Shown: piece by piece, positions 1-64,000 of the stretch
Layout: every line of letters starts with the position of its first letter
How positions within the stretch are numbered: the first letter of the stretch is position 1
DNA from: a virus
Virus record (IMG/VR): IMGVR_UViG_3300042463_000409
Span: 1 to 64,000 of that record
DNA: 64,000 bases
Direction: 5' to 3' (one strand)
Program-made: the position numbers and the translations under genes
The notes under the pieces: model-generated
The model's database searches: none
The model's input: only the letters and a program-made list of their open reading frames with translations
Told to the model about the DNA's origin: nothing

Positions 1-2
1 TA

Positions 3-1280
3 GCATCAGGAATTGATCAGGATAATTTAGTTGGTAGACCTTATGCTGTTTGGGGAGCTAGTGGTGGTGCAAGTGGACCAGTAGTTATTAAGTTTCCTGG
101 TGGAACTGGTAACTATGGTATGATTCATGCAGTGATTGATATCTATGAATATAGTGGAAATCATGCAGCAACTGTAATAGTTGGTGGACATAACTGGAAT
201 GGAGCCTGGTATAATTTTGGAGCTCAAGTTATTGGATTTACTGATAAACCTGTAAGAGTAGGTGTTAAAGATGGTAAATATTGTATTGTTATTGGTAACG
301 GAAGCTCTGGTTGGTCTTATGGTCAAGTAATACTTAGAAAAATACAAAATGGTACTTACTATAAAAACGTAATGAATGTTAGCAGTGGTTATACTGCAGC
401 TATAGAATCTGATTCATATTCTTGGATTAGTAGTGATTTAAGAGGTCTTAGTACACCAAGTACTTTTTATGCAGGAGGTACTATTTCTTCTGGTAGTAAT
501 ATTTCTTCTAGTAATAATGTAAGTATAAGTGGTACATCATCAGAACCAATAATAATAACAGGAGCAATGCACAAATATATTACCATCAATCCTGGTAATG
601 GTTGGGAAGCAATGGTTCGTTATATTGGTGGATCAGGTAGTAGTTGGTATGTAGGTAAAAGAACAAGTGGCCAATTAGTTGGAACAGAATCGTTTCATTT
701 TTATTCTGAAGCTGCTGGAGCAACTGTGGGTGGAATAACACCAAGTGGTGTATTACATACTACTGGTGGTGCAACGCTAAATGGTCAAGTCTATATTAAT
801 AGACATATTGATGCTAATACTGGTTGGGGATCAGCTTCTGGTAATACAATATTTGTTGGGTGGTATGGCGGTAAAGTAGTATTAGGTAATAATGCAAACG
901 GAGGACATGACTATGCTAGTGGAATATCAGTTCAATCAGTAGTATCTACAAATCCTTTTTTCTGTTTTCAAGACATTACAGCTTTTTCAGATGCTCGTGT
1001 AAAAGAGAACGTAGAATTAGTAGACAATGCAGTAGATAAAGTTAAAGCTATACGTGGTGTGACTTTTACTCGTAACGATACAGATAATCAAAATAAACGT
1101 CATGTAGGAGTTATTGCTCAGGAAGTATTAGCTGTTTTGCCAGAAGCAGTAAGTAAGGATGATAGAGGGCATTACTCGGTTGCTTATGGTAACCTTGCGG
1201 CATTGTTTATCGAAGCTATCAAAGAACAGCAAAAACAAATTGAATACCTTAAATCTGAATTAAATGCCATTACCAAGTAG
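3..1280 (+). CDS. tail fibre protein, C-terminal part, with S74 chaperone domain
   Basis: Open from the first bases of the window, so the gene is cut at its 5' end; an ATG at 120 lies inside the same frame and is not needed as a start. The body is rich in Gly, Ser, Thr and Asn with repeated short beta-strand patterns, as in trimeric fibre shafts. The last ~100 residues are an intramolecular chaperone (peptidase S74, endosialidase type). The motif SDARVKENV (Ser codon 987-989) supplies the Ser/Lys self-cleavage site, and HVGVIAQEV is the family's second signature; a coiled coil (EQQKQIEYLKSELN) ends it. In this family the domain trimerises the fibre and then cuts itself off. It overlaps the next gene by 17 bases. 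Confidence 0.88.
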   Translation, partial: ASGIDQDNLVGRPYAVWGASGGASGPVVIKFPGGTGNYGMIHAVIDIYEYSGNHAATVIVGGHNWNGAWYNFGAQVIGFTDKPVRVGVKDGKYCIVIGNGSSGWSYGQVILRKIQNGTYYKNVMNVSSGYTAAIESDSYSWISSDLRGLSTPSTFYAGGTISSGSNISSSNNVSISGTSSEPIIITGAMHKYITINPGNGWEAMVRYIGGSGSSWYVGKRTSGQLVGTESFHFYSEAAGATVGGITPSGVLHTTGGATLNGQVYINRHIDANTGWGSASGNTIFVGWYGGKVVLGNNANGGHDYASGISVQSVVSTNPFFCFQDITAFSDARVKENVELVDNAVDKVKAIRGVTFTRNDTDNQNKRHVGVIAQEVLAVLPEAVSKDDRGHYSVAYGNLAALFIEAIKEQQKQIEYLKSELNAITK

Positions 1281-2097
1281 TGGAGCTCTAAGTATTGGAG
1301 CTATACGCACAGAATTAGGAAGTAGTTCAGGTAGCTTAAGAACACTCAGCTCCTTAGCTGGGTTTAGTACTCCCGATGCTATTAGTGAGTTCTATGGGTA
1401 CAATACAGGCCTTCTTCTTCATTTAAGGGCAAACAACTCAAGTTCATACCCAGGAAGTGGCACAACATGGTTTGATATTAGTGGCAATGGAAATCATGGC
1501 ACGCTTACTAATAGGTCTGCAATTAATCCTGTATGGAATGGCTCTAGCTTTGAATTTCAAGGGTCTAACCCATTTGGTACTTATCAAAATGGTAGATATG
1601 TAAGCTTTCCTAACTATGAATTTCCTGAACCAAGCGGAAATAATAGGGTAACACTTAATGTATGGTTTTATCCTACAGAGTCTTCTTATCCTATGATTTT
1701 GGCTGGTACTAACTTTAACGGCTCAACAACATTTCAGGGATATCAGTTATGGATAAATGGGACAACCTTGTATGGTAGAATTTCAGGTAGCGGCACTACT
1801 TTTGTAGACTTGGCATACGGATTCTCATTGAATACTTGGATACATGCTACATTGACTTATGATGGGTCAACTGCAAGATTATATGTAAATGGCTCTTTAA
1901 TAACGTCTTCTTTTCTAGGGGTAAGCATGAACTATGCTGCTCCTGGGCTATTTCTTATTGGTGCTCAGTACAACGCAACGGGGGCTACTAATATAGCAGA
2001 ATTCTATACAGGCAGAATAGTTGTGGTGAGATTATATTCTAGGGAGCTTTCAGGGTCCGAAGTAACCGCAATGTACAATCAAGACGTTGCGAGTTAA
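1264..2097 (+). CDS. concanavalin/LamG-like tail receptor-binding protein
   Basis: 277 residues. Residues 1-50 have a motif common at the start of tail proteins (SIGAIRTELG, then LSSLAG, then ISEFYGY). Residues ~55-275 look like a concanavalin A-like jelly roll: WFDISGNGNHGT, a central VTLNVWFYP strand, ATLTYDGSTARLYVNG and a closing GRIVVVRLYSREL strand, the usual LamG order. Such domains bind sugars, so binding a host surface glycan is the likely role. The start overlaps the fibre gene, suggesting coupled translation. Domain assignment is by motif recognition. Confidence 0.8.
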   Translation: MPLPSSGALSIGAIRTELGSSSGSLRTLSSLAGFSTPDAISEFYGYNTGLLLHLRANNSSSYPGSGTTWFDISGNGNHGTLTNRSAINPVWNGSSFEFQGSNPFGTYQNGRYVSFPNYEFPEPSGNNRVTLNVWFYPTESSYPMILAGTNFNGSTTFQGYQLWINGTTLYGRISGSGTTFVDLAYGFSLNTWIHATLTYDGSTARLYVNGSLITSSFLGVSMNYAAPGLFLIGAQYNATGATNIAEFYTGRIVVVRLYSRELSGSEVTAMYNQDVAS

Positions 2098-2114
2098 TAT
2101 AATAATTACCTTTG
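2085..2114 (+). promoter_or_regulatory. Bacteroidetes-type promoter before the small-gene/exported block
   Basis: A TTG at 2085-2087 is followed after 19 bases by TACCTTTG at 2107-2114, matching the TTTG / TAnnTTTG Bacteroidetes promoter. The next ATG is at 2132. Confidence 0.55.
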
Positions 2115-2131
2115 CAAAATAATAAAATAAA

Positions 2132-2317
2132 ATGGAAACAGTAGTAGATTCATCATACAACCTTAATAATTTTGAATTCGTAATTAAGCCTGTTCAGAAC
2201 TTTTCAGGTTTTGACAATAATCTGTTGATGGTAGGATTGTTGGCTATATTACTATTAGCGTGTTTTAAAGAAAATATCTCAATAGGATATAATAAGTATA
2301 TTTGTAAACTAAAATAA
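2132..2317 (+). CDS. small membrane protein
   Basis: 61 residues with one hydrophobic segment (LLMVGLLAILLLACF, residues ~31-45) followed by a basic tail. It is the first gene after the promoter at 2085-2114. A short single-pass protein; no family recognised. Confidence 0.55.
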   Translation: METVVDSSYNLNNFEFVIKPVQNFSGFDNNLLMVGLLAILLLACFKENISIGYNKYICKLK

Positions 2318-2328
2318 ATAAATAAATA

Positions 2329-2616
2329 ATGAAAACAATCTATGTAGAACCAGCAAGCATCGAAATTAATGGTTCATCTATCGGAACAGTTACCAAAGTA
2401 AGCATTAGCGGAAATTGCGAATTATTTGCAACACAAGTTAGTGTATGGGTAAACATGATGTCAACTTCAGCTAGCTTTGCTAATAAATCCCTTATTGTTA
2501 CAGCAGGCGTTACATCAACAGGCGTTAATTGGGCAGCACTAGAAGCTGATGTTCTTGAGCAATTAGGACTAACTAAGTCTGAAGACCAAACTCCAGAGGC
2601 CCCTGTAGCTCCTTAA
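2329..2616 (+). CDS. conserved hypothetical protein
   Basis: 95 residues, soluble, beta-rich in the first two thirds (IYVEPASIEINGSS, VTKVSISGN) with an acidic, Pro-rich tail (EDQTPEAPVAP). It sits 11 bases after the previous gene in the same run. Function unknown. Confidence 0.65.
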   Translation: MKTIYVEPASIEINGSSIGTVTKVSISGNCELFATQVSVWVNMMSTSASFANKSLIVTAGVTSTGVNWAALEADVLEQLGLTKSEDQTPEAPVAP

Positions 2617-2632
2617 TATTCACATAATTACT

Positions 2633-2848
2633 ATGAATCAAATAGAAGAGATTATTAAATCTTGGGCTATTTCATTCAACCCTACAGATGAGCAGCGTGA
2701 AAGAGCTGCAAATAGACTCAGCATATGTCACTCTTGCGAGCACATTAAAAAAGAATTGCTTGCTGATAGATGTGGCATGTGCGGTTGTCTTTTAAAGGGT
2801 AAGGTGTTTAGTCCAAAAGAAAAAGCTTGCCCAGATGGCAGGTTTTAA
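2633..2848 (+). CDS. small cysteine-rich zinc-binding protein
   Basis: 71 residues. The second half carries CHSCEH, then CGMCGC and a later Cys (KACPDG), giving two CxxC knuckles plus an extra Cys, the pattern of a small zinc ribbon. An amphipathic N-terminal helix (EEIIKSWAISF) precedes it. Metal binding is inferred from the Cys spacing; the partner is unknown. Confidence 0.7.
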   Translation: MNQIEEIIKSWAISFNPTDEQRERAANRLSICHSCEHIKKELLADRCGMCGCLLKGKVFSPKEKACPDGRF

Positions 2849-2861
2849 TTATTGGCAAAAT

Positions 2862-2894
2862 ATTTGCTTATAAGTAAGAGTTAATATATATTTG
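2862..2894 (+). promoter_or_regulatory. Bacteroidetes-type promoter
   Basis: TATATTTG at 2887-2894, 18 bases before the ATG at 2913, with a TTG at 2862-2864 about 22 bases upstream. Confidence 0.5.
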
Positions 2895-2912
2895 TAAGAC
2901 AAACCTAAAAAC

Positions 2913-3365
2913 ATGGCAAAAGTTAAAAAAACCTATCAAGACCTACTTAATGTAGTTCGAGCAGTAAATGTTCTTGTAAATAATAAAGAGCATGCTGACG
3001 CAAACACCAAAGGCGTTAAAAAACTACAAAAAATTGGTGAAAAGCTAAAATCTCATTTAGACACTTATAATGAGAAGTTGGAAGACATTCGTCTAGATTG
3101 TGCTAATACAGATAAAGATGGATCTTTATTATTAGATGAAAATGGAGGATATAAGTATACAAAAGATATGCTTAAAGAACTTAACAAGAAAGTTAAAGCT
3201 TTATTAGCTGAAGAATTTGAGTTCTATCGGTTTACTTTCTCTACAGAAGGACTAGAAAAATATAGTTTTCTCGAAGGGTTCGTAGAGGGTCTAGAGTTCC
3301 CTGAACTTAAAGTTGTTGAAGACGACGATGATACTGCAGAAGTAGCTCAAGTTGTAGAAATTTAA
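2913..3365 (+). CDS. acidic helical protein, unknown
   Basis: 150 residues. The first ~120 are predicted helical with alternating Lys and Glu; the end is very acidic (VVEDDDDTAEVAQVVEI). No signal peptide, so it is probably cytoplasmic or virion-bound. It has its own promoter-like box and stops one base before the first exported-protein gene. Confidence 0.7.
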   Translation: MAKVKKTYQDLLNVVRAVNVLVNNKEHADANTKGVKKLQKIGEKLKSHLDTYNEKLEDIRLDCANTDKDGSLLLDENGGYKYTKDMLKELNKKVKALLAEEFEFYRFTFSTEGLEKYSFLEGFVEGLEFPELKVVEDDDDTAEVAQVVEI

Positions 3366-3366
3366 T

Positions 3367-3855
3367 ATGTTAAAAATGTTTTCATATAAGAAAAGCCTCC
3401 TTGCATTGGGGGCTTTCTTATTTTCTATACTTGCATATTCACAAGACATTGTAGTTGCGGAAGTAAAGAACTCAATAAAAATAGGTCCTTTGGCCGGGAA
3501 TAGAAAACTAGAGTTCGGAGTCAAGAATATACTAGAAGAGTATCTGCAAGAGAGTGGATACAATTTGTCTCCTAGCTCAAAAAATCAGATATTTGCAGAA
3601 CTTATTTATATGGATGTGTTAAGCACGAAGAGTAACTTATCCATATTTCATAAGGACGATAATGCTGTTGTAATAAGAATGAAAGGATATATAATTAGAG
3701 ATGGTAAAAAATCTAAAGAGTGTATCGTAGAAGAACAAGCAACAGAAGTATCAACATCAACGCTCATCATTAGTAACGATGGCAAGTTTAACCAACAGAA
3801 TCTAAGCACAGCAATTAAAAAGTCGTGTAATTCATTGGTTAACAAGCTATTATGA
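3367..3855 (+). CDS. exported protein, possible CsgG-fold partner
   Basis: 162 residues with a signal peptide (KKSLLALGAFLFSILAYSQ, cut near residue 25). The mature part starts DIVVAEVKNS and runs through a helix (EFGVKNILEEYLQESGYNL), a strand-rich middle and a final helix (AIKKSCNSLVNKLL). This helix/strand order resembles the small periplasmic fold found in CsgG and related proteins, but the match is weak. It opens a run of six exported proteins and overlaps the next gene by four bases, so the two are probably translated together. Periplasmic location is inferred from the signal peptide. Confidence 0.7.
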   Translation: MLKMFSYKKSLLALGAFLFSILAYSQDIVVAEVKNSIKIGPLAGNRKLEFGVKNILEEYLQESGYNLSPSSKNQIFAELIYMDVLSTKSNLSIFHKDDNAVVIRMKGYIIRDGKKSKECIVEEQATEVSTSTLIISNDGKFNQQNLSTAIKKSCNSLVNKLL

Positions 3856-5927
3856 TTAAAAAATTATTATTTCTTGTCACAATTTTTCAAATATTTGTGA
3901 CATATTCTGATGCTCAAATTAAATTCAGGGCACTATCTTCCGTAGGTGGAACATCTCTAAACAGAGGTGGAGAGTTCGATTACATTATACAGGCAAATGG
4001 CAATGGTAATAGTAATACCAAGCAATTGCTATTTGATGTCATGTATGACCAAAAGAACTTTGAAATCATATCTATAAATCATACGGGCACAGGTGGTAAT
4101 GGTGGAGTATTGCCACAGGGCTCTAATATACAATTATCTTGGACTAATTATCCTAACTATACGTGGAATTCAAATACACAGAATAGCACGTCTAATGGTA
4201 CTACAAACTACCAAAATCAGAACTATACGTTCAATGGAGCTAACGGAGATAATGCAATTATTAGAGCTACTTTAACTTGGGCTACTACATCAGCTATGCC
4301 GTATACTGGTTACGATAGATTGATTGTAATTAAATTTAGACTTAGGACTACAAGCACAGCATACACATTCAATCCTATTAAATTAAACTTTGTAGCAGGC
4401 TGGACTAGCCAGGGCGTAGAAACGCCTACTATTATGGAAACTCCATTATTGACTACTGTTAATATGAATCAGAACTTTGGCAAGTTTGTTACAGCTAAAG
4501 TAGATTTAAGTTCTGCATTACAAAGCTTATCTTCTATAAGAGTTTCTTTTAGAGATACGCTTACAAATCAGGGTCAATTATTCAATGTAACGTCTTCAGG
4601 AGATGTAGATATTAATCAATCTTTATTGGCTGCTAATAGAGTATATGACGTTACTGTTATGTATGAAATGGATAAGCTATATAGCATATACAATAATGCC
4701 ATTACAATATCCGATTTTACCACGGCTCAAAGCGAATTTACTAGCATGGGCTTAGATGGTTCAAATGGTAAAAACTTAAAGACAGGTCAATCATTGTATG
4801 CTGCCGACATCAACAGAAACCAAAAGATTGATGGAGGAGATTTACCTAGATTGCTTGCTCAAATTGCAGGACTAGATACGCTAGTTGCATTACCTAGTCA
4901 GTATACGATTGGAAGTGGCGGATATATGAGTATTCCTACATGGATGGCCAATGATGGTACAACTATGGCAGGAGTTACAGAATGGTGCATAGTTACTCCA
5001 AACGGATATGGTCAAGGAGTTGCTAAAGTACTTGTGGATATGAGAGAATTTGTAGGCACAGGTATTACTCCTAATCAGATAAAGAGCTTACAGATATTTG
5101 ATATTTATTCTGGTCCTGTTGAATACGTTAGCGAAGATGCGGCTTGGGCTTCATTTAAAGTTCCTTCTAACATGCAAAAAGTAAGTGACGGCACTTCAGT
5201 ATTCTTGGGTAGTATCAGAAATATGAATAACGCCAATACTGACTATGCTTTACAGGCTGAATTCCAATTCAATGTTAATCCTAGCAATTCTTGGGGGTCT
5301 GTTACAGCGTCAAATTGGAAAAATATCACAATGCCTAGAACGATATTTAAAACAGGTGCTTTAGGCACAAATCAGTTCCTAGATTTAAAATATCTATTAT
5401 GGGGGGACGTAAACAGGTCTCATTCATCTAGGGTTGTATTGTCTGAAAATGGAGCTCCTGTTATTCAAGTTAATTCTACAAATGGATTTATCAATACTCC
5501 AAACAATGTATCTGCTATAGATGTTACATTATCTAACATGACAATCACATCTAACAGCATTGAGGTACCTGTGTCTGTAAATACAAATGGGGCTAATATG
5601 AGCGGACTTCAATTTGAGTTTGTTTTCGATGAGTCTAAATTAAAATTTGAGGAGCTAGTTGCCAATGTTCCTAATTCTTGGTATATCTTTGCAGATAGTA
5701 AGAATGGCAGAGTTAAGTTTGGTTCTTTAGACCAAACAAAGTCTATTCCAATTAAAGGAGAAAGCGTTCCATTTAAGCTTAAATTCTCTGCAAAAGAAAG
5801 CGGCGTTAATATGCTAACTTCTATCAGAGTATCTCAGATAATGGACGCTAGTGATGATAAAGGCAATCAGCTAGGAATTAACTTAAACTCTACTCAAATA
5901 AAACTAACAGGTTATAAAAATTTTTAA
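3852..5927 (+). CDS. large secreted protein with dockerin-like and cohesin-like regions
   Basis: 691 residues with a signal peptide (MIKKLLFLVTIFQIFVTYSDAQ, cut after ~22). The N-terminal ~210 residues are Asn/Thr/Tyr-rich beta structure (LLFDVMYDQKNFEIISI). Around residues 315-340 is YAADINRNQKIDGGDLPRLL, the calcium-loop-plus-helix pattern of a dockerin repeat; a second weaker one may be LLWGDVNRSHSS. Residues ~560-690 look like a cohesin (MSGLQFEFVFDESKLKFEEL, then GRVKFGSLD, then VPFKLKFSA). Cohesin-dockerin pairs hold together surface complexes in bacteria, so assembly on the host surface is plausible. Highly unusual for a phage. It is coupled to its neighbours on both sides. Confidence 0.75.
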   Translation: MIKKLLFLVTIFQIFVTYSDAQIKFRALSSVGGTSLNRGGEFDYIIQANGNGNSNTKQLLFDVMYDQKNFEIISINHTGTGGNGGVLPQGSNIQLSWTNYPNYTWNSNTQNSTSNGTTNYQNQNYTFNGANGDNAIIRATLTWATTSAMPYTGYDRLIVIKFRLRTTSTAYTFNPIKLNFVAGWTSQGVETPTIMETPLLTTVNMNQNFGKFVTAKVDLSSALQSLSSIRVSFRDTLTNQGQLFNVTSSGDVDINQSLLAANRVYDVTVMYEMDKLYSIYNNAITISDFTTAQSEFTSMGLDGSNGKNLKTGQSLYAADINRNQKIDGGDLPRLLAQIAGLDTLVALPSQYTIGSGGYMSIPTWMANDGTTMAGVTEWCIVTPNGYGQGVAKVLVDMREFVGTGITPNQIKSLQIFDIYSGPVEYVSEDAAWASFKVPSNMQKVSDGTSVFLGSIRNMNNANTDYALQAEFQFNVNPSNSWGSVTASNWKNITMPRTIFKTGALGTNQFLDLKYLLWGDVNRSHSSRVVLSENGAPVIQVNSTNGFINTPNNVSAIDVTLSNMTITSNSIEVPVSVNTNGANMSGLQFEFVFDESKLKFEELVANVPNSWYIFADSKNGRVKFGSLDQTKSIPIKGESVPFKLKFSAKESGVNMLTSIRVSQIMDASDDKGNQLGINLNSTQIKLTGYKNF

Positions 5928-5928
5928 T

Positions 5929-6291
5929 ATGAAAAACAAGTTCATTTTAGTTTGTATCGTTACGCTTATCATGATGGCTTGCACTAAAATAGATTTAGTA
6001 ATGCCAGAAGTGATTGATTTAGGCGTTAAATCAACTTCAACATCTATCAAGTCTATCAAGCAATCAGCTAACGTAATTACGGCTGAATTTGGAACTACTG
6101 CAGGGTCAAAATACTCTATTCAGATAGTTCCATTTGGCTCAGACCAGCCTGTTAAAAAAGAAGGATTTACAGCATCTAGCGATGTTACAACAAAAATATT
6201 AGACCTATCAAATTTGGAAAAGAAAGATTATGATCTTATTTTTATAGATATTGATGGGAAAGAAGTTAAATACCCTATAATTATAAAATAA
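5929..6291 (+). CDS. predicted lipoprotein
   Basis: 120 residues. A signal sequence ends in a lipobox (LIMMAC, Cys at residue 18), so the protein should be lipid-anchored after signal peptidase II cutting. The mature part is small and beta-rich (ANVITAEFGTTAGSKYSIQIV, ending DIDGKEVKYPIIIK), like a single Ig-like or fibronectin-like domain. It follows the cohesin-like gene by one base, so a shared envelope role is likely. Family not recognised. Confidence 0.75.
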   Translation: MKNKFILVCIVTLIMMACTKIDLVMPEVIDLGVKSTSTSIKSIKQSANVITAEFGTTAGSKYSIQIVPFGSDQPVKKEGFTASSDVTTKILDLSNLEKKDYDLIFIDIDGKEVKYPIIIK

Positions 6292-6296
6292 ATTTT

Positions 6297-6617
6297 ATGT
6301 CAGAAGAACAACAAGAAGGCACAATGTCTAGTCTAAAAAAAACCGTTGTAGGTACTTTGGCTACAGTTGTAACAGCAGGTGGTGCTTGGTTAGGATCAAC
6401 ATTATTTGGTGGTGGAAGCGACGATAAAGCTACTCCTGCACCAGCTCCTGTAATCAATATTACTAACTCTAACCAACAAGCTCAACAAGCTAGTGGTGGT
6501 ACTACTATTATTAAAGAAAGAGTTGTAGAAAAACCTGCAGCACAACCAGCTGCTAAACCTGAAAAGAATAAGAAAAAAGAAGGCGACGAGTTCAAAGAAG
6601 AAGCTCCTAAATGGTAA
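6297..6617 (+). CDS. small protein with one membrane-like segment
   Basis: 106 residues: a Gly/Ala/Thr hydrophobic stretch (VVGTLATVVTAGGAWLGSTLFGG, residues ~17-39), then a low-complexity Ala/Pro/Gln section and a Lys/Glu tail. Could be a single-pass membrane protein with a disordered tail. Function unknown. Confidence 0.65.
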   Translation: MSEEQQEGTMSSLKKTVVGTLATVVTAGGAWLGSTLFGGGSDDKATPAPAPVINITNSNQQAQQASGGTTIIKERVVEKPAAQPAAKPEKNKKKEGDEFKEEAPKW

Positions 6618-6620
6618 TAT

Positions 6621-6761
6621 ATGGCTAACGCACAGAAAAAGAAAAAACCAATGAGAAGCAGAAGGTCTGGTTTAAAGACTTCTGCAATTATAAAACACAA
6701 TCAACAAATAATAAATAACATATGGACAGCAAACAGCAATCAGGTTTTAAAGACCTGTTAA
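6621..6761 (+). CDS. tiny basic protein
   Basis: 46 residues, starting ATG at 6621 and ending TAA at 6759-6761, overlapping the next gene by 40 bases. Begins MANAQKKKKPMRSRRSGLK, strongly basic, then a neutral tail. Tiny basic proteins also occur at 33.7-36.0 kb. Nucleic-acid binding is inferred only from charge. Confidence 0.45.
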   Translation: MANAQKKKKPMRSRRSGLKTSAIIKHNQQIINNIWTANSNQVLKTC

Positions 6762-7318
6762 ACAATTTGATGCAGAAAAGATGGTATGTAACAGCCATCG
6801 TGCTAGGGATATTTGTTCTTATATTGCTAGGGTTATTTGTAGCAGTAGCGATAGGCATTGAAATTCCTGCAGGACTAAGAGAAATATTGTTACTATTGGT
6901 CGGAGTGTTTAGCGGTAGCTATAATAAGATTATAGACTACTATTACTCTGACGCAGATAAGGATAAGTTACTTGTTCAAAAAATGGACGAAGAAGATGGT
7001 GTATCTCTTTCTCATGCAAATGATATGAAGGAGACCAATAAGCCATTTGCTCCCGCTATTCCTGATGCCTTTGTTGCAGGTGCTCAAGCCGCAAGAGAGC
7101 TAGCTGTTGTAGAAAACAAACAGAACTATGATTTAAATAAAGATGAGCAGGAGCACAGACAGGCTATGGAAGTTGACAAGCAAGAGCATGAGCAAGAAAT
7201 GGAGAAATTAGAATTCGAGTTTCACGCACACAGGCAATGTCAGCATGAATGGGGAGATGCAGATAATGATGGAGAATTAGAATGTCAAATTTGTGGACTA
7301 TTAAAAAACAAAGCATAA
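6722..7318 (+). CDS. membrane protein with coiled coil and zinc-finger tail
   Basis: 198 residues. Two hydrophobic segments (VTAIVLGIFVLILLGLFVAV, ~22-42, and LREILLLLVGVFSGS, ~51-66) form a hairpin. A long charged helix (residues ~115-175, many Glu/His/Lys) follows, then CQHEWGD...ELECQICG, a CxxH/CxxC zinc-knuckle. The paired segments near the N-terminus resemble a holin, but the long tail and zinc site are not holin-like. Its stop codon overlaps the start of the next gene (TAATG). Confidence 0.7.
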   Translation: MDSKQQSGFKDLLNNLMQKRWYVTAIVLGIFVLILLGLFVAVAIGIEIPAGLREILLLLVGVFSGSYNKIIDYYYSDADKDKLLVQKMDEEDGVSLSHANDMKETNKPFAPAIPDAFVAGAQAARELAVVENKQNYDLNKDEQEHRQAMEVDKQEHEQEMEKLEFEFHAHRQCQHEWGDADNDGELECQICGLLKNKA

Positions 7319-8157
7319 TGAAAAACCTACCAATACTACTATTTTTACTTCCAATATTATCTTTCTCACAAGTTAGTAATTGGAGAGGAGGCGGAGCGCC
7401 TCAAATGCAAAGAAGCACTCAATCGTTTCAACAATCAATGCCTCAAAGAGACAATATCAGCAGATGGAGAGACGAATCACCAAGAGAGTTTAATAGACCT
7501 ATAGAAACAAAACCAGGTTCAAATATTATCGTCAACGACCCTTGGCTAGGAAATGGTTGGGGTTGGGGTTGGAATAGATGGGATATGTGGGGAGCTCCTG
7601 GATTTGGAGCAAATTGGTGGTTCTGGCAGCCTAGTTGGTATTGGAATGATTTCGGATACAGACAACCTGCAAGAATATATGTTTACAAGGATGGTAAAAG
7701 AGATACTATTAGAGGGAAGAAGCCTATAATAAGCTTTGGTATTCAAAAGACAAAAGATAATCAGTTAGGTGGATTCTTTACAGTAGGTGGGAAAGCTTAT
7801 CTTATAGCAGAGTATAACTCAAGCGTAGAAAGAGACAACTCAACATTTTACCCATTCGGAAGCATAACCCAAGTTGACTTTCCATTGGTTGGAGATTTAG
7901 TTCAAAGGAATAGTTTTTATATTGGGGCAGGTAAAAGAATCAAAAGAACAGGTATACATTTTATGATTGGCAGCATTAGTGAAGATGTAAAGTGGAGAGG
8001 TAAGGACGATATAGGATATATTACGTTCCCTAAGTATTTAGATAGATTTACTACAATTAAAGTAGGGGCTCTGCATGATTATAAAAATTTCACAATCAAG
8101 GCTGATTATGATCCTGTAATCAATAGCACAACTTTTGGACTAGGTATTAACTTTTAA
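7318..8157 (+). CDS. exported protein, predicted outer-membrane beta-barrel
   Basis: 279 residues from ATG 7318, which gives a clean signal peptide (MKNLPILLFLLPILSFSQ); an in-frame upstream ATG at 7282 would spoil it. Residues ~20-70 are Arg/Gln/Ser-rich; ~75-120 is strikingly Trp/Gly-rich (NGWGWGWNRWDMWG). From ~145 on, amphipathic strands alternate with turns (GFFTVGGKAYLIAEYNS, NSFYIGAGKRI, GIHFMIGSIS) and the protein ends in a strand with terminal Phe (TTFGLGINF), the usual outer-membrane barrel signature. It belongs to the exported block. Confidence 0.7.
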   Translation: MKNLPILLFLLPILSFSQVSNWRGGGAPQMQRSTQSFQQSMPQRDNISRWRDESPREFNRPIETKPGSNIIVNDPWLGNGWGWGWNRWDMWGAPGFGANWWFWQPSWYWNDFGYRQPARIYVYKDGKRDTIRGKKPIISFGIQKTKDNQLGGFFTVGGKAYLIAEYNSSVERDNSTFYPFGSITQVDFPLVGDLVQRNSFYIGAGKRIKRTGIHFMIGSISEDVKWRGKDDIGYITFPKYLDRFTTIKVGALHDYKNFTIKADYDPVINSTTFGLGINF

Positions 8158-8160
8158 TAT

Positions 8161-8874
8161 ATGAAAAAAATATTATTCTTTGTAACATTTTTATATACAA
8201 ATTTGTTACAAGCTCAGGTTGCTAAAACAACTACAGAGAATTACAAGGCTTCGTTTGAGACAAAGATTGATATAAGTCAGTTTATGGATTATGACGGACC
8301 TACTATACCAATACAAATACTTAAATGCGGAATATCAGATGAAATGTATGAACAATACCCTGAGCTCAAAGAGAAAAGGGTCGGCCTTGGCGTCGCTAAT
8401 ATCACGCTGGAATATCTTGAAAACCTCAACAGATTCACGTTTACAGAAGACAAGACAGAGATTAAGAATAGAATGGTTAAGCAATTCCAAGCGAGCCAAT
8501 CAGGAATCACTCAAGATAAGTTGGACGGACGAGGAAAGATTAGACTAGCTCATTACTTTGTTGAGATAGAATGTTATGACTATAGCGTATCTGAAGATGA
8601 AGAAATAAGGGTAAAGGACGGAATAAAGGAAACTGTAGTTACTCGTATAGGTCTACAAGTTAGATTTACTAACGCAGAAACAGGGGAAATTATTGCCGCT
8701 TCTGGTCTTGGTGAAGCAAAGACAACTAGGGAAGCAAGTTTGTTAAACGACGCTAACTTATCAGAAGTTAAATTTAATCAATCTACCATAGGAACAGCAA
8801 CTAAAAAAGCGCTAGATATTGCGTGCGCTCGCATCCTAAGTAGAATGGTTAAAAAGAATGTCTTTACGAAATAA
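8161..8874 (+). CDS. CsgG-like secreted protein (curli transport family)
   Basis: 237 residues with a signal peptide (MKKILFFVTFLYTNLLQAQ). The mature protein follows the CsgG-type order: VGLGVANITLEYLENLNRF, a helix (TEIKNRMVKQFQAS), LAHYFVEIECYDYSVS, then VRFTNAETGEIIAASGLGEA, and a final helix (ATKKALDIACARILSRMV). CsgG proteins form outer-membrane pores that export amyloid fibre subunits, or serve as related envelope assembly factors. No lipobox Cys is visible after the signal, unlike classical CsgG. It overlaps the next gene by 17 bases. Family call is by motif and order; an HMM search would settle it. Confidence 0.7.
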   Translation: MKKILFFVTFLYTNLLQAQVAKTTTENYKASFETKIDISQFMDYDGPTIPIQILKCGISDEMYEQYPELKEKRVGLGVANITLEYLENLNRFTFTEDKTEIKNRMVKQFQASQSGITQDKLDGRGKIRLAHYFVEIECYDYSVSEDEEIRVKDGIKETVVTRIGLQVRFTNAETGEIIAASGLGEAKTTREASLLNDANLSEVKFNQSTIGTATKKALDIACARILSRMVKKNVFTK

Positions 8875-10096
8875 GTTTATTTTACTTTACATATCAGTAG
8901 TATTACTACCAATATTCTCGTATTCTCAAATAATTACGAGCACTTTCGTAGATCCGTGCACTAAGAAGGTTACAACATTTGTAGTCCCTATGCAAGGAAC
9001 CACTATAGTGTTTATGGGTAAGTCAAGATACTTTACATCGGCAGATGTATCTAATGGCAATTTGATGGCGTGGATAAATCGGGTATATGCTGAATATGCA
9101 GCCCCGTGCCCTGTGGCTCAAGTAACTACACAGGTAGCAACACAGACTGTCGCTAATGCGGTAGCAGCAAGTGTAGCAGCAGCAGCTCCACCTCCTCCGC
9201 CACCAACTCCGCCTCCCGCACCAGCTGCATCGTCATCGTCGTCACAAAGTGGGGGTAGTTCTAGCTCATCTTCGTCACAAAGTGAGGGCAGTTCTTCTAA
9301 AAGCGAAGGAGGCTCATCAAAAAGCGAAGAAAGTTCGTCTAAAAGCGAAAGCAAAGAGGAGTCTAAATCTGAATCTAAGGAGGATAGTAAAGAGGAGAAA
9401 AAGGAGGATAAGAAGGAAGAAAAGAAAGAAGAGAAGAAGAAAGGGGGTAACAAAGCGGCAATGACGCCAATAGTTTTCTCTTCTGATTTAAGTTCTGTTC
9501 AAGTGATTGACGGAGACTTTAATTTAATGGCTAATTTAGGCCTTTCTAGGTCATCTTTAGCTGGAGATGTGTCTTACGGCACTACGGCAATTATATGGTC
9601 AAATTTGAAGCAATTTGCCCTATCTAGCAGGTATTCTAAGATGCAGTTTAAAGACAACCAATTATGTGGCATATCTACCTACTCTTATACAACGGCTTAC
9701 AATGATGGGAGTTTCACGCATATAGGGGCGTATTCTTATGTAACGATGGTTAAATCCTACATTTTAGGGTACAATCTAGCTGTTATAGGCATGAGAATAC
9801 CATCTGAAACAGCTAAACAAATATTTACTATGAGCTCTGTTACGTTGTTTGGTATGAGAGCTATAGTTATTAATCGTAGGATTACGATAATACCTGAGTT
9901 CTTTTTAATGGGAGCTCCTGTATCGTATGCTATGGGGTCTAGGGACTTAGGGGTCAATAAGCAGATATCTTATATATTTGGGAATACGTTTGACTTGGCT
10001 TTATCCAAGAAGTTCAGGATAAGTGCCAATCTTAAGTATATGGGAGGTCCTAGCAAGACAATTGGACTATTGGTAGGCTCTAGATTTAATTTGTAA
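8858..10096 (+). CDS. exported protein with Pro/Ser/Lys-Glu linker and C-terminal barrel-like domain
   Basis: 412 residues. A hydrophobic signal (FILLYISVVLLPIFSYS) precedes a small N-terminal domain (TFVDPCTKKVTTFVVP ... FMGKSRYFTSADV). Next come a poly-Pro run (~108-118), a Ser/Gly-rich run (~122-150) and a Ser/Lys/Glu-rich run (~150-195), about 90 residues of repetitive disordered linker. From ~200 the protein is strand-rich (YGTTAIIWSNLKQFALSSRY, FLMGAPVSYAMGS) and ends TIGLLVGSRFNL with terminal aromatic-hydrophobic pattern, like an outer-membrane barrel. The Pro and charged linker could span the periplasm or peptidoglycan. It overlaps the CsgG-like gene, so the two likely work together. 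Confidence 0.7.
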   Translation: MSLRNKFILLYISVVLLPIFSYSQIITSTFVDPCTKKVTTFVVPMQGTTIVFMGKSRYFTSADVSNGNLMAWINRVYAEYAAPCPVAQVTTQVATQTVANAVAASVAAAAPPPPPPTPPPAPAASSSSSQSGGSSSSSSSQSEGSSSKSEGGSSKSEESSSKSESKEESKSESKEDSKEEKKEDKKEEKKEEKKKGGNKAAMTPIVFSSDLSSVQVIDGDFNLMANLGLSRSSLAGDVSYGTTAIIWSNLKQFALSSRYSKMQFKDNQLCGISTYSYTTAYNDGSFTHIGAYSYVTMVKSYILGYNLAVIGMRIPSETAKQIFTMSSVTLFGMRAIVINRRITIIPEFFLMGAPVSYAMGSRDLGVNKQISYIFGNTFDLALSKKFRISANLKYMGGPSKTIGLLVGSRFNL

Positions 10097-10101
10097 ATTT
10101 G
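10070..10101 (+). promoter_or_regulatory. Bacteroidetes-type promoter before the lysis genes
   Basis: TTG at 10070-10072, 21 bases, then TAAATTTG at 10094-10101; the next ATG is at 10119. It overlaps the end of the previous gene and would allow lysis genes to be driven separately from the exported block. Confidence 0.55.
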
Positions 10102-10118
10102 CGTTAAATTATAAAACA

Positions 10119-10730
10119 ATGAAGAAAACATTACAAGTAGTTGGTCTTTTTATGATAGTTGCCTTGGCGGTATACATCAAGTTAAATGGTGTTCATAACC
10201 CATTTTCTCCTACAATCAAATATGTAAATGGTAAACCATACGAGGTTATTAAACATGATATCGATACTACATATATCGACAAAGTAACCATCAAGAAGGT
10301 AAAAGGGGAAGATATCTACCACGATACTACCATTTATGTAACTATTCCTGTAGATAAGCCTATTGATACAATGGCTATCTTGATGCATTACTATGCAAAG
10401 AATGTATACAAGGATACTTTACTACTCAATGACTCACTAGGATACGTAGCTATTACAGATACAATCAGCAAGAATGCTATTGTTAGCAGATTATACAACG
10501 CTAAAGTAAAAGAGCGTACTATCAAAGAGACAACTATTGTTAAGGAGTTACCTAAAATGCAGATATTCTGGGGTTTGGGTGCTTCGTTTGATAAGGTTAA
10601 CTTTGTGAATAACGTACAAGCCAATTTTCTCATAAAAACGAAGTGTGATAAAATTTACGGCGTAGGGGCAGGTGTGGACATAAACAAAGTTCCATTTGTA
10701 AATGCGTCATTATATTGGAAAATTAAATAA
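10119..10730 (+). CDS. membrane-anchored spanin-like protein
   Basis: 203 residues. A short N-terminal membrane anchor (LQVVGLFMIVALAVYIKL) is followed by beta-rich and helical periplasmic sequence full of Asp/Thr (DIDTTYIDKVTIKKV, DIYHDTTIYVTI). The C-terminus has paired strands (MQIFWGLGASFDKVNF, YGVGAGVDINKVPFVNASLYWKIK) like an outer-membrane hairpin. An inner anchor plus an outer-membrane-like end suits a protein joining both membranes during lysis, and it directly precedes the holin. The spanin role is inferred. Confidence 0.6.
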   Translation: MKKTLQVVGLFMIVALAVYIKLNGVHNPFSPTIKYVNGKPYEVIKHDIDTTYIDKVTIKKVKGEDIYHDTTIYVTIPVDKPIDTMAILMHYYAKNVYKDTLLLNDSLGYVAITDTISKNAIVSRLYNAKVKERTIKETTIVKELPKMQIFWGLGASFDKVNFVNNVQANFLIKTKCDKIYGVGAGVDINKVPFVNASLYWKIK

Positions 10731-10731
10731 T

Positions 10732-10980
10732 ATGAAAGAGTTTTTACTTAGAATGTTCAGTGACAAGTCTGACGTAAATCAAAAGGCTGTACTAGGTTTT
10801 GTATCATTTGTATTAATGGTTCTATATGCACTAGCAGACATCGTTACAGGTGTGGCAGGTGTTACATTTGTTATCGAACCTATTGTATTCAATGGCTTAA
10901 TGTATACCGCAATGACTATGTGTGGCATTACAGGAGTAGAAGCTGTATTTGGTAACAAAAACTTAAAAGAAAAGCAGTAA
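10732..10980 (+). CDS. holin
   Basis: 82 residues from ATG 10732, one base after the previous stop; an upstream start would run into that gene. Two hydrophobic segments (AVLGFVSFVLMVLYALADIVTGVAGVTFVIEPIVF, splitting around residues 20-50, and MYTAMTMCGITGVEAVFG) and a charged C-terminus (NKNLKEKQ) fit a phage holin. Its stop overlaps the endolysin start (TAATG), the classical holin-lysin arrangement. Confidence 0.75.
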   Translation: MKEFLLRMFSDKSDVNQKAVLGFVSFVLMVLYALADIVTGVAGVTFVIEPIVFNGLMYTAMTMCGITGVEAVFGNKNLKEKQ

Positions 10981-11576
10981 TGAAACTAGATAAGCTAAAA
11001 GGTCATATACCAGATTCTGTAATAGCTCAGATTCCATTAGTTTCTGAAAAATTCGGTGTGAATACTCCGTTGCGTTTGGCTCATTTTTTAGCTCAAACAG
11101 GACATGAATCAGGTGGATTCAGGGCAACTGCTGAAAACCTAAACTATAGCGCAAAGGGATTGACTAATATATTCAAGAAGTATTTTACTCCAATAAGTGC
11201 CAAAGAGTTTGAACGTAAGCCTGAAAAGATTGCTAATATAGTTTACGCAAACAGAATGGGCAACGGGAATCAAGCGAGTGGAGATGGCTTTAAATTTAGA
11301 GGGAGAGGTTATATTCAATTGACAGGCAGAAGCAACTATACAGCATTCGACAAATCTGTTGATGATGATATAATTGCTAACCCTGATTTAGTTTCTACAA
11401 AATACCCTCTTCTTTCTGCTGCATGGTTTTGGTCTAAGAATGGTTTAAATGCTATATCTGACCAAGGCGCATCGGAAGATGTAGTAACAAAGATTACAAA
11501 GAGAGTTAATGGCGGTGTCATAGGACTTCCTGATAGAATTAAACACTTCAAAGAGTATCATCAATTATTATCATGA
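10980..11576 (+). CDS. endolysin, glycoside hydrolase family 19 (chitinase-like)
   Basis: 198 residues, the usual length for a single-domain GH19 lysin. Key motifs are in order: FLAQTGHESGGF (catalytic Glu43), AENLNYSA, ANRMGNGNQASGDGFKFRGR and GYIQLTGRSNY. The enzyme cuts the glycan strands of peptidoglycan. There is no signal peptide, so it needs the adjacent holin to reach the wall. It overlaps the next small gene by four bases (ATGA). Confidence 0.93.
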   Translation: MKLDKLKGHIPDSVIAQIPLVSEKFGVNTPLRLAHFLAQTGHESGGFRATAENLNYSAKGLTNIFKKYFTPISAKEFERKPEKIANIVYANRMGNGNQASGDGFKFRGRGYIQLTGRSNYTAFDKSVDDDIIANPDLVSTKYPLLSAAWFWSKNGLNAISDQGASEDVVTKITKRVNGGVIGLPDRIKHFKEYHQLLS

Positions 11577-11719
11577 TACCTAGAGCAATATTCATAAGTA
11601 TGATACTATTAATCGTTTATCTTTTTATATCTTTAGTTATATCAGATAGAAAAGTAAGTAGACAAGAAAAAGAAATTAAAGTTCTTAAAGAAGAGCTTGA
11701 ATTATATAAAAAATGGTAA
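11573..11719 (+). CDS. small membrane protein with coiled coil (i-spanin-like)
   Basis: 48 residues, ATG overlapping the endolysin stop (ATGA). A membrane segment (FISMILLIVYLFISLVI) is followed by a charged helix (RKVSRQEKEIKVLKEELELYKKW). Size, topology and position match a small inner-membrane spanin subunit such as Rz. No homology is claimed. Confidence 0.6.
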   Translation: MIPRAIFISMILLIVYLFISLVISDRKVSRQEKEIKVLKEELELYKKW

Positions 11720-11747
11720 ATAACAAACCCGAACAACCTGGTAACAT

Positions 11748-12029
11748 ATGCCTAGAAACAATAACGCTGGAAAGCATCCGAGCTATCTGCGTCTCAACTG
11801 GAGCCCAAGCTCAATAAAGAGAAAAAGGGAATACGATAAAAAGTATAGCTCTTCTGAAAAACAGAAGAAGTATCGAGTTGAACTAAACAGAGCAAACAGG
11901 GAGGCTGGTACTTATGGTAACGGCGACAATAAAGATATGAGCCATACTAAGTCAGGTAAACTTAAAATGGAACACCAGAGGTTAAATAGAGCTAGGAACG
12001 GGCGTAACGGTAAATCAACCAAGAAGTAA
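11748..12029 (+). CDS. small basic protein, HNH-like remnant
   Basis: 93 residues, very rich in Lys, Arg, Asn and Ser. The C-terminal half (GNGDNKDMSHTKSGKLKMEHQRLNRARNG, in pieces) recalls the His-Asn-His layout of small phage HNH proteins, but the second HN pair is incomplete. DNA binding is likely from charge; nuclease activity is doubtful. Confidence 0.6.
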   Translation: MPRNNNAGKHPSYLRLNWSPSSIKRKREYDKKYSSSEKQKKYRVELNRANREAGTYGNGDNKDMSHTKSGKLKMEHQRLNRARNGRNGKSTKK

Positions 12030-12037
12030 TATATTTG
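12030..12037 (+). promoter_or_regulatory. TATATTTG promoter -7 box
   Basis: TATATTTG, 17 bases before the ATG at 12055. No clear upstream TTTG. Confidence 0.35.
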
Positions 12038-12054
12038 CAAAAATTAACAGATAA

Positions 12055-12270
12055 ATGGAGCATCCTTTAAAGATTTCGGATTCGGTAGGAATACCAAGTA
12101 CGCTAGGGGCAATCACTTTAAATATTATGCAGATGCTTAATTTATCAAACATTAATATGGTATTAACTTTAGTGATTTCACTATTGTCAATAACATATCT
12201 GTTAATCAACATCTCTATCAAGTATAGAGAACTAAAGAAGGTAAAGAAGGGAAAAAATAACCCTTCTTAG
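12055..12270 (+). CDS. small two-segment membrane protein
   Basis: 71 residues with two hydrophobic stretches (IPSTLGAITLNIMQMLNL, weak; MVLTLVISLLSITYLLINISI, strong) and a basic tail (KYRELKKVKKGKNNPS). Possible second holin or antiholin by position and form. It ends overlapping the stop of a convergent small gene. Confidence 0.6.
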   Translation: MEHPLKISDSVGIPSTLGAITLNIMQMLNLSNINMVLTLVISLLSITYLLINISIKYRELKKVKKGKNNPS

Positions 12271-12434
12271 CCTTTTTTTCTGTAGTCTACTTTCCCAACA
12301 TCATACTTGTATACAATAGCTCTAATTTTAGATTGCAACAACTGAAGATAATCTTCTATTCTCTTTTTCTCTGCCATTAAAACTTCTAAGTCTTTTGAAT
12401 CATTAACAGATTCATCCATTTTGATTATCTTCAT
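12267..12434 (-). CDS. small helical protein, end of the leftward arm
   Basis: 55 residues read leftward from ATG 12434 to the TAA at 12267-12269. The sequence is a charged helix (EVLMAEKKRIEDYLQLLQ) with a short basic end (YKYDVGKVDYRKKG). Its last four bases overlap the end of the rightward gene, marking where the two transcription directions meet. Confidence 0.55.
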   Translation of the reverse strand: MKIIKMDESVNDSKDLEVLMAEKKRIEDYLQLLQSKIRAIVYKYDVGKVDYRKKG

Positions 12435-12454
12435 AGTATCTAATTATTATTATT

Positions 12455-12646
12455 ATGATTATTTCAGTGCATCCGATTCCAGAAACAGATCCAAATATAC
12501 AATTTCAGGTGATATATTTATGCACTAAAATGGACCCCATTGATTTACTGAGCACTTCATATATAAATGATTTTATATCTGATGATGAAGGAGTCGACGG
12601 GGGGATTGACGACCCCTTCTTGTTATCATATATATACGCTAATTAA
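12455..12646 (+). CDS. doubtful small acidic protein
   Basis: 63 residues, beginning MIISVHPIPETDPN and ending in an acidic stretch (DDEGVDGGIDDP). It reads against the surrounding leftward genes and overlaps the end of the metallophosphoesterase gene by four bases. There is no promoter box. It fills an otherwise empty 208-base gap, which is the main argument for it. Confidence 0.3.
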   Translation: MIISVHPIPETDPNIQFQVIYLCTKMDPIDLLSTSYINDFISDDEGVDGGIDDPFLLSYIYAN

Positions 12647-13683
12647 AATATGTGGCTGAATCTTGCAATCTGCCCGTGCAGTTTGTGATGCAAGAAACCT
12701 TCAACGGCCTTTGGTGCATGCACATATCCATTTCTGTGATGCCATGAATCAGCTCCTGACGGACTTCTTAAAGCCTCGATAGTAACTCCCATGATATCTT
12801 TTGAACGCTTGTGGTGAATGTGATGAATGTAAAAGTATTTGTGTTTACAAGAAGACCAGTCAGTTCCTGACTCGTGAGCCATAAGCAATGGTAAATCATT
12901 TTCTTTTGCTCCGTCTCCGTGTGTAGTACCTATAAGGTTGTTATAGTATCTGTAATATTTTCTGTGGTTGATAGAGCAATTAAATTCAACATTCTTATCT
13001 CTACTGAACCAAGACTGAATTGTATCAGCTAAAAAGAAACCATTTGTGTAATCGTGGTTAGAAGGGTCGTACTGCACAAATACATTAGATACTTCTCTAA
13101 GTGTTTCAATAATCTCTACATGCAATCTTTTAGCAATCAAGAAATTATCATACCACATTCCGTCTGTATCTTGCGGAGTTCCAGATGTAGTCTGTCTTTT
13201 AGGTGTATCTACATGCAGGATATCGTTTCCGATAACGTATAGTATTTGGTCTACATTGAACGCAGAAGCTTTTTCAAGTATACCATACACACCTTGCATA
13301 ACTCTATCAACAGCTATCTTGTTATTATACTCGTCATTTGTTTCAAATGCAGAGCATAGTTTACCGATATGTATATCGGCAGGGTCAATAACCAAAAGAT
13401 GTGCATCTTCGGGTCTGTTAAACGGAGTTCTTTGAATCTCTAAATACTCAGGAGCATATTCTTTCATTTCTGATATAATAGCGTCCTTGACGTCATTATA
13501 ACTTACTTGAGCTCCCTTGACATTAATTGAGAAGTGTTCTCCTTTGAACCAATAGTGCTTAACATCTTGTACAGGAATGCCTTGTTTTTCGCATTCCTCA
13601 GAAAGCGCTTCGTGTTGAGACCTGATATCTTTTAAGATATCGAATTCGGCCTCTGTAATCCGAGGTCTGATTTCTTTTTTCAT
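12643..13683 (-). CDS. calcineurin-like metallophosphoesterase
   Basis: 346 residues. Metal-binding motifs are present in order: DIHIG (Asp103, His105), GNDILHVD (Asp154), SNHDYTN (Asn209, His210), TTHGDG (His255) and HHIHH (His288/His290). This set defines calcineurin-type phosphoesterases, which include SbcD/Mre11-like DNA nucleases; phages often carry one in the replication region. A ~95-residue helical N-terminal part precedes the catalytic domain. A DNA nuclease role is inferred from context; substrate cannot be read from sequence. Confidence 0.85.
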   Translation of the reverse strand: MKKEIRPRITEAEFDILKDIRSQHEALSEECEKQGIPVQDVKHYWFKGEHFSINVKGAQVSYNDVKDAIISEMKEYAPEYLEIQRTPFNRPEDAHLLVIDPADIHIGKLCSAFETNDEYNNKIAVDRVMQGVYGILEKASAFNVDQILYVIGNDILHVDTPKRQTTSGTPQDTDGMWYDNFLIAKRLHVEIIETLREVSNVFVQYDPSNHDYTNGFFLADTIQSWFSRDKNVEFNCSINHRKYYRYYNNLIGTTHGDGAKENDLPLLMAHESGTDWSSCKHKYFYIHHIHHKRSKDIMGVTIEALRSPSGADSWHHRNGYVHAPKAVEGFLHHKLHGQIARFSHIF

Positions 13684-13709
13684 GTATTTATGGGTTAGGT
13701 TTTGCTAAA

Positions 13710-14078
13710 CTACAACTTTTTAATAAACTCAACAACTTCTCTGCACTCTTTTTGATTTTTTGGTAAAAATATATGAGGCTGTTCTCCGAATTCACTATAA
13801 AGCCTGTACTTTAAGAGCTTCCACTTTAGCTTATTGTCATTCCTCTGAAACCCTTTGGTGTCAACTATTACAGACTTCCCTTTCTCTGTCAAATCAAAAT
13901 CAACAGTTAATGTCATTGCTCTAATGGACTTTCCTTGATACTTAAACGTTGGATGAAGTAAGTATGGAACTTGAAAATCAAATTTAATTTTCTCGCTCAT
14001 CAATAGTTCATAGAAGAATAACTCTAACCTAGAGTCAAACTTCAAACCATACTTCTGCACCTTTTTGATTTGCCTCAT
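13710..14078 (-). CDS. DUF1064-like PD-(D/E)xK nuclease
   Basis: 122 residues. KYGLKFDSRLELFFYELL, then FDFQVPYLLHP, then LTVDFDLTEKGKSVIVDTKGF, then KLKWKLLKYRLY match DUF1064-type small phage nucleases. Glu in DSRLE, Asp in VDFD and the D-x-K of VDTKG form a PD-(D/E)xK centre. The family is thought to act on branched DNA like Holliday-junction resolvases. Its start codon overlaps the stop of the small upstream gene. Confidence 0.78.
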   Translation of the reverse strand: MRQIKKVQKYGLKFDSRLELFFYELLMSEKIKFDFQVPYLLHPTFKYQGKSIRAMTLTVDFDLTEKGKSVIVDTKGFQRNDNKLKWKLLKYRLYSEFGEQPHIFLPKNQKECREVVEFIKKL

Positions 14079-14179
14079 AAATTAGATAAAGAACAGGTAA
14101 GTAAAAGACCCATCATTAGTAAATATAAAAACAATAGTACTAAAACGGGATGCCCTTCATTATTATTGTCTTTTTTCAT
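14075..14179 (-). CDS. tiny membrane protein
   Basis: 34 residues from ATG 14179 to the TGA at 14075-14077, which overlaps the next start (ATGA). Hydrophobic run VLVLLFLYLLMMGLLLTC after a short polar start. The coupling supports translation; function unknown. Confidence 0.4.
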   Translation of the reverse strand: MKKDNNNEGHPVLVLLFLYLLMMGLLLTCSLSNL

Positions 14180-14182
14180 AAA

Positions 14183-14584
14183 TTATATCAAATTTAATTC
14201 ACTTTTGCTATATGACAATGCAGAACGCAATATTTCTATCTTGTAATGGCATTCTTTAATCAATAACTCTGTAATGTTATTGTAAAAGCTACAATCGCCT
14301 ATCTCGTAAGCTATTAGCATCTTTTTTTCTGTTGCAGACCTATCGTCATTGTTTAATGTGATAAGCTTAGAGAAAGATAATTTCTCTGTAAGGTATTGGA
14401 ACTGAGCTTTTGCTGTAATACCTAAAGACATTATTGATGTAATTTCAGATAGGTGTTCTACAATAGCCCTAGGGTCGCTACAATCAATCTTTTTTCCTAC
14501 AACAGCTCTGTATGCTTCATACATTTCTATTGACTTTTCAAAAGCAGATTGCAATGATTGGTCTGTAAATACTTGCTTCGCCAT
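14183..14584 (-). CDS. conserved hypothetical helical protein
   Basis: 133 residues, helical throughout (FEKSIEMYEAYRAVVGKK, LTEKLSFSKLITL), no membrane segment or metal motif. Bacteroidetes phages often have such a protein among replication genes, but no function is known. The leader just before its ATG (CCAATAAAACCATAA) resembles those of other leftward genes. Confidence 0.65.
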   Translation of the reverse strand: MAKQVFTDQSLQSAFEKSIEMYEAYRAVVGKKIDCSDPRAIVEHLSEITSIMSLGITAKAQFQYLTEKLSFSKLITLNNDDRSATEKKMLIAYEIGDCSFYNNITELLIKECHYKIEILRSALSYSKSELNLI

Positions 14585-14588
14585 GGTT

Positions 14589-14825
14589 TTATGGTTTTAT
14601 TGGTTTAATTCTAAGTGCAAATTCTTTGTCTAACTCTTTTGAATAGACTCTCTTCTTTTGTTTTATAGCATTCTTAATAACATTGTGGCCGATGATTAGC
14701 TTTTGTTGTGCTAATTTCAATGTCTTGAACTCAATGGCCTTTTCTCTTCGCTCTTCCAAATCTTCAATAGATAAGTCATAAGCTAAAATTGTAACTCTTG
14801 ATTCGTCTATAAACTCGTATCCCAT
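14589..14825 (-). CDS. hypothetical basic helical protein
   Basis: 78 residues: an N-terminal strand (ESRVTILAYDLS) then charged helices (EDLEERREKAIEFKTLKLAQQKL, in pieces) and a Lys/Arg-rich end. It lies 1 base after the primase-helicase stop, so it is very likely in the same transcript and may be an accessory replication protein. Confidence 0.6.
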   Translation of the reverse strand: MGYEFIDESRVTILAYDLSIEDLEERREKAIEFKTLKLAQQKLIIGHNVIKNAIKQKKRVYSKELDKEFALRIKPIKP

Positions 14826-14826
14826 T

Positions 14827-16644
14827 TTAAAACTTACATTTATGTTTTAGTAATAAATAATCCCTATTAAAAGGAAGCATTCCGTTTTCATCTACAAATT
14901 CAACTCCATTATTCATTCTTAATATGCATGGGTTTCCTTGTGTTGTCGGCTTGCCACCCGTCTCTTTATTTCTAACTTTATCAACAGAAATCTCTGTTAC
15001 CATCCATTCGTATTGGTCTTTGATTTTCCTATGATAAGTCACAAAGTTATCAACCCTATTGTAAAGTGCAGCACCCCCTTCGGTATCTGATGCGTGAGGC
15101 ATCTTTTGGTTGCCATCTTTATCTCTTTCTCTTTGAGAATTGGTTGTACTATGTACTGATAAAAATATAGAAGTGTTGTATCTTTTTGTATAGTTGAGCA
15201 TCTCGCTATATGCCTCGTAGTCGTATATGTATTTATTCTTTGCTGCTGTCAACTCCATCTTCAAAGAATTATACGGATCAATAAACAGCCCCTTCAAAGA
15301 CTTATAGTTCATAAGCACTTTAGAGTGGTCTAATATCTCTCCGTATGTGTACATATTATCGGTAGATAGTATAAAGAAGTGCTCATCTACAAACTTTAAT
15401 GAAGCTGCATGCTCTGAGTCGTTCATACTTGTAATCTTCTTGCCAACAAAGAACTCCATAATCTTCATCTTAACTGAAGCAGATTGATTCTCTCCTGTGT
15501 ACAGCATCCAATTCCAATCATAATGCACAGCAGATAGGAAAATGAGCCACAAATTGACTGTTGTTTTACCAATATGGCTGTGTGCTAGGGACGCATAAAA
15601 TTCGCCCTCTTTTAGCCTCAGATGGTCATCTAAATGCTTATACCCAAAAGGCATACCCATAGGTATGAGGCCAGACCTAAACTTATAGATAAAATCATCG
15701 TCTTTGGACCTAGAAGAAAGAAAGGACAAGTCTTCCTCCATAACTCCAATTTCACGTACAGCTTCCCTGTACTCAGATTCAACCTCATGTATAGGCCTGG
15801 TCATACCATGACGCAATCCGTCTTCTATGGTTCTCTTGGCTAGTTGGATGTCGTCTACATCTTTCTTAGAAATCTCGTGAGCAAGAATATCGTAAGCAAT
15901 ATCATATTCTATGTATTTAGTTGCAACATATCCGCCTAATAATGTAGCTGCCCTAAGTAACGTATGATGCTTTTGTCCATCAGGTGCTAGCCTAATCATT
16001 CTAGAGGCTACATCAATTTTTTTATAATCCGTAAACCCATCTCCCATTTTAACCGAAGATGGCTTTATCTCTTCGTCCTGAACAATATCAAAAAACACAC
16101 TAGAAGATGTGTTAACGTATATCTCAGGATCATAAGATACGTACAATACCCTAGCTATGTTTTTAGCTGTTGGGTCTAAGCCAGGTATCTTTTCTAGTAG
16201 AGCTTTGTAGTGCTGCGTATGCTTATTTCCGTCTCCAATCTTAACTAGACCATGAAGACCTCTACCACTAGAAGAAATCCATAAGGCATATATAAATGGA
16301 TTATTAATTAATTCTTGCTTTGCCTCATTAACATCTTCGATATCATCAATATCTATTGGCACAAATCCGCTATGCTTTGTCAGAGATTTGTCATCTCTGT
16401 AAGACACATACTCTGTTCCGTTGTCTCTTGTTTTAGTTATAGGCTTATTAAATTCTCCTGAAAATAAAACGCATGGCAGTCCTGACTTTAACTCTCTAAT
16501 TTTGTTCTCGTCTTTACATTGCCTTATCTCGCTTACTTTCTCTTTGTATTTGCCTGTTTCTATTCCTTTCAATACCGAACCCAATTCGACAAAGTGGGGC
16601 TCATGTATTGTAGTAATGTTTCTAAATAAGGTTACTCTCTGCAT
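14827..16644 (-). CDS. primase-helicase (BT4734/VirE-type primase plus RecA-fold helicase)
   Basis: 605 residues. The N-terminal half is a primase-type domain known in Bacteroidetes elements: HSGFVPIDIDDIED (Asp98/Asp100 metal pair) and ISSSGRGLHGLVKI (His131), the DxD and sxH motifs of archaeo-eukaryotic-type primases. A helical linker covers ~210-320. The C-terminal half is a RecA-fold helicase with Walker A AHSHIGKT (Lys360), Walker B LKGLFIDPYNSL, and the DnaB/Twinkle-like region SVHSTTNSQ ... ASDTEGGAALYNRVDN. It should unwind the fork and make primers. Confidence 0.85.
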   Translation of the reverse strand: MQRVTLFRNITTIHEPHFVELGSVLKGIETGKYKEKVSEIRQCKDENKIRELKSGLPCVLFSGEFNKPITKTRDNGTEYVSYRDDKSLTKHSGFVPIDIDDIEDVNEAKQELINNPFIYALWISSSGRGLHGLVKIGDGNKHTQHYKALLEKIPGLDPTAKNIARVLYVSYDPEIYVNTSSSVFFDIVQDEEIKPSSVKMGDGFTDYKKIDVASRMIRLAPDGQKHHTLLRAATLLGGYVATKYIEYDIAYDILAHEISKKDVDDIQLAKRTIEDGLRHGMTRPIHEVESEYREAVREIGVMEEDLSFLSSRSKDDDFIYKFRSGLIPMGMPFGYKHLDDHLRLKEGEFYASLAHSHIGKTTVNLWLIFLSAVHYDWNWMLYTGENQSASVKMKIMEFFVGKKITSMNDSEHAASLKFVDEHFFILSTDNMYTYGEILDHSKVLMNYKSLKGLFIDPYNSLKMELTAAKNKYIYDYEAYSEMLNYTKRYNTSIFLSVHSTTNSQRERDKDGNQKMPHASDTEGGAALYNRVDNFVTYHRKIKDQYEWMVTEISVDKVRNKETGGKPTTQGNPCILRMNNGVEFVDENGMLPFNRDYLLLKHKCKF

Positions 16645-16658
16645 ACATATTGATTTTG

Positions 16659-16723
16659 ACCTTGTGCTAGATTCGAACTAACTCCTTCATATAGATGTGC
16701 TAACCATTAAACACCAACAAGGT
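16659..16723 (-). tRNA. shortened tRNA-like element
   Basis: Read leftward, 65 bases form a perfect 7-bp acceptor-like stem (ACCTTGT/ACAAGGT), a D-arm (GTGT/GCAC with a GG-containing loop) and a 5-bp T-arm (GTTAG-TTCGAAT-CTAGC). The anticodon arm is nearly absent: only 3 bp (TCT/GGA) around a 7-base loop ATATGAA, and no variable loop. A normal tRNA would be about eight bases longer. No CCA is encoded. It lies just upstream of the primase gene. Remnant tRNA, tRNA mimic or processing signal are all possible. Confidence 0.45.
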
Positions 16724-16733
16724 ACTTAAAGCG

Positions 16734-16799
16734 CAATTAGTGTTCCCATTAAATAACTCGTTGATTAATAATAATTTTTTAGTTTATTTACACTAATTG
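16734..16799 (-). repeat. 10-bp perfect inverted repeat in AT-rich spacer
   Basis: CAATTAGTGT (16734-16743) and ACACTAATTG (16790-16799) are exact inverted copies separated by 46 AT-rich bases. They lie between the tRNA-like element and the SSB-like gene. This could be a protein-binding site, a transcript stem, or part of an origin. Confidence 0.5.
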
Positions 16800-16811
16800 A
16801 ACTTAAGTTAG

Positions 16812-17081
16812 TTAGAATGGAAGGTCGTCAGTCTTACTAAAAGACTTTGGAGCTGCAGGTTGAACTGCATCTTTGTTAGGCTTCCATGTATCCAATACAG
16901 CAAATGCATTGTATCCGTACTGGTCAGGTGTCTTTTTATCTTTGATTTCGATATTTACGTAGCCTCTGTCATTTTGATGACTCTTAAGTTCTTCAATAAA
17001 CTTTTCTACGTTGATACTAATCTTAGTACCATACTGAGTTTTCTTGCATCGTAATGCATTGATGTAAACAGTGTCTGACAT
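16812..17081 (-). CDS. small SSB-like protein
   Basis: 89 residues with compact OB-like strands (DTVYINALRCKKTQYGTKISI, in pieces; GYVNIEIKDKK; AFAVLDTW), a Pro/Ala linker and an acidic tip ending DDLPF, the typical SSB tail that recruits partner proteins. Shorter than bacterial SSB (~170 residues), as in some phages. Placed between primase-helicase and recombination genes. Assignment rests on the tip and context. Confidence 0.6.
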   Translation of the reverse strand: MSDTVYINALRCKKTQYGTKISINVEKFIEELKSHQNDRGYVNIEIKDKKTPDQYGYNAFAVLDTWKPNKDAVQPAAPKSFSKTDDLPF

Positions 17082-17111
17082 TTTTATGGTTTTATTGGTT
17101 AAAAATTCGGT

Positions 17112-17142
17112 AAAAAAACCCCCGATGTAGAAACACCAGGGG
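17112..17142 (-). terminator. rho-independent terminator
   Basis: Read leftward, CCCCTGGTG (17142-17134) pairs perfectly with CATCGGGGG (17127-17119) around a 6-base loop and is followed by seven Ts (17118-17112). It ends the transcript of the gene at 17172-17444, before the SSB-like gene. Confidence 0.8.
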
Positions 17143-17171
17143 ATTGTCGCTTGTATGTATGAGAATCAATA

Positions 17172-17444
17172 TTAAACATTTTCAAGCTTTCCCCATAGAA
17201 GCTTTTTCTTTGGGTTCTTGGTAGCTGTAATCGCTACATCAAATCCATATTCAGAGAGGATGTCAATGACAGCCCCCATGGATACGGTTCTTGGCTTCCC
17301 GTCTTTATCCATATACTTTCCAGAGTAGTTAACGAAAAACCAATAGTTCTTTGACTTGTCTTTCGAGTAAATCTCATCTAGTATTTTGGCGATTTGAGGG
17401 TAGGTTTTGGTTAGTTTGGTTTTGGTTATGCCCTTCGCGTTCAT
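17172..17444 (-). CDS. hypothetical protein
   Basis: 90 residues, mixed helix/strand and basic (KTYPQIAKILDEIYSKDKS, then GAVIDILSEYGFDVAITATK, then KLLWGKLENV). The middle resembles a small alpha/beta fold; no motif recognised. It is the last gene before a strong terminator. Confidence 0.65.
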   Translation of the reverse strand: MNAKGITKTKLTKTYPQIAKILDEIYSKDKSKNYWFFVNYSGKYMDKDGKPRTVSMGAVIDILSEYGFDVAITATKNPKKKLLWGKLENV

Positions 17445-17448
17445 GGTT

Positions 17449-17814
17449 TTATTGTTTGGAAATCAGGACGACAGATTCTAGTTCACCATCATTGAAGTAC
17501 GCCATAAACGTATAGAATACTTCGTAAGGTTTTCCGTAGAATAAAACATCTCCATTATAATAGCTTTTCTTTGTTACTTGGTTTATTTTTCGCATCTCTG
17601 CCGAGAATAGCCCGTCTTTATTATCCTTAGCTACTAATTCATACTCGAAGTCTTCAAAGTATAAATATCCGTCCATACCAACATGGTAATCTAGGAACTG
17701 GCAGTCAAGACTCTTAGTTTGAAACTCAAGGTCTTTTAGATCTTCAAGTTCTTGCTCGTTCTCAATAGGCAGGAACTTTAGGTCTATTTTCAAGGTGTCG
17801 TATCTGCTCGACAT
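17449..17814 (-). CDS. hypothetical protein
   Basis: 121 residues, acidic at the N-terminus (IENEQELEDLKDLEFQ) with several strands after (GYLYFEDFEYELVAKD, EVFYTFMAYFNDGEL). Four bases separate it from the next gene. A promoter-like pair lies just upstream. Function unknown. Confidence 0.65.
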   Translation of the reverse strand: MSSRYDTLKIDLKFLPIENEQELEDLKDLEFQTKSLDCQFLDYHVGMDGYLYFEDFEYELVAKDNKDGLFSAEMRKINQVTKKSYYNGDVLFYGKPYEVFYTFMAYFNDGELESVVLISKQ

Positions 17815-17838
17815 AGGCTTATTTCAAATAGTGTATTG

Positions 17839-17869
17839 CGAATATACAATGTTTTTCACAAAAACAAAA
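17839..17869 (-). promoter_or_regulatory. leftward Bacteroidetes-type promoter
   Basis: On the minus strand, TTTTG (17869-17865) is followed after 18 bases by TATATTCG (17846-17839), one base off the TAnnTTTG consensus, 25 bases before the ATG at 17814. Confidence 0.5.
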
Positions 17870-18628
17870 TTATTTTACCCAATATGGCAAAGATATTTCA
17901 AAGTCTCCACCTGAATGGAACTCGTATCCCATATCCCAAAGGTTGTTTTGCATACACGAATTAAATAGCATTGCTAATTCAGATACCGTCTTTTTACCTA
18001 GGTCAATATACTCTTGACTAGCTTCTGCAACAACAATATTGTATGGAGATTTAGTTTCAACGATTAGGTATTTTATAGGTTTATTAGTAACCATATTGTA
18101 TATGGCAGCTTGTATGTGGTAGCCTCGGTCATAGAAATTATTGATGATAGTTTTTGGATGTGCGTCCGAAGCTGTCTTTACTTCTAAAACATATTTATCA
18201 GATTCTCCATCTATAAATCCTCTGAATGGAAGTCCGTGCATCTCTGCCCTGAATTCATTTTCAAATATATTACAATCTGATACCAACTTTTTAAAATGGT
18301 CTTGCATCATTATCTTATCTACAAGTCTATTGGCATCTTCAAACTCAGACTCTTGCACAACGGTCTTACCTTCTGCTTCACTCATAAACTTTGCGTAAGT
18401 AGCTTTACCTTCTGTTGTTCTTCTGTCTACGTTTGGCATCACGGCAAACTGAGAATTAAATTCTTTGGGCTGTAGTAGTAAGCAGTGCAGCATGCTGCCA
18501 AATATCATTTCTTTACTAGGCTCTTTGTCTCCATTTAGGTATGCAATGTAGTGTGCAGGACTCTTAGCAAACTCTTTTAGTGAAGAGTAGCTTAATGGCC
18601 TTTGTTGTAACGTTTCTAATGTTATCAT
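17870..18628 (-). CDS. RecB/RecE-type exonuclease (PD-(D/E)xK, YqaJ-like)
   Basis: 252 residues. SYSSLKEFAKSPAHYIAYL, FGSMLHCLLLQPKEF, FRGFIDG, VLEVKTAS and GYHIQAAIYNMV are the successive signatures of the phage exonuclease VIII/RecE-like family. The active site is formed by Asp of FIDG and the E-x-K of LEVKT; His of MLHC is the family's N-terminal residue. It should resect DNA ends to give single strands for the ERF protein encoded just upstream, a classic exonuclease plus annealing pair. Confidence 0.85.
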   Translation of the reverse strand: MITLETLQQRPLSYSSLKEFAKSPAHYIAYLNGDKEPSKEMIFGSMLHCLLLQPKEFNSQFAVMPNVDRRTTEGKATYAKFMSEAEGKTVVQESEFEDANRLVDKIMMQDHFKKLVSDCNIFENEFRAEMHGLPFRGFIDGESDKYVLEVKTASDAHPKTIINNFYDRGYHIQAAIYNMVTNKPIKYLIVETKSPYNIVVAEASQEYIDLGKKTVSELAMLFNSCMQNNLWDMGYEFHSGGDFEISLPYWVK

Positions 18629-18629
18629 A

Positions 18630-18902
18630 TTATTCTGTTTCGTCGGTTAATATTACCCTGTATTTGTATGCAGCAACAGGATCGGTTTCATTCAATATAT
18701 CTAGTGCATATTCGTATCTCATATTAATCATCTTCTCTACGTTTAAGTCAGAGCTTAACACTTCATACTTTACTTTAAGAGAATCTAATGATGCATTTTT
18801 ATAAAGAAGCTGGTCTTCTAGTGTTGAGCATTTATTTGCCTGGTACAATGAAGTCCATAGTAAAGCAATGCAAAATACAAGAAGTAACCTTTGCTTTCCC
18901 AT
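18630..18902 (-). CDS. small protein with N-terminal membrane segment
   Basis: 90 residues: hydrophobic start (LLLVFCIALLWTSLYQA), then a charged helix (TLEDQLLYKNASLDSLKVKY, in pieces) and a short C-terminal domain. The start could be an anchor or signal peptide. It is nested between the exonuclease and ERF genes with 1- and 2-base gaps, so it is co-transcribed; function unknown. Confidence 0.6.
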   Translation of the reverse strand: MGKQRLLLVFCIALLWTSLYQANKCSTLEDQLLYKNASLDSLKVKYEVLSSDLNVEKMINMRYEYALDILNETDPVAAYKYRVILTDETE

Positions 18903-18904
18903 GA

Positions 18905-19450
18905 TTATCCATTTTTAATTTTATTTAATTCAGCTTCAACAGCTTTTGATATGTTATAGAATTGTCTAAGTTTAGCTACATCTAGATTATTTGATTCAGC
19001 TCTTTTAACAATAGCACTCCAATCCTTGTGCTTATCTGTTAGCCATTCTTTCTGAGGAGCCGCTGTATCTCTTGACATAGCCTTCTCTCCATCATCATCT
19101 TCGTCTTCAATAACTAGGTTTAATAATCCTGATAAGCTATATCTTTTAGCATAAGTTACAGCACTACCATAGTCTTGTGCGGTCTGCTTTTGAACTACGA
19201 TAGGAAAGTATGATACCATCAATTCTCCTGTCTCTACATGATATAGATTAGTTTGAACATAAGGAGCTCCGTCTAATACAATAGTTGGTTGTGATATCAC
19301 TAATCCATTGCGACTTAAGTGAGGGGCTATGTGTTGCTGAATAGCATCTAATTGCGCATACTTTGATTTAAAGAATGGGTTGTTAGATGACTTTGTAATT
19401 GGTTCGCATTGTGATTGAAATAGTGACAATGCTTTTAATAAATTCTGCAT
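18905..19450 (-). CDS. ERF-family single-strand annealing protein
   Basis: 181 residues. NPFFKSKYAQLDAIQQHIAP, NGLVISQPTIV, YVQTNLYHVETGE and QDYGSAVTYAKRYSLSGLL are ERF hallmarks, followed by an acidic break (EDEDDDGE) and a C-terminal helical part. ERF proteins bind single-stranded DNA and promote annealing during phage recombination; the matching exonuclease is two genes downstream. Confidence 0.88.
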   Translation of the reverse strand: MQNLLKALSLFQSQCEPITKSSNNPFFKSKYAQLDAIQQHIAPHLSRNGLVISQPTIVLDGAPYVQTNLYHVETGELMVSYFPIVVQKQTAQDYGSAVTYAKRYSLSGLLNLVIEDEDDDGEKAMSRDTAAPQKEWLTDKHKDWSAIVKRAESNNLDVAKLRQFYNISKAVEAELNKIKNG

Positions 19451-19477
19451 TTTATTGTTATTTAGTTCGTAGTCAGT

Positions 19478-19561
19478 GTAGGATTCGAACCTACATTTAG
19501 GAGACTGATGTATTTAATCTCAGTTTTCGTCTACCATAACGACTTCCTGACTATATCGGTT
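19478..19561 (-). tRNA. tRNA-like element with enlarged anticodon loop
   Basis: Read leftward over ~84 bases: acceptor strands TAGTCAG/CTGACTA, a D-arm (GTC-GTTATGGTA-GAC), an anticodon-position hairpin ACTGA/TCAGT with an 11-base loop instead of 7, a 9-base variable segment, and a perfect T-arm (GTAGG-TTCGAAT-CCTAC). If the T-stem abuts the acceptor directly, the acceptor has 6 bp plus a G-A mismatch. The loop contains TTAA, but no standard 5+7 anticodon arm forms. No CCA is encoded. It lies in the leader of the ERF gene. Confidence 0.5.
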
Positions 19562-19591
19562 GTTCTGGCACAACCATAAGCCCCTTTGTTT

Positions 19592-19721
19592 TCTTTATGC
19601 GTATGAACAAATGCTGCTACTATAACACACTTGGCAAGAAAACTATGTCTAACCCAACCGCAAGGCATCGGTACTAGGGCTTTCTAAACTATAGTAGCAT
19701 TTATTACTTATTGCAAAACTA
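19592..19721 (-). ncRNA. structured leader RNA upstream of the tRNA-like element
   Basis: A leftward -7 box TAGTTTTG occurs at 19721-19714. Just after it the RNA would fold into a long helix: AAATGC plus TACTATA at the 5' side pair with TATAGTA plus GCATTT at the 3' side with one 3-base bulge, closing a domain of about 60 bases. That domain contains nested pairs (AGCCC/GGGTT, ACCG/CGGT). The domain, a second hairpin (GGTTGT/ACAACC near 19553-19572) and the tRNA-like element together fill the 275-base gap. Could be a regulatory leader of the ERF transcript or an independent RNA. Confidence 0.45.
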
Positions 19722-19725
19722 CAAA

Positions 19726-19956
19726 CTATTTAAATAATATTCTAAATAATTTTTTGAATTCTGCTATTATATCGTATATCACACCTGAGTATATTAATCC
19801 CCATACCCATACTAAATATGGAATGAAGAATGTAAATATAAATATCAGTGCTCTCTCTTTTTTATCTTTTACCATAACTATATGTATATCAGGTTCTATA
19901 TCCAAGTAAAAAGTTACCTGAACAGTCCTCCACTTTATTTCAACTCGTGGATTCAT
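19726..19956 (-). CDS. small membrane protein
   Basis: From ATG 19956 the product is 76 residues: strand-rich N-terminus (NPRVEIKWRTVQVTFYLDI, in pieces), then LIFIFTFFIPYLVWVWGLIYSGVI (one or two membrane passes) and a basic tail. An in-frame ATG at 19989 would add 11 residues; the shorter start is chosen for the N-terminus. Function unknown. Confidence 0.5.
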   Translation of the reverse strand: MNPRVEIKWRTVQVTFYLDIEPDIHIVMVKDKKERALIFIFTFFIPYLVWVWGLIYSGVIYDIIAEFKKLFRILFK

Positions 19957-20080
19957 AGCTCTACTACACACCCGAATATCTAACGGCACATTAGTTTTTT
20001 ACTTTGTTTACTTGTCGGCAGTTGTCAACCTGTAAGACATGGCTACCACTTTGTACTAATATGTATATCTCCGCATGTGC

Positions 20081-20104
20081 AAAAAGTTAAGCACCATAGG
20101 TGCT
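20081..20104 (-). terminator. weak terminator-like hairpin
   Basis: Leftward, AGCACC-TAT-GGTGCT (20104-20090) is followed by TAACTTTTT (to 20081). Short stem; could be the outer end of the RNA that starts near 20314. Confidence 0.35.
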
Positions 20105-20211
20105 ACGAAAAACACACACGTTAAGTGTAAAGAACAGCAAATTTTTATTTGAACTATCGTTGTATAGAACAAGGCTAAAATGTGTTAAAACCTTACCGAA
20201 TGGGGTATGAA

Positions 20212-20314
20212 AGAAAAAGCCCACCAAAGTAGAGATTTGATGGGCATGATTCAAAAAGGTGTTAGCCTTCTAAAAGCACACCCGATAACGTATCTCTACT
20301 ACCTTATCGGATTT
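20212..20314 (-). ncRNA. candidate phage small RNA with kissing hairpin loops
   Basis: Read leftward, hairpin A pairs CCGATAA (20310-20304) with TTATCGG (20288-20282). Hairpin B pairs GCCCATCAAA (20245-20236) with TTTGGTGGGC (20228-20219), one G-T pair, and is followed by TTTTT, so it is a terminator. The loop of A contains GTAGAGA (complement of 20293-20299) and the loop of B is its exact 7-base complement (20229-20235). Flanking AAGGCTAA (complement of 20262-20269) can pair with TTAGCCTT (complement of 20171-20178), extending past the terminator. A promoter sits directly upstream and there is no ORF. A ~100-base RNA whose loops pair is the simplest reading. Confidence 0.6.
20214..20245 (-). 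terminator. terminator hairpin of the candidate small RNA
   Basis: 10-bp stem (GCCCATCAAA/TTTGGTGGGC, one G-T pair), 7-base loop, then TTTTT on the minus strand. Confidence 0.7.
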
Positions 20315-20320
20315 GCAGTA

Positions 20321-20351
20321 CAAAAATACAAATGTTTTTTATACCACCAAA
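20321..20351 (-). promoter_or_regulatory. strong leftward Bacteroidetes-type promoter
   Basis: On the minus strand TTTG (20351-20348), 19 bases, then TATTTTTG (20328-20321): an exact match to the consensus boxes and spacing. Transcription should begin near 20314, at the first hairpin of the candidate RNA. Confidence 0.7.
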
Positions 20352-20358
20352 TATTTTT

Positions 20359-20553
20359 TTAATTTTTATTGTGTTCAGATATAGTTATTGTCAATGTCGC
20401 AAACAACAGGCCTAACTGAAAGGCTACAACAGGGGTTCCGCAGCACTCATATACTCCGTCAGATAAGCTAAACCCCAATAATATTGAACCATCATGTCCA
20501 TCGATGAATGGGCTGTCAATAACAGCTTGTACGTCGTTTTTAAATATTTTCAT
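20359..20553 (-). CDS. hypothetical protein
   Basis: 64 residues, beginning MKIFKNDVQAVIDSPF with a Cys-Cys pair mid-way (VYECCGTPV) and a moderately hydrophobic end (FQLGLLFATLTITI). It stands alone between non-coding stretches. Function unknown. Confidence 0.5.
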   Translation of the reverse strand: MKIFKNDVQAVIDSPFIDGHDGSILLGFSLSDGVYECCGTPVVAFQLGLLFATLTITISEHNKN

Positions 20554-20611
20554 AGTTTGTAAAGTTATAGGTTTACTTTTATGTGGTTAAAGTAAAGTTA
20601 TAGGTTGACTT

Positions 20612-20740
20612 TTATTCTTGCCTATTCCTTTCATCCTCTTCTATTTTTCTCTTGCTATAATCTATGAGGTATACCCATAGGATAGATACGGGAATAGCAA
20701 ATAAAAAGGATATTAAGAACCCTTCAAATTGTATATTCAT
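20612..20740 (-). CDS. tiny membrane protein
   Basis: 42 residues from ATG 20740: hydrophobic segment (FLISFLFAIPVSILWVYLI) and a charged tail (DYSKRKIEEDERNRQE). Its start overlaps the stop of the gene before it (ATGA), supporting coupled translation. Confidence 0.5.
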   Translation of the reverse strand: MNIQFEGFLISFLFAIPVSILWVYLIDYSKRKIEEDERNRQE

Positions 20741-20823
20741 AGTTTCTTTATTTGTTTATATATAGATATACATCCTAGGATAGATACTATTCCTACAAGT
20801 ATCATAAATAATAATGCTAACAT
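20737..20823 (-). CDS. tiny membrane protein
   Basis: 28 residues: MLALLFMILVGIVSILGCIS then YKQIKKL, essentially one membrane helix with a basic end. It starts 3 bases after the previous gene stops and shares an ATGA overlap with the next. Confidence 0.45.
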   Translation of the reverse strand: MLALLFMILVGIVSILGCISIYKQIKKL

Positions 20824-20826
20824 AAT

Positions 20827-21051
20827 TTATAGTTTTTCTATTTCTTGTTTAACTTCTTTCCACCAATTCTTTTCTATGCAGTTATCGTCTTTGTCAAAGG
20901 CAATAGGGTTAGAAGAAATTATTTCGTCTACTGCTATTAATGCACACTGTACAGCTTTTTTTAATATATATGAGTGCTCAAACCCCATTTTTAGGGTTAC
21001 TATTGGCTTGTATTTCTTTATTAACTCATCACATTTTTCTTTTGGTGTCAT
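20827..21051 (-). CDS. conserved hypothetical protein
   Basis: 74 residues, helical and charged (TPKEKCDELIKKYKPIV, KKAVQCALIAVDEII, WWKEVKQEIEKL). This form of small protein is frequent in early regions of Bacteroidetes phages; function unknown. Confidence 0.6.
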   Translation of the reverse strand: MTPKEKCDELIKKYKPIVTLKMGFEHSYILKKAVQCALIAVDEIISSNPIAFDKDDNCIEKNWWKEVKQEIEKL

Positions 21052-21054
21052 AGG

Positions 21055-21267
21055 TTATTTGTTTTGGTTATAGGTTTGGTTGTAGTATTCTTCTCCTTCT
21101 TCTCTATATCCATATACTCCATCTATATTACCATAGTAAGCATCTATTATCTGCTCTTTTTCTTTTTCAAGTTTAGATTCTGCTCTTTTTATTATACCAT
21201 GTACAATAGAGTCATATGATTCAATGCTTTTTAATTCACTAATCAATTGTTGTAATACTGTTTGCAT
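21055..21267 (-). CDS. conserved hypothetical protein
   Basis: 70 residues: helical N-terminus (LQQLISELKSIES, HGIIKRAESKLEKEKEQII) followed by a Tyr/Gly/Glu end with YYNQTY. The closing EKEQIIDAYYGN...YYNQTY pattern is common in small phage proteins of unknown role. Confidence 0.65.
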   Translation of the reverse strand: MQTVLQQLISELKSIESYDSIVHGIIKRAESKLEKEKEQIIDAYYGNIDGVYGYREEGEEYYNQTYNQNK

Positions 21268-21270
21268 ATG

Positions 21271-21390
21271 TTATTTTCTAATGTTTATAGTAATGTATCC
21301 CCAACTTAACTCTATTAGCCACCATGCATATATGTTTATAGACGGTATGAGAGCAAAGTAGAACCTGTTTTTGTGTACTGATACTTTCAT
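21271..21390 (-). CDS. tiny hypothetical protein
   Basis: 39 residues from ATG 21390 to the TAA at 21271-21273, three bases before the next start. The product (MKVSVHKNRFYFALIPSIN, then WWLIELSWGYITINIRK) is strand-rich and aromatic. Preferred over another frame covering 21278-21466 because its end meets the next gene cleanly. An AT-rich 127-base gap follows upstream. Confidence 0.4.
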   Translation of the reverse strand: MKVSVHKNRFYFALIPSINIYAWWLIELSWGYITINIRK

Positions 21391-21517
21391 GGTTTTTATA
21401 TTTATTTACATATAATAATAATATTTGATAAGGAATTATATCGAATTGCGTATATTTTTTTAACATAAAGTGTCATAAAATGCACATTAATTAGGATTTT
21501 GTCACTTATAAAGGACA

Positions 21518-21712
21518 TTATTCTTTTTTAATTTCTTTTGCTTTATTCCATATCAACTCTCCGTTATCTCCCCAATAGTAGTCACACTTATTGTTTTTAG
21601 TAATTGGTGGATCTAGGAAGTATGATTGCAAGTAAGATTCATGTGCTGTATACCTATAACAGCCTTCTTTATGTGGGCAACCTTCTCCGCTGCATTTTGT
21701 GATATCTGCCAT
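21518..21712 (-). CDS. conserved cysteine-rich small protein
   Basis: 64 residues. ADITKCSGEGCPHKEGCYRY followed by a distant CDYYWG gives four Cys (CxxxxCxxxxxC ... C), consistent with a small metal- or disulphide-stabilised domain. Near-identical layouts recur in phages of this group. Function unknown. Confidence 0.7.
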   Translation of the reverse strand: MADITKCSGEGCPHKEGCYRYTAHESYLQSYFLDPPITKNNKCDYYWGDNGELIWNKAKEIKKE

Positions 21713-21716
21713 GTTA

Positions 21717-21956
21717 TTATATTTCGTTGTATTTATCGTCGTAATACTCGGTTGCCGTTACGTTCTTCATTCCATCATTTGCAACCTGAAAGCAATTCAT
21801 TTTTCCAAATCTATAAGCCTCTTCAATTTGATTCTTCTCTTTACTCTTGGCTACACTTACTGCTGCGGTTATTAATGTTTGTTTTAATTGGTCATTAACA
21901 TCATTCATATCGTTGATAATATTTAATTCTTTTGTCAAGTAGTCTATTGCTGTCAT
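21717..21956 (-). CDS. conserved hypothetical protein
   Basis: 79 residues, helical (LTKELNIINDMNDVNDQLKQ, in pieces; QIEEAYRFGKMNCFQVAND) ending ATEYYDDKYNEI. Like the gene at 21055, it combines a helical body with a Tyr-rich end. Five bases from the methylase gene. Confidence 0.6.
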   Translation of the reverse strand: MTAIDYLTKELNIINDMNDVNDQLKQTLITAAVSVAKSKEKNQIEEAYRFGKMNCFQVANDGMKNVTATEYYDDKYNEI

Positions 21957-21961
21957 TGTTT

Positions 21962-22969
21962 TTATATATTTTGTTTAGTAAATAAATCTATCGCCTTGAA
22001 TATATTGTATGCTACCTGTGGTACAATAGCATTCCCGTAAGCCTTTATTGATTCCATTCTCCACTTAGAAAAGGTAATAGAGTCCAATTCTCTGGGAAGC
22101 CCATCATCTCCTCCACAAATAGGGGGTTTAGTTGGGAAGTCTTGGAACTTGGCTCGTATATTTTCGCTATCTCGTCCGTTAAGTTGAATTTGCCTCTGTC
22201 TCTCGATGCGTTGCCTCTCGATTCTTGCGCCTTCGGTGTCGGTAACATACCTAGCTTCGCCATTTGCTTCAATGGGTTCTGCAAGTTGACCCCCTTTGCT
22301 TTGTGACGAGCTTTTGCTGCTAGGAATGTCTCCTCCTTGCGAGCCGTGTTCCAGTCGTATGCCGAAGGTGTCGGTAGTAATGATACTACTTGAGTAGCTA
22401 GGTTTGGCATCGTCGTTCCGTTGGGATACTTCTCCATCCTGTCCTTGAACTTGCCTAGATCCTGTACCTCTTCTCTTGTCGTTGGAGTAAGCAACAAACC
22501 AAACTCTGTCCCTTCTGTGCGGGGCGTTGACGCTTGCAGCTGGAATAATAAACGGTTGTACTTCATATCCTTGGCTTTCCAAGTCAGAGCACACCTCATG
22601 GAAGACCAATCCTCCATTCCAACTAACAAGCCCACGAACGTTTTCGCCCACGACGAATGTTGGTTGGACCTCTTTAATAACTCGTAGCATTTCAGGAAAG
22701 AGGTGTCTTTCATCGGCCTTACCAAGACGCTTTCCTGCGACTGAGTATGGTTGACAGGGGAATCCTCCTGTAAGTACATCAATTGTTCCTCTGTGAATAG
22801 AGAAATCTGTTTCGGTAATGTCATTGTATGATATTGATTTTGGAAAATGATATTTTAATACTCGCTGACCAAACGGATTCCATTCGCAGTGGAATACATT
22901 ATCCCATCCCATCCATTGTGCAGCTACATCAAATCCACCTATGCCAGAAAACAAACTAGCGTGATTCAT
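21962..22969 (-). CDS. dcm: DNA (cytosine-5) methyltransferase
   Basis: 335 residues. Motif I LFSGIGGFD (6-14), motif IV GGFPCQPYS with catalytic Cys72, motif VI GENVRG (108-113), motif VIII HRRDRVWFVA (151-160) and motif X KAYGNAIVPQVAYNIF are intact, so it should be active. The target-recognition region (~160-290) is low-complexity (Ser, Gln, Arg, Gly) and lacks clear recognition motifs; a second gene lies there in another frame. Likely role: protecting phage DNA from host restriction. Confidence 0.9.
   Translation of the reverse strand: MNHASLFSGIGGFDVAAQWMGWDNVFHCEWNPFGQRVLKYHFPKSISYNDITETDFSIHRGTIDVLTGGFPCQPYSVAGKRLGKADERHLFPEMLRVIKEVQPTFVVGENVRGLVSWNGGLVFHEVCSDLESQGYEVQPFIIPAASVNAPHRRDRVWFVAYSNDKRRGTGSRQVQGQDGEVSQRNDDAKPSYSSSIITTDTFGIRLEHGSQGGDIPSSKSSSQSKGGQLAEPIEANGEARYVTDTEGARIERQRIERQRQIQLNGRDSENIRAKFQDFPTKPPICGGDDGLPRELDSITFSKWRMESIKAYGNAIVPQVAYNIFKAIDLFTKQNI
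22045..22824 (-). CDS. overprinted gene within the cytosine methylase gene
   Basis: 259 residues in another frame of the same strand, wholly inside the methylase gene. The product is protein-like, not shadow-like: CALTWKAKDMKYNRLLFQLQ, ASTPRTEGTEFGLLLTPTTRE, LLPTPSAYDW, MLPTPKAQESRGNASRD, QLNPLFVEEMMGFPENWTLLPF. LPTP repeats and a final NP-x-FVxEMMGFP-xxW block are known from phage proteins found next to or overlapping such methylases. It may supply target recognition or regulate the enzyme. Both frames appear to be under selection. Confidence 0.6.
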   Translation of the reverse strand: MTLPKQISLFTEEQLMYLQEDSPVNHTQSQESVLVRPMKDTSFLKCYELLKRSNQHSSWAKTFVGLLVGMEDWSSMRCALTWKAKDMKYNRLLFQLQASTPRTEGTEFGLLLTPTTREEVQDLGKFKDRMEKYPNGTTMPNLATQVVSLLPTPSAYDWNTARKEETFLAAKARHKAKGVNLQNPLKQMAKLGMLPTPKAQESRGNASRDRGKFNLTDEIAKIYEPSSKTSQLNPLFVEEMMGFPENWTLLPFLSGEWNQ

Positions 22970-22970
22970 T

Positions 22971-23249
22971 TTATCCTATTAATTTTTTTAGTGAGTCTGA
23001 TAATGCCTTTCCGTACCTTAAAAAGCAATACGCTTCAAACGGTAACTTATCAAGGTCTTTATTGTTATCATATTCCTTCCTCATTTTATCTAGATTGTCG
23101 TGATTCGCAAGGAAGTCTATGTACATTGCCTCTATGATTTCAATAGAATTATTGATTGTAACTAGGGATATGAGGGCTTCGTACTTATCTTCACGTTCTA
23201 GTGTCATGATATCACTAACTTCTACTTTTTTGTCTTTTTTCTTTGCCAT
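22971..23249 (-). CDS. hypothetical helical protein
   Basis: 92 residues: Lys-rich start (MAKKKDKKVEVSDIM), then helices (EDKYEALISLVTINNSIEII, LDKMRKEYDNNKDL). One base from the methylase gene, so co-transcribed. Function unknown. Confidence 0.6.
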   Translation of the reverse strand: MAKKKDKKVEVSDIMTLEREDKYEALISLVTINNSIEIIEAMYIDFLANHDNLDKMRKEYDNNKDLDKLPFEAYCFLRYGKALSDSLKKLIG

Positions 23250-23250
23250 G

Positions 23251-23637
23251 TTAATCTTTTACTTTTAATATTAAATATAATAATGCCGAGTAATTACATA
23301 AGTCAATTACAGAATCTTGTATAGACTCATTGTACGCTTCTTTGTTGCTGCTTAATAGTTGACCTAGCCTAGCTACTTTTGTACCTATTAGGTTTAAACA
23401 ATTAACAGCGTCAGGATTATTTGATGATTGATTTACAATCATGCCAGCTAATCTGAAATTAGATAGTATGTCTTCGCCTGCATAGTCGTAACCCTTCTTG
23501 CTAAGGATTTCCCTTTGCGAGTCAAACAATGCTTCTAGCATAGCATCTCTTTCACTAGCTTTCAGTATCGCGTGGTCGTAACTCATCGGAGGTTTCTCTG
23601 GTTTCGATGTCTCGAATAGCTTCTTTAATAGGTTCAT
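23251..23637 (-). CDS. nucleotide-modification-associated (DUF1599-like) protein
   Basis: 128 residues from ATG 23637; starting earlier at 23730 would add 31 residues that coincide with another gene's frame and look unlike protein. Core: QREILSKKGYDYAGEDILSNF, LIGTKVARLGQLL, NESIQDSVIDLCNYSALLYLIL. This resembles DUF1599/Nmad1, a helical domain linked to modified-nucleotide metabolism in phages (KGxDYxGxD and late D-x-xNY). Substrate is unknown. Confidence 0.55.
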   Translation of the reverse strand: MNLLKKLFETSKPEKPPMSYDHAILKASERDAMLEALFDSQREILSKKGYDYAGEDILSNFRLAGMIVNQSSNNPDAVNCLNLIGTKVARLGQLLSSNKEAYNESIQDSVIDLCNYSALLYLILKVKD

Positions 23638-23758
23638 TTTGTTTGTTTTTGTATGGACAATGGCGGCATCCACGATTGCAGCAATACCCTCTGTCGAGAA
23701 GGAATTGCTCCGTGAATACCACCATTCCATTTTCTAAATAATAATCTAAGGTTTCCAT
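23555..23758 (-). CDS. DUF5522-like cysteine-rich protein
   Basis: 67 residues from ATG 23758. METLDYYLENGMVVFTEQFL, then RGYCCNRGCRHCPYKN, matches the small DUF5522 family (CC..GCRHCPY), thought to bind metal through its Cys/His set. The charged C-terminal tail overlaps the next gene by 83 bases in another frame. Confidence 0.65.
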   Translation of the reverse strand: METLDYYLENGMVVFTEQFLLDRGYCCNRGCRHCPYKNKQNEPIKEAIRDIETRETSDELRPRDTES

Positions 23759-24138
23759 TCTAATTCTTCGGTTATCCAATCAGCTTTCTCTCGGAATATG
23801 TCGTTAGTCTTATATAAGTCATAATACGTGCTGATGTTGTGTATAATAGTCGTGTGGTCTCTTGATGACAATTTTTTGCCTATGTCAACTAACGTCCACC
23901 CTAATCTAACCTTAACGTTATAACAATATATACGCCTAGCGTCTACCAATTCTTGCTTTCTTCGGGTAGCCTTCATCTCGTCAAATGTGATATTTGTAAC
24001 ATTGGTTATTGCATTTACAATATCATCGTGAGTTACCTTCCCACTTGATAGCCTGATTAACCTAGTGAATCCCTTCGGCAAATCTTTACCTCTTATCCCA
24101 GGGTATATGTATGGGTTTATTAATTTCATGCTGCTCAT
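23746..24138 (-). CDS. DnaA domain IV-like DNA-binding protein
   Basis: 130 residues. The centre, KATRRKQELVDARRIYCYNV, LGWTLVDIGKKLSSRDHTT and IIHNISTYYD, carries the DnaA domain IV helix-turn-helix and its signature (S/G)RDHTT. There is no ATPase domain. A stand-alone DnaA-like binder beside methylase and nucleotide genes may recognise DnaA-box-like sites, regulating replication or host initiation. Thirteen bases overlap the next gene. Confidence 0.75.
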   Translation of the reverse strand: MSSMKLINPYIYPGIRGKDLPKGFTRLIRLSSGKVTHDDIVNAITNVTNITFDEMKATRRKQELVDARRIYCYNVKVRLGWTLVDIGKKLSSRDHTTIIHNISTYYDLYKTNDIFREKADWITEELEWKP

Positions 24139-24148
24139 GATGATAGTT

Positions 24149-24370
24149 TTACATAACTTGAAACAAGCCTACGCCTCTAACGTCTACTAGGTGTATGCCA
24201 TCTGCATGGTATAATCCAACTCTATAATTGTGAATTACATATTCTCCTTCGTACACGTAATGTTCTGGGATGGACTTAAAAAATACCTGCCCAACCATTG
24301 TAGCCTTTGATAATGATTCTACTTCAACAGCCAACGATATGGCAATTAGAAGATTGTTAATGTTCGACAT
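24149..24370 (-). CDS. hypothetical protein
   Basis: 73 residues, hydrophobic start (INNLLIAISLAVEV) but no clear membrane helix, then beta strands (VGQVFFKS, EGEYVIHNYRVGLYHADGI, VRGVGLFQVM). Overlaps the upstream gene by 14 bases. Function unknown. Confidence 0.5.
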   Translation of the reverse strand: MSNINNLLIAISLAVEVESLSKATMVGQVFFKSIPEHYVYEGEYVIHNYRVGLYHADGIHLVDVRGVGLFQVM

Positions 24371-24608
24371 CTGATAAGATATTTACTGTTGTGTCCAATG
24401 TATTTCTCTTGATGATAATCATCTTGTCGTTATCATCTATTGAATACAGCATAGTAACTAATGAGCCACCACAATCTACAATTGTTTCAGACATAGTTAC
24501 GAATATTTGCCTATATAAATCCAATGCCTGGTCTAACGTAGCTACGGATTGGGTGTCTGATGTGTGTTCGCCATCTGTTTCGATGTCGCTAAATATCTTA
24601 TATATCAT
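24357..24608 (-). CDS. hypothetical protein
   Basis: 83 residues: short alpha/beta protein (YKIFSDIETDGEH, SVATLDQALDLYRQIF, LVTMLYSIDDNDKMIIIKR). The gene is linked by ATGA overlap to the one upstream. Function unknown. Confidence 0.55.
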   Translation of the reverse strand: MIYKIFSDIETDGEHTSDTQSVATLDQALDLYRQIFVTMSETIVDCGGSLVTMLYSIDDNDKMIIIKRNTLDTTVNILSDVEH

Positions 24609-24814
24609 ATAATTGATTTTATTTTTAAAAACTCGTTGTCTAGTATAGAGCCAACGTGATTTAATCCTGATAAATACCCACTCACGAATACAAGGTAAAC
24701 TCCATTCTTACCTATCGCATCCATCATTAGCGGAACAGACGATTCGTTTTCTAGAACGAACTCTTCAAAGGCATTTAGTAAAGCCTTGTCTTCATAAATA
24801 GATTGGTTTTCCAT
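24605..24814 (-). CDS. hypothetical protein, first gene of a leftward transcript
   Basis: 69 residues, acidic and helical (SIYEDKALLNAFEEFVLEN, GVYLVFVSGYLSGL). A promoter precedes it and a leader ending ACCAATAAAATCAATATG occupies its ribosome-binding region. Function unknown. Confidence 0.6.
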   Translation of the reverse strand: MENQSIYEDKALLNAFEEFVLENESSVPLMMDAIGKNGVYLVFVSGYLSGLNHVGSILDNEFLKIKSII

Positions 24815-24834
24815 ATTGATTTTATTGGTTTATA

Positions 24835-24866
24835 CAAATTTAAATATCTTTTGCTGATTTGCAAAA
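24835..24866 (-). promoter_or_regulatory. leftward Bacteroidetes-type promoter
   Basis: On the minus strand TTTTG (24866-24862), 19 bases, then TAAATTTG (24842-24835), 20 bases before the ATG at 24814. Good match to both boxes and spacing. Confidence 0.65.
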
Positions 24867-24869
24867 TAA

Positions 24870-25148
24870 TTAGATAGAAACTTCTAAAACTTTTACAATA
24901 CCTCTACCCTTTGGAGCCTTATCGTAGATGGTAGACTTGAATGTAGACCCCCACTTACGTATCGCTACATAGTAGTTTGAATTAAGGCTAAGGTCGTTCT
25001 TTGATTTGTATACACCATTTGATAGTCTTCCACGTGTGTTCCAGGTTAACGTCTTGCCATCTACTATACCTACGTATAGGTCACCTACTTTTGTTAATTG
25101 CTTTACTTCTTTACCATTAACTGTCTTGATTGTTTTTGTTGTACTCAT
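24870..25148 (-). CDS. hypothetical beta-rich protein
   Basis: 92 residues with alternating strands (TIKTVNGKEVKQLTKVGDLYVG, in pieces; NYYVAIRKWGSTFKSTIYD; GRGIVKVLEVSI) and many Lys. Looks like a small barrel or SH3-like fold; function unknown. Confidence 0.6.
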   Translation of the reverse strand: MSTTKTIKTVNGKEVKQLTKVGDLYVGIVDGKTLTWNTRGRLSNGVYKSKNDLSLNSNYYVAIRKWGSTFKSTIYDKAPKGRGIVKVLEVSI

Positions 25149-25195
25149 TTTGATTTGATTTTGAATTGATTATAAAATAAAAATTGTTTAATATG

Positions 25196-25438
25196 TTATC
25201 GATATATTACAGGGAATACTCCGTCTGAACCATAGAACATAACTCCTCCGTCATTGCCTTCATCATCCATGGAAAGCATACACGATGTTCCGTCATCTAG
25301 GAAAAAGCATAGGGGCCTAGAATGCCACCCCATCATATCCATTTCCTTGTCATTTAGATACCTGGCGTCTACTATTTTTCTGCCTACTAATACTTCTTTG
25401 GCTTTGTCACTCCAATGTTTTACGTAATCTTTGCTCAT
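25196..25438 (-). CDS. conserved phage protein of unknown function
   Basis: 80 residues: WSDKAKEVLVGRKIVDARYL, MMGWHSRPLCFFLDDGTSC, MDDEGNDGGVMF. The VGRKI...GW..RP..F.LDDGT......DDEGND pattern is widespread in phages of diverse hosts, but without known role. Confidence 0.72.
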   Translation of the reverse strand: MSKDYVKHWSDKAKEVLVGRKIVDARYLNDKEMDMMGWHSRPLCFFLDDGTSCMLSMDDEGNDGGVMFYGSDGVFPVIYR

Positions 25439-25448
25439 TTTTATAAAT

Positions 25449-25628
25449 TTATTTGTTAAAGAATTTTGTTTGAATTAAATCAAATTCGTGTGCGCTCTCT
25501 TTTATCTCCCCGCTATCTGTTCTTTCTTTATTGTGTGCCGATAGCCACTTCTTAAAATCACTTTTGGACTCAACAACAGCCTCAATACTATTGTCTTCTT
25601 TGTACACAACTACATATAAGGTTTTCAT
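25449..25628 (-). CDS. conserved small phage protein
   Basis: 59 residues, ATG 25628 to TAA 25449-25451. MKTLYVVVYKEDNSIEAVVE, then SDFKKWLSAHNKERTDSGE, then a final EFDLIQTKFF: a beta-hairpin with a helix, seen in Bacteroidetes phages. It lies in the gap between two conserved genes, same strand, with normal spacing. Confidence 0.6.
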   Translation of the reverse strand: MKTLYVVVYKEDNSIEAVVESKSDFKKWLSAHNKERTDSGEIKESAHEFDLIQTKFFNK

Positions 25629-25630
25629 AG

Positions 25631-25900
25631 TTATTTAATTTTGTTTGTGTAAATTAATTTGTCATCCTCTTCTGAATAGATTTCGCATGTTGATTGGCCA
25701 TCGTTATCTTCTGGATCCATACCTTCAAGCGTTTCATACAGATACTCATGACCGATTTCGTTTTCATAACTTTGCCGTGGGTCCTTTTCTATTTGCTTGA
25801 TTTTTTCCAATGCCTGCACATAGCTTTCAGCTTCGATACTGAATTTTAATCTTAACCATATTGTGTTTTTTTCGTCTCTGTAAAAGTCAAAAGTTTTCAT
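25631..25900 (-). CDS. conserved hypothetical acidic protein
   Basis: 89 residues. FDFYRDEKNTIWLRLKFSIE, then AESYVQALEKIKQIEKDPRQ, then a long acidic end (EGMDPEDNDGQSTCEIYSEE). The start of its leader (CAATAAACATG) is the repeated leftward-gene leader. Function unknown. Confidence 0.65.
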   Translation of the reverse strand: MKTFDFYRDEKNTIWLRLKFSIEAESYVQALEKIKQIEKDPRQSYENEIGHEYLYETLEGMDPEDNDGQSTCEIYSEEDDKLIYTNKIK

Positions 25901-25902
25901 GT

Positions 25903-26427
25903 TTATTGATTTATTTCTTTAATGAATTCTACTATTTTATCTTTGAATGTATTTGTTTTAACAACCTCTTCTATTGTTGAACATCTTGCGCCACCTAATC
26001 TATAAGAGTAGCTTGGGTTTATTTCTCCTATTGATTCTATTTGGCTCTTAAACCATACAGTTGTTGCATCAAAGTCAAAATTAATGTGTAGTGTGTTGTA
26101 ACTAGCAGACGCGTTTATTTTATGTACATCTTTTTCAGCGATTAATCTAATGCTATATTTTTCCAATATTGCTAATATTTTTGCATGAGCTAGGTCATCA
26201 TTGAGCCTTTTGGCATCTCTTTCTATATTATCAAGATTAATTTTTCGATTAATATCGTTTTGTATTTCTATTTCTTTTCTCCTAATCTTATCCATATTTA
26301 TTTGCTGCAAAAATGGACTAACGTCAACCAGGCTACCTTTTGGCACTAGATTTTCTGTGTTGATTTTTAGGAATTCGTTTGTAATGTTGTTGATGATAGT
26401 TTGCTGCTTTTCCGTTAATTGATTCAT
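25903..26427 (-). CDS. hypothetical helical protein
   Basis: 174 residues from ATG 26427 (an in-frame start at 26508 lies inside the upstream gene and is less likely). Helices (LTEKQQTIINNITNEFLKIN, EIEIQNDINRKINLDNIERD) then strands (YNTLHINFDFDATTVWFKS). Function unknown. Confidence 0.6.
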   Translation of the reverse strand: MNQLTEKQQTIINNITNEFLKINTENLVPKGSLVDVSPFLQQINMDKIRRKEIEIQNDINRKINLDNIERDAKRLNDDLAHAKILAILEKYSIRLIAEKDVHKINASASYNTLHINFDFDATTVWFKSQIESIGEINPSYSYRLGGARCSTIEEVVKTNTFKDKIVEFIKEINQ

Positions 26428-26446
26428 GTTTATTAGGTTTAATTGT

Positions 26447-27532
26447 TTAAAATGGTAAGTTTTTATATTGAGTATTAAAATTCTTTGCCGTATGCACTTC
26501 TCTCTCATACGCTTTGAAACATTTCTTACATACTATGGCATTGAAGTCCGATATGTATTCTGCCTCATCTACATTTGTTACGTTGTTGCAATCTTCACAA
26601 GCGAACACATCATTTGGGTCTGCGATATTTCCTTTTCCTGCATTACCTTCTAGCCAGCTATCGTCATATGAATCCCATGTGTAGTCATACTTATCACTCT
26701 TATACGTATCCTTGCTCAATCCATATGTTCCATATCCACCATACCCCCCATAGTATCCCGTAGAATATGCATAAGTCTTTTCTGCCTTGTGTGGATACTC
26801 GTCAATCATATTTGACATGATATCGTAAACCATGTACATACAATTTTCTACCTCGTTGAATACTACAATCTCGTCGTCTGAATGTGGATTGTGATAACCG
26901 CAGCTCATGTTTGCAACAGATACACCTACCCCGTCCATTGCTAGTTGATATACATCGGTCATACCGCCGTCGGAGAATTCATAGCCGTAATTTTTGATGA
27001 TAGTTGACACATCTGTATTGAAGTCTTTGCTTTGTAAATCTAGTCCGAATATATTGTTTACAAAATCCTTATTACCTTTCCTGTCGCATTGTAGCACGAA
27101 CCTGGCGTCATTGAAGAAATCCATGAACGCCTCTCCGCTACCTAAACAGCCTACCTCCTCGTCTCTGAAAAACACAACCTTAACGTTGTCTAGATACTGC
27201 AACATTGTAAGGCATATGAATATGCCGACCTTATCGTCGCCACCACAACCGCTAGGCATGTTAAGACCTCTATCAAAACCCATGGCACAATAGTCATCAT
27301 GCATGATTTTGAAATGATCCTGTGGTATAATCTTGTGCACAGTATCCATATGGGAAACAATACATGGATAGCTTGAAGACTCTCCCTTCGCTGCATATAT
27401 GTTGCCTTTGTCAACAATATAGTCGATGTCCATTTCTTCTAGCTTGTTCATGATAAAGTTCTCCATGTCAACAGAGTTGTATGTCTCTGATTGAATAGAT
27501 AGTATTTCTAGTAATAGGTTTTTGTTAAACAT
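26447..27532 (-). CDS. M20/M42-like zinc peptidase with C-terminal zinc ribbon
   Basis: 361 residues. Metal-site motifs in order: IVSHMDTVH (His61, Asp63), SGCGGDDKVG (Asp100 bridging), FFRDEEVGCLGS (Glu125 base, Glu126 ligand), QCDRKG (Asp150) and GYHNPHSDDE (His214/His217). These match cocatalytic two-zinc aminopeptidases/tripeptidases such as PepT or M42. Residues ~258-300 are a Gly/Tyr/Asp-rich linker (YGGYGGYGTYG), and residues 312-338 hold two CxxC knuckles. Such a peptidase is rare in phages and its substrate is unknown. It overlaps the upstream gene by 8 bases. Confidence 0.75.
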   Translation of the reverse strand: MFNKNLLLEILSIQSETYNSVDMENFIMNKLEEMDIDYIVDKGNIYAAKGESSSYPCIVSHMDTVHKIIPQDHFKIMHDDYCAMGFDRGLNMPSGCGGDDKVGIFICLTMLQYLDNVKVVFFRDEEVGCLGSGEAFMDFFNDARFVLQCDRKGNKDFVNNIFGLDLQSKDFNTDVSTIIKNYGYEFSDGGMTDVYQLAMDGVGVSVANMSCGYHNPHSDDEIVVFNEVENCMYMVYDIMSNMIDEYPHKAEKTYAYSTGYYGGYGGYGTYGLSKDTYKSDKYDYTWDSYDDSWLEGNAGKGNIADPNDVFACEDCNNVTNVDEAEYISDFNAIVCKKCFKAYEREVHTAKNFNTQYKNLPF

Positions 27533-29114
27533 TTTCTTCGGATTTTAATTGTTCTAAATATTCTTCCACATTATCGTCTGCAACCCAAACATCGTCATCG
27601 AACTCTTTCATATCATCTATGTGATACTCCTCTCCATCATGCTCACATGTTCTAACATTACTTACTAGACAGTAATCATTTAGGCTATCTAGATACACTA
27701 CATCATCATGACCTTCTGGATAAGTATGTCCCTCTACTTCTATGGAGTGTCTTTCTAATATCCTGTATCCATACCTAGTAACAACAGTTCTATCTATGTG
27801 AGTGTGACCGCTGAACGACACAGAATCTGTTGAATAATCTAGATACACAGAGTCATCTTCGTGTATGTTTTCGTCTGCATCATCGTCCCATATTGAGCCG
27901 TTTTCATCATACGAGCCATCAGTACATCTTAAAGTTCTATCGTGATCCTGACATTCATCATTGTACAATATCTTGCCTGATGTGTCTAGGTATGCCATGG
28001 TATCCATGTATGGATAGTAGTCGTATCTAGACTTAGATAGTATAACTTCGGCTACCCAATCGTTCTGCCTCTTACCCATATGCATGTCAAATTGTGAATG
28101 ATGACATGATTGTTGTGACTTGTACCAATACATATTATCAATAGCCCAACTTATGAACATCGGTTGCACTGAATCGTCAGAGTATATGGTATCCATTGCA
28201 CGTCTTCCGTTATTAGTATGCCATAGCAATGCCCTACCTACAATCTTATTATTAACATCTTTTGCGATAAGCATTTTGATGTTATCATTATGAACATATA
28301 TATCGAAATAGTCTCTGCATGAATCGTATCTCATACAAGACCCCCATAAGTTACTACCCATATTAGCAGCTTCACTATAATTTTTTTCGTTATAGTAATC
28401 TCTAATATGCTCTCCATCTATTACCTCTAATGTTACACTCTTACCATTGCCATCCTCGTCACCATTAATTCCTATGTAGGATTTTACTATGTTATTGTAC
28501 TCCTCGAAGTATCGCTCGGATAGTTCAAGAGACTCAGGTAAAATCTTTCTAGCTAATTTGGCTGGCTTCATTTCCTGTCTACCTTGTCTTGACCAATTGC
28601 CTTCATCATTTACTATATGCTCCTTACCATTTGGCAGAAACGATGTCATGCAACCACGCATAGTAATGTAATTACAAAACAGATTCTTGTCGGAATTTTG
28701 TAGGATATATTTTGCTACTACACTTCTGTCTTGTATCTCATACAACATCCTACGCATTGACTCACTAATGGTTACTAGATTGTCAATCCTTATTCGTTCC
28801 TGCTCTCGATACACTCTTAACCTTTCTTGTCGTATTATCTCCGCCTCTCTCTCCTCTTCCTCTTTTATCCTATTCTTTTCTGGCTGGTCCCTCTCTGTCC
28901 AATCGTCGTGCAGTCTCATCCAATACTCATGACCCTGCGGTGTGACTGACCATTGCATTGCACCTGTGATAGCATCCGACATATAGTCGAATGTTGCTCC
29001 GCTTCTATTACTGATGACTTCTGAAAAATCACTTTGTTCTTTAAGATTTTGAATTGCTTGTGATTTGTATGGTTCTGGCAATTCGGAGAACCATTCTAAC
29101 GCTGTTTTGCTCAT
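27525..29114 (-). CDS. large unknown early protein with acidic C-terminus
   Basis: 529 residues. The N-terminal ~60 are helical (ALEWFSELPEPYKSQAIQNL); residues ~78-105 are a charged coiled coil (KEEEEREAEIIRQERLRVYR). The middle has a conserved-looking block: LWGSCMRYDSCRDYFDIYV, then NIKMLIAKDVNNKIVGRALLW, then MDTIYSDDS, a pattern seen in phage proteins of unknown role. The last ~150 residues are very rich in Asp/Glu with Tyr and His. Likely cytoplasmic; perhaps a host-interaction or DNA-mimic protein, but that is speculation. Confidence 0.65.
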   Translation of the reverse strand: MSKTALEWFSELPEPYKSQAIQNLKEQSDFSEVISNRSGATFDYMSDAITGAMQWSVTPQGHEYWMRLHDDWTERDQPEKNRIKEEEEREAEIIRQERLRVYREQERIRIDNLVTISESMRRMLYEIQDRSVVAKYILQNSDKNLFCNYITMRGCMTSFLPNGKEHIVNDEGNWSRQGRQEMKPAKLARKILPESLELSERYFEEYNNIVKSYIGINGDEDGNGKSVTLEVIDGEHIRDYYNEKNYSEAANMGSNLWGSCMRYDSCRDYFDIYVHNDNIKMLIAKDVNNKIVGRALLWHTNNGRRAMDTIYSDDSVQPMFISWAIDNMYWYKSQQSCHHSQFDMHMGKRQNDWVAEVILSKSRYDYYPYMDTMAYLDTSGKILYNDECQDHDRTLRCTDGSYDENGSIWDDDADENIHEDDSVYLDYSTDSVSFSGHTHIDRTVVTRYGYRILERHSIEVEGHTYPEGHDDVVYLDSLNDYCLVSNVRTCEHDGEEYHIDDMKEFDDDVWVADDNVEEYLEQLKSEENV

Positions 29115-29136
29115 GTTTATTTGATTTATTGGTTTA
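29115..29136 (-). repeat. repeated gene leader ending in AAACATG, example 1
   Basis: Minus-strand leader ACCAATAAATCAAATAAAC directly before the ATG at 29114. Shared with several other leftward genes; see the second copy at 29795-29816. Confidence 0.5.
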
Positions 29137-29458
29137 GGGATGAATGAATTGTTAATAAGTGGGAGTGTATTTGAGGGTATTTATAATAGTCCCACCACTC
29201 CGATCCGTCATACTCACTTCTATCTAACCAAACTCCATTTGTTAGCCACACTTTACCAAACAGGCCCTGAATACCATATCCATTGTGATATTCAAAATCA
29301 AGTTTAGATAAGAATAAATTAAAATCCTTTTCATCGTGCCATTCAAATAATTCAATAACTTCGTTATCAAAATTAATACTAGCACACACTACTTCTGCGC
29401 CATGCATATTTTTAACATGGACTAGCATTTCTAATAATTCTTCTTTTGCATTTATCAT
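29126..29458 (-). CDS. hypothetical protein
   Basis: 110 residues, acidic alpha/beta protein (AKEELLEMLVHVKNMHGAEV, VCASINFDNEVIELFEWHD, GLFGKVWLTNGVWLDRSEYD). Function unknown. Confidence 0.6.
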   Translation of the reverse strand: MINAKEELLEMLVHVKNMHGAEVVCASINFDNEVIELFEWHDEKDFNLFLSKLDFEYHNGYGIQGLFGKVWLTNGVWLDRSEYDGSEWWDYYKYPQIHSHLLTIHSSLNQ

Positions 29459-29468
29459 ACAATTTGAT

Positions 29469-29573
29469 TTAGAGGTTTAGGAATTTGTCTGTGTACCCGC
29501 TATCTTTTGAGTGGGCATCTCTGACTATTACAACTGAAACAGAAACAGAGATAATGATTAGTAGGATTAGCAT
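29469..29573 (-). CDS. tiny membrane protein
   Basis: 34 residues, ATG 29573: MLILLIIISVSVSVVIV followed by a polar tail (RDAHSKDSGYTDKFLNL). One membrane helix. It fills the gap between its neighbours. Confidence 0.4.
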   Translation of the reverse strand: MLILLIIISVSVSVVIVRDAHSKDSGYTDKFLNL

Positions 29574-29578
29574 GATAG

Positions 29579-29794
29579 TTATCTTGCATCACCTATTTTG
29601 ATTTTCCACGCATTGTTCATGTAGGTAACCCTATCTGTCAGCATCCAATTAGCATTTGACAAATCAATGTGCATGTACCTTTCTGCATACTCATCGACAG
29701 AAGACACGTCGTCCATGTCTTCCCAGCCGATTGGTAATTTGTACTGCGTTACCGTCATTTCTTTGTGGTCCATTACTACTAGATAATACTGCAT
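29579..29794 (-). CDS. hypothetical protein
   Basis: 71 residues, strand-rich (YYLVVMDHKEMTVTQYKLP, WEDMDDVSSVDEYAERYMH, in pieces). Its leader is a copy of the AACCAATAAATCAATAAAC element. Function unknown. Confidence 0.6.
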   Translation of the reverse strand: MQYYLVVMDHKEMTVTQYKLPIGWEDMDDVSSVDEYAERYMHIDLSNANWMLTDRVTYMNNAWKIKIGDAR

Positions 29795-29816
29795 GTTTAT
29801 TGATTTATTGGTTTAG
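29795..29816 (-). repeat. repeated gene leader ending in AAACATG, example 2
   Basis: Minus-strand leader ACCAATAAATCAATAAAC directly before the ATG at 29794, one base different from the copy at 29115-29136. Confidence 0.5.
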
Positions 29817-30007
29817 AAATAAAATGATTTTTGTTCCCATCTTCCATTAACTCTTGTCTCTACCGTATAATCCCCACTATATTGCCTATTTTCATAAGCA
29901 CTTAGCCAAACCCTGGTATCCCCTTCATCTATCTTTAACTCGTCCCCATCCCATGATTGCTCGATAGTGTCAAGCGTGATTAGTTCTAATTTAGAATACT
30001 CTTTCAT
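29813..30007 (-). CDS. hypothetical protein
   Basis: 64 residues, acidic, with a strand-rich end (TRVWLSAYENRQYSGDYTVE, then RVNGRWEQKSFYF). Function unknown. Confidence 0.55.
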   Translation of the reverse strand: MKEYSKLELITLDTIEQSWDGDELKIDEGDTRVWLSAYENRQYSGDYTVETRVNGRWEQKSFYF

Positions 30008-30034
30008 GTTTAATGATTTTGATTTAAAAATTGG

Positions 30035-30271
30035 TTAATTGTGCTTCATGCCTTTGCATACTCCATACCCCTGCCTAGCAGCTAACCTATTGATCCTGTT
30101 AGCTACCTCCATGGGTACAACTTGGATAGAGTTGCCTGTCTTATGGTTAGTAATTGGCACACCGCCTACCTTCTGGGTAGTACTACAGTTTACGCAACTA
30201 CGATACCCATACTTAGTAAAGCGTAATTCGGGCATAAGCCCGTTACACCTGACACATTGGATCATCTCCAT
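30035..30271 (-). CDS. zinc-ribbon protein
   Basis: 78 residues: CVRCNGLMPELRFTKYG, then CVNCST, two CxxC knuckles of a zinc ribbon, followed by a helical, Arg-rich end (VPMEVANRINRLAARQGYG). A nucleic-acid or protein-binding zinc ribbon, conserved in related phages; function unknown. Confidence 0.7.
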   Translation of the reverse strand: MEMIQCVRCNGLMPELRFTKYGYRSCVNCSTTQKVGGVPITNHKTGNSIQVVPMEVANRINRLAARQGYGVCKGMKHN

Positions 30272-30272
30272 A

Positions 30273-30503
30273 CTAAATTTTTGATTCGTAAATTATTTTT
30301 TCTAGTCGCCATAATTTATTAGCCGAATACGCTTTTTGCTCGTACATATAGTGGAACACTTCATCATTCTGCGACTCTATAATTTTGCCGTCAGGATATT
30401 TGATTAGATGTGTTGCATATATGTTATAGCACTCGTATTGTGGCTCATCTTCTAACTCTACGTAGACTGGCGGACCCACGTACCTACTATAAAATTCTGT
30501 CAT
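30273..30503 (-). CDS. hypothetical protein
   Basis: 76 residues, Tyr/Glu-rich (YSRYVGPPVYVELEDEPQYE, IYATHLIKYPDGKIIES, in pieces). One base before the next gene. Function unknown. Confidence 0.6.
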   Translation of the reverse strand: MTEFYSRYVGPPVYVELEDEPQYECYNIYATHLIKYPDGKIIESQNDEVFHYMYEQKAYSANKLWRLEKIIYESKI

Positions 30504-30693
30504 CTTTTCTTTTTAATTCTCTATAATTTATGTAGTATGCCAAGGCTGCCAGGTTACCTATTAGTGATGACATACAAATTATACCTAGATTTTCCTTTGT
30601 CACATCTAGGACTAATAATAGTAAAAGTGTGACTGACATTGTTGTTAGTGTCATAATTATTGCACATAACAGATTAAAGTTTTTTTCGCTCAT
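30487..30693 (-). CDS. small two-pass membrane protein
   Basis: 68 residues with two hydrophobic segments (LLCAIIMTLTTMSVTLLLLLVL and LGIICMSSLIGNLAALAYYI) and a charged end. Overlaps the next gene by 17 bases and shares an ATGA start with the previous one. Confidence 0.6.
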   Translation of the reverse strand: MSEKNFNLLCAIIMTLTTMSVTLLLLLVLDVTKENLGIICMSSLIGNLAALAYYINYRELKRKDDRIL

Positions 30694-30821
30694 TTTTTTA
30701 ATAGTTTTTTGAAGAATGAATAAATAAGGCTAACCATTATGTATCCGTAGATGCCCATAAAGATTAGAAACAGGATCGCCTGGGTATACATTGCCCACGA
30801 CATTTGACTAGCTGATGGCAT
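30690..30821 (-). CDS. tiny membrane protein
   Basis: 43 residues from ATG 30821: SQMSWAMYTQAILFLIFMGI, YGYIMVSLIYSFF, then KKLLKK. Its stop overlaps the next start (ATGA) and its start overlaps the previous gene's end. Confidence 0.45.
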   Translation of the reverse strand: MPSASQMSWAMYTQAILFLIFMGIYGYIMVSLIYSFFKKLLKK

Positions 30822-30996
30822 AATCATTGAATTTAAATTGTGATTGAATTTCTATTAATTTGAACTTTTGCCTAGCTTTATTTTGCGCCTCTGTTTTAGA
30901 GTCACCTAATAACACTAACTTTTTAACTATTCTGTCATAAACAGAAATGCGTGTGCGGACTCTCGGTCCGTTACTTGAATAGACTTTTGTTGCCAT
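30808..30996 (-). CDS. small basic protein
   Basis: 62 residues, basic: KVYSSNGPRVRTRISVYDRI, VKKLVLLGDSKTEAQNKAR, KFKLIEIQSQF. Last gene before the 546-base non-coding stretch. Function unknown. Confidence 0.55.
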   Translation of the reverse strand: MATKVYSSNGPRVRTRISVYDRIVKKLVLLGDSKTEAQNKARQKFKLIEIQSQFKFNDYAIS

Positions 30997-31542
30997 TTGA
31001 AAAGATTAAATTGGTTAATGAAATTGATTCGCTGAAAGGCGGGGGTGCGACCCCCCTTAGCCGAGCTCCTTTCAATGTATAAAATCACGACATGACAATG
31101 CCGTGCAGATCTTCGCTATCGCGTATGTATGTAATATTAAAATGGCTCGAATGGAGCCGATGATAGTTTTGCTGTGTCTCTATTAGCTATGCACGATATA
31201 GGCAGCGGAGACGTACCCGCTTAATCTATTTTTATTTAGTTTATACTCCCGACCCTAAATTGCCCAAAATAGAACTAAAAAGGGAGTCAATGCAATTAAT
31301 TTAATGCTCCGCGTGTTACACGTTGCAAGGTTTTCAGTATTTCAATGAACTTATCATTTTAATATTTAGGGCCTCTATTTTGTAGGCGTTGCGCCCCGAA
31401 AATTTCGGCAATTAGCATTGCGCTAATTTATACCTAACTATTGCACTCCACTATGATAATACTTTGCGGAGCATATTTGAAGGCGTGTAAATATTCGATA
31501 TTTTCGCGCGTCTATTTTCAACGCGCTAACACGCCCAACGTA
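30997..31542 (-). ncRNA. hairpin-rich non-coding region (candidate large RNA), strand uncertain
   Basis: No convincing ORF. Pairs found: TGAAAGG 31033-31039/CCTTTCA 31068-31074 enclosing GGGGGT/ACCCCC; GGCTC/GAGCC 31144-31158; ACTCCC 31245-31250/GGGAGT 31282-31287; CCCTAAAT 31253-31260/ATTTAGGG 31364-31371; ATGCTCCGC 31304-31312/GCGGAGCAT 31466-31474; GGCG/CGCC 31385-31395; AATTAGC/GCTAATT 31410-31428; GGCGTGT/ACACGCC and GCGCGT/ACGCGC nested at 31482-31535. It is visibly richer in GCG/CGC than the rest. Strand follows the neighbouring genes only; the helices fit either strand. Confidence 0.45.
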
Positions 31543-31932
31543 TTATGCTTTTTTGTAGTAGCGGCTAATTAGCTGCATGATAAGCCACACGCTAAAATTT
31601 GGGCGCGCTGCCTCCTTTTCGCTGCGTAATGGCAATAGATTTTTAGGCGTTAAATCTGCCTCGTTATAGGCTGCGAAGCCTTCTAAAAAGCCGCTATTGA
31701 ATTGTAAAACCCTATTTTTGCAGTATGAAAACGACCCCGCGTCTACTTTATGCGCTTTGTTAGTGTCTATTTTCGCGCTTTGCAAGGCTTTTCCTGTGAT
31801 ACCTTCGGCAAGGTAGGTGATTTTGGGTTTTAACACTTTTTTAACGTTTGACAGTTTTTCGGCTTTTGCAGTTTTTAGTGCTTTTGCTTTGCTTACTTTT
31901 GGGGTTGCGTTTGTTGTTGTTGCGTTGTTCAT
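31543..31932 (-). CDS. unknown protein of foreign-looking composition
   Basis: 129 residues from ATG 31932 (an upstream ATG at 31965 would add 11). An Ala/Lys/Thr-rich disordered start (MNNATTTNATPKVSKAKALK) precedes a compact domain (ITYLAEGITGKALQSAK, GSFSYCKNRVLQFNSGF, AARPNFSVWLIMQLISRYY). Codons use GCG, CGC and CGT freely, unlike neighbours. The hairpin-rich stretch lies directly downstream, so gene plus RNA may have come in together. Function unknown. Confidence 0.5.
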   Translation of the reverse strand: MNNATTTNATPKVSKAKALKTAKAEKLSNVKKVLKPKITYLAEGITGKALQSAKIDTNKAHKVDAGSFSYCKNRVLQFNSGFLEGFAAYNEADLTPKNLLPLRSEKEAARPNFSVWLIMQLISRYYKKA

Positions 31933-32249
31933 TTTTTTAAGTTTTATGTTATGTCTTATTGACAATGTAAAAGTAAATAGCCATATGTTAAAATGGTGTT
32001 ATCGGGTAGTTAAACAAATGTTAAATACCAAAAATTAAAAGTTTGTTCTTTTTGCTAATATATTTAGTATTAGTTTTTTTATTTATATAAGTTAATTGTA
32101 ATATGTTGTTAGGGTATGGAGGAGGTATCCTGAATTTGCAACAACGTTGCATATTTTTTTAATTGTAATATATCCGCGTGAAATATAACAAAAAATTTAT
32201 ATAAGTAATTTTAGTAATATGTTTGAAAAGTTGAGGCACTCAGTAGCAG

Positions 32250-32280
32250 GATCCTGGTTTCCCACCGGATCGTTTTTTTT
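32250..32280 (+). terminator. rightward rho-independent terminator in the control region
   Basis: GATCC-(T bulge)-GG pairs with CC-GGATC (32250-32271), loop TTTCCCA, followed by G and eight Ts (32273-32280). It has no upstream rightward gene, suggesting that a short RNA from the control region ends here. Confidence 0.5.
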
Positions 32281-32397
32281 CCTGGGCTAGGGGTACCCTT
32301 TTACGACCACACATCTCCCATTTTTCTCAACTATACGCACGTCCTATATATCCATATATATATAAATCCTCTACAACTCAATGGTATCAACAAATCG

Positions 32398-32483
32398 TGT
32401 TCACTATTTTGAACAAAATATGCACCATTTGTTCAATAAAATGAACATTTGCAGTAAAATTAATTTGTTCAATAAAATGAACA
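32398..32483. promoter_or_regulatory. three palindromic operators
   Basis: TGTTCA-N6-TGAACA occurs exactly three times: 32398-32415, 32430-32447 and 32466-32483. The arms are identical; copies 2 and 3 also share the spacer ATAAAA. Centre-to-centre spacing is 32 and 36 bases. The third overlaps the -33 TTTG of the promoter before the winged-helix gene, so binding there should block transcription. The likely binder is the protein at 32524-33030 or another regulator. Confidence 0.8.
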
Positions 32484-32495
32484 TTGGTATCTTGC
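32464..32495 (+). promoter_or_regulatory. promoter overlapped by operator 3
   Basis: TTTG (32464-32467), 20 bases, TATCTTGC (32488-32495), a near match to TAnnTTTG; 29 bases before the ATG at 32524. Confidence 0.45.
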
Positions 32496-32523
32496 ATGAC
32501 CAATAACAGCCAAAAAACAACCA

Positions 32524-33030
32524 ATGAAACTTAAAGATTATCCTGTTTACAATTACAACCCTTTTAGGGTGAATGGAGATTATTTCAGAAGTATACCCAC
32601 TCAGAAGGAGAAAGTCGTTTCCGACACGGGTGAGGTACTCAGGGACGAGAAGGAGTACAAGGTAGCCGATTTGCAGAGCCACGTCCGTATATACGAGGAT
32701 ATGTATGATTTACTATTTACTATGAGTCCTGCAGGTGTAATGATACTTGCCAATATCTTTAAACAGATGCCAAAGAACGGGGACTCTGTATTACTCAATG
32801 TACAGCAGATAGCTAGTGAACTGAACATAGGCAGTAGAAATACTGTTTATAAGGGTATTATAGAGCTTATGGACAAGAAGGTTATAGCCAAGGGTGTAGG
32901 TGCAGATATATACTATATAAACCCTGACTATGTGTATAAGGGTTCAAGGTCTGCGTGGTTTGAGAAGTACAAGGATTTTGATAAATGCAACAATGTTGCA
33001 ACTATAAGAACTTATGTAAATAACAGGTAA
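32524..33030 (+). CDS. winged-helix replication/regulatory protein (RepL-like)
   Basis: 168 residues. The middle and end look like a winged helix: VMILANIFKQMPK, SVLLNVQQIASELNIG, SRNTVYKGIIELMDKKVIAKG and GADIYYINPDYVYKGSRSAW. This layout resembles RepL-type plasmid proteins and phage MarR-like regulators. Its three upstream palindromes and divergent position suggest it binds there, regulating itself and perhaps replication start. A DNA-binding role is fairly secure; initiator versus repressor is not. Confidence 0.6.
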   Translation: MKLKDYPVYNYNPFRVNGDYFRSIPTQKEKVVSDTGEVLRDEKEYKVADLQSHVRIYEDMYDLLFTMSPAGVMILANIFKQMPKNGDSVLLNVQQIASELNIGSRNTVYKGIIELMDKKVIAKGVGADIYYINPDYVYKGSRSAWFEKYKDFDKCNNVATIRTYVNNR

Positions 33031-33035
33031 ATTTG
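33028..33035 (+). promoter_or_regulatory. TAAATTTG promoter -7 box
   Basis: TAAATTTG just after the previous gene's end, 3 bases before the chosen ATG at 33039, so probably used for a leaderless or very short leader transcript; a weak case. Confidence 0.25.
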
Positions 33036-33038
33036 CGT

Positions 33039-33659
33039 ATGAAGTATGATATCCCTAAAGAGTTCAGACCTTTTGTAAATAGCGTTAAAAGACAATGCAG
33101 GGATTACAAGGTAGATTTAGTTCTATCTCCCTCACGAAAGGTCGTTGTAACAGATGATTTTGAAACAGAGTGTGGCGGGTATTTTGATGGTGATAACAGG
33201 GACCTAGTGGTTGCCTGTGGTAAGCCATTCGATAAGTGGATAGAAATACTTGTACACGAGTCTTCTCATATGGATCAGTGGAAGAGTGACGATAGATGGG
33301 ATAAGTGGGGTGTATCGTGCAGTAATATGTGGGCGTGGTTATCCAAGGAAAAGATTATGAATAAGACCCAGGTGTCCAAGATGCTAGACGATATGATTGA
33401 GCTAGAGAAGGATTGTGAGATGAGGTCTGTTGAAAAGATAAAGAAGTGGGGGTTACCTATCAACATACCAAAGTATATCCAAAGGGCTAATGTATACTTA
33501 TACAGCTATGGTATGATGAATGACCTTCAGAAGTTCCCTACAGATATATACTCGGATGATAAGCTAGTTGCTATGGCATCAACTACATTCAAGAAAAGCT
33601 ATAAGAAAGTACCAGAAAATATATCAAATCACATGCTTCGTTTTTATTCAAAAAAGTAA
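33039..33659 (+). CDS. HExxH metallopeptidase-like protein
   Basis: 206 residues from ATG 33039 (an upstream TTG at 33033 is less likely). The core EILVHESSHMDQW (His73, Glu74, His77) is a zinc-protease site, and Glu residues in DDMIELEKDCEMRSVE (~120) could be the third ligand. Similar small HExxH proteins are known from Bacteroidetes phages but their substrates are not. It lies next to the winged-helix protein. Confidence 0.7.
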   Translation: MKYDIPKEFRPFVNSVKRQCRDYKVDLVLSPSRKVVVTDDFETECGGYFDGDNRDLVVACGKPFDKWIEILVHESSHMDQWKSDDRWDKWGVSCSNMWAWLSKEKIMNKTQVSKMLDDMIELEKDCEMRSVEKIKKWGLPINIPKYIQRANVYLYSYGMMNDLQKFPTDIYSDDKLVAMASTTFKKSYKKVPENISNHMLRFYSKK

Positions 33660-33661
33660 CT

Positions 33662-33669
33662 TATTTTTG
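33662..33669 (+). promoter_or_regulatory. TATTTTTG promoter -7 box
   Basis: TATTTTTG, 5 bases before the ATG at 33675. No clear -33 box. Confidence 0.3.
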
Positions 33670-33674
33670 TACCT

Positions 33675-33917
33675 ATGAAAAAACTAATAGAACTTTTAAA
33701 ATCCCTTTTCAAAAAGGAAGAAGCACCAATCGTACAAGAGATTGACGATATGGAATTATTCAAAACTAAAAAACCTAAAAGAGTGAAAAAACCAATCAAA
33801 GAGTACGGCGGTAAAGAAGTATATGCTTCAAAGGCTGCTAAAGCTGCACACGAAAAGAAAGAAGGCAAGAAAGTAGAAATGGCCGAAAAGAAATCTGTAA
33901 AAACTAAAAAGAAATAA
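33675..33917 (+). CDS. small lysine-rich protein
   Basis: 80 residues, about a third Lys. N-terminal helix (MKKLIELLKSLFKKEEAP), then Lys/Ala/Glu-rich low complexity (KAAKAAHEKKEGKKVEMAEKK, in pieces). Probably disordered and nucleic-acid binding. First of a run of small basic genes. Confidence 0.65.
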   Translation: MKKLIELLKSLFKKEEAPIVQEIDDMELFKTKKPKRVKKPIKEYGGKEVYASKAAKAAHEKKEGKKVEMAEKKSVKTKKK

Positions 33918-33918
33918 G

Positions 33919-34206
33919 ATGCCACAAATCGTTAAAAAATCAGCACCGGCCGCGAAGGGCGAAATGGGTAAACCAAGTTTAAAAGGAAAGTTTGAAGCAG
34001 CTATGCAAAAACAATGGAAGTCTCGTCCAGAAAATCAAATGAAGTCAGCACCAGAAAAAGCTGCAAATCCTGGTCAGCGTTTCAAACCAAGTTCAAATCA
34101 AAATGAGGTTAGAATGGCACAAAATGCAAGTTCTATGCCAGTGAAAACTCCTTACAAAATGCCTAAAACTCAAAGCACTCCTGTAAGACCTAAAAAAAAT
34201 AAATAA
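33919..34206 (+). CDS. small basic Pro/Lys-rich protein
   Basis: 95 residues: MPQIVKKSAPAAKGEMGKPS, then KFEAAMQKQWKSRPENQ, then MPVKTPYKMPKTQSTPVRPK. Basic and likely disordered. The start MP-x-I-x-KKSAP is echoed in the next gene, so the two may be duplicates. Confidence 0.6.
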   Translation: MPQIVKKSAPAAKGEMGKPSLKGKFEAAMQKQWKSRPENQMKSAPEKAANPGQRFKPSSNQNEVRMAQNASSMPVKTPYKMPKTQSTPVRPKKNK

Positions 34207-34208
34207 TA

Positions 34209-34343
34209 ATGCCTAAGATTAAAAAATCAGCTCCTGTAAAATTAAGCACCGCTGCTCCATCTAAGGTTAAGCCTAGTCTTAAAAAACCCTTTTCATTGCC
34301 AATGACTGAAAAAGCAAAGGCTACAAACATGAAAATTAAATAA
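34209..34343 (+). CDS. tiny basic protein, related to the previous
   Basis: 44 residues: MPKIKKSAPVKLSTAAPSKV, KPSLKKPFSLPMTEK. Its opening repeats the KKSAP theme of the gene before and it follows two bases later. Likely a diverged copy. Confidence 0.55.
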   Translation: MPKIKKSAPVKLSTAAPSKVKPSLKKPFSLPMTEKAKATNMKIK

Positions 34344-34356
34344 GTTGAAAAAGGAA

Positions 34357-34488
34357 ATGATTAAACGCAAGGATGGTTCTGTCTCACAACGTGGGTTGTG
34401 GGACAACATCCGTGCCAATGTCGGAAGTAAAAAGAAGCCAACTGCGGCAATGCTAAAGCAAGAAAAGAAAATAAAAGGTAAAAAGTAA
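34357..34488 (+). CDS. tiny basic conserved protein
   Basis: 43 residues from ATG 34357 (TTG at 34345 is in frame too). MIKRKDGSVSQRGLWDNIRA, then NVGSKKKPTAAMLKQEKKIK. The KR-DGS-SQRGLWDNIR motif is common in tiny phage proteins of Bacteroidetes. Function unknown. Confidence 0.6.
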   Translation: MIKRKDGSVSQRGLWDNIRANVGSKKKPTAAMLKQEKKIKGKK

Positions 34489-34489
34489 A

Positions 34490-35590
34490 ATGGCTATCAA
34501 GAACATTTTAAATATTATTGCTAATAATGGAGGTAGCCCATCTAAAAAGGAGCCAGACCCAACACCAACAGAAACGCCTATAAAAGAAAGGACATTTCAG
34601 CAAAAGCGTTTTGGTGATGCTGTGGCTAGAAGGGCTCAACAAATGATTATAAATGATCAGCCATATGAATTAGCTGAAAGCGCAACTAAAAAAGGTATAG
34701 ACCCTTCTTTAACTTGCATAGGAGCTGCTTGTAATATTTATAAGGATTTTGGTGTTGACTTTTCTATGTTTGGAGGAGAGGCTGAAGGTGTAAGGGAATC
34801 TAGAACCGGCGGTAAGGTTGTAGAATACAATCCTACTTTTGAAAAGAATTATGCTAAAGCTGGTTTTGAAAAATTAAAAGGAAGACCAGTAACTATGCTA
34901 GAAATAGCTGATATGGCAAAGAACAAGCAGTTAGCTCCAGGAATGCTTATTCAGCAGTATAATGACAAAGGCGTACCAGACCACACTAATATCGTATTAA
35001 GGGCGAATCCTGACGGAACATATCAAATATATAATGCTTTTAAACATAGCACATCTAAAAATAGGGGAACTAAGGAAGATTATGTTTATACATTAAATCC
35101 ATTTTCCAAGCAATTTGAAGGAAAAAAATTCAATGTATTTACTATGAATGATGAGATGTCTCAAAAACTTAATTTTGCATCAGTAGACCCTGTTACTAAA
35201 GAAGCTATAAAAGGAGGAGCTCAAGATATTGCAGATGAATATCAAATAGACGAAATGATAGAAACAATGTATGTTCCAAGAGCTTACAAAGAAATAAATC
35301 AAATGGATCGTGATACAAAGATGCAAATATTTGGTAAGGCAAATCCGGATAGAGATGATATATTTAAATTAGCATTTGCAGATATGCTTAGTACATACGA
35401 AAATGCTTCTGTAAAAGAAAACTTTCAAGGGTTTGAAAAACCTGGCACAAGACCTAAAATTGGAGGAGGATTCACTTTAAATGAAGTTGAAAGTATGGTA
35501 AAGTCTTCTAAAAGATTTGTTGAAAGAATGAAAAGAGGTGGATACGGAATAAACTATATTGAAAGGATGAAACAAAACTTAATGAAATAA
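34490..35590 (+). CDS. cysteine peptidase-like virion protein (NlpC/P60- or CHAP-like)
   Basis: 366 residues. A Pro/Thr/Lys-rich linker (20-40) follows the N-terminus. SLTCIGAACNIYKDF (Cys76/Cys81), GMLIQQYN and DHTNIVLRANPDGTYQIYNAF (His165) give the Cys, His and strand layout of NlpC/P60-like and CHAP-like peptidases. Helical tail (~235-366). These enzymes cleave cell-wall peptides, so a wall-cutting role during entry or assembly is plausible. Assignment is moderate because the Cys to His distance is long. Confidence 0.5.
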   Translation: MAIKNILNIIANNGGSPSKKEPDPTPTETPIKERTFQQKRFGDAVARRAQQMIINDQPYELAESATKKGIDPSLTCIGAACNIYKDFGVDFSMFGGEAEGVRESRTGGKVVEYNPTFEKNYAKAGFEKLKGRPVTMLEIADMAKNKQLAPGMLIQQYNDKGVPDHTNIVLRANPDGTYQIYNAFKHSTSKNRGTKEDYVYTLNPFSKQFEGKKFNVFTMNDEMSQKLNFASVDPVTKEAIKGGAQDIADEYQIDEMIETMYVPRAYKEINQMDRDTKMQIFGKANPDRDDIFKLAFADMLSTYENASVKENFQGFEKPGTRPKIGGGFTLNEVESMVKSSKRFVERMKRGGYGINYIERMKQNLMK

Positions 35591-35591
35591 A

Positions 35592-35714
35592 ATGGCAAAG
35601 GCTAAAGCAGATAGCAGAAAGATTAATTTTGGTAAAAGAAAGTTAGGGTCAGCACAAAAAGCATTTAATAAACATACTCCTAGACCTAAAAAGTATAGGG
35701 GACAAGGCAGATAA
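35592..35714 (+). CDS. tiny basic conserved protein
   Basis: 40 residues: MAKAKADSRKINFGKRKLGS, then KHTPRPKKYRGQGR. The KKYRGQGR ending is a common tail of tiny basic Bacteroidetes-phage proteins. It follows the peptidase-like gene by one base. Confidence 0.6.
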   Translation: MAKAKADSRKINFGKRKLGSAQKAFNKHTPRPKKYRGQGR

Positions 35715-35716
35715 TT

Positions 35717-36022
35717 ATGATAGAGTATCGTGGTGAAAAATTCAGTGGCTACAATAAGCCAAAAGACGCATCAGATGGCGTACACAAAAAAGTAGTTCTT
35801 GCAAAAGAAGGAGATAAAGTACGCTTAGTTAGATTTGGAGCCAAAGGATATTCTTCTAATTATAGTGACGAAGCGAGAAAGCAATATAGACAGCGTCACG
35901 CAAAATCAGCAAATGCATCTAAGTTATCTGCTGGTTGGTGGGCTTATCACCATTTATGGTCAAAGAGCTCTCAAGTGTATCGTTCAGGAAAAACTTCAGG
36001 TAAGGGAGAGAGATTCAAGTAG
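35717..36022 (+). CDS. conserved small basic structural-type protein
   Basis: 101 residues. EYRGEKFSGYNKPKDASDGV, HKKVVLAKEGDKVRLVRFGA, KQYRQRHAKSANASKLSAGW, AYHHLWSK. GEKFSGYNKPK and LAKEGDK-x-RLVRFGA recur in phages next to packaging genes. Probably a minor virion or head-completion protein. Confidence 0.65.
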   Translation: MIEYRGEKFSGYNKPKDASDGVHKKVVLAKEGDKVRLVRFGAKGYSSNYSDEARKQYRQRHAKSANASKLSAGWWAYHHLWSKSSQVYRSGKTSGKGERFK

Positions 36023-36028
36023 GTTACG

Positions 36029-36036
36029 TATATTTG
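36029..36036 (+). promoter_or_regulatory. TATATTTG promoter -7 box
   Basis: TATATTTG 16 bases before the ATG at 36053; opens the packaging module. Confidence 0.45.
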
Positions 36037-36052
36037 CGTATAACCGATAAGA

Positions 36053-36658
36053 ATGAAGCACTTATTTAACAAAATCAAGCCGATTGGCAAAAGGGTTATT
36101 GTTTACGTAGATACCCAAGAAAAAGACTCACACAGAATAGATTTAGGAGACGGGAAGTCAATAGACTTGCATATCGCCAATGAGTATTCATGGGATAGCC
36201 GTATTACAAACTTCACACAAGGAGTTCTATTAACAGATTTCAAAAACTTAAAAGCAGGAGACTATGTATTGGTACACCACAATAGTATGTCTGACGAATG
36301 CGAGTTGGACTACCCAGGTATCCCACACACTGCAAAAGTGTTCGCAGTCGACGAGACTTTCGTATACTTTGGTATAGATGGAGAAAAAATTATATGTATA
36401 GATGGGTATATGTTAGCCGAAAGAATATACGAGCCGATTCCCGAATCGAAGGCTGGATTAATATTTACGAGCGAACCAAAGCAAATACCTAATAAGCTTA
36501 AGATAATTGGGAAGCCAGAATCTATAACTGACTATGAAATTAATGATGTAGCTGTAGTATACAAGTATTCTGACTATGAAATGACGCATAATGTAGGCGG
36601 CAAAATAAAGAAACTTATCCGATTAAAATATACCGATTGTCTTGCAAAAGAAATTTAA
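36053..36658 (+). CDS. beta-rich protein, distantly GroES-like
   Basis: 201 residues. KIKPIGKRVIVYVD at the start and LKAGDYVLVHH in the first half recall GroES-type co-chaperonins, with a second similar half (IGKPESITDYEINDVAVVYK, IKKLIRLKYTDCLAKEI). The second half looks like a loose repeat of the first. A capsid-assembly chaperone would suit its position before packaging genes, but the likeness is weak. Confidence 0.5.
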   Translation: MKHLFNKIKPIGKRVIVYVDTQEKDSHRIDLGDGKSIDLHIANEYSWDSRITNFTQGVLLTDFKNLKAGDYVLVHHNSMSDECELDYPGIPHTAKVFAVDETFVYFGIDGEKIICIDGYMLAERIYEPIPESKAGLIFTSEPKQIPNKLKIIGKPESITDYEINDVAVVYKYSDYEMTHNVGGKIKKLIRLKYTDCLAKEI

Positions 36659-36660
36659 AC

Positions 36661-36954
36661 ATGACCGATAAAGAAAAAATAAAGCTGTACGAAGAAGATG
36701 GTATATTAGGAGCATACTATGCACTTAATAGAAAGCTTAATGAGATTACTAAACTATTGAATAACAATGACTTAACTCAAGTAGATATGTCTAATAAAGA
36801 TGATGGAACGCTAGAGAGGGTTATGAAGTTCTTTAATAGCGTAGGTGATATTAATGATGCAATGAAAAAGCTTAAGATAGACAACGCTTTAACAGGTGAT
36901 GAAGATAAGGATAGGGCTAAACGCAAACCTTTAATAGAAGAGCTTGTAAAATGA
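36661..36954 (+). CDS. hypothetical helical protein upstream of terminase
   Basis: 97 residues from ATG 36661, two bases after the previous stop. Charged helix (EKIKLYEEDGILGAYYALNRK, in pieces; ERVMKFFNSVGDINDAMKKLK). Overlaps the next gene by 4 bases. Possibly part of the packaging complex; no motif. Confidence 0.6.
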   Translation: MTDKEKIKLYEEDGILGAYYALNRKLNEITKLLNNNDLTQVDMSNKDDGTLERVMKFFNSVGDINDAMKKLKIDNALTGDEDKDRAKRKPLIEELVK

Positions 36955-37574
36955 ACGTAGCATATATAACCAAAGACTCTACTAAAGAAGAGGTTTACGA
37001 AGCATATATCAAAACCCAAAAGCTATTAAAAGCTCAAAGGCATTTGAATAAAAAGAACGCCGATAAGGTATCAGAGGTTCGTAAACAAAAGAATGGTAAA
37101 ATAAGAGAACTTGGATACAAGCTATTTAAAGCATATCAATTAAACTACGGCTTAAATAAGCATTTGCAAAATGTTCAAAGGTTTGCAGCTAACGCAAAAT
37201 ACAAATACAAAAAGCTTGGCATAGAAGAAGGAAAGGGTAAGATAAGAACAAAGGATTATGCTATAATAAAGATGTACTCATTCCTACTTCAGATAGAAAA
37301 AGTATCTGAAATACTAGAGATGCCACTTGATAAATGCGCTTTCTTTTTATGGGCTGGCAGGTACTCATTTTTTACTAGAGATGACTTTAAGAAAGACTTT
37401 GAAGGAGAGAGCTATAGTTTTACTAACTTTATTGGCTATGGCAAAAAGAATAACTTTATAATATCAGTATCTAGCGATAAGACAATTAAAAGGTACGCAT
37501 TAACTGCACTAGGACTTGATATATTTAATAAAGTGGATAGATTTACCAAAAAGCATTTTAAAGTAGATGTATAA
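36951..37574 (+). CDS. putative terminase small subunit, winged-helix
   Basis: 207 residues. A basic coiled N-terminus (~25-75) precedes a winged-helix-like part (YAIIKMYSFLLQIEKVSEIL, YSFTNFIGYGKKNNFIISVS, YALTALGLDIFNKVDRFTKK). A helix-turn-helix protein directly before, and overlapping by 8 bases with, the large terminase is the usual position of TerS. Inferred from context and fold type. Confidence 0.5.
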   Translation: MNVAYITKDSTKEEVYEAYIKTQKLLKAQRHLNKKNADKVSEVRKQKNGKIRELGYKLFKAYQLNYGLNKHLQNVQRFAANAKYKYKKLGIEEGKGKIRTKDYAIIKMYSFLLQIEKVSEILEMPLDKCAFFLWAGRYSFFTRDDFKKDFEGESYSFTNFIGYGKKNNFIISVSSDKTIKRYALTALGLDIFNKVDRFTKKHFKVDV

Positions 37575-39594
37575 AGAAGAAGAGGTATACGGAATAAAAT
37601 ACAAGACACCTAATATCCCAAAGCATGAAGATATAGATAATTGGGATATGGAGCAGGTTGACCAAAAGTTCTATAAACTAGAACTTCCTGATATATTTGA
37701 GGACCTAGAATTTGATGAAGATGAGAATGCCTTGTACTCGGATGAGCAAAGGGATTTTGTAGTAAAAGAATGGAATAAGGTTAATAACGGATATTGGTTT
37801 TACAACAATGGGGTAGCTACATACATAACAGGTCTACACTATTTCTATTTAACATATTGGACGCTAGAAGATGGTAATAACCCAGATTATAGAGATGTAG
37901 ACAGGAGGTACTATTACTTCCAGGATTATTGTGAATCTATACCACAATGCTTTGGTATAGTCCGTATTAAGAAGCGTCGTGAAGGAGCTACATCACAAGC
38001 TACATGCTATCTTGTATGGAAATCTATTACAAAGAGAAAGTCTTTTTGTGGTATTATATCTAAGACAGGTAAGGATGCTAGTGACGCTTTCGTATATATG
38101 GTGATGAACGGATACAGAAACCTTCCTATATTTTTTAAGCCTAGAGCAGAAGATGATGAGACTAAGACAGAGCTTGTTTTTAAAAAGAAGAAAGACAAAA
38201 GAAAGTCAAAGGCTAGAGAGAAGGGAAAGGTATTTAATGATGACATAGGATTAGAATCAAAAATTAATTTTAAGAATACTGCACTTAACTCATACGATTC
38301 AGGTCGTGTTAGCGCTCTTCTTATGGATGAGGCAGGTAAGTGGCCTAAAGACGTTCCCGTAAACCAATATTGGCCTATTGTTAAAAAGACGCTAGGTAGA
38401 GGAGCAATTAAGGTAGGATTCTGTTTGATACCTTCTACAGCGAATGACGCCAAATCAGGTGGTGAACCATACAAAGAATTATTCGATGGCAGCAACCAAT
38501 TTGAGGAGTCAGTAACAGCGACAGGTCTATATAGATACTTCTGCCCTGCTTATGATGGGTACGAGGGATTTATAGATGAATACGGAGCTTCAATTATAGA
38601 TGCACCTACTGAGTCTCAAAAAAAATACATATACGAAAGATACGGCCTTAAAATAGATATTGGAAGCAAAGACTATCTTTTAAACCAAAGGAGAATAATT
38701 ACAGACAAGAAGGCTCTTTCTGAAGAGGTTCGTATGAATCCTTTTACAGAAGAGGAAGCCTTTATGATTGATGCAAAGAAGTGTTACTTTAATGCAGATA
38801 AGATATATGACCAATTAGATTTTTTAAAAGAAGAAAGAATTAAGCTTAGAAAGGTTAGATTGTTTTGGAAAGACGATAAGAGTGTAGATTGGGCAGATGA
38901 CCCTAATGGATCATGGCTAGTATACAAGTTTCCAGAAAGAGAAATGCAGAATAAATGGGTAGAGGTAAATGGTATGAGGGTTCCAGCAAACAAGGAGATT
39001 TATAGCAGCGGTATTGACCCGTTCAAATCTTCAGTTATTAGCGGGAAGGGCTCTATGGGTGCATGTTATGTATTTGAGAGATTGAACATAAAGGACCCTA
39101 ATAACACGTGTATGCCAATAGCTGAATATGTAGATAGACCTAGATTAAAAAGTCTATTTCACGAAGAGATGCTAAAGGCTGCTGTTTTTTGGGGATACAA
39201 GGCTTGTTATGAGAATGACGTAGGAGATGACTTTGTTGACTACTTTTCAAATAAGGGATACAAAGGTTACCTAATGAAGACTCCTGAGTCTGCTGTTGAT
39301 AGGTTTAAAAGAAGGCAGGGGCCATCTAAATATGGGGTAGCATCTTCGGACGCTTTTGCCTTGGCTAGGCAACTAGATACTTGTATAACCTACGTTGAAA
39401 ACCATTGCGAAAAGATATACTTCCCAGATTTATTAGAGGAATTGCTTAAGTACGACCATGAGCATAGAACTCCATTCGACCGAACAGTTTCTTTTATGAT
39501 TAGTCTACTTTCTGGTGTATCTTTGGAAAACAACAAAACAGAAGTTAAATTGGCGACATTGCCTGTTAGAACATACAAGTTAGATGTAATCTAA
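37567..39594 (+). CDS. terL: terminase large subunit
   Basis: 675 residues. ATPase: KKRREGATSQA (137-145, degenerate Walker A, R-R-x-G-A-T-S type) and LLMDEAGKWP (Walker B Asp254/Glu255), with adenine-side QRDFVVKEWN before. Nuclease: YSSGIDPFKSS (Asp484), ENDVGDD (Glu549 region) and SSDAFALA, an RNase H-fold active site. It packages DNA into the prohead and cuts it. Longer than most (~450-600) but typical of this phage type. Confidence 0.92.
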   Translation: MYKEEEVYGIKYKTPNIPKHEDIDNWDMEQVDQKFYKLELPDIFEDLEFDEDENALYSDEQRDFVVKEWNKVNNGYWFYNNGVATYITGLHYFYLTYWTLEDGNNPDYRDVDRRYYYFQDYCESIPQCFGIVRIKKRREGATSQATCYLVWKSITKRKSFCGIISKTGKDASDAFVYMVMNGYRNLPIFFKPRAEDDETKTELVFKKKKDKRKSKAREKGKVFNDDIGLESKINFKNTALNSYDSGRVSALLMDEAGKWPKDVPVNQYWPIVKKTLGRGAIKVGFCLIPSTANDAKSGGEPYKELFDGSNQFEESVTATGLYRYFCPAYDGYEGFIDEYGASIIDAPTESQKKYIYERYGLKIDIGSKDYLLNQRRIITDKKALSEEVRMNPFTEEEAFMIDAKKCYFNADKIYDQLDFLKEERIKLRKVRLFWKDDKSVDWADDPNGSWLVYKFPEREMQNKWVEVNGMRVPANKEIYSSGIDPFKSSVISGKGSMGACYVFERLNIKDPNNTCMPIAEYVDRPRLKSLFHEEMLKAAVFWGYKACYENDVGDDFVDYFSNKGYKGYLMKTPESAVDRFKRRQGPSKYGVASSDAFALARQLDTCITYVENHCEKIYFPDLLEELLKYDHEHRTPFDRTVSFMISLLSGVSLENNKTEVKLATLPVRTYKLDVI

Positions 39595-39599
39595 TTTTG

Positions 39600-39607
39600 T
39601 ACTTTTG
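39600..39607 (+). promoter_or_regulatory. TACTTTTG promoter -7 box
   Basis: TACTTTTG, 8 bases before the portal ATG at 39616. No distinct -33 box. Confidence 0.3.
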
Positions 39608-39615
39608 CTATAATT

Positions 39616-42084
39616 ATGAGCGAGAATAAACAAATACTTAATTTTCACCTTGGTAACTCCAAGCTGAAGAGAGATGAAAAAGAAGGCCTAAAGATATCTA
39701 AGTTTTTGCAACAGGCGTATAATAGTGGATACTTTACTAGGAGAAACAAGAAGTTCGAGAAGAACAGAAAGTTCTCTAGAGGTAGACAGCCAATGGCAGA
39801 ATTCTTGGATTTATTGAATGTGGATGGTAAAGAAGCGTTTGTAAATCTAGATATGAAAGCTCCTGCTATCGCTCCAAAGTTCATGCAGGTTATTATAGGC
39901 GGCTTCATGAAAAGAGAAGAAAAGGTTAGAGCATCTGCTGTAGACCCAATATCTGTAGATAGAAAGGTGTACGACAAGGAGAATGCGGAGTTCAGGATGA
40001 ACCATGGAGATAGTGTAAGGCAAATAGAAGAACAGGTTGGCCTTAAGTTGATGCCAGATGGCGGCTTTACCCCAGAAGATTATGAAGAATTAGAATTATA
40101 TTTTGGTTTAGAATATCAACTACCTGAAGAGATTTTATTTGAAAAAGGCTGCGATTACGTATTTCACGACAATGGATGGCCGGTAATTAAAAGAAAGCTT
40201 TTAGAAGATATATCTGAAACAGGTGTTGGAGCTACAAAAGTTAGTGTAGCAAATACCGGCAAAATTAACATTAGAAGAGTAGTTCCTGAGAACCTATTTT
40301 ATGGGTTTTCTCAATATGATGACTTTAGAGATGTATCGTTTATAGGTGAAATTATATCTATGAAGATTGTGGATATTAGAAATAACTACCCGCACATCAC
40401 AGAAGAAAAGATATATGAAATTGCTAAAAATTCTAAGCAACACACACAGACGGTTAAGTGGGACGATAGGTTTAGATACTCTATTGATAGGCCATATGAC
40501 GATTGGACTGTAGATGTGATAGACTACGAAATCAAGACAATCGATACAATGATTTACCAATTTAAAACTAATAAGTATGGTAATCTAATTGTAGAGAAGA
40601 AAGAGAAAGCACCACAAAGACTAGGAGATAATAAAGAATTATTGACTAAAGACATGTACGTTATATATCGTGGTGTATATATTTTGAATACAGATATAAT
40701 GCTAGAATGGGGTGTAGCTAAGAATATGATTAAGCCTTCTGTAGCAAAAGAAATGGCAGATGCTTATTTCAGCTATAGCTTATATATGTTCGAGAACCTT
40801 GATTTAGAGAATATGGCTATTCCTGAAAGAATGGAAACATCTATCAGGCAAATGACATTGGCTCATTTAAAAATTCAGCAGTTAATAGCAAAACTTAGAC
40901 CATCTGGTTTAATCATAGATATTGATTCATTATCTGACATTAATATTGGTCAAGGTAAAGCGTTGAATCCTTTAGAACTTCAAAGGGTTTACGACCAAAC
41001 AGGTAATATCTACTACAAAAGAAGAACAGAAGATGGAGAAGGAACAAATGGCCTTCCAATCCAAGAAGCTCCAAATAATGGAAGTATAGGTCAGATTCAA
41101 GAATTGATTTTAGTATACAATCATTATCTAGACAGACTTCGTGATGAAATAGGTGTAAATGAATACAGAGAAGGATCTGGTGTTAATCCTAAATTAGGAC
41201 TAGGTGTTCAACAGGCACAAATACAAGCATCTAACAACGCAACAGACTTCTTATATGATGCATATTTAAATATATATCAGCAAACAGCATTTAAGATTTC
41301 TTTATTATTATACGATTCAGTATTGTATGGAGGAGAGCAGTACAGAAACTACTTAAACCCAAATAATGTAGAAGGAAAGTCATTTGATATTAAAATCGAA
41401 GTTCTTCCTGACGACAAAGAAAAGATGTTTATGGAGCAGATGATTCAGACTGCATTATCTGCTGGTATTATTGAGTTTGAGGATGCATTTAGAATTAGGA
41501 GTATAAAGAATACCAAGTTATCTGAAATGTACCTCGCAAAAGCTAAAAAGAAGAAGCAAAAAGAAGAGGCGCAAAAAGCTCAAATGAATTCAGAAATGAA
41601 TGCCCAATCTCAACAGCAGTCTATCCAAATGAAGGCTCAAATGGATGCTCAATTAGAGCAAATACAAAGCCAGGGCAAACTAGCTATTGTGAATACAGAA
41701 ATGACATTGAAGAAAGATTTGTTAGAGCAAGAGTTTGTTCAGTTAGCTCTTTTAAAGTCTTTTGAACTAGGCAGACCATTAAGCTCTCAGCTAGACCAAG
41801 TTGTTAATTCATATTTTGCCAAAAAGCAGCAGGAAATGATGCAGGAAGCTATGGCTCAACAAATGATGGCACAGCAACAGCAAGACCCTCAAGCTCAAGA
41901 AGAACAAGCAATGATTGATGCTATTAATCAAAAGCTTCAAGAAGAGTCAGGTCAAATATCTAAACAAGAGTCTCAAGAAAGAGGTCCTTCAGCAACAGAA
42001 GAAGAAGTGATGGCCGAAGAAATGGGCAGCGAAGAAGCAGAGGGTCAACAGACTGAAGAATTGCAACAGCCTGAAGCTGAATAA
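39616..42084 (+). CDS. portal protein
   Basis: 822 residues, directly after terL. N-terminal region LLNVDGKEAFVNLDMKAPAI, KFMQVIIGGFMKREEKVRAS, then GATKVSVANTGKINIRRVVP (wing/stem type strands) and DEIGVNEYREGSGVNPKLGLGVQQ near 510-540, a sequence style of portals in podoviruses of Bacteroidetes. The last ~170 residues are Gln/Glu/Met-rich coiled coil (AQQQQDPQAQEEQ), perhaps inside the capsid or barrel. It forms the DNA channel at one capsid vertex. Confidence 0.85.
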   Translation: MSENKQILNFHLGNSKLKRDEKEGLKISKFLQQAYNSGYFTRRNKKFEKNRKFSRGRQPMAEFLDLLNVDGKEAFVNLDMKAPAIAPKFMQVIIGGFMKREEKVRASAVDPISVDRKVYDKENAEFRMNHGDSVRQIEEQVGLKLMPDGGFTPEDYEELELYFGLEYQLPEEILFEKGCDYVFHDNGWPVIKRKLLEDISETGVGATKVSVANTGKINIRRVVPENLFYGFSQYDDFRDVSFIGEIISMKIVDIRNNYPHITEEKIYEIAKNSKQHTQTVKWDDRFRYSIDRPYDDWTVDVIDYEIKTIDTMIYQFKTNKYGNLIVEKKEKAPQRLGDNKELLTKDMYVIYRGVYILNTDIMLEWGVAKNMIKPSVAKEMADAYFSYSLYMFENLDLENMAIPERMETSIRQMTLAHLKIQQLIAKLRPSGLIIDIDSLSDINIGQGKALNPLELQRVYDQTGNIYYKRRTEDGEGTNGLPIQEAPNNGSIGQIQELILVYNHYLDRLRDEIGVNEYREGSGVNPKLGLGVQQAQIQASNNATDFLYDAYLNIYQQTAFKISLLLYDSVLYGGEQYRNYLNPNNVEGKSFDIKIEVLPDDKEKMFMEQMIQTALSAGIIEFEDAFRIRSIKNTKLSEMYLAKAKKKKQKEEAQKAQMNSEMNAQSQQQSIQMKAQMDAQLEQIQSQGKLAIVNTEMTLKKDLLEQEFVQLALLKSFELGRPLSSQLDQVVNSYFAKKQQEMMQEAMAQQMMAQQQQDPQAQEEQAMIDAINQKLQEESGQISKQESQERGPSATEEEVMAEEMGSEEAEGQQTEELQQPEAE

Positions 42085-42104
42085 CAAATGAGTGATAATA
42101 TTTA

Positions 42105-42112
42105 TATATTTG
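42105..42112 (+). promoter_or_regulatory. TATATTTG promoter -7 box
   Basis: TATATTTG 20 bases before the ATG at 42132 of the scaffold-like gene. Confidence 0.5.
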
Positions 42113-42131
42113 CAAAATAAAACAAACCAAC

Positions 42132-43268
42132 ATGACCGAAGAAAGCCTTAACCCGTTTGACGTTTCCAGTTATTCAACTCAGGACACGCAAGCAAATACT
42201 ACCACGGTAGTAGAAGAAACACAAGGTACGGATTTGCCACAGCAAGACCCTGCACCTACAGAAGAAAACAATGAAACTGCACAACAAAATGTGCAAACAA
42301 ATACCGAACCTGCACAACCAGTTGTGCAAACGGAAGAAAATCAGGCCCAAGGTCAAGAGCCTGCCCAGCCAAAAAGTTTTGAGTGGGATAACGAAATGGC
42401 CAAGCAGATATATAATAGTCTTGTTAACGGAGACATTTCTCAGGTTGCAGATATTATGTACGAGCAAAAAGTTCTTTCAGAGATTGACTCTATGAGTGAA
42501 AACGAGGTTCTTATGCTTAAGTTAGCATACGATTATCCAGATTTAACTCCAGATGAAATCCAAGAAGAGTTTCATTCAAAGTACTCTGTTGATTCAGACT
42601 TTGATGAATCTCTTTTAACAGATGATGAAATTGCTTCAAAGAAAAAGCAAATCGAGAAGCAGCAAAAGGCTATTGCAAGAGAGATTAAGAAAGATGTGAG
42701 AGAGGCTAAAGAGTACTTGCAAACGCTAAAACAGGACATTAGTTTTCCAGATATTCTGAGTCAAGTTCAACAGGCGCCACAGCAAAATGTGAATCCTGAA
42801 GAGTATGTGAATCAGTATTTGACAGCTCAACAAGAAGAGCAAGCGAAAGCGTATCAACAAGCTAGAGAGACATTTGAAAAAAGTGTTGAAGAAGGCTTGA
42901 GGAGTTTTGATGGATTTAACGTCAACTATAAGGACGAGGATGTCCAATTTGACGGAAAGTTTTCTCTAACGCAAGAAGAGAAAACCCAACTTCAAGACAC
43001 TATGAAAGCTTTTGATTTAGAGTCTTTTTATGGTAATCGCTACTACAAGGAAGGTAAGTACGATACTAAGCAACTTGCAGAAGACATCTACTTCTTACAA
43101 AACAGAGACAAAGTTGTTAACTCTATGGTAACGCAAGCCGTTAGCAAAGCGAAAGCAGATTTGTTAAAGAGTATGAAGAATATTGACTATAGCAATTCTC
43201 CAAGACAATCAGCAGCTATAAGCTCTAATGATTACGATAAGATGGTGGATGCAATGTTTAATATTTAA
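42132..43268 (+). CDS. scaffold-like head protein
   Basis: 378 residues, between portal and capsid. N-terminal ~80 are Gln/Thr/Glu/Pro-rich and disordered; the middle is a long charged helix (EIASKKKQIEKQQKAIAREIK, in pieces) and the end is helical (TQAVSKAKADLLKSMKNIDY). Low complexity, Glu/Gln richness and position fit a scaffolding protein. Confidence 0.7.
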   Translation: MTEESLNPFDVSSYSTQDTQANTTTVVEETQGTDLPQQDPAPTEENNETAQQNVQTNTEPAQPVVQTEENQAQGQEPAQPKSFEWDNEMAKQIYNSLVNGDISQVADIMYEQKVLSEIDSMSENEVLMLKLAYDYPDLTPDEIQEEFHSKYSVDSDFDESLLTDDEIASKKKQIEKQQKAIAREIKKDVREAKEYLQTLKQDISFPDILSQVQQAPQQNVNPEEYVNQYLTAQQEEQAKAYQQARETFEKSVEEGLRSFDGFNVNYKDEDVQFDGKFSLTQEEKTQLQDTMKAFDLESFYGNRYYKEGKYDTKQLAEDIYFLQNRDKVVNSMVTQAVSKAKADLLKSMKNIDYSNSPRQSAAISSNDYDKMVDAMFNI

Positions 43269-43291
43269 AAAACAAATTAAAATAATTTAAG

Positions 43292-44632
43292 ATGCCAGTT
43301 TTACAACCAGGTAATGTACAACCTACAGGTGGCCAAGTAGCTCGTCAGTTTGTTTCTGACTTGTCTATCTTAAAGCCCCAGTACTATGACAAATTTATTG
43401 AGAAGTATGGTTCTCAAAACTACACTCAATTGTTAGAAGCTTTAGGTATGAAGGCTACAGTTCCTTCTCGTGAATTCTTCCACTTTGAGTCAAAAGGTAA
43501 ATTACATTCAGCAGTTCAGTTGGATGGTGGTGCTTTAGCTAACGTAGCTGCAGGCGCTCCAGTAGACGTTGCTATTAGCTCTGCTTTCGTTGATGGCGGT
43601 AGAAGCCCATTACGTGTAGGTGAAGTAGTAGAAAACGCTGCTACAGGCGTTCAGTACAAAATCACAGCTGTAGCTTCTGCAACTGCTTGTACTATTAGAC
43701 CTTTAGATTCTGCAATTGATGCTAACACTGATTTAGGTGCTAACTCAACTGCACATTTGTTATTCCGTGGAATTTCAGAAGCTGGTGAAGCATCTAGCAA
43801 ATTCAACAGTTTAACAGGTCTTACTGAAAGAAAAACTTTCTTCACAACTGAAATCCGTGAAGATTTTTCTATCACAGATAGAGCTAAAATTGAAGAACTT
43901 TATTTTGAAGTAAACGGTCAAGCTTACTATACCTACAAAGGTCTTGATGAAGCTGTACGTCGTTTCATGAACAATAAAGAGTTCAAATTAATGTTTGGTA
44001 AGCCAACTAACAACATCAGCGGTACTGTAGGTACTACAGGTCTTGTTCCTCAAATCGAGGCTGGTGGACAAACTTATCAGTGGAATGCTTCTTCTAGCGG
44101 TTTCACTATCGATGATTTCCACGCTCTTGCTCGTCTTGCTGACTTCAATGGCGGTTCTAGCGAATACCATTTCTTAATGGATTCTTACTTAAGAACTGTT
44201 GTTGACGATGCGTTATTCAACAAGTACACTAACGGCGCTATTCAGTGGGCTGCAGTTGGTGGTTCTAGCGAAGTTGCAATCAAATATGGCTTCGATTCAT
44301 TAAAGATTGATGGTACTACTTTCCACTTAAAGAAATACTTACCATTCAATGCTGAAGCTGTTTATGGTGTTGCTCCTTCAACAGAGTACTACAAGAATAG
44401 CGGTATCTTAATCCCTGTTAAAGAGGGTAGAGATGCTCAAACTGGCGACAAAATCCCTTCATTACGTATTGTTTACAATGAAGTTGAAGCTGGTAAAGAA
44501 ATCAAAGTTTGGGAAACAGGTGCTTTAGCTAAAGTTCCTACTTCTGACAAGATGGAATTGAATGTACACCACATGGCATACTGCGGTATTCAAGTGTTTG
44601 CTGCAAATCAATACATCAGCGTTAAGAGCTAG
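43292..44632 (+). CDS. major capsid protein
   Basis: 446 residues, right after the scaffold-like gene and before a terminator, and better codon-adapted and more regular than its neighbours, as expected for the most expressed gene. Contains LKPQYYDKFIEKYGSQNYTQ, a large beta region (RGISEAGEASSKFNSLTGLTERKTFFTTEIREDF, in pieces; SSEYHFLMDSYLRTVVDDAL) and a C-terminal NVHHMAYCGIQVFAANQYI, the style of HK97-fold capsids in crAss-like podoviruses. Confidence 0.87.
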   Translation: MPVLQPGNVQPTGGQVARQFVSDLSILKPQYYDKFIEKYGSQNYTQLLEALGMKATVPSREFFHFESKGKLHSAVQLDGGALANVAAGAPVDVAISSAFVDGGRSPLRVGEVVENAATGVQYKITAVASATACTIRPLDSAIDANTDLGANSTAHLLFRGISEAGEASSKFNSLTGLTERKTFFTTEIREDFSITDRAKIEELYFEVNGQAYYTYKGLDEAVRRFMNNKEFKLMFGKPTNNISGTVGTTGLVPQIEAGGQTYQWNASSSGFTIDDFHALARLADFNGGSSEYHFLMDSYLRTVVDDALFNKYTNGAIQWAAVGGSSEVAIKYGFDSLKIDGTTFHLKKYLPFNAEAVYGVAPSTEYYKNSGILIPVKEGRDAQTGDKIPSLRIVYNEVEAGKEIKVWETGALAKVPTSDKMELNVHHMAYCGIQVFAANQYISVKS

Positions 44633-44653
44633 TTTTAACTTGATTATAAAGAG

Positions 44654-44688
44654 ACCCCATCGTATAGCGGTGGGGTTTTCTTTTTTTA
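44654..44688 (+). terminator. rho-independent terminator after the capsid gene
   Basis: CCCCATCG (44655-44662) pairs with CGGTGGGG (44668-44675), loop TATAG, one T-G pair, followed by TTTTCTTTTTTT. Strong stop after the most expressed gene. Confidence 0.85.
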
Positions 44689-44689
44689 T

Positions 44690-44697
44690 TATATTTG
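44690..44697 (+). promoter_or_regulatory. TATATTTG promoter -7 box after the terminator
   Basis: TATATTTG directly after the T-tract, 20 bases before the ATG at 44717, so the next gene has its own promoter. Confidence 0.5.
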
Positions 44698-44716
44698 TAA
44701 CATAAAACAAACCATT

Positions 44717-45637
44717 ATGTCAAAAACCACGAAAAAACAAACTATTGACGCTAACGGTGACATCGTAGATGTTATCGATACGGCAAATCAAATTGAAGAG
44801 GTTGCCGATATTAAAGTAGAAGCACCTAAAAGACAGGTAAAGAAACCTGAATTCTACGTTTTCCAATTGACTCAGAAATTCTATGTAACAAGTCCAGGTA
44901 AGCTACCTTATCCTGAAAATTGGCTAGTTAAGAATGCTGACATTATTTATGACGAAGAAACAGGGACTGAAAGAAATATTAGATATTTAGAGGGCGTAAG
45001 CACTATATGGGAAGATGAACAAGAACATCTTTCTGAGCAAAAGAAACGTTCTAGGCCAGATATTAGATTTGTAAACGGATACCTTAGAGTTCCAGCAAAC
45101 AAACCTTCGTTACTAGAGTTCTTGATGAAAAGCAACATGAACGAGAGCAACAAGAATAGAATGGCCGGGACTAAGTCTCTATACAAACTTCTTGATTTTC
45201 AAGCTGAAGAAGATAAAAACTTAGAGAAAGCAGAAACAAGAATGCAGGCTATGAAGATAGCTATGGAGGCTCCATTAGATATGATGATTCCTCACGCTAA
45301 ATATCTTGGTGTTAAATTCACAAACAATCAGAATGTAGAAAGGGGAGATAAGGCTATTAGATTTGACTATCTAGATGTAGCTGATAAGAAACCTGATATG
45401 TTCATTAAAACCTATAATAATCCATTAGTTAAGATTCAGTACATTGTACAGAAAGCTGCTGCTAGTGGATTGGTAGACACGAGCTCGGTTAAAGGTCAAG
45501 CAATTTGGGGTGATAGCAAGTCTTTTATTGCTCAAATCCCAGATGGTAAAGCTCCTATTGAATTCCTATCGGAGTTCTGCTTAACTGAAAAGGGTAAAGA
45601 ATTTTATTCTCAGATTAAACATATGGTTAACTCCTAA
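44717..45637 (+). CDS. hypothetical virion protein
   Basis: 306 residues: charged N-terminus (IEEVADIKVEAPKRQVKKPE), then a folded part (FYVFQLTQKFYVTSPGKLPYP, in pieces; TERNIRYLEGVSTIWEDEQE) and helical second half. Bounded by terminators on both sides, so transcribed alone. Position suggests capsid decoration or head-stabilising role; no family recognised. Confidence 0.65.
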   Translation: MSKTTKKQTIDANGDIVDVIDTANQIEEVADIKVEAPKRQVKKPEFYVFQLTQKFYVTSPGKLPYPENWLVKNADIIYDEETGTERNIRYLEGVSTIWEDEQEHLSEQKKRSRPDIRFVNGYLRVPANKPSLLEFLMKSNMNESNKNRMAGTKSLYKLLDFQAEEDKNLEKAETRMQAMKIAMEAPLDMMIPHAKYLGVKFTNNQNVERGDKAIRFDYLDVADKKPDMFIKTYNNPLVKIQYIVQKAAASGLVDTSSVKGQAIWGDSKSFIAQIPDGKAPIEFLSEFCLTEKGKEFYSQIKHMVNS

Positions 45638-45670
45638 GACGCTTCGTGTTTTATGGTTTTATTGGTTAGG

Positions 45671-45699
45671 GCCCCTTGTTTCTACAGGGGGCTTTTTTT
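45671..45699 (+). terminator. strong rho-independent terminator
   Basis: GCCCCTTGT (45671-45679) pairs fully with ACAGGGGGC (45684-45692, one T-G), loop TTCT, followed by seven Ts. Confidence 0.9.
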
Positions 45700-45702
45700 A
45701 TT

Positions 45703-45710
45703 TATATTTG
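45703..45710 (+). promoter_or_regulatory. TATATTTG promoter -7 box
   Basis: TATATTTG right after the terminator, 5 bases before the ATG at 45715; decides that the next gene starts at 45715 and not upstream. Confidence 0.5.
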
Positions 45711-45714
45711 CAAT

Positions 45715-46359
45715 ATGAATATTAACGATATATACAAACTTGTGTCATATCTAGTAGATAAATACCAAGGAACATATTTATCTCCAGATGACTTTAATAT
45801 GGCCATCAATATGGCTCAAAGGCAATACCTAAACTTCCTGACAGAAGAAACGTTAGAAACAACGGGAAGAGGCCCTGGGCAGCAACAATTTGTTACTAGA
45901 GGTTCTTTGTCTGGATTTCTTAAAGAAAGCACATTAACCATATCTAGTCAATTAGCTACTTATCCATCAGACTACTATAAGATATCTGCAATGAGAACGA
46001 CTAATGACGACTTCTTGATTAGAAAAGTTGGTGCAGATAAACTATATGCTTACATAAATAACCCAATCGATACCCCTACATTAACAGAGCCAATATATAC
46101 TGAAATAGGAAGCAACTTTAAATTCTTCCCAAATACATTAACTTCAGCTAAAATTATTTATTTTAAGCAGCCAGTTGATGCAGCATGGGTTCCATTAACA
46201 GGAACGTTAACATACAATCCATCAGCTAGTACTCAATTAGAATGGCCTGATAATGATTTAAATGATATTATATACAGAACAATAGGTATTATAGGAATCA
46301 ATTTAAAAGACGGAGACTTAGTAAGAGCTTCTTTAACAGTTAAAAACGATGGTCAATAA
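45715..46359 (+). CDS. neck/tail connector protein
   Basis: 214 residues from ATG 45715; an upstream in-frame start at 45676 falls inside the terminator. Helical N-terminus (DIYKLVSYLVDKYQGTYLS) then beta (LTISSQLATYPSDYYKISAM). The style (NMAQRQYLNFL, TYPSDYYKI, QLEWPDNDLNDIIYR) matches a recurrent neck/tail-ring family in podoviruses of Bacteroidetes. Four neighbouring genes follow with overlaps of one base or short gaps. Confidence 0.6.
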   Translation: MNINDIYKLVSYLVDKYQGTYLSPDDFNMAINMAQRQYLNFLTEETLETTGRGPGQQQFVTRGSLSGFLKESTLTISSQLATYPSDYYKISAMRTTNDDFLIRKVGADKLYAYINNPIDTPTLTEPIYTEIGSNFKFFPNTLTSAKIIYFKQPVDAAWVPLTGTLTYNPSASTQLEWPDNDLNDIIYRTIGIIGINLKDGDLVRASLTVKNDGQ

Positions 46360-46982
46360 TGACTAGAAAAGTAATAATAGAACAGATAAGACGTATCTTG
46401 TATGGCGGTGTGCCAAATGACGATGCAAATGTTTCTGAAAAAGAAATAAACGTATACTTGAATCAAGCCATAGCTTATATGGCTAAAATCAATTATACAG
46501 ACGCTATTAAACTAGATGGAATAGAAACGGTTGCGGATTCTTTTTATGCTACGTTTAAGAACTTAACAGTATTGTTAGACACAGATACGGGGTATTACTA
46601 TACAGAGTTGCCTCAAGTTCCTTTAGGATTATCTAGAGGATATGGCATTTCAACAGTTACATTCCCCACATCTACTGGACTAGCAAAAGCACCGATACCT
46701 ATATCTGTTAGAGAGTTGGACTATATGGATAACCTAAAGACACCTCCTAGTAAGATATTTTATTGGGCTGAAGGTAAAAGGCTCTGGTTCAAGAGTTATA
46801 CAAATCTAGTTGGCAGGGCTCCTATTGTTAGAATGGTAAGTACAGAAAACGATGATTTAAATGCTGAGGTTAATGTTCCTCAAGAATACATCTCAGATAT
46901 GATTAACTTAGTATTAACTCAATTAAAAATTAGAAAAGGAACACCAGAGGAAGGCGTTAACGATGGTGCAGATAAAGCTTAA
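46359..46982 (+). CDS. neck/tail protein, structural
   Basis: 207 residues. A helical start (VIIEQIRRILYGGVPNDDANVSEKEINVYLNQAIAYMAK, in pieces) and strand-rich remainder (YYTELPQVPLGLSRGYGI, KRLWFKSYTNLVGRAPIVRM, ISDMINLVLTQLKIR). Its ATG overlaps the previous stop. Same architectural style as the gene before, so possibly a ring or adaptor protein. Confidence 0.6.
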   Translation: MTRKVIIEQIRRILYGGVPNDDANVSEKEINVYLNQAIAYMAKINYTDAIKLDGIETVADSFYATFKNLTVLLDTDTGYYYTELPQVPLGLSRGYGISTVTFPTSTGLAKAPIPISVRELDYMDNLKTPPSKIFYWAEGKRLWFKSYTNLVGRAPIVRMVSTENDDLNAEVNVPQEYISDMINLVLTQLKIRKGTPEEGVNDGADKA

Positions 46983-46987
46983 ATAAT

Positions 46988-47758
46988 ATGGCAAAGAATA
47001 CAGCAAAATGGGTTCCACTATCTGAGATAATCTATCAGTACATAGACCAAGCAAGAATGTCTAATGCAGACTATAGAAGGCTATGGACAATAGGCATTAG
47101 AGGTGTTGAAGAGATGGGTCTTGATGTATACTCTACTCCAAGAACAGTTAAGTTAATGGTTAATCCTAATAAGACAGTTAATCTTCCTTCTGATTACATT
47201 GGTTTTTCTAAAGTAGGTGTATTTAACGCTAAAGGAGAGGTAGCTTCTTTGAGAAGAAATATAGGATTGAGTTCATTTAAAATTACTCAATCAGATAGAC
47301 TTACTAGCAATACAGATAACACCACAGGTAATACATATAGACTTCAAGACCTAGCTTACGTAAACTATTTTGACGGAGCAAGGTATGTAAACATATTTGG
47401 TGTTGGGTCTGTTTTGAATAATGCAGGTGAATTTGATATAGATGAAGAGGAAGGTTTGATATACCTAGGTAATGACTATGATTTTACTTATGTAGTTTTA
47501 GAGTATATGTCATCTCCATCTAGTGACCCTGATTATAAAATACCTATTCAGATAAGGGAAGCTGTTTTAGCTTTTATAGCATGGAAAGATATTGAGCATC
47601 TGCCATTAGGAAGAAAGGCTAGCCTAGGCGACAAGCAACTAAGACGTAAAGAATACTACAACCAAAAGAGAAACGCTAACTTAAGAGAAACTCCTATGTT
47701 CCTTTGGGATGCAAATGAGGTTATTAGAATGGGTGCTAAACTAGCAGTTAAGATATAA
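46988..47758 (+). CDS. tail adaptor-like structural protein
   Basis: 256 residues. WVPLSEIIYQYIDQARMSNAD, RRLWTIGIRGVEEMGLDVYS, TVKLMVNPNKTVNLPSDYIGF, then FTYVVLEYMSSPSSDPDYKI and an ending MFLWDANEVIRMGAKLA. The LPSDYIGFSKVGV and YVVLEYMS strands fit a ring or adaptor protein. One base before the next gene; role from position. Confidence 0.6.
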   Translation: MAKNTAKWVPLSEIIYQYIDQARMSNADYRRLWTIGIRGVEEMGLDVYSTPRTVKLMVNPNKTVNLPSDYIGFSKVGVFNAKGEVASLRRNIGLSSFKITQSDRLTSNTDNTTGNTYRLQDLAYVNYFDGARYVNIFGVGSVLNNAGEFDIDEEEGLIYLGNDYDFTYVVLEYMSSPSSDPDYKIPIQIREAVLAFIAWKDIEHLPLGRKASLGDKQLRRKEYYNQKRNANLRETPMFLWDANEVIRMGAKLAVKI

Positions 47759-47759
47759 T

Positions 47760-48392
47760 ATGAAAATAGAAAGGAAGACTTTTTCGGGAATAATGAATCT
47801 AGATGACCCAAGAGAGGTGTTCCCTCCTAGTCATCATAGAGAGGCTAAAAATGGAGTCTTTAGAGGCAATGGTACGTATAATAGGTACGAGAGCATTAGA
47901 GGAAACCAAGAGTCTGCAAATAGGGAATTAATAACAAATAATTGTACTATAAGAGGAATAGCTAGAAGAATAGATTGCGGATTTAGTGGCATAGCTGTCA
48001 AAGTAGTTTCAGATTGTATGCTACTTGGTAACGCAACAAAGGTTACTGTTGTTGATCCTAATATAGCAGTTTCTAGTGTAGGAGCGTATTCTGGGGCTTG
48101 TATAGGCGGCACGATTAATGAGTACCTTACAGCTTATATTGGATTAAATAATATAGTTGTATCTGATACCACTTTTGAAGTGCAAGTTAGATATGTCTAT
48201 AGCGGCAATACATGCACTTTAGAGAATTTCTTTTATGCAAATTTCCAATTGGTAGTACCAGCTGGAAGTAATGGAGTAGAATTAGATATGTGTACGCAGG
48301 GTGGATATGTAGGATTCCCTTTCAGTATATGTTCAACTTGTATAATTAGTTGTAGCAACCCTGCGATAAATATATCAGCATTTGATTGCTAG
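47760..48392 (+). CDS. cysteine-containing structural protein
   Basis: 210 residues, starting MKIERKTFSGIMNLDDPREV and GVFRGNGTYNRYESIRGNQE, typical of tail proteins linked to the large beta protein downstream. The second half has many Cys (CMLLGNATKVT, GNTCTLENFFYA, CSTCIISCSNP) and no clear fold. Cys richness is odd for a cytoplasmic virion protein. Confidence 0.6.
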   Translation: MKIERKTFSGIMNLDDPREVFPPSHHREAKNGVFRGNGTYNRYESIRGNQESANRELITNNCTIRGIARRIDCGFSGIAVKVVSDCMLLGNATKVTVVDPNIAVSSVGAYSGACIGGTINEYLTAYIGLNNIVVSDTTFEVQVRYVYSGNTCTLENFFYANFQLVVPAGSNGVELDMCTQGGYVGFPFSICSTCIISCSNPAINISAFDC

Positions 48393-48413
48393 CGTAATAA
48401 AATTGTATCTTTG
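48381..48413 (+). promoter_or_regulatory. Bacteroidetes-type promoter
   Basis: TTTG (48381-48384), 21 bases, TATCTTTG (48406-48413), 20 bases before the ATG at 48433. Both boxes match well. Confidence 0.6.
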
Positions 48414-48432
48414 ACAATAAAAATTAATTAAT

Positions 48433-48681
48433 ATGGCCCAAGTAGTAGACGTAACCTTAACAGCTATAGGAGCAGATACGGGCAATTTCACAGTTAGGGC
48501 ACTTACAAATGCAGATGTGGAAATTGTTGTTTCAGGGGCATGGCCCAAAACAGCTCAAACATTCATTCAGAATGTAGCTAAAAGGTTTGCCGATGTACCA
48601 GATACTGCGTATAAGCTTAAAGTTGAGTCAAATACCACATCTTGTACGAATTCATTAACAATGGTTTTTTTAACTGCGTAA
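48433..48681 (+). CDS. small beta-rich virion protein
   Basis: 82 residues, all strand: QVVDVTLTAIGADTGNFTVRA, IVVSGAWPKTAQTFIQNV, YKLKVESNTTSCTNSLTMVF. Could be an Ig-like or decoration protein. Three bases before the next gene. Confidence 0.6.
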   Translation: MAQVVDVTLTAIGADTGNFTVRALTNADVEIVVSGAWPKTAQTFIQNVAKRFADVPDTAYKLKVESNTTSCTNSLTMVFLTA

Positions 48682-48684
48682 TAA

Positions 48685-51600
48685 ATGGCTTCAGTAAATC
48701 AATGTATAGGTTCTTGTTATGACGAGTTAAAGCATCGTGTGTTCTATTTTAACTGGAACTCAGATGGGTACAATGGCATTTATATGTACGATATTAAGAC
48801 AAAGACTATTAAGCCTTTGCTTGTCTCATTGATTCACAGCACAACAGATATATTAAATTTTAGCCCAGACTACCCTATTGCAAGTGTAAATATATTATAC
48901 AGGACAGAGGAAGATGGGGATATACTTCATTGGACTGATAGAAATCAGAGACCAATGAAACTAAACATAAAAGATGCATTAGATACGATATATGCATCAG
49001 ATTGGAGAAAGGAGTACTTAACTGTTTCAAGGAAAATGCCTCTAATAGCTCCTGTTTGCGCTTACGGAGATGACCTTACAAAAACTATAAATAACCTAAA
49101 AAGTAACCTATTTCAATTCAGTTACAGATGGGTATACAAGGATAATACTAAATCTACATGGAGCCCATGGAGCAAATCTTTTGCGCCATACAAGATAGAT
49201 ACACTTTCAATTGAAACTAATCCTTCTGTAAATAACTATATATCTGTTATGATTAATACAGGACCTAGAGATGCTCTACAAGTAGAGTTCTCTGCTAGGG
49301 GGGTGTTAGCAGGTGCGTATAGTGACAGGTTTATAGTTCATACTTTAGATAAGAGAAAGCTTTCGGTAGGTAATGACCTATCGTACACGTATAAGTTTTA
49401 TAACGATAGTACGTACCCTTACGCTAGTAAGTCAGAAAGTATTCAGTTATTTGACTATGTGCCAAAGAAGGCTAATGCTCAAGAGCTTTTGAATGGTAAT
49501 ATTTTATCATATGGAGGGATAACTGAAGGGGTGACATTTGATACATCATTGAATGTAACCAAGAACTTAACATACTTCCAAAATGCATATCCATTAACTA
49601 TATCTAGCTATGCTGATGCTAGAAAGTGGACGTATGTATTATTTAACTCTCCTGTTATGGGAGACATCATTGACTTAAAGGTTACTATAGATGAAGGTAA
49701 CGGGACTAGATATTTTCACATATTTAGTTATACCGTATTATCAGGTGACACATTAGCATCGGTAAATACAGCTCTTAAAGCATTAGTAGCAGCTTATCCA
49801 GGATTAACAACATCAGATGTGTCTTATGCTAGTGGGCAAGGATTCACTATCGATGGAGGTGTTTCTAAAACAATTACAGGTACTTACACAATAACATATT
49901 CTCCTAATACAAACCCATTAGATGTAAATACAGCAGTATTTAAACCAAACTCTACTTATAGATTTGGTATGGTGTATTTTGATGAGTTTGGCGTAACGAA
50001 TGGAGTAGTTACTAATGATGTAATGGTAGTAAATACTAGAGAGGCTATATCTAGCGCTTTAGGTACTCAACAATTCGTTGTACCTAACATTCAGTTTTCT
50101 ATCAACCATGCGCCTCCTTCATGGGCTAAATACTTCTCATTTGTAAGGACTTCAAACCTAACATATAGCGATTTCAAATTTATTATATCTGATTTATCTT
50201 ATGGAGTTTATAGAGATACAAAGTATGGATATATTAATATAAAAAATTATAATACGAATACTTCTGGATACCCTTCTTACGACTTTACAAAAGGCGATAG
50301 AATACGTATATACGGAACAAATAATGGTACACTTACTGCCGTAAAAGACTACCCTATATTAGATATGCTAAATAAGCATCCTAATTCTAGTGTTACAGGT
50401 GACGCTAGCGTAGGATTCTTTTTAAAGCTAGAGTATGATAGTTCTTTTATGTCTGGATGGCCTACTAACCCTGCTTTATTATTTGGAGAGTATTATATAG
50501 AAGTGTATACTCCTGGTAAGAATGCAGATGCGTCTTCTCAATTATTCTATGAGTTTGGGGAAACATATGCAATAGGCACAGATATAAATAATAATAAGGT
50601 ACACTTAGGTCAACAGCAGAATCAAGTTATAGGAGCAGGCGCTAGAGCTGCTATATACAACTTCTTTAGAGGTGATGTATATTTAAGACAAAGGGATAGC
50701 ATATGGATTTTTGATAGCTCTATATCTGATAAATTTGATTCTAAAGTTTCAGGTACAGGGAGAGCTTTTGTTATAGATGAATTTGCTAAAGAAACATATT
50801 ATCCTACTTTGCATAGATATTCACTTGATTATCAGCAAGGTACAAATGTTAATATGACGAATAGATTCTATGCTGAAAACATGGACGAATACGATAGGCA
50901 GAAAGGAGATATTCAAAGGTTTAAGGTAAGAGGGCGTCAATTAAGAGTATTCCAAAATAGAGCATGCGGAGTTGTTCCTATCTACCAAAACATTATGCAG
51001 ACTGGATCAGGTGATAATGTGGTTAGCCAAAGCACAGAGATAGTTAATAGAATACAATACTATAGTGGTGAGTTTGGTATAGGTAATCAATATTGTTCAT
51101 TAGCTTCTTCTGCAAGTGCGGATTATTTCTCTGACCCAATTATAGGGTGCCAGGTTAGGGTAGCTAATGATGGATTGACTTCAATAACAGAGCTATACAA
51201 GGGGCATTTTTACTTTACGAATAAGATAAACAAGTATCAAAAAGAGGTTACTAATTCATTTAATAATGGTAAGGCTAAGATACTTGGCGTGTATGATGGA
51301 TTTGAAGAAGAGTTTATTACTTGTATGCAAGCGTCGGCTAGTTCTGGAGATAATATGCCTGGAATTACATTTGGGTTTTCTGAAACAAGAAACGCTTATA
51401 CAGCTTTTTATGACTACTATCCTGAGTGGATTTGTTCTGCAGGAAACCTTATAATTAGCTGGAGAAATGGTAAGCTATGGACGCACGATAATGAAACTAG
51501 CAGAGCTAACTTCTATAATACACAATATACCTGTTCTATTAAGTTAATATTTAACGAGACAGCAATTATCAAAAAACATTTTAATTCTATATCTTTATTA

Positions 51601-51870
51601 GCTAATGATTATTGGTTATCACAGAATCAGGGAGATGTATTAACCAATATGGGTAATGAGTCTAGACTTGTTCAGGACGACTATAGAATTAAAGACGATA
51701 AATACCATGCAGCATTTAAAAGAGATATGTTGAGCGTAGGTGGGCTGTATAATGGTAGAACTCTTCACGGGTCTTGGCTTGAAATAAATTTAAAAGCTTT
51801 AAGTCCGCAAAACTTAGTAAATTTGTATTATATAGATTTGTCAATTTTAGAACCTTTTAATAATAGATAA
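48685..51870 (+). CDS. large beta-rich tail protein (nozzle/muzzle-like)
   Basis: 1061 residues. The start ASVNQCIGSCYDELKHRVFY, FNWNSDGYNGIYMYDIKTKT, then SFAPYKIDTLSIETNPSVNN, resembles the beta-propeller-like nozzle or muzzle proteins of short-tailed phages, which surround the tail tube. Long strand-rich region to the end. Size and position after the ring proteins support a tail-tip role. Confidence 0.65.
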   Translation: MASVNQCIGSCYDELKHRVFYFNWNSDGYNGIYMYDIKTKTIKPLLVSLIHSTTDILNFSPDYPIASVNILYRTEEDGDILHWTDRNQRPMKLNIKDALDTIYASDWRKEYLTVSRKMPLIAPVCAYGDDLTKTINNLKSNLFQFSYRWVYKDNTKSTWSPWSKSFAPYKIDTLSIETNPSVNNYISVMINTGPRDALQVEFSARGVLAGAYSDRFIVHTLDKRKLSVGNDLSYTYKFYNDSTYPYASKSESIQLFDYVPKKANAQELLNGNILSYGGITEGVTFDTSLNVTKNLTYFQNAYPLTISSYADARKWTYVLFNSPVMGDIIDLKVTIDEGNGTRYFHIFSYTVLSGDTLASVNTALKALVAAYPGLTTSDVSYASGQGFTIDGGVSKTITGTYTITYSPNTNPLDVNTAVFKPNSTYRFGMVYFDEFGVTNGVVTNDVMVVNTREAISSALGTQQFVVPNIQFSINHAPPSWAKYFSFVRTSNLTYSDFKFIISDLSYGVYRDTKYGYINIKNYNTNTSGYPSYDFTKGDRIRIYGTNNGTLTAVKDYPILDMLNKHPNSSVTGDASVGFFLKLEYDSSFMSGWPTNPALLFGEYYIEVYTPGKNADASSQLFYEFGETYAIGTDINNNKVHLGQQQNQVIGAGARAAIYNFFRGDVYLRQRDSIWIFDSSISDKFDSKVSGTGRAFVIDEFAKETYYPTLHRYSLDYQQGTNVNMTNRFYAENMDEYDRQKGDIQRFKVRGRQLRVFQNRACGVVPIYQNIMQTGSGDNVVSQSTEIVNRIQYYSGEFGIGNQYCSLASSASADYFSDPIIGCQVRVANDGLTSITELYKGHFYFTNKINKYQKEVTNSFNNGKAKILGVYDGFEEEFITCMQASASSGDNMPGITFGFSETRNAYTAFYDYYPEWICSAGNLIISWRNGKLWTHDNETSRANFYNTQYTCSIKLIFNETAIIKKHFNSISLLANDYWLSQNQGDVLTNMGNESRLVQDDYRIKDDKYHAAFKRDMLSVGGLYNGRTLHGSWLEINLKALSPQNLVNLYYIDLSILEPFNNR

Positions 51871-51871
51871 T

Positions 51872-52531
51872 ATGAGCTCACTTAATTCAATATTTGGAAT
51901 GGGCAATAGTGTTCAGGGCGCAGTTGGAAAAGCATTAGCTAAAAAGGCATTAGGCTTTAGCCCTGCTGGATTAGCTCTTCAAGCATTACCTTCAGTTGCT
52001 GGACTTATGTTCGGCGAAAACAGCCTTTTTAGTGGAAAAGCTAGACAGGCTAGTCAGAAGCTAATGAGTGATTTTCAAAAGTCTCAAGCAACTCCAATTG
52101 ATTCAGGGTATACTGATTGGTATAATAGAATGCAGTCAATGGGTAATATGGGTCTTAGTGGAGCTACTCGTGGGTTAATGAATGAGTCTTTCGCTAGACA
52201 GCAGGGCTCTATGATGAGTGGACTTCGTTCTAAAAGGTCTTTATTAGGTGGCATAGGTCAAGTTGCAGATGCAGGTAATGAATTTATTAAAAGACAGGGC
52301 GAAGCAAATGAAAATTTATTAAGACAAAATAGAATGGCAGCTGCTGATGCTGCGTTTAAAATGGCTGGAATAAGGACTCAAGATAGGCTTAGAAAAGAAG
52401 ATGAAGCTAGACAATTCTGGGGAATGAGAAAGGCCGAATCTAATCAATCTATATCTAGAAACTTGGCTGGTATTGGACAAGCAGTTGGCTCTCAGTCTTA
52501 CTACTCAGCAATGAATAATAGTAGACCATAA
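51872..52531 (+). CDS. internal virion/tail protein, Gly/Met/Arg-rich
   Basis: 219 residues: LNSIFGMGNSVQGAVGKALA, KALGFSPAGLALQALPSVAG (hydrophobic, membrane-active-like), then helices rich in Arg/Gln/Met (RTQDRLRKEDEARQFWGMRK). The hydrophobic start and helical remainder fit an ejected internal protein that opens the host membrane, but this is inferred. Confidence 0.55.
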   Translation: MSSLNSIFGMGNSVQGAVGKALAKKALGFSPAGLALQALPSVAGLMFGENSLFSGKARQASQKLMSDFQKSQATPIDSGYTDWYNRMQSMGNMGLSGATRGLMNESFARQQGSMMSGLRSKRSLLGGIGQVADAGNEFIKRQGEANENLLRQNRMAAADAAFKMAGIRTQDRLRKEDEARQFWGMRKAESNQSISRNLAGIGQAVGSQSYYSAMNNSRP

Positions 52532-52551
52532 AAACATAAATAACCTATAAA

Positions 52552-53859
52552 ATGGCGATATATCAACCTTCTTTTGTAGACACAACTGGATATACTTCTG
52601 GGATAGCAGCAGGTATTAATAGGGCTATGGAATATAGACTTAGACAAGACAGACTATTTGCTAACTCTATGGATGATTTAAGGAGGTCTTATGATACAAA
52701 AAGGATGAGAACAGGAGATGTTCCAAGATTTTTAGGCGCATTTGATCAGCATAAAAATGCTTTAATTGCATACACTAGAGTTAATAATAGCAATGCTAGT
52801 GCTGATGAGATATATCAAGCGTCTCAAGCTGTTGAGAATTCTAGAATGAATATGGATAATGTTTTTTCTAAATCATCTGAAATTTTTGGAAAACTAAAAC
52901 TTTTTAATTCAGCTAGCCAATCTATGTTTAAGAATGGTATAGAGCCTGTTGGTGAATTCAAAGATGCATTTAATAAGCTAAGTAATCTCGATTTGGATTT
53001 AATAACAGATAATGACATTAACATAAATCCATTTGACTATAAGACGCTAGCTAATGCTGATGACCTTAAAGATATTGATTCTACTATTTTAAAGAACATT
53101 GTATTCTCTCAAAAAGATGAAGCTGTTCTTGATGCCAATGGTGTCCCTGTTGCATTTAGTATACAAATTCCTAGCCCTGGGAAAACGCCTGGAAAGACAT
53201 ATAATATTCCTTGGATGGCTAAAAAAGAGAAAAGAGACCCAAATGCGGTAGCTGCTGCTATTCAATCTAATTTTAATTTACCTGGTGGCGAAAAAATAAA
53301 GAACTACGCTTCTAATCAGATTAATAATTTAGCTAAATCATTGTCTATCGACGAAACAAATCCAAGCACTACCCCTGCCCAAGTTTCAGAAAAAAGAATG
53401 GCAGAAGCTACTTTTGGTAAAATAAAAGCGTCATTCCCTTCAATAAAAGATGTTAAGGATATCCTACCTTCTCAAATTTATGCTGTAGAAAGAGGGTTAT
53501 TAGAAGGTAGAATTAAAGGATTCTATTACAATGACGATGAGTTTAAATTAGCTATGCAAAGAATAACCTCTGATTTTGGAATGGATATGAGAAGCAATGC
53601 AGCTGCTATGGCAATGCAAAATGCAGCATTACAAGCTACCAATGCAGCAAATTCAGCTACAATGAGACTTTTAACATTTGCATTAGGCGGTGGTACAACT
53701 ATTGCTCCTGAGATTATTGATTTATTGAAAAATAAGGGAATCACATTAAATCTTGAAGCCCTTGGTATTATTAATGAAAAGAAGCTAACTGGCGGTAAAA
53801 AGTCTGACCCAATTGCAGAGGCATTGATTAAGCTTAAAAATAAAAAGGGTAGCAAATAG
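52552..53859 (+). CDS. internal virion-like protein
   Basis: 435 residues. FVDTTGYTSGIAAGINRAME, YRLRQDRLFANSMDDLRRSY, DVPRFLGAFDQHKNALIAYT: helical, with a middle of mixed strands (PVAFSIQIPSPGKTPGKTYNI) and an Ala/Met-rich end (MAMQNAALQATNAANSATMR). Follows the previous gene after 20 bases. Cargo or ejection role by position. Confidence 0.55.
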   Translation: MAIYQPSFVDTTGYTSGIAAGINRAMEYRLRQDRLFANSMDDLRRSYDTKRMRTGDVPRFLGAFDQHKNALIAYTRVNNSNASADEIYQASQAVENSRMNMDNVFSKSSEIFGKLKLFNSASQSMFKNGIEPVGEFKDAFNKLSNLDLDLITDNDININPFDYKTLANADDLKDIDSTILKNIVFSQKDEAVLDANGVPVAFSIQIPSPGKTPGKTYNIPWMAKKEKRDPNAVAAAIQSNFNLPGGEKIKNYASNQINNLAKSLSIDETNPSTTPAQVSEKRMAEATFGKIKASFPSIKDVKDILPSQIYAVERGLLEGRIKGFYYNDDEFKLAMQRITSDFGMDMRSNAAAMAMQNAALQATNAANSATMRLLTFALGGGTTIAPEIIDLLKNKGITLNLEALGIINEKKLTGGKKSDPIAEALIKLKNKKGSK

Positions 53860-53871
53860 GGCAAAATTCGT

Positions 53872-53879
53872 TAGATTTG
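53872..53879 (+). promoter_or_regulatory. TAGATTTG promoter -7 box
   Basis: TAGATTTG, 19 bases before the ATG at 53899 of the giant gene. No clear -33 box. Confidence 0.4.
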
Positions 53880-53898
53880 CATACTATAAAGATGCATA

Positions 53899-56800
53899 AT
53901 GGCTGAAACAAAAAACACTCAGACACCAGACCCTAAGAGTAATCCATCTCCTAAGCCTAGTCCAAAACCTAATCTTAGTGCATTACCTTTTTTGAGCAAT
54001 GCTAATGGTTTACCATTTTTAGATAAATCTAAAGGAACAACTCTTCCAGACGTAACAGTTACAGCTACAAGGAAGAAGCCTAATCTTGGATCTCTTATGA
54101 AGCGTATTAAAACTGCTCAGGATGCTACTGATGCAGAGTTTAATGCTTTAGGTGAATATGCTACTAGAAATACTAGGTATGATCGTGGATTAATAAAGAA
54201 ACAATATGAAGCTCCTGTAGCTCCTAATACTATAACAAATACTAGGGAGGCTGTTCAAAAAAAGAGACGAGATGCATTAGATTTAGCTGCTAAATTAAAG
54301 GTAGTAGACGAGTATGATGCTGTAAATAATACTCTTGAAGCATATTTGAAAAAAGAAAAGAGTTCTGGTCAAAATTACTCTACTACATTTAACCCTAGTA
54401 CAGGTAAGTTTGAAGATATTGATCCGTATAATCACCCTAGTGTAATTGAAAAAAGAAAGGAACTAGAGTACGGATTAAAAACTGGACAATTTGAGATTGA
54501 TAAGGACGAGTTAACGGGTATGCCTGTATTGTTTTCTACATATGACAACCCATTGTATGCTTTTAATAAGGCTTTAGACAAAAGTGCAATTACAACTTAC
54601 GAAAATAAAGATTTCCTTACTCTATCAACAGAAGAAAAGGTAAAGCAGATTAATTATGAAAATGCTATTGGCCCTGCGTATTTACCACAGAAAGCAGTAG
54701 GATACTCTAAGCCAGCAAAATTTTTAGGAGATGTAACGCTTCCTCTTTTAAAAGCTACTGTTTATGGTATGGGAGCTATGACTCTTGGAAAGCTTAACCC
54801 GGCATGGGGAGCGACTATGTCAGCAGAAGTGGCAGCTAGTCTTAATAAGCTTGGCTCTACGTTGTCATTTGTTGAAGACATGTCAGAAGCAAACGCATCA
54901 AGTGCGATTAAGATATACTATAATAATATAATGAAGAATAATCCTACAATGGACCCTATTGTAGCGATGAAAGATGCAGAAAAGCAAGCAATTACAGGAG
55001 CAGCAACAGGTGCTGCAGAAGCTATATTAATGGGAACTAGCTTTTCAAAATTTTCAAAATTCAAAGGAATTGAAGAAGCTGCTACTAAGGTAAACACAGC
55101 TCCATTTCTGAAATCAATGTTAGGGACTTCTAAAAAAGCATTAAAAGAATTTGTACCCGTTGTAAAAGAGGCAACTAAAATTGGTACTATATCTGCAGCA
55201 GGGGCTGCTACTAGAGATGTTGTAGCTAATGTTTCAGGAGCTGATATTTCAGCTGAAGAAACAACACAAAGAAGCATTACTGCATTCGAAGAAGGATTTA
55301 AGATGGTTGCGGGACTCGGAATAGTACCTGCTGCAGCAAGAGGAGCTAGAGTTATAGCTCAAACAATACCATATGTCAGAGATGTTAATACGCAAAATAT
55401 AAAGTATGCAATAGCTGTTGCTACTAATTCTATACCTGGCATTCAGCCATCTGTTTTTCATCAGGCAAAATTAATTGCGTATGAAGTACCTGAAATAGAT
55501 TCTCTTATAAAAGCAGGTGAAACAGAAGGAGTTTTTGAACAAGGGACACTTGAGAAGTTTAAATCAGATAGAAATCTTTACGAAGAAACAGACTCTCAAG
55601 TCCCCACAGATATACCAAAAGAAAAAAGAGATATTATAAGAGGTATACAAGTAAAGTTGAATAAACTTGATAAAATGGCTAAAGGATTGAAAGAAGGTAG
55701 TCCATTTTTAGATAGGGTTAATAAGATGAGAGAGCAGCTTGATAATAAAGCTGTAAAAGTTCTTGAATCAGATAATCCAATAGAGGTAGATGCTACTATT
55801 GCATCAAACGCTCCTGTATCTAAAGAGTCTGCAGTAGAAAGCGGAGATTCTAGCACAAGCACATCTATTGAGGATTTGAATAATTTTAATAATCTTCCTA
55901 ACATAGAATTTGCTGATAAGCAAAAAACTGTAACGCTTCTTTCTTTAGGGGTAGATAGTTTAGATAATTATAATGCTAAAACATTGGCTAAAAAATTATC
56001 TGAATTTAATGGACCTTATCAAGCTATATTTAAGGCATTATCAAACATGACAGGTTTAGAGAATGTTGAAATATATCAACTAGAAGGACCTAAATCTTTT
56101 TTTCAAACGAATATAATTAGTGGATTGTATCACTTTCAAGAAAATCCTAGAAAAATAGGAATACTTGCTAGCAATATGACTAATGAATACGCCACTGCTG
56201 CTCATGAAATGATTCATTGGGCTACTATGACTAGCTTAAGCAAGTACAGAAAAACACCAGAATACAAGTCTATTGAAAATATATTCAACTATATAAAAGC
56301 AAAAAACCCAGAAATAACAGGATCTATGGCTTCTGGTGATTACTATGGACTTAGTAATTTTAATGAGTTCATGGCTGAACTTTTAGTGAATAAAAGGTTT
56401 AGAGATAAAATTTCTGATTTATATTCTGAAAATGCAAAAGAATTTGAAAAAACAGTGTATTCATATAAAAATAATCCAGATTGGGCAAAAGCAGACCTGA
56501 TAACTATTTTATATAAATATGTAGAAAGAGTAATTAAAGACCTAGTAGATAATTGGGGCAGAGGGAAATCTTTTCAAAATATAGATTATAATGAATCTAT
56601 GTTGAATAACGCTACAAGACTTGCCACAAAGGCATTTTTTGAAGAGCCAATATCAAAGAGTGAAATATCATCCCCACAAACAAAATCTAAGGGAGAAACA
56701 ATACCTTCAATAGAAGGGCCTATTAACGAACAAAACAAGCCTATAGAAAATGCCACTCCAATCGGCCAAGAGCCAGCAAAAGAAATCAGTACAGAAAGCA

Positions 56801-59800
56801 ATATCGGCGAACCTACGGGAATTGAAGGCGTCAAAAACAAAAAGACCCCTCAAGCAAATGTTGGCGATAGCAATATCGGCGGCAAAGCGAAACCAAAAGT
56901 AGAAGCTCCTAAGCTAGAAGTAGAGCCCGAAAAAGAAACTCCTAAAGAGTTTAATAACAACGAGACAGCTACAGTATTTGGTAAGATGAAAAAGGCTGCC
57001 GAAGAGTATCTTTCTAAAAAGGCAGACGACTTCTCTGGTGCTTCTAGAAAGGCGTTGTCTACATTGAAAAACTCTGCGTTCTATAAGGGATTAGATAAGA
57101 ATGAAAGAGAGAAGTATGTATCAGCAGCTGCTAAATTCTTTGAAGGTAAGCGACCTCCGTCTCCTACAATCCAAAGAATCCTAGGAACAGCTAATGACGC
57201 AAAGACTACTGTTAATAACATGGCTGCGTTAAAAACGCAGTTAAGACTACAAGCTAAGGCGGCTAAAGATGCTGCAATGTGGATTAAGGGTACAAGGAAG
57301 TCTATTAGCAATGGCCTTAATGAATTAAAGAAGAAAGGCGTTATTAAAACATCTCAATTCTTATCAATACTTAAGAAGTACGACTCATTGAACATGGCAA
57401 ATAAAGATGCCATAGATAACTTTACGTCTTATGTTACAAAGATTGTAAATGACGCTAATTATAATGATAAATTAAAAACAGCAACTAGGTTTAATGGTTT
57501 AATTAAAAAGGCTTCTAAAATGAAAGGGAAGCAGGCTAATCTAGTATCTGCTGCTAAAGAGTTTTTAGGAATAGACCCTAAGAAAGTAGAAAATATCGAT
57601 GAGTACATTGAGAAAGCTAACATAGTATTAAATGGCGTTAGGTCTTCAAGGATAAAAGGATTAGAGGTTAATTTTTCTGATGCATTTAAAGGTTCTGATA
57701 TATTAGAATATGCTAAAGAGCAAAAATCTAAAATAGAAGAAGCTAAAAAGCAATCTAAGTTAGAAGATTACAATGACCTTGTTGAATCAGGTGAGATATC
57801 AAGTGATATGTCTTTTGATGAGATTAGTCAAATTATAGGAGAGATAGAGCAAGGAAACGAAAGCGATATACCTAACATTGAAAATAAGTCTAAAGAAATA
57901 AGAGCTTATATAAATAAAAGATTTGATTCTATATCTTCTGAAGTTAAATCTATGTTAGATAGAAGTATTGACCCATTCACAGGAGTTAGACTATCTGATA
58001 TATCAGATGCTGATAGAGTTAGACTGAATAAGATTATTGATATGGGTCTAAATGACTTACCATTAAAAGAGGCCTATAATGTAGTAGAAGCGTTAAACAA
58101 CTTTGCAGTAAATGGAAAGGCGTCTAATCTTGATTCCGCAATAGCTATTAGCGATGCTTATTCAGGAGCAAGAGAGATAACAGGCAAAGGAATAAAATCT
58201 TTAACAATTAAAGGTATTTTTGGTAAAAGAGCTGCAAGAGCGTTTGCTGCAGATTTTACTAGCTTCCCTGTTTTATTTGATAAAGCATTTGGTGCTAACA
58301 GGTCACTGGCTGTTCAAAAAGCAATGGGATTATCATCATTGCAAAAAAATAGCAATATGGCTGAGAAAATTCACCAAAAAGCTATAAAAGAATATTCAGA
58401 TAAATTCTTAGGTAAACTTGGTGGAACATTCAAGACAAAGGTTAATCCTAATGGGATGAGATTCGACGCTAGAGAGAATATATACGAAAGAGGTATGCTA
58501 TCTGTTTTGAGAAGAAACATGGGTGGAGACGAGGCGTCTGTTGCGAAAGAATTTGCAAGAAGAAAGTCTTTGCTAGAACAAAGCATAAAGGTTCTTAGAG
58601 AAAAAGGTGGAGATGATGCTAAGATGGCTGATGTATATGAAAGTATTTTTAATAAGATTGCAAAAGATTCTAAGAACATATCAGAAGTAGAGTCTAAGGC
58701 TGACCCTTCAAATTTAGAAGCTAATAATTGGTGGATTAATGAATATGGTAAGCATTACGACAAAATGAGGGATGTCAGCTTAAATATATACAATCAGGAG
58801 TTGGGTTATGACAATAACTATATACCAGATGTGTATGATAAGTTTGATAAAAGCGAAGTTGAATCAAATTTTGATCCATTAAAAGATAATCCTTTTTTTG
58901 CAAAGTTTGATTATATCCCCAAGGTAAAGAGTGGTAGTTTAATGAAGACTACTAATCCAGAGACGCTTCCTAATGGAAAGTTTATTAACCTAGATTTCGA
59001 TTACAATAACAATAAAGCATTAAAATCAGCTCTTGTCAATATATATACAGCTAAAGATTTAAAGCAAGTAGAAGCGTTTAGAGACTCCCCTTATTTTGAT
59101 AAGATATTTAACAAGGAAGATGGCAAGGTATTTAAGGGCAAGATTAGCACTTACGCTAAAAAAATACAGAATAGAGATATATCTGAATTTAGAGAGTTTA
59201 ATGAACTAGGCAGGTCATTATCTGTTGCTGCGACAACAGCCGTATCTTCAGCATTATCTTCTGTTGCACAACCTGTTAAACAGCTAGCTCCTGCTGTGCA
59301 TACATTAATAGCAACAAATGGTAGATTAGCTATATCAGATGCGTTAAATCCTAGCGCCCATAGTTTCATAGATAGAATAGGGTATGGTATATCTAATAGA
59401 GGCATGTCTTCTCAAGTAAGCATGGAGAGCATTAGCTCAATGTTAAAAAGAGCAGAAGATGGCGCTTTAGCAAGAGGTATTAGAACTATTGGGAAAGTGC
59501 AAGAAGCAAAGTTGAAAATATTTGTAGGATACTCTGACATATTCACAGCTAGGATGTCTTGGCTATCTTTCTATAAAGACGCTTTGAGGAAAAAGGGAGA
59601 GGATGTGTCAAATATAGATTGGGATACGCATAAGGTAAATAATGATGCAGCAGCTTATGCTGAACAAATGGTTGATGTAAGCCAAAACGTATCTGACACT
59701 AATTTACAGGGCAGATTGATTGGGTCTAATGACCCTTACCATAAGGCATTTAAGAATATGGTAATGACTTTAGCAAACTATACAATTAACCAAAAAGCCA

Positions 59801-61026
59801 AGATTGGCGGGAATGTTAGAGTTGCTTTAGGGAGGGGCGTTTCTGCTGAAGATAGAGCTTTATCTATAAAGTCTTTATCGGGTACAGCTGCTGAGATGTT
59901 TGTGTACAATGCTATATGGCAGATGGCTAGTAATATCCAATGGGGTATTGCAGATAAGATGTCAAATACTACTCCTTCTCAAGAAGAGAAAAGAAGAAGA
60001 GAATTGTCTTCTAAAAGAACTACTATTACAAACCTTGTAAATGATATTGCTTCTCCTCACCCAATTTTTAACGATGGGCTAGATAAGATGGTTAATGCTG
60101 TTATTGACCAAATAGACCCGAATACCCCTCAAGCATTTAAAGTTAGGCTTTATGATGGAGGAGGTGCTGATGCTTTTGCTAAAAACTATGGGGTAGGTGG
60201 TATATTAATTAAAACAATAATGGATGCTTCTAAGTACAGCGATGTAGCTATAAGTGGAGAGGTAAAGACAGAAGACCCATTTGGCGAAGAGCAAATTAAA
60301 ACACTTACAAAAGAGGACAAGAAAATAGCTATGTCTTGGCTTCCATTAACAATAGTAGGAAGAGCTTTAGGATTTTCAGATATAGCTAATGTTTCTAATA
60401 AAATAATAAAGAACTTGAGCGCTAGGGGAATGTCAGAAGAAAGTGCACTTGTTAATGAAGCTGTTCAAGGCGTTCCTGCTGAAGAAGGGAAGCAAAAAGT
60501 AGTAGATAATAGAACTATTAATGAAGCTGCTGCTGAAGCTGTTAAGTTTAAAGATCCTGAATCTAGAGCTAAGTACCTATTAGATTTGAAAGATAAGTAT
60601 GGCGATGATGCTTGGTCCAAAGAAATTGATTTGATATCTAGTTCAAAAGCAGGTATTATAGACGGAGGAACGGTAGCGTTTATGTCTGCTATGGCTAATA
60701 ACGACCAAGATGCATTAAAAGTATATAGGGCGTTTTCTTTAGCTAAACCAGAGGCAAAAGTAGAGTCTCTTATGAGAACTAAACAAGAGATAGGTTCTGA
60801 CAGATTCTTTAAAAAGGTTCGCAGTATCCTAGACTTCAAGATGCTTAATGCTGATGCTATATTGTTATTTGCTGATAAGTTAGAAGGTAAAGATTTAGAC
60901 AAATTCATTAAGATATATTCAGAGTTTAGTAAAAAAGAGCAAGAGGCTGCTGATGCAGAAGAAGAGGCTAAAAGACTTGAGGAGCAAAAGAAGACAGCAG
61001 CAGAGATTCTAGGTTCTGACCAATAG
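53899..61026 (+). CDS. giant 2375-residue virion protein with HExxH protease-like site
   Basis: The N-terminus is Pro/Lys-rich (SNPSPKPSPKPNLSALPF). A hydrophobic Ala-rich region lies around 300-360 (GDVTLPLLKATVYGMGAMTLG). AAHEMIHWATM contains an HExxH (His769, Glu770, His773) with a later Glu in NFNEFMAELL, a zinc-protease arrangement. Low-complexity stretches (~930-1040) separate domains; the second half is helical, with an Ala/Ser-rich hydrophobic region (SLSVAATTAVSSALSSVAQP). Such polyvalent proteins are packed in the head and ejected. The polymerase signature DFDGD was not seen. Expressed late with own -7 box. Confidence 0.65.
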   Translation: MAETKNTQTPDPKSNPSPKPSPKPNLSALPFLSNANGLPFLDKSKGTTLPDVTVTATRKKPNLGSLMKRIKTAQDATDAEFNALGEYATRNTRYDRGLIKKQYEAPVAPNTITNTREAVQKKRRDALDLAAKLKVVDEYDAVNNTLEAYLKKEKSSGQNYSTTFNPSTGKFEDIDPYNHPSVIEKRKELEYGLKTGQFEIDKDELTGMPVLFSTYDNPLYAFNKALDKSAITTYENKDFLTLSTEEKVKQINYENAIGPAYLPQKAVGYSKPAKFLGDVTLPLLKATVYGMGAMTLGKLNPAWGATMSAEVAASLNKLGSTLSFVEDMSEANASSAIKIYYNNIMKNNPTMDPIVAMKDAEKQAITGAATGAAEAILMGTSFSKFSKFKGIEEAATKVNTAPFLKSMLGTSKKALKEFVPVVKEATKIGTISAAGAATRDVVANVSGADISAEETTQRSITAFEEGFKMVAGLGIVPAAARGARVIAQTIPYVRDVNTQNIKYAIAVATNSIPGIQPSVFHQAKLIAYEVPEIDSLIKAGETEGVFEQGTLEKFKSDRNLYEETDSQVPTDIPKEKRDIIRGIQVKLNKLDKMAKGLKEGSPFLDRVNKMREQLDNKAVKVLESDNPIEVDATIASNAPVSKESAVESGDSSTSTSIEDLNNFNNLPNIEFADKQKTVTLLSLGVDSLDNYNAKTLAKKLSEFNGPYQAIFKALSNMTGLENVEIYQLEGPKSFFQTNIISGLYHFQENPRKIGILASNMTNEYATAAHEMIHWATMTSLSKYRKTPEYKSIENIFNYIKAKNPEITGSMASGDYYGLSNFNEFMAELLVNKRFRDKISDLYSENAKEFEKTVYSYKNNPDWAKADLITILYKYVERVIKDLVDNWGRGKSFQNIDYNESMLNNATRLATKAFFEEPISKSEISSPQTKSKGETIPSIEGPINEQNKPIENATPIGQEPAKEISTESNIGEPTGIEGVKNKKTPQANVGDSNIGGKAKPKVEAPKLEVEPEKETPKEFNNNETATVFGKMKKAAEEYLSKKADDFSGASRKALSTLKNSAFYKGLDKNEREKYVSAAAKFFEGKRPPSPTIQRILGTANDAKTTVNNMAALKTQLRLQAKAAKDAAMWIKGTRKSISNGLNELKKKGVIKTSQFLSILKKYDSLNMANKDAIDNFTSYVTKIVNDANYNDKLKTATRFNGLIKKASKMKGKQANLVSAAKEFLGIDPKKVENIDEYIEKANIVLNGVRSSRIKGLEVNFSDAFKGSDILEYAKEQKSKIEEAKKQSKLEDYNDLVESGEISSDMSFDEISQIIGEIEQGNESDIPNIENKSKEIRAYINKRFDSISSEVKSMLDRSIDPFTGVRLSDISDADRVRLNKIIDMGLNDLPLKEAYNVVEALNNFAVNGKASNLDSAIAISDAYSGAREITGKGIKSLTIKGIFGKRAARAFAADFTSFPVLFDKAFGANRSLAVQKAMGLSSLQKNSNMAEKIHQKAIKEYSDKFLGKLGGTFKTKVNPNGMRFDARENIYERGMLSVLRRNMGGDEASVAKEFARRKSLLEQSIKVLREKGGDDAKMADVYESIFNKIAKDSKNISEVESKADPSNLEANNWWINEYGKHYDKMRDVSLNIYNQELGYDNNYIPDVYDKFDKSEVESNFDPLKDNPFFAKFDYIPKVKSGSLMKTTNPETLPNGKFINLDFDYNNNKALKSALVNIYTAKDLKQVEAFRDSPYFDKIFNKEDGKVFKGKISTYAKKIQNRDISEFREFNELGRSLSVAATTAVSSALSSVAQPVKQLAPAVHTLIATNGRLAISDALNPSAHSFIDRIGYGISNRGMSSQVSMESISSMLKRAEDGALARGIRTIGKVQEAKLKIFVGYSDIFTARMSWLSFYKDALRKKGEDVSNIDWDTHKVNNDAAAYAEQMVDVSQNVSDTNLQGRLIGSNDPYHKAFKNMVMTLANYTINQKAKIGGNVRVALGRGVSAEDRALSIKSLSGTAAEMFVYNAIWQMASNIQWGIADKMSNTTPSQEEKRRRELSSKRTTITNLVNDIASPHPIFNDGLDKMVNAVIDQIDPNTPQAFKVRLYDGGGADAFAKNYGVGGILIKTIMDASKYSDVAISGEVKTEDPFGEEQIKTLTKEDKKIAMSWLPLTIVGRALGFSDIANVSNKIIKNLSARGMSEESALVNEAVQGVPAEEGKQKVVDNRTINEAAAEAVKFKDPESRAKYLLDLKDKYGDDAWSKEIDLISSSKAGIIDGGTVAFMSAMANNDQDALKVYRAFSLAKPEAKVESLMRTKQEIGSDRFFKKVRSILDFKMLNADAILLFADKLEGKDLDKFIKIYSEFSKKEQEAADAEEEAKRLEEQKKTAAEILGSDQ

Positions 61027-61051
61027 TATCATCAAAATAAAGCTTTTTAGG

Positions 61052-61059
61052 TATATTTG
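61052..61059 (+). promoter_or_regulatory. TATATTTG promoter -7 box
   Basis: TATATTTG 16 bases before the ATG at 61075; opens the fibre module. Confidence 0.5.
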
Positions 61060-61074
61060 CATAAACAAATAAAT

Positions 61075-61629
61075 ATGCCTTTTACAACCTCGGTAAGTAT
61101 CACTCAAGGGGCAGACTGTAGCCAGTTCACCATTACAGATAGTTCAACATATAATGTTGAGGGAACAGGCACGTTTTCTGCTAGAAAACTTACTATACAG
61201 AAATCTGATGGGTCTTACCTTAAAATAGGTACTAGAACCTATAATCAATATGTTTGGCCTTTTGCTGATGGAAATAGTATTATTATATCAGGTGTTGACG
61301 ATAAGAATATACCTTATCTAGATATAGATTATGCTTTTAATATCACATTAGCATTAACATCTACTAGCCCTCAAGTTAACTCTGTGTATACTAAATCAGA
61401 GTTACCTGTTTTTGTTTGTTACACAATGAGTGCGTTTTTCTCTAATAATTATAAAATGTCTATTGACAATAGCCTAGAGAAAGATTACAAGTTTGTAAAA
61501 GATGTTATGAGGCTATTTATGGAGCAGGAGTCAGGCAAAAAAGCGGGAGCTGATGGAGATATCGGAGCCGCTCAAGGATGTTTAGATAGAGCTAAACAAA
61601 TTTCTGATGCACTTAAAATAGGATATTAA
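61075..61629 (+). CDS. tail/fibre-associated protein
   Basis: 184 residues from ATG 61075 (a TTG at 61057 is in frame but coincides with the -7 box). The first ~130 residues are strand-rich (FTTSVSITQGADCSQFTITD, TFSARKLTIQKSDGSYLKIG) with a helical end (KFVKDVMRLFMEQESGKKAG). Its last base overlaps the next start. Probably a fibre base adaptor. Confidence 0.6.
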   Translation: MPFTTSVSITQGADCSQFTITDSSTYNVEGTGTFSARKLTIQKSDGSYLKIGTRTYNQYVWPFADGNSIIISGVDDKNIPYLDIDYAFNITLALTSTSPQVNSVYTKSELPVFVCYTMSAFFSNNYKMSIDNSLEKDYKFVKDVMRLFMEQESGKKAGADGDIGAAQGCLDRAKQISDALKIGY

Positions 61630-62243
61630 TGCCTTATACTATCCCTCAAATATCAGAAATACTATTAAAAGCAGATAAGACAGTCTACAGATTAGGCGCT
61701 GTTGCCTATGATGATATGTTTGCTGAAGATAGCGAGGCGCTTGATTATGAAAGAGATGTTATTTTTATATACAAGAAATGCGTAGAATGGGCGGACAATT
61801 TATATGTTGGTAATAGTAGATTAGACAGCGTTGTAGAGAGATTATCCGCAAAGGTTAATATATATGACTATGGTAAGCTAACGCCAATATATTCAGATTC
61901 TGTAACGCAGAATGCTATATCTACCGTTAGTCCTTATGTATTAAAAACAACAAACCTTTCGTTAGGACAGGGGTTATTTGGTTCTAATAACTTTACTCAA
62001 GAGACTATATCTATAGCAGTTGATTACGAGTACGTTCAATCTCAAGTAAGAGAGAATTATGTGCACGACCAACAGGTAGCTTCTAGTTCATGGGTAGTGA
62101 TTCATGAACTAAATAAATTTCCTTCTGTAAGTATAGTGAATACAGCTAATCAAGCTGTTGTTGGAGATATAACTTATAATTCATTAAATCAATTAACAAT
62201 AACATTTACATCATCAATAAGCGGGAAAGCTTATATAAATTAA
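61629..62243 (+). CDS. tail/fibre adaptor protein
   Basis: 204 residues: helical start (YTIPQISEILLKADKTVYRL), then mixed (VIFIYKKCVEWADNLYVGNS) and an Asn/Ser/Thr beta end (WVVIHELNKFPSVSIVNTAN, LNQLTITFTSSISGKAYIN). The WVVIHELNKFPSVSIV style occurs in many fibre-linked proteins. Eight bases before the fibre gene. Confidence 0.6.
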   Translation: MPYTIPQISEILLKADKTVYRLGAVAYDDMFAEDSEALDYERDVIFIYKKCVEWADNLYVGNSRLDSVVERLSAKVNIYDYGKLTPIYSDSVTQNAISTVSPYVLKTTNLSLGQGLFGSNNFTQETISIAVDYEYVQSQVRENYVHDQQVASSSWVVIHELNKFPSVSIVNTANQAVVGDITYNSLNQLTITFTSSISGKAYIN

Positions 62244-62250
62244 AATTAAA

Positions 62251-63339
62251 ATGCAGTTTCTTACCAACCTCGATTTAACTAAAAATCAGATTCTCAACGT
62301 AGCGTTACAGAATCTATCTTCACCTCCAGGCTCACCTGTTGCAGGTCAAGTTTACTACAACACAGTTGATAAAGCTATCTACTTTTGGGATTCTACTCAA
62401 TGGGTAAATATCTCAGGTGATATTACCGCAGTTGTTGCAGGTTCAGGTCTTACAGGCGGTGGTACAGGTGGGTCTGTTACACTAGACGTAAACGTAGATA
62501 ACGCTACAATTGAAGTAGATAACGATATAGTTCGTGTTAAAGACTTAGGCATCACCACAGCTAAATTGAATGATGGTGCTGTAACTACAATTAAGATAGG
62601 TGCGAACCAAGTAACATTAGCAAAACTTGCTCAGATTGCAAACAATACCGTAATTGGTAATACATCAGGTGGAACTGCAACACCTTCTGAAGTTGTTATT
62701 GTAACTGACTTAGCTAGTGCTAGTTCAACTACACTTGCTACATCTGCTGCAATTAAAACATATATCGATACTAACGTAGGTAACCTAGGTAATCTAGAAG
62801 GAGCATGGGACGCTTCAAGTGGAAGTTTTCCTGTAGGCTCTTCTCCTGTAGCTGGCACAAAAGCTGGTGACTATTGGTATGTAAGCGTAGCTGGTACAAC
62901 AGGCGGTGTAGCTTTTAATGTTGGAGATGTAATTGTTGCTAAAGTTAATAATGCTTCTACATCTACCGCTTCTGATTGGATTCAATTAGAAGTTAACAGA
63001 GACCAAGCTACAGAAACAGTTTTAGGTTTAGCAGAAATTGCCACTCAAACAGAAGTAAATACAGGTACTGACGACCAAAGAATTGTAACTCCGCTTAAAT
63101 TAAAAACTCTATTAGATAATAGAACAGGTGGATATGCGGCAAACATTGGGAACGGAAGTGCAACTTCTTATGCAGTATCTCACGGATTGGGGACAATTGA
63201 TGTAAACGTTATGTTAAAAGATAATAGTACTTTAGCACAAGTTTTTGCTGACGTAGTTATTACAGACGCAAACACGGTTACAGTTAGTTTCGCAGTAGCA
63301 CCTGCATCAAATGCTTACAGAGTTATTATAAAGAAATAG
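62251..63339 (+). CDS. tail fibre protein
   Basis: 362 residues. QFLTNLDLTKNQILNVALQN at the N-terminus is the usual attachment part, then PVAGQVYYNTVDKAIYFWDS and VNISGD, and repeated Gly/Thr/Val/Asn-rich shaft (GSGLTGGGTGGSVTLDVNVD) and a head domain (WIQLEVNRDQATETVLGLAE, VSHGLGTIDVNVMLKDNS). Looks complete, without a self-cleaving chaperone. Confidence 0.8.
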   Translation: MQFLTNLDLTKNQILNVALQNLSSPPGSPVAGQVYYNTVDKAIYFWDSTQWVNISGDITAVVAGSGLTGGGTGGSVTLDVNVDNATIEVDNDIVRVKDLGITTAKLNDGAVTTIKIGANQVTLAKLAQIANNTVIGNTSGGTATPSEVVIVTDLASASSTTLATSAAIKTYIDTNVGNLGNLEGAWDASSGSFPVGSSPVAGTKAGDYWYVSVAGTTGGVAFNVGDVIVAKVNNASTSTASDWIQLEVNRDQATETVLGLAEIATQTEVNTGTDDQRIVTPLKLKTLLDNRTGGYAANIGNGSATSYAVSHGLGTIDVNVMLKDNSTLAQVFADVVITDANTVTVSFAVAPASNAYRVIIKK

Positions 63340-63345
63340 AAGTAA

Positions 63346-64000
63346 ATGCAAATATTATCTAATTTATCCTTATACGGAACATTAGGATTAAATTCAGTAG
63401 CTGACGCTAATACTGATACTGACAAGTTTCTTGTCATAGATTCTAATGGAATAGTAAAATACAGAACAGGCCAAGAGCTCTACAATGATATTGGGGCAGG
63501 TGGAGCGGCAGCTTATACGTCTAATCTTCAGCATGAAGTGAAGGCGGGTGTAGCTCTAGCTAAAGGTCAAGCTGTATATGTTACAAGCGCTGATGGCACT
63601 AATATGATAGTTGGCAAAGCTTCAAACGCATCAGAGGCTACATCAAGCAAGACATTAGGATTAATAGCACAAGACCTTTCAATAAATGCCAAGGGCTTTG
63701 TTATTACAGAAGGGTTGCTTTCGGGATTAAATACAATGGCAGCAGGAACTGAAGGGGATCCTGTATGGCTAGGAACAGATGGCAATTTAATATACGGCTT
63801 AGGTGCTAAACCTTATGCTCCTGACCATCTAGTTTTCATTGGTATTGTTACTAGAAAAAATGCTAATAACGGAGAAATATTTGTTAAGGTACAGAACGGA
63901 TTTGAGCTCCAAGAGCTTCACAACGTTCAAATAACATCTACTCCTTCTGATAATACAGTTCTAGCGTATGAGACTTCTACATCTTTATACAAGATGAAGT
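63346..64000 (+). CDS. tail fibre protein, N-terminal part, cut by window end
   Basis: 218 codons from ATG 63346 with no stop before the window ends. MQILSNLSLYGTLGLNSVAD, then DKFLVIDSNGIVKYRTGQEL, VKAGVALAKGQAVYVTSADG and GLIAQDLSINAKGFVITEGL form the usual start of a large fibre. If the genome is circular or the window was cut from a repeat-joined contig, it could continue as the fibre end at 3-1280; the reading frames fit if bases 64000 and 1 are adjacent. Confidence 0.78.
   Translation, partial: MQILSNLSLYGTLGLNSVADANTDTDKFLVIDSNGIVKYRTGQELYNDIGAGGAAAYTSNLQHEVKAGVALAKGQAVYVTSADGTNMIVGKASNASEATSSKTLGLIAQDLSINAKGFVITEGLLSGLNTMAAGTEGDPVWLGTDGNLIYGLGAKPYAPDHLVFIGIVTRKNANNGEIFVKVQNGFELQELHNVQITSTPSDNTVLAYETSTSLYKMK

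Follow-up and report, generated by a model that had tools for sequence, protein, structure and literature searches.

A large structured RNA with a boxA-like site in an uncultured lineage of phages distantly related to phages of Bacteroidota

Genes around the gap at 30997-31542

The window, the whole stretch of 64,000 nucleotides analysed here, is part of a phage record of 68,132 bases. Close relatives of its large terminase are encoded in 50 viral loci, which in part overlap other contigs of the set. The identity of this terminase to those of Cellulophaga phi18:3, Flavobacterium 'elemo', and similar phages is only 28-32%, implying that the phage represents an uncultured lineage with a distant relationship to phages of Bacteroidota. 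Genes lie on the minus strand left of ~32 kb and on the plus strand right of it. Two of the minus-strand genes, 30808-30996 and 31543-31932, flank a gap of 546 bases (30997-31542). A sequence-only reading had described this gap as lacking a convincing gene and as dense in inverted repeats. Inspection of the open reading frames agrees with the former, and the latter is also borne out. The visibly different base composition that it had reported does not hold, as the G+C content is 0.39 in the gap and 0.33-0.41 in the neighbourhood. The strand skew falls to about zero in the gap.

The gene at 31543-31932 (minus strand) encodes a protein of 129 amino acids, and its stop codon adjoins the RNA described below. 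According to the alignment (A7) and the AlphaFold2 model, the N-terminus is lysine-rich, basic, and predicted to be disordered, and the C-terminal domain is all-helical (pLDDT ~95 for residues 50-129). No relative of this protein was found in Pfam or PHROGs, in fold searches of PDB and BFVD, or among 50,697 phage records. In two related loci, L042 and L044, the upstream protein looks different or unrelated, yet the 5' domain of the RNA is kept. The 129-aa protein could be a partner of the RNA, but because the upstream protein of L042 and L044 is a different-looking one, this partnership is offered as a suggestion only.

In the search for promoters, sigma-70-type sequences were found at chance frequency, and none of the Bacteroidota type (TTG/TAnnTTTG) was found on the minus strand. 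The divergent region upstream of the gene 32524-33030 includes three near-identical palindromes, TGTTCA-N6-TGAACA (32398-32415, 32430-32447, and 32466-32483), which are likely operator sites and are mostly kept in the related loci L001 and L002. The gene 32524-33030, near the RNA and the divergent promoter region, is RepL/HTH-like (RepL in Pfam with E 0.005, below the cut-off). It is followed at 33033-33659 by a conserved putative metallopeptidase gene (Pfam DUF6782, E 6e-6, just below the cut-off), which is a good marker gene of this group of phages.

A conserved structured RNA on the minus strand

Most of the gap is found again in L001 and L002, with identities of 92% and 83%, respectively, and structured gaps at the syntenic place are found in many other relatives. 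The folding energy of the gap is modestly below that of shuffled sequences (z-scores of -2.03 for the minus and -1.72 for the plus strand), which is weak evidence if taken alone. The gap is accepted as a real structured RNA because it is conserved in relatives and its local hairpins covary. A profile search of related loci recovered the first 60-75 nt of the RNA in L011, L044, L042, and L016, with stems changed on both sides. It is as good as certain that the minus strand of 30997-31542 encodes a conserved structured RNA. We infer that this RNA extends from just past the stop codon of the 31543-31932 gene up to a terminal hairpin (31034-31542, minus strand), a length of ~500 nt. It sits at the head of the long minus-strand gene block.

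The 5' end of the RNA is a three-way junction (31480-31536), in which P1 (8 bp) encloses P2 (6 bp, with the 9-nt loop UGAAAAUAG in the window) and P3 (6 bp, with the loop CGA). Covariation in the junction was counted on 10 sequences and then on 12, with L073, a possible distant member, excluded. In the 12 sequences, 98.8% of 240 cells are paired and double-sided changes are found in 17 of the 20 pairs. The covariation score is 1.027, compared with 0.257 +/- 0.033 for shuffled sequences, and with slid partners it does not exceed 0.279. On the minus strand, seven of the 240 cells form G-U pairs, whose plus-strand counterparts would be A-C mismatches. Since these cells fit the minus strand and the flanking genes are also on that strand, the RNA is assigned to the minus sense. 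The covariation check that the sequence-only reading had proposed was thus run on homologues, and covariation is present.

The junction is followed by the hairpin P4 (31445-31472; 7 bp, 31466-31472 with 31445-31451), which is 100% paired in all six sequences compared and has double changes in six of its seven pairs. Next is the multi-branch region P5 (31383-31436), in which 31433-31436 pair with 31383-31386 and enclose P5a and a second hairpin. P5 is paired in every sequence and nearly invariant, and P5a has double changes in two of four pairs. Further along the RNA are a boxA-like site (31335-31350), a core hairpin motif, AAGCGGGTACGTCTCCGCTG (31203-31222), and the hairpin CTATATCGTGCATAG (31187-31201). 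A terminator-like hairpin, CACGGCATTGTCATGTCGTG + ATTTTATA (31086-31105), is kept in L001 and L002. The terminal hairpin GAAAGGAGCTCGGCTAAGGGGGGTCGCACCCCCGCCTTTC (31034-31073) is near-identical in these two loci and is found at the position where other relatives have a 3' terminator. The part of the RNA 3' of boxA aligns poorly between groups of relatives.

Two long-range pairs had been taken as signs of a folded domain, and neither is supported. The pair 31304/31466 (GCGGAGC/GCTCCGC) is disrupted in both L001 and L002, and its 31466 arm is part of the conserved local hairpin P4. The pair 31253/31364 (CCCTAAAT/ATTTAGGG) is disrupted in one of these relatives and unchanged in the other, so that compensatory support is absent.

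R1, a covariance model made for the junction, finds the members used to build it with E 5e-21 to 7e-17; its match in the window (E 4.5e-20) is that of a sequence of the training set. Outside the training set, R1 finds three contigs, G065 (E 5.4e-16), G100 (7.7e-10), and G102 (1.6e-18). In G065 and G100 the junction starts 12-13 nt past the upstream gene. In the relatives checked, the stop codon of the upstream gene is ~1-13 nt ahead of P1.

Members of the RNA family

The relatives can be divided into several groups. Group A consists of the window, L001, and L002, group A' of L058-L060 and L223, and group C of L042 and L044, while L011, L016, L054, L352, and L353 are single members. By virtue of the junction, it is well supported that all of these belong to one family. 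Group B (L033-L036, L051, L057, L061, and L118) has an RNA in the equivalent position, following a homologue of the 31543-31932 gene, with a 5' part that looks different from that of the other groups. Its position, its upstream gene, and a common motif suggest that group B belongs to the same family. This motif, AAGCGGGTWCR-N4-CGCTG (AAGCGGATACG in group A'), is followed by a hairpin and TAATA and is common to most groups. The core hairpin of the window is shared with group B, L011, and L016, and one base differs in L058, L060, and L223. The hairpin after the core motif has an equivalent in group B that covaries (GCTATCAAATAGC / CCGTCAAGCGG). The 3' domain of group B also covaries by itself, with double changes in 13 of 57 predicted pairs.

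Searches outside these loci were mostly negative. No DNA match was found among the 50,697 phage records. R1 has no match in Cellulophaga phi18:3, Flavobacterium elemoE, and MW202828, which are isolate or assembled relatives, or in 295 Bacteroidota-class genomes, a search that had no positive control. A pattern scan with AAGCGGGTWCRNNNNCGCTG gave mostly unrelated matches, and only those with flanking similarity were kept. Near matches to the conserved-looking motif CAAAACTATCATCG in the window are not above chance. A very distant relative may be present in L073 (E 0.004). The region L073:1-350 (minus strand) has the 20-mer core motif and TAATAGAGA in common with the window, as well as a boxA-like site. 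This region ends in a fold that resembles a tRNA, having acceptor, D-like, and T arms, and ARAGORN makes no call on it.

A boxA-like site of the Bacteroidota rRNA type

The boxA-like site of the window RNA, GTTCATTGAAATACTG (31335-31350, minus strand), is found ~190 nt from the RNA 5' end and matches the Bacteroidota boxA at 15 of 16 positions. In relatives, similar sites are found ~145-195 nt from P1, for example GTTCTTTGAAATACTA in L002, TTTCTTTGACATATTT in L054, and GTTTTTTGAAATATTG in L352. Five members of group B (L033, L034, L036, L061, and L118) carry CTTTGACATATTG or CATTGACATATTG. Six of the 14 members scored match boxA at no fewer than 13 of the 16 positions, and these six sites are 159-192 nt from P1. 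The fit in the remaining scored members is at the level of shuffled sequences, and in most of them a similar position is all that identifies the site. The site is weak or unrecognisable in L016, L059, and L223, and none was seen in L035, L051, and L057. An additional boxA (GTTCTTTGAAATATTG) is found in the minus-strand operon leader of three group B loci, upstream of the homologue of the 31543-31932 gene (L170:5757, L171:5796, and L177:5848, minus strand).

The type of this site was derived from bacterial genomes. Four copies of the string TTCTTTGACATATTG are present in a set of 60 genomes from one Bacteroidota order, and three of the four are in the 16S-23S spacer, just 5' of the 23S rRNA. 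The variants GTTCWTTGACATAYTG are found at this spacer position in further genomes. From its location, the spacer site is judged to be the rRNA boxA. The rRNA boxA is the binding site of NusB-S10 and is necessary and sufficient for formation of the antitermination complex in E. coli (PMC10250234). Such elements also precede long noncoding RNAs and CRISPR arrays (PMC7862264).

When IMG/VR was scanned for exact GTTCTTTGAMATATTG, at least 81 matches in at least 80 loci (L228-L307) were obtained. Among the matches listed, 43 of 81 are intergenic, though the intergenic share of the sequence is only 20%. Among these 43 intergenic matches listed, a tRNA gene on the same strand starts at most 400 nt downstream in 22 cases, compared with 1403 of 9600 random intergenic positions, and within 20 nt in 14 cases, compared with 172 of 9600. 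The boxA is often 9-14 nt upstream of the tRNA gene in the matches listed. This enrichment implies that boxA is used ahead of stable RNAs in viral contigs, and it is consistent with a boxA that protects the window RNA. It also suggests that Bacteroidota phages may drive their tRNA arrays by rRNA-type antitermination, borrowing the host rRNA transcription machinery for stable RNAs of their own.

Different modules at the 3' end

The 3' end of the RNA differs among relatives. In L042, L044, L054, L058-L060, and L353 it is closed by an intrinsic terminator, a G+C hairpin with a U tract. In group B the end is a minihelix, in which an acceptor-like stem and a T-arm-like hairpin are present without D or anticodon arms. 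The acceptor-like stem changes in concert (GTATAGG/CCTATAC, GCATAGG/CCTATGC, and GCGTAGG/CCTACGC), and the T-arm-like loop is TTCGACT or TTCAACT. ARAGORN makes no tRNA call on this minihelix. A second copy of the minihelix is found at L035:2523-2581, and several group B homologues of the 31543-31932 gene also terminate in hairpins with TTCRAYT loops. In two other loci, twister-P1 matches follow the last hairpin (L352:1586-1643, E 4.5e-7; L348:2118-2171, E 9.3e-7, L348 being the L016 contig). Both are below the Rfam gathering score and keep all core nucleotides (UAA..GUCCCAAG..UAAA..GAGGG). By eye, the equivalent place in L011 and L054 resembles degenerate versions of twister. The last hairpin of the window (31034-31073) has no clear U tract and no ribozyme or tRNA-like match, and release of a separate RNA from the window would be by analogy with its relatives.

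Possible roles of the RNA

The best reading of these results, and a fairly probable one, is that the gap encodes a large phage RNA that is protected by boxA, processed separately, and active in trans. The divergent promoter region (31933-32523) would drive transcription of the RNA together with the gene of the basic protein at an early stage of infection. The boxA would load host NusB and S10, and RNA polymerase would then cross the untranslated Rho-sensitive stretch, as in rRNA operons. The RNA would fold while it emerges and would either be cleaved off the mRNA that follows or terminate at its 3' hairpin. The resulting stable RNA would act in trans, either by itself or together with the basic protein. 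If GOLLD and ROOL are a guide, its role may be that of an abundant structural RNA.

Since the RNA is located inside an operon, a role in cis is also possible. The main rival, which we consider unlikely yet well worth keeping in view, is a leader or antitermination element like lambda nut or HK022 put, in which the folded RNA and boxA modify RNA polymerase for readthrough into the minus-strand early operon and the RNA has no separate life. This would agree with its place at the head of a long gene block, with the known function of boxA as an antitermination signal (PMC10250234), with the intrinsic terminator at the RNA 3' end of several relatives, and with the further boxA in the operon leader of L170, L171, and L177. 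However, the RNA is much larger and more ornate than known nut and put elements, and a twister or tRNA-like 3' end would detach it from the downstream message, which is needless for a pure cis element. In addition, boxA elsewhere in viral contigs precedes tRNAs, that is, stable RNAs, among the matches listed. The RNA might instead be a 3' UTR element of the 31543-31932 gene, bound by the product of that gene for autoregulation or stabilisation of its mRNA. The stop codon that adjoins P1 in the relatives checked and the lysine-rich N-terminus of the protein fit this idea, but L042 and L044 retain the RNA 5' domain beside a different-looking protein, and several hundred structured nucleotides with a boxA exceed what autoregulation needs, making it improbable.

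Two further explanations deny that an RNA is at work. A structured DNA element, such as a replication origin or a recognition site, is suggested by the nearby RepL-like gene (Pfam E 0.005, below the cut-off) and divergent promoter region. It is very improbable, as only one strand retains the G-U pairs, the loops are conserved in an RNA-like manner, and boxA, terminators, and twister are RNA-level signals. The idea of a decayed gene with chance hairpins, named by the sequence-only reading as what would refute an RNA, drew on the position of the gap between genes and on the modest first-look z-scores of the fold. A protein relic was not seen, and compensatory double changes in 17 of 20 pairs cannot come from decayed coding sequence. 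This explanation is refuted by the covariation and is left with next to no probability.

If the RNA does act in trans, a more specific proposal can be made, which we regard as quite possible without calling it probable. The family may be an undescribed class of large trans-acting RNA of Bacteroidota phages, with rRNA-type boxA antitermination, 3' release by interchangeable modules (terminator, tRNA-like minihelix, or twister), and possibly an RNA-only or RNA-protein particle like the cages of GOLLD and ROOL. The family is a separate one, with good covariation and with one conserved upstream gene in most members. Because it has a clear link to host factors (boxA, hence NusB-S10), its production, partners, and oligomeric state are directly testable.

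Comparison with known RNAs

GOLLD and ROOL are often found near tRNA genes (PMC12286853). The functions of phage RNAs of this type are unknown, and how common cages are among large natural RNAs is an open question (PMC12286853). The cage of ROOL is a homo-oligomeric RNA nanocage. The sequence-only reading had proposed a large RNA comparable to these two. The large structured RNA stands, on the strength of the covariation and of syntenic gaps with the same elements in many related phages, while assignment to the GOLLD or ROOL type is not supported by Rfam. In the 64-kb window all Rfam families stay below their gathering scores, no large-RNA family is found in 30900-32600 at E <= 10, and no GOLLD or ROOL is found in the relatives. 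The covariance models of GOLLD, which represents its universally conserved 3' domain, and of ROOL are both unmatched in the window and the relatives, so the RNA cannot be recognised as a GOLLD or ROOL. The GOLLD-type neighbourhood was also considered; the genome is that of a phage, but the 64-kb window has no tRNA gene. A tRNA or tmRNA was rejected as well, with no match by ARAGORN or Rfam.

Like GOLLD and ROOL, the window RNA is several hundred nucleotides long, ornate, phage-encoded, and intergenic, with many local hairpins, and the tRNA-like or T-arm 3' ends of its relatives recall the proximity of those RNAs to tRNA genes. Unlike them, it has no Rfam match, lies in a window that lacks tRNA genes, is preceded by a conserved protein gene, and carries a Bacteroidota boxA. 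Another long phage RNA is that of Vibrio phage ICP1, which is ~800 nt long, has no ORF, and is the most abundant transcript of the phage; its authors liken its length to GOLLD and ROOL (PMC7567579). It resembles the window RNA in being long, phage-encoded, and ORF-less, a likeness by description only; host and phage differ.

With respect to boxA, GTTCWTTGAMATAYTG matches the Bacteroidota 16S-23S spacer boxA and is in this respect like the NusB-S10 sites of rRNA and tRNA operons. The phage site differs in being inside a structured RNA, ~190 nt from its 5' end, and not ahead of rRNA. HK022 put and lambda nut are short elements at the start of early phage operons and have a structured RNA, a boxA, or both. 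For nut, see also PMC10250234. The window RNA likewise is a structured RNA with boxA at the head of an operon, but it is ~500 nt long and its relatives have 3'-end modules of their own. By analogy with rRNA and CRISPR arrays (PMC7862264), the phage boxA may protect a long untranslated RNA. Judged by these comparisons, the window RNA is a new family of an RNA kind already known, and boxA together with exchangeable 3'-end modules is its unusual combination.
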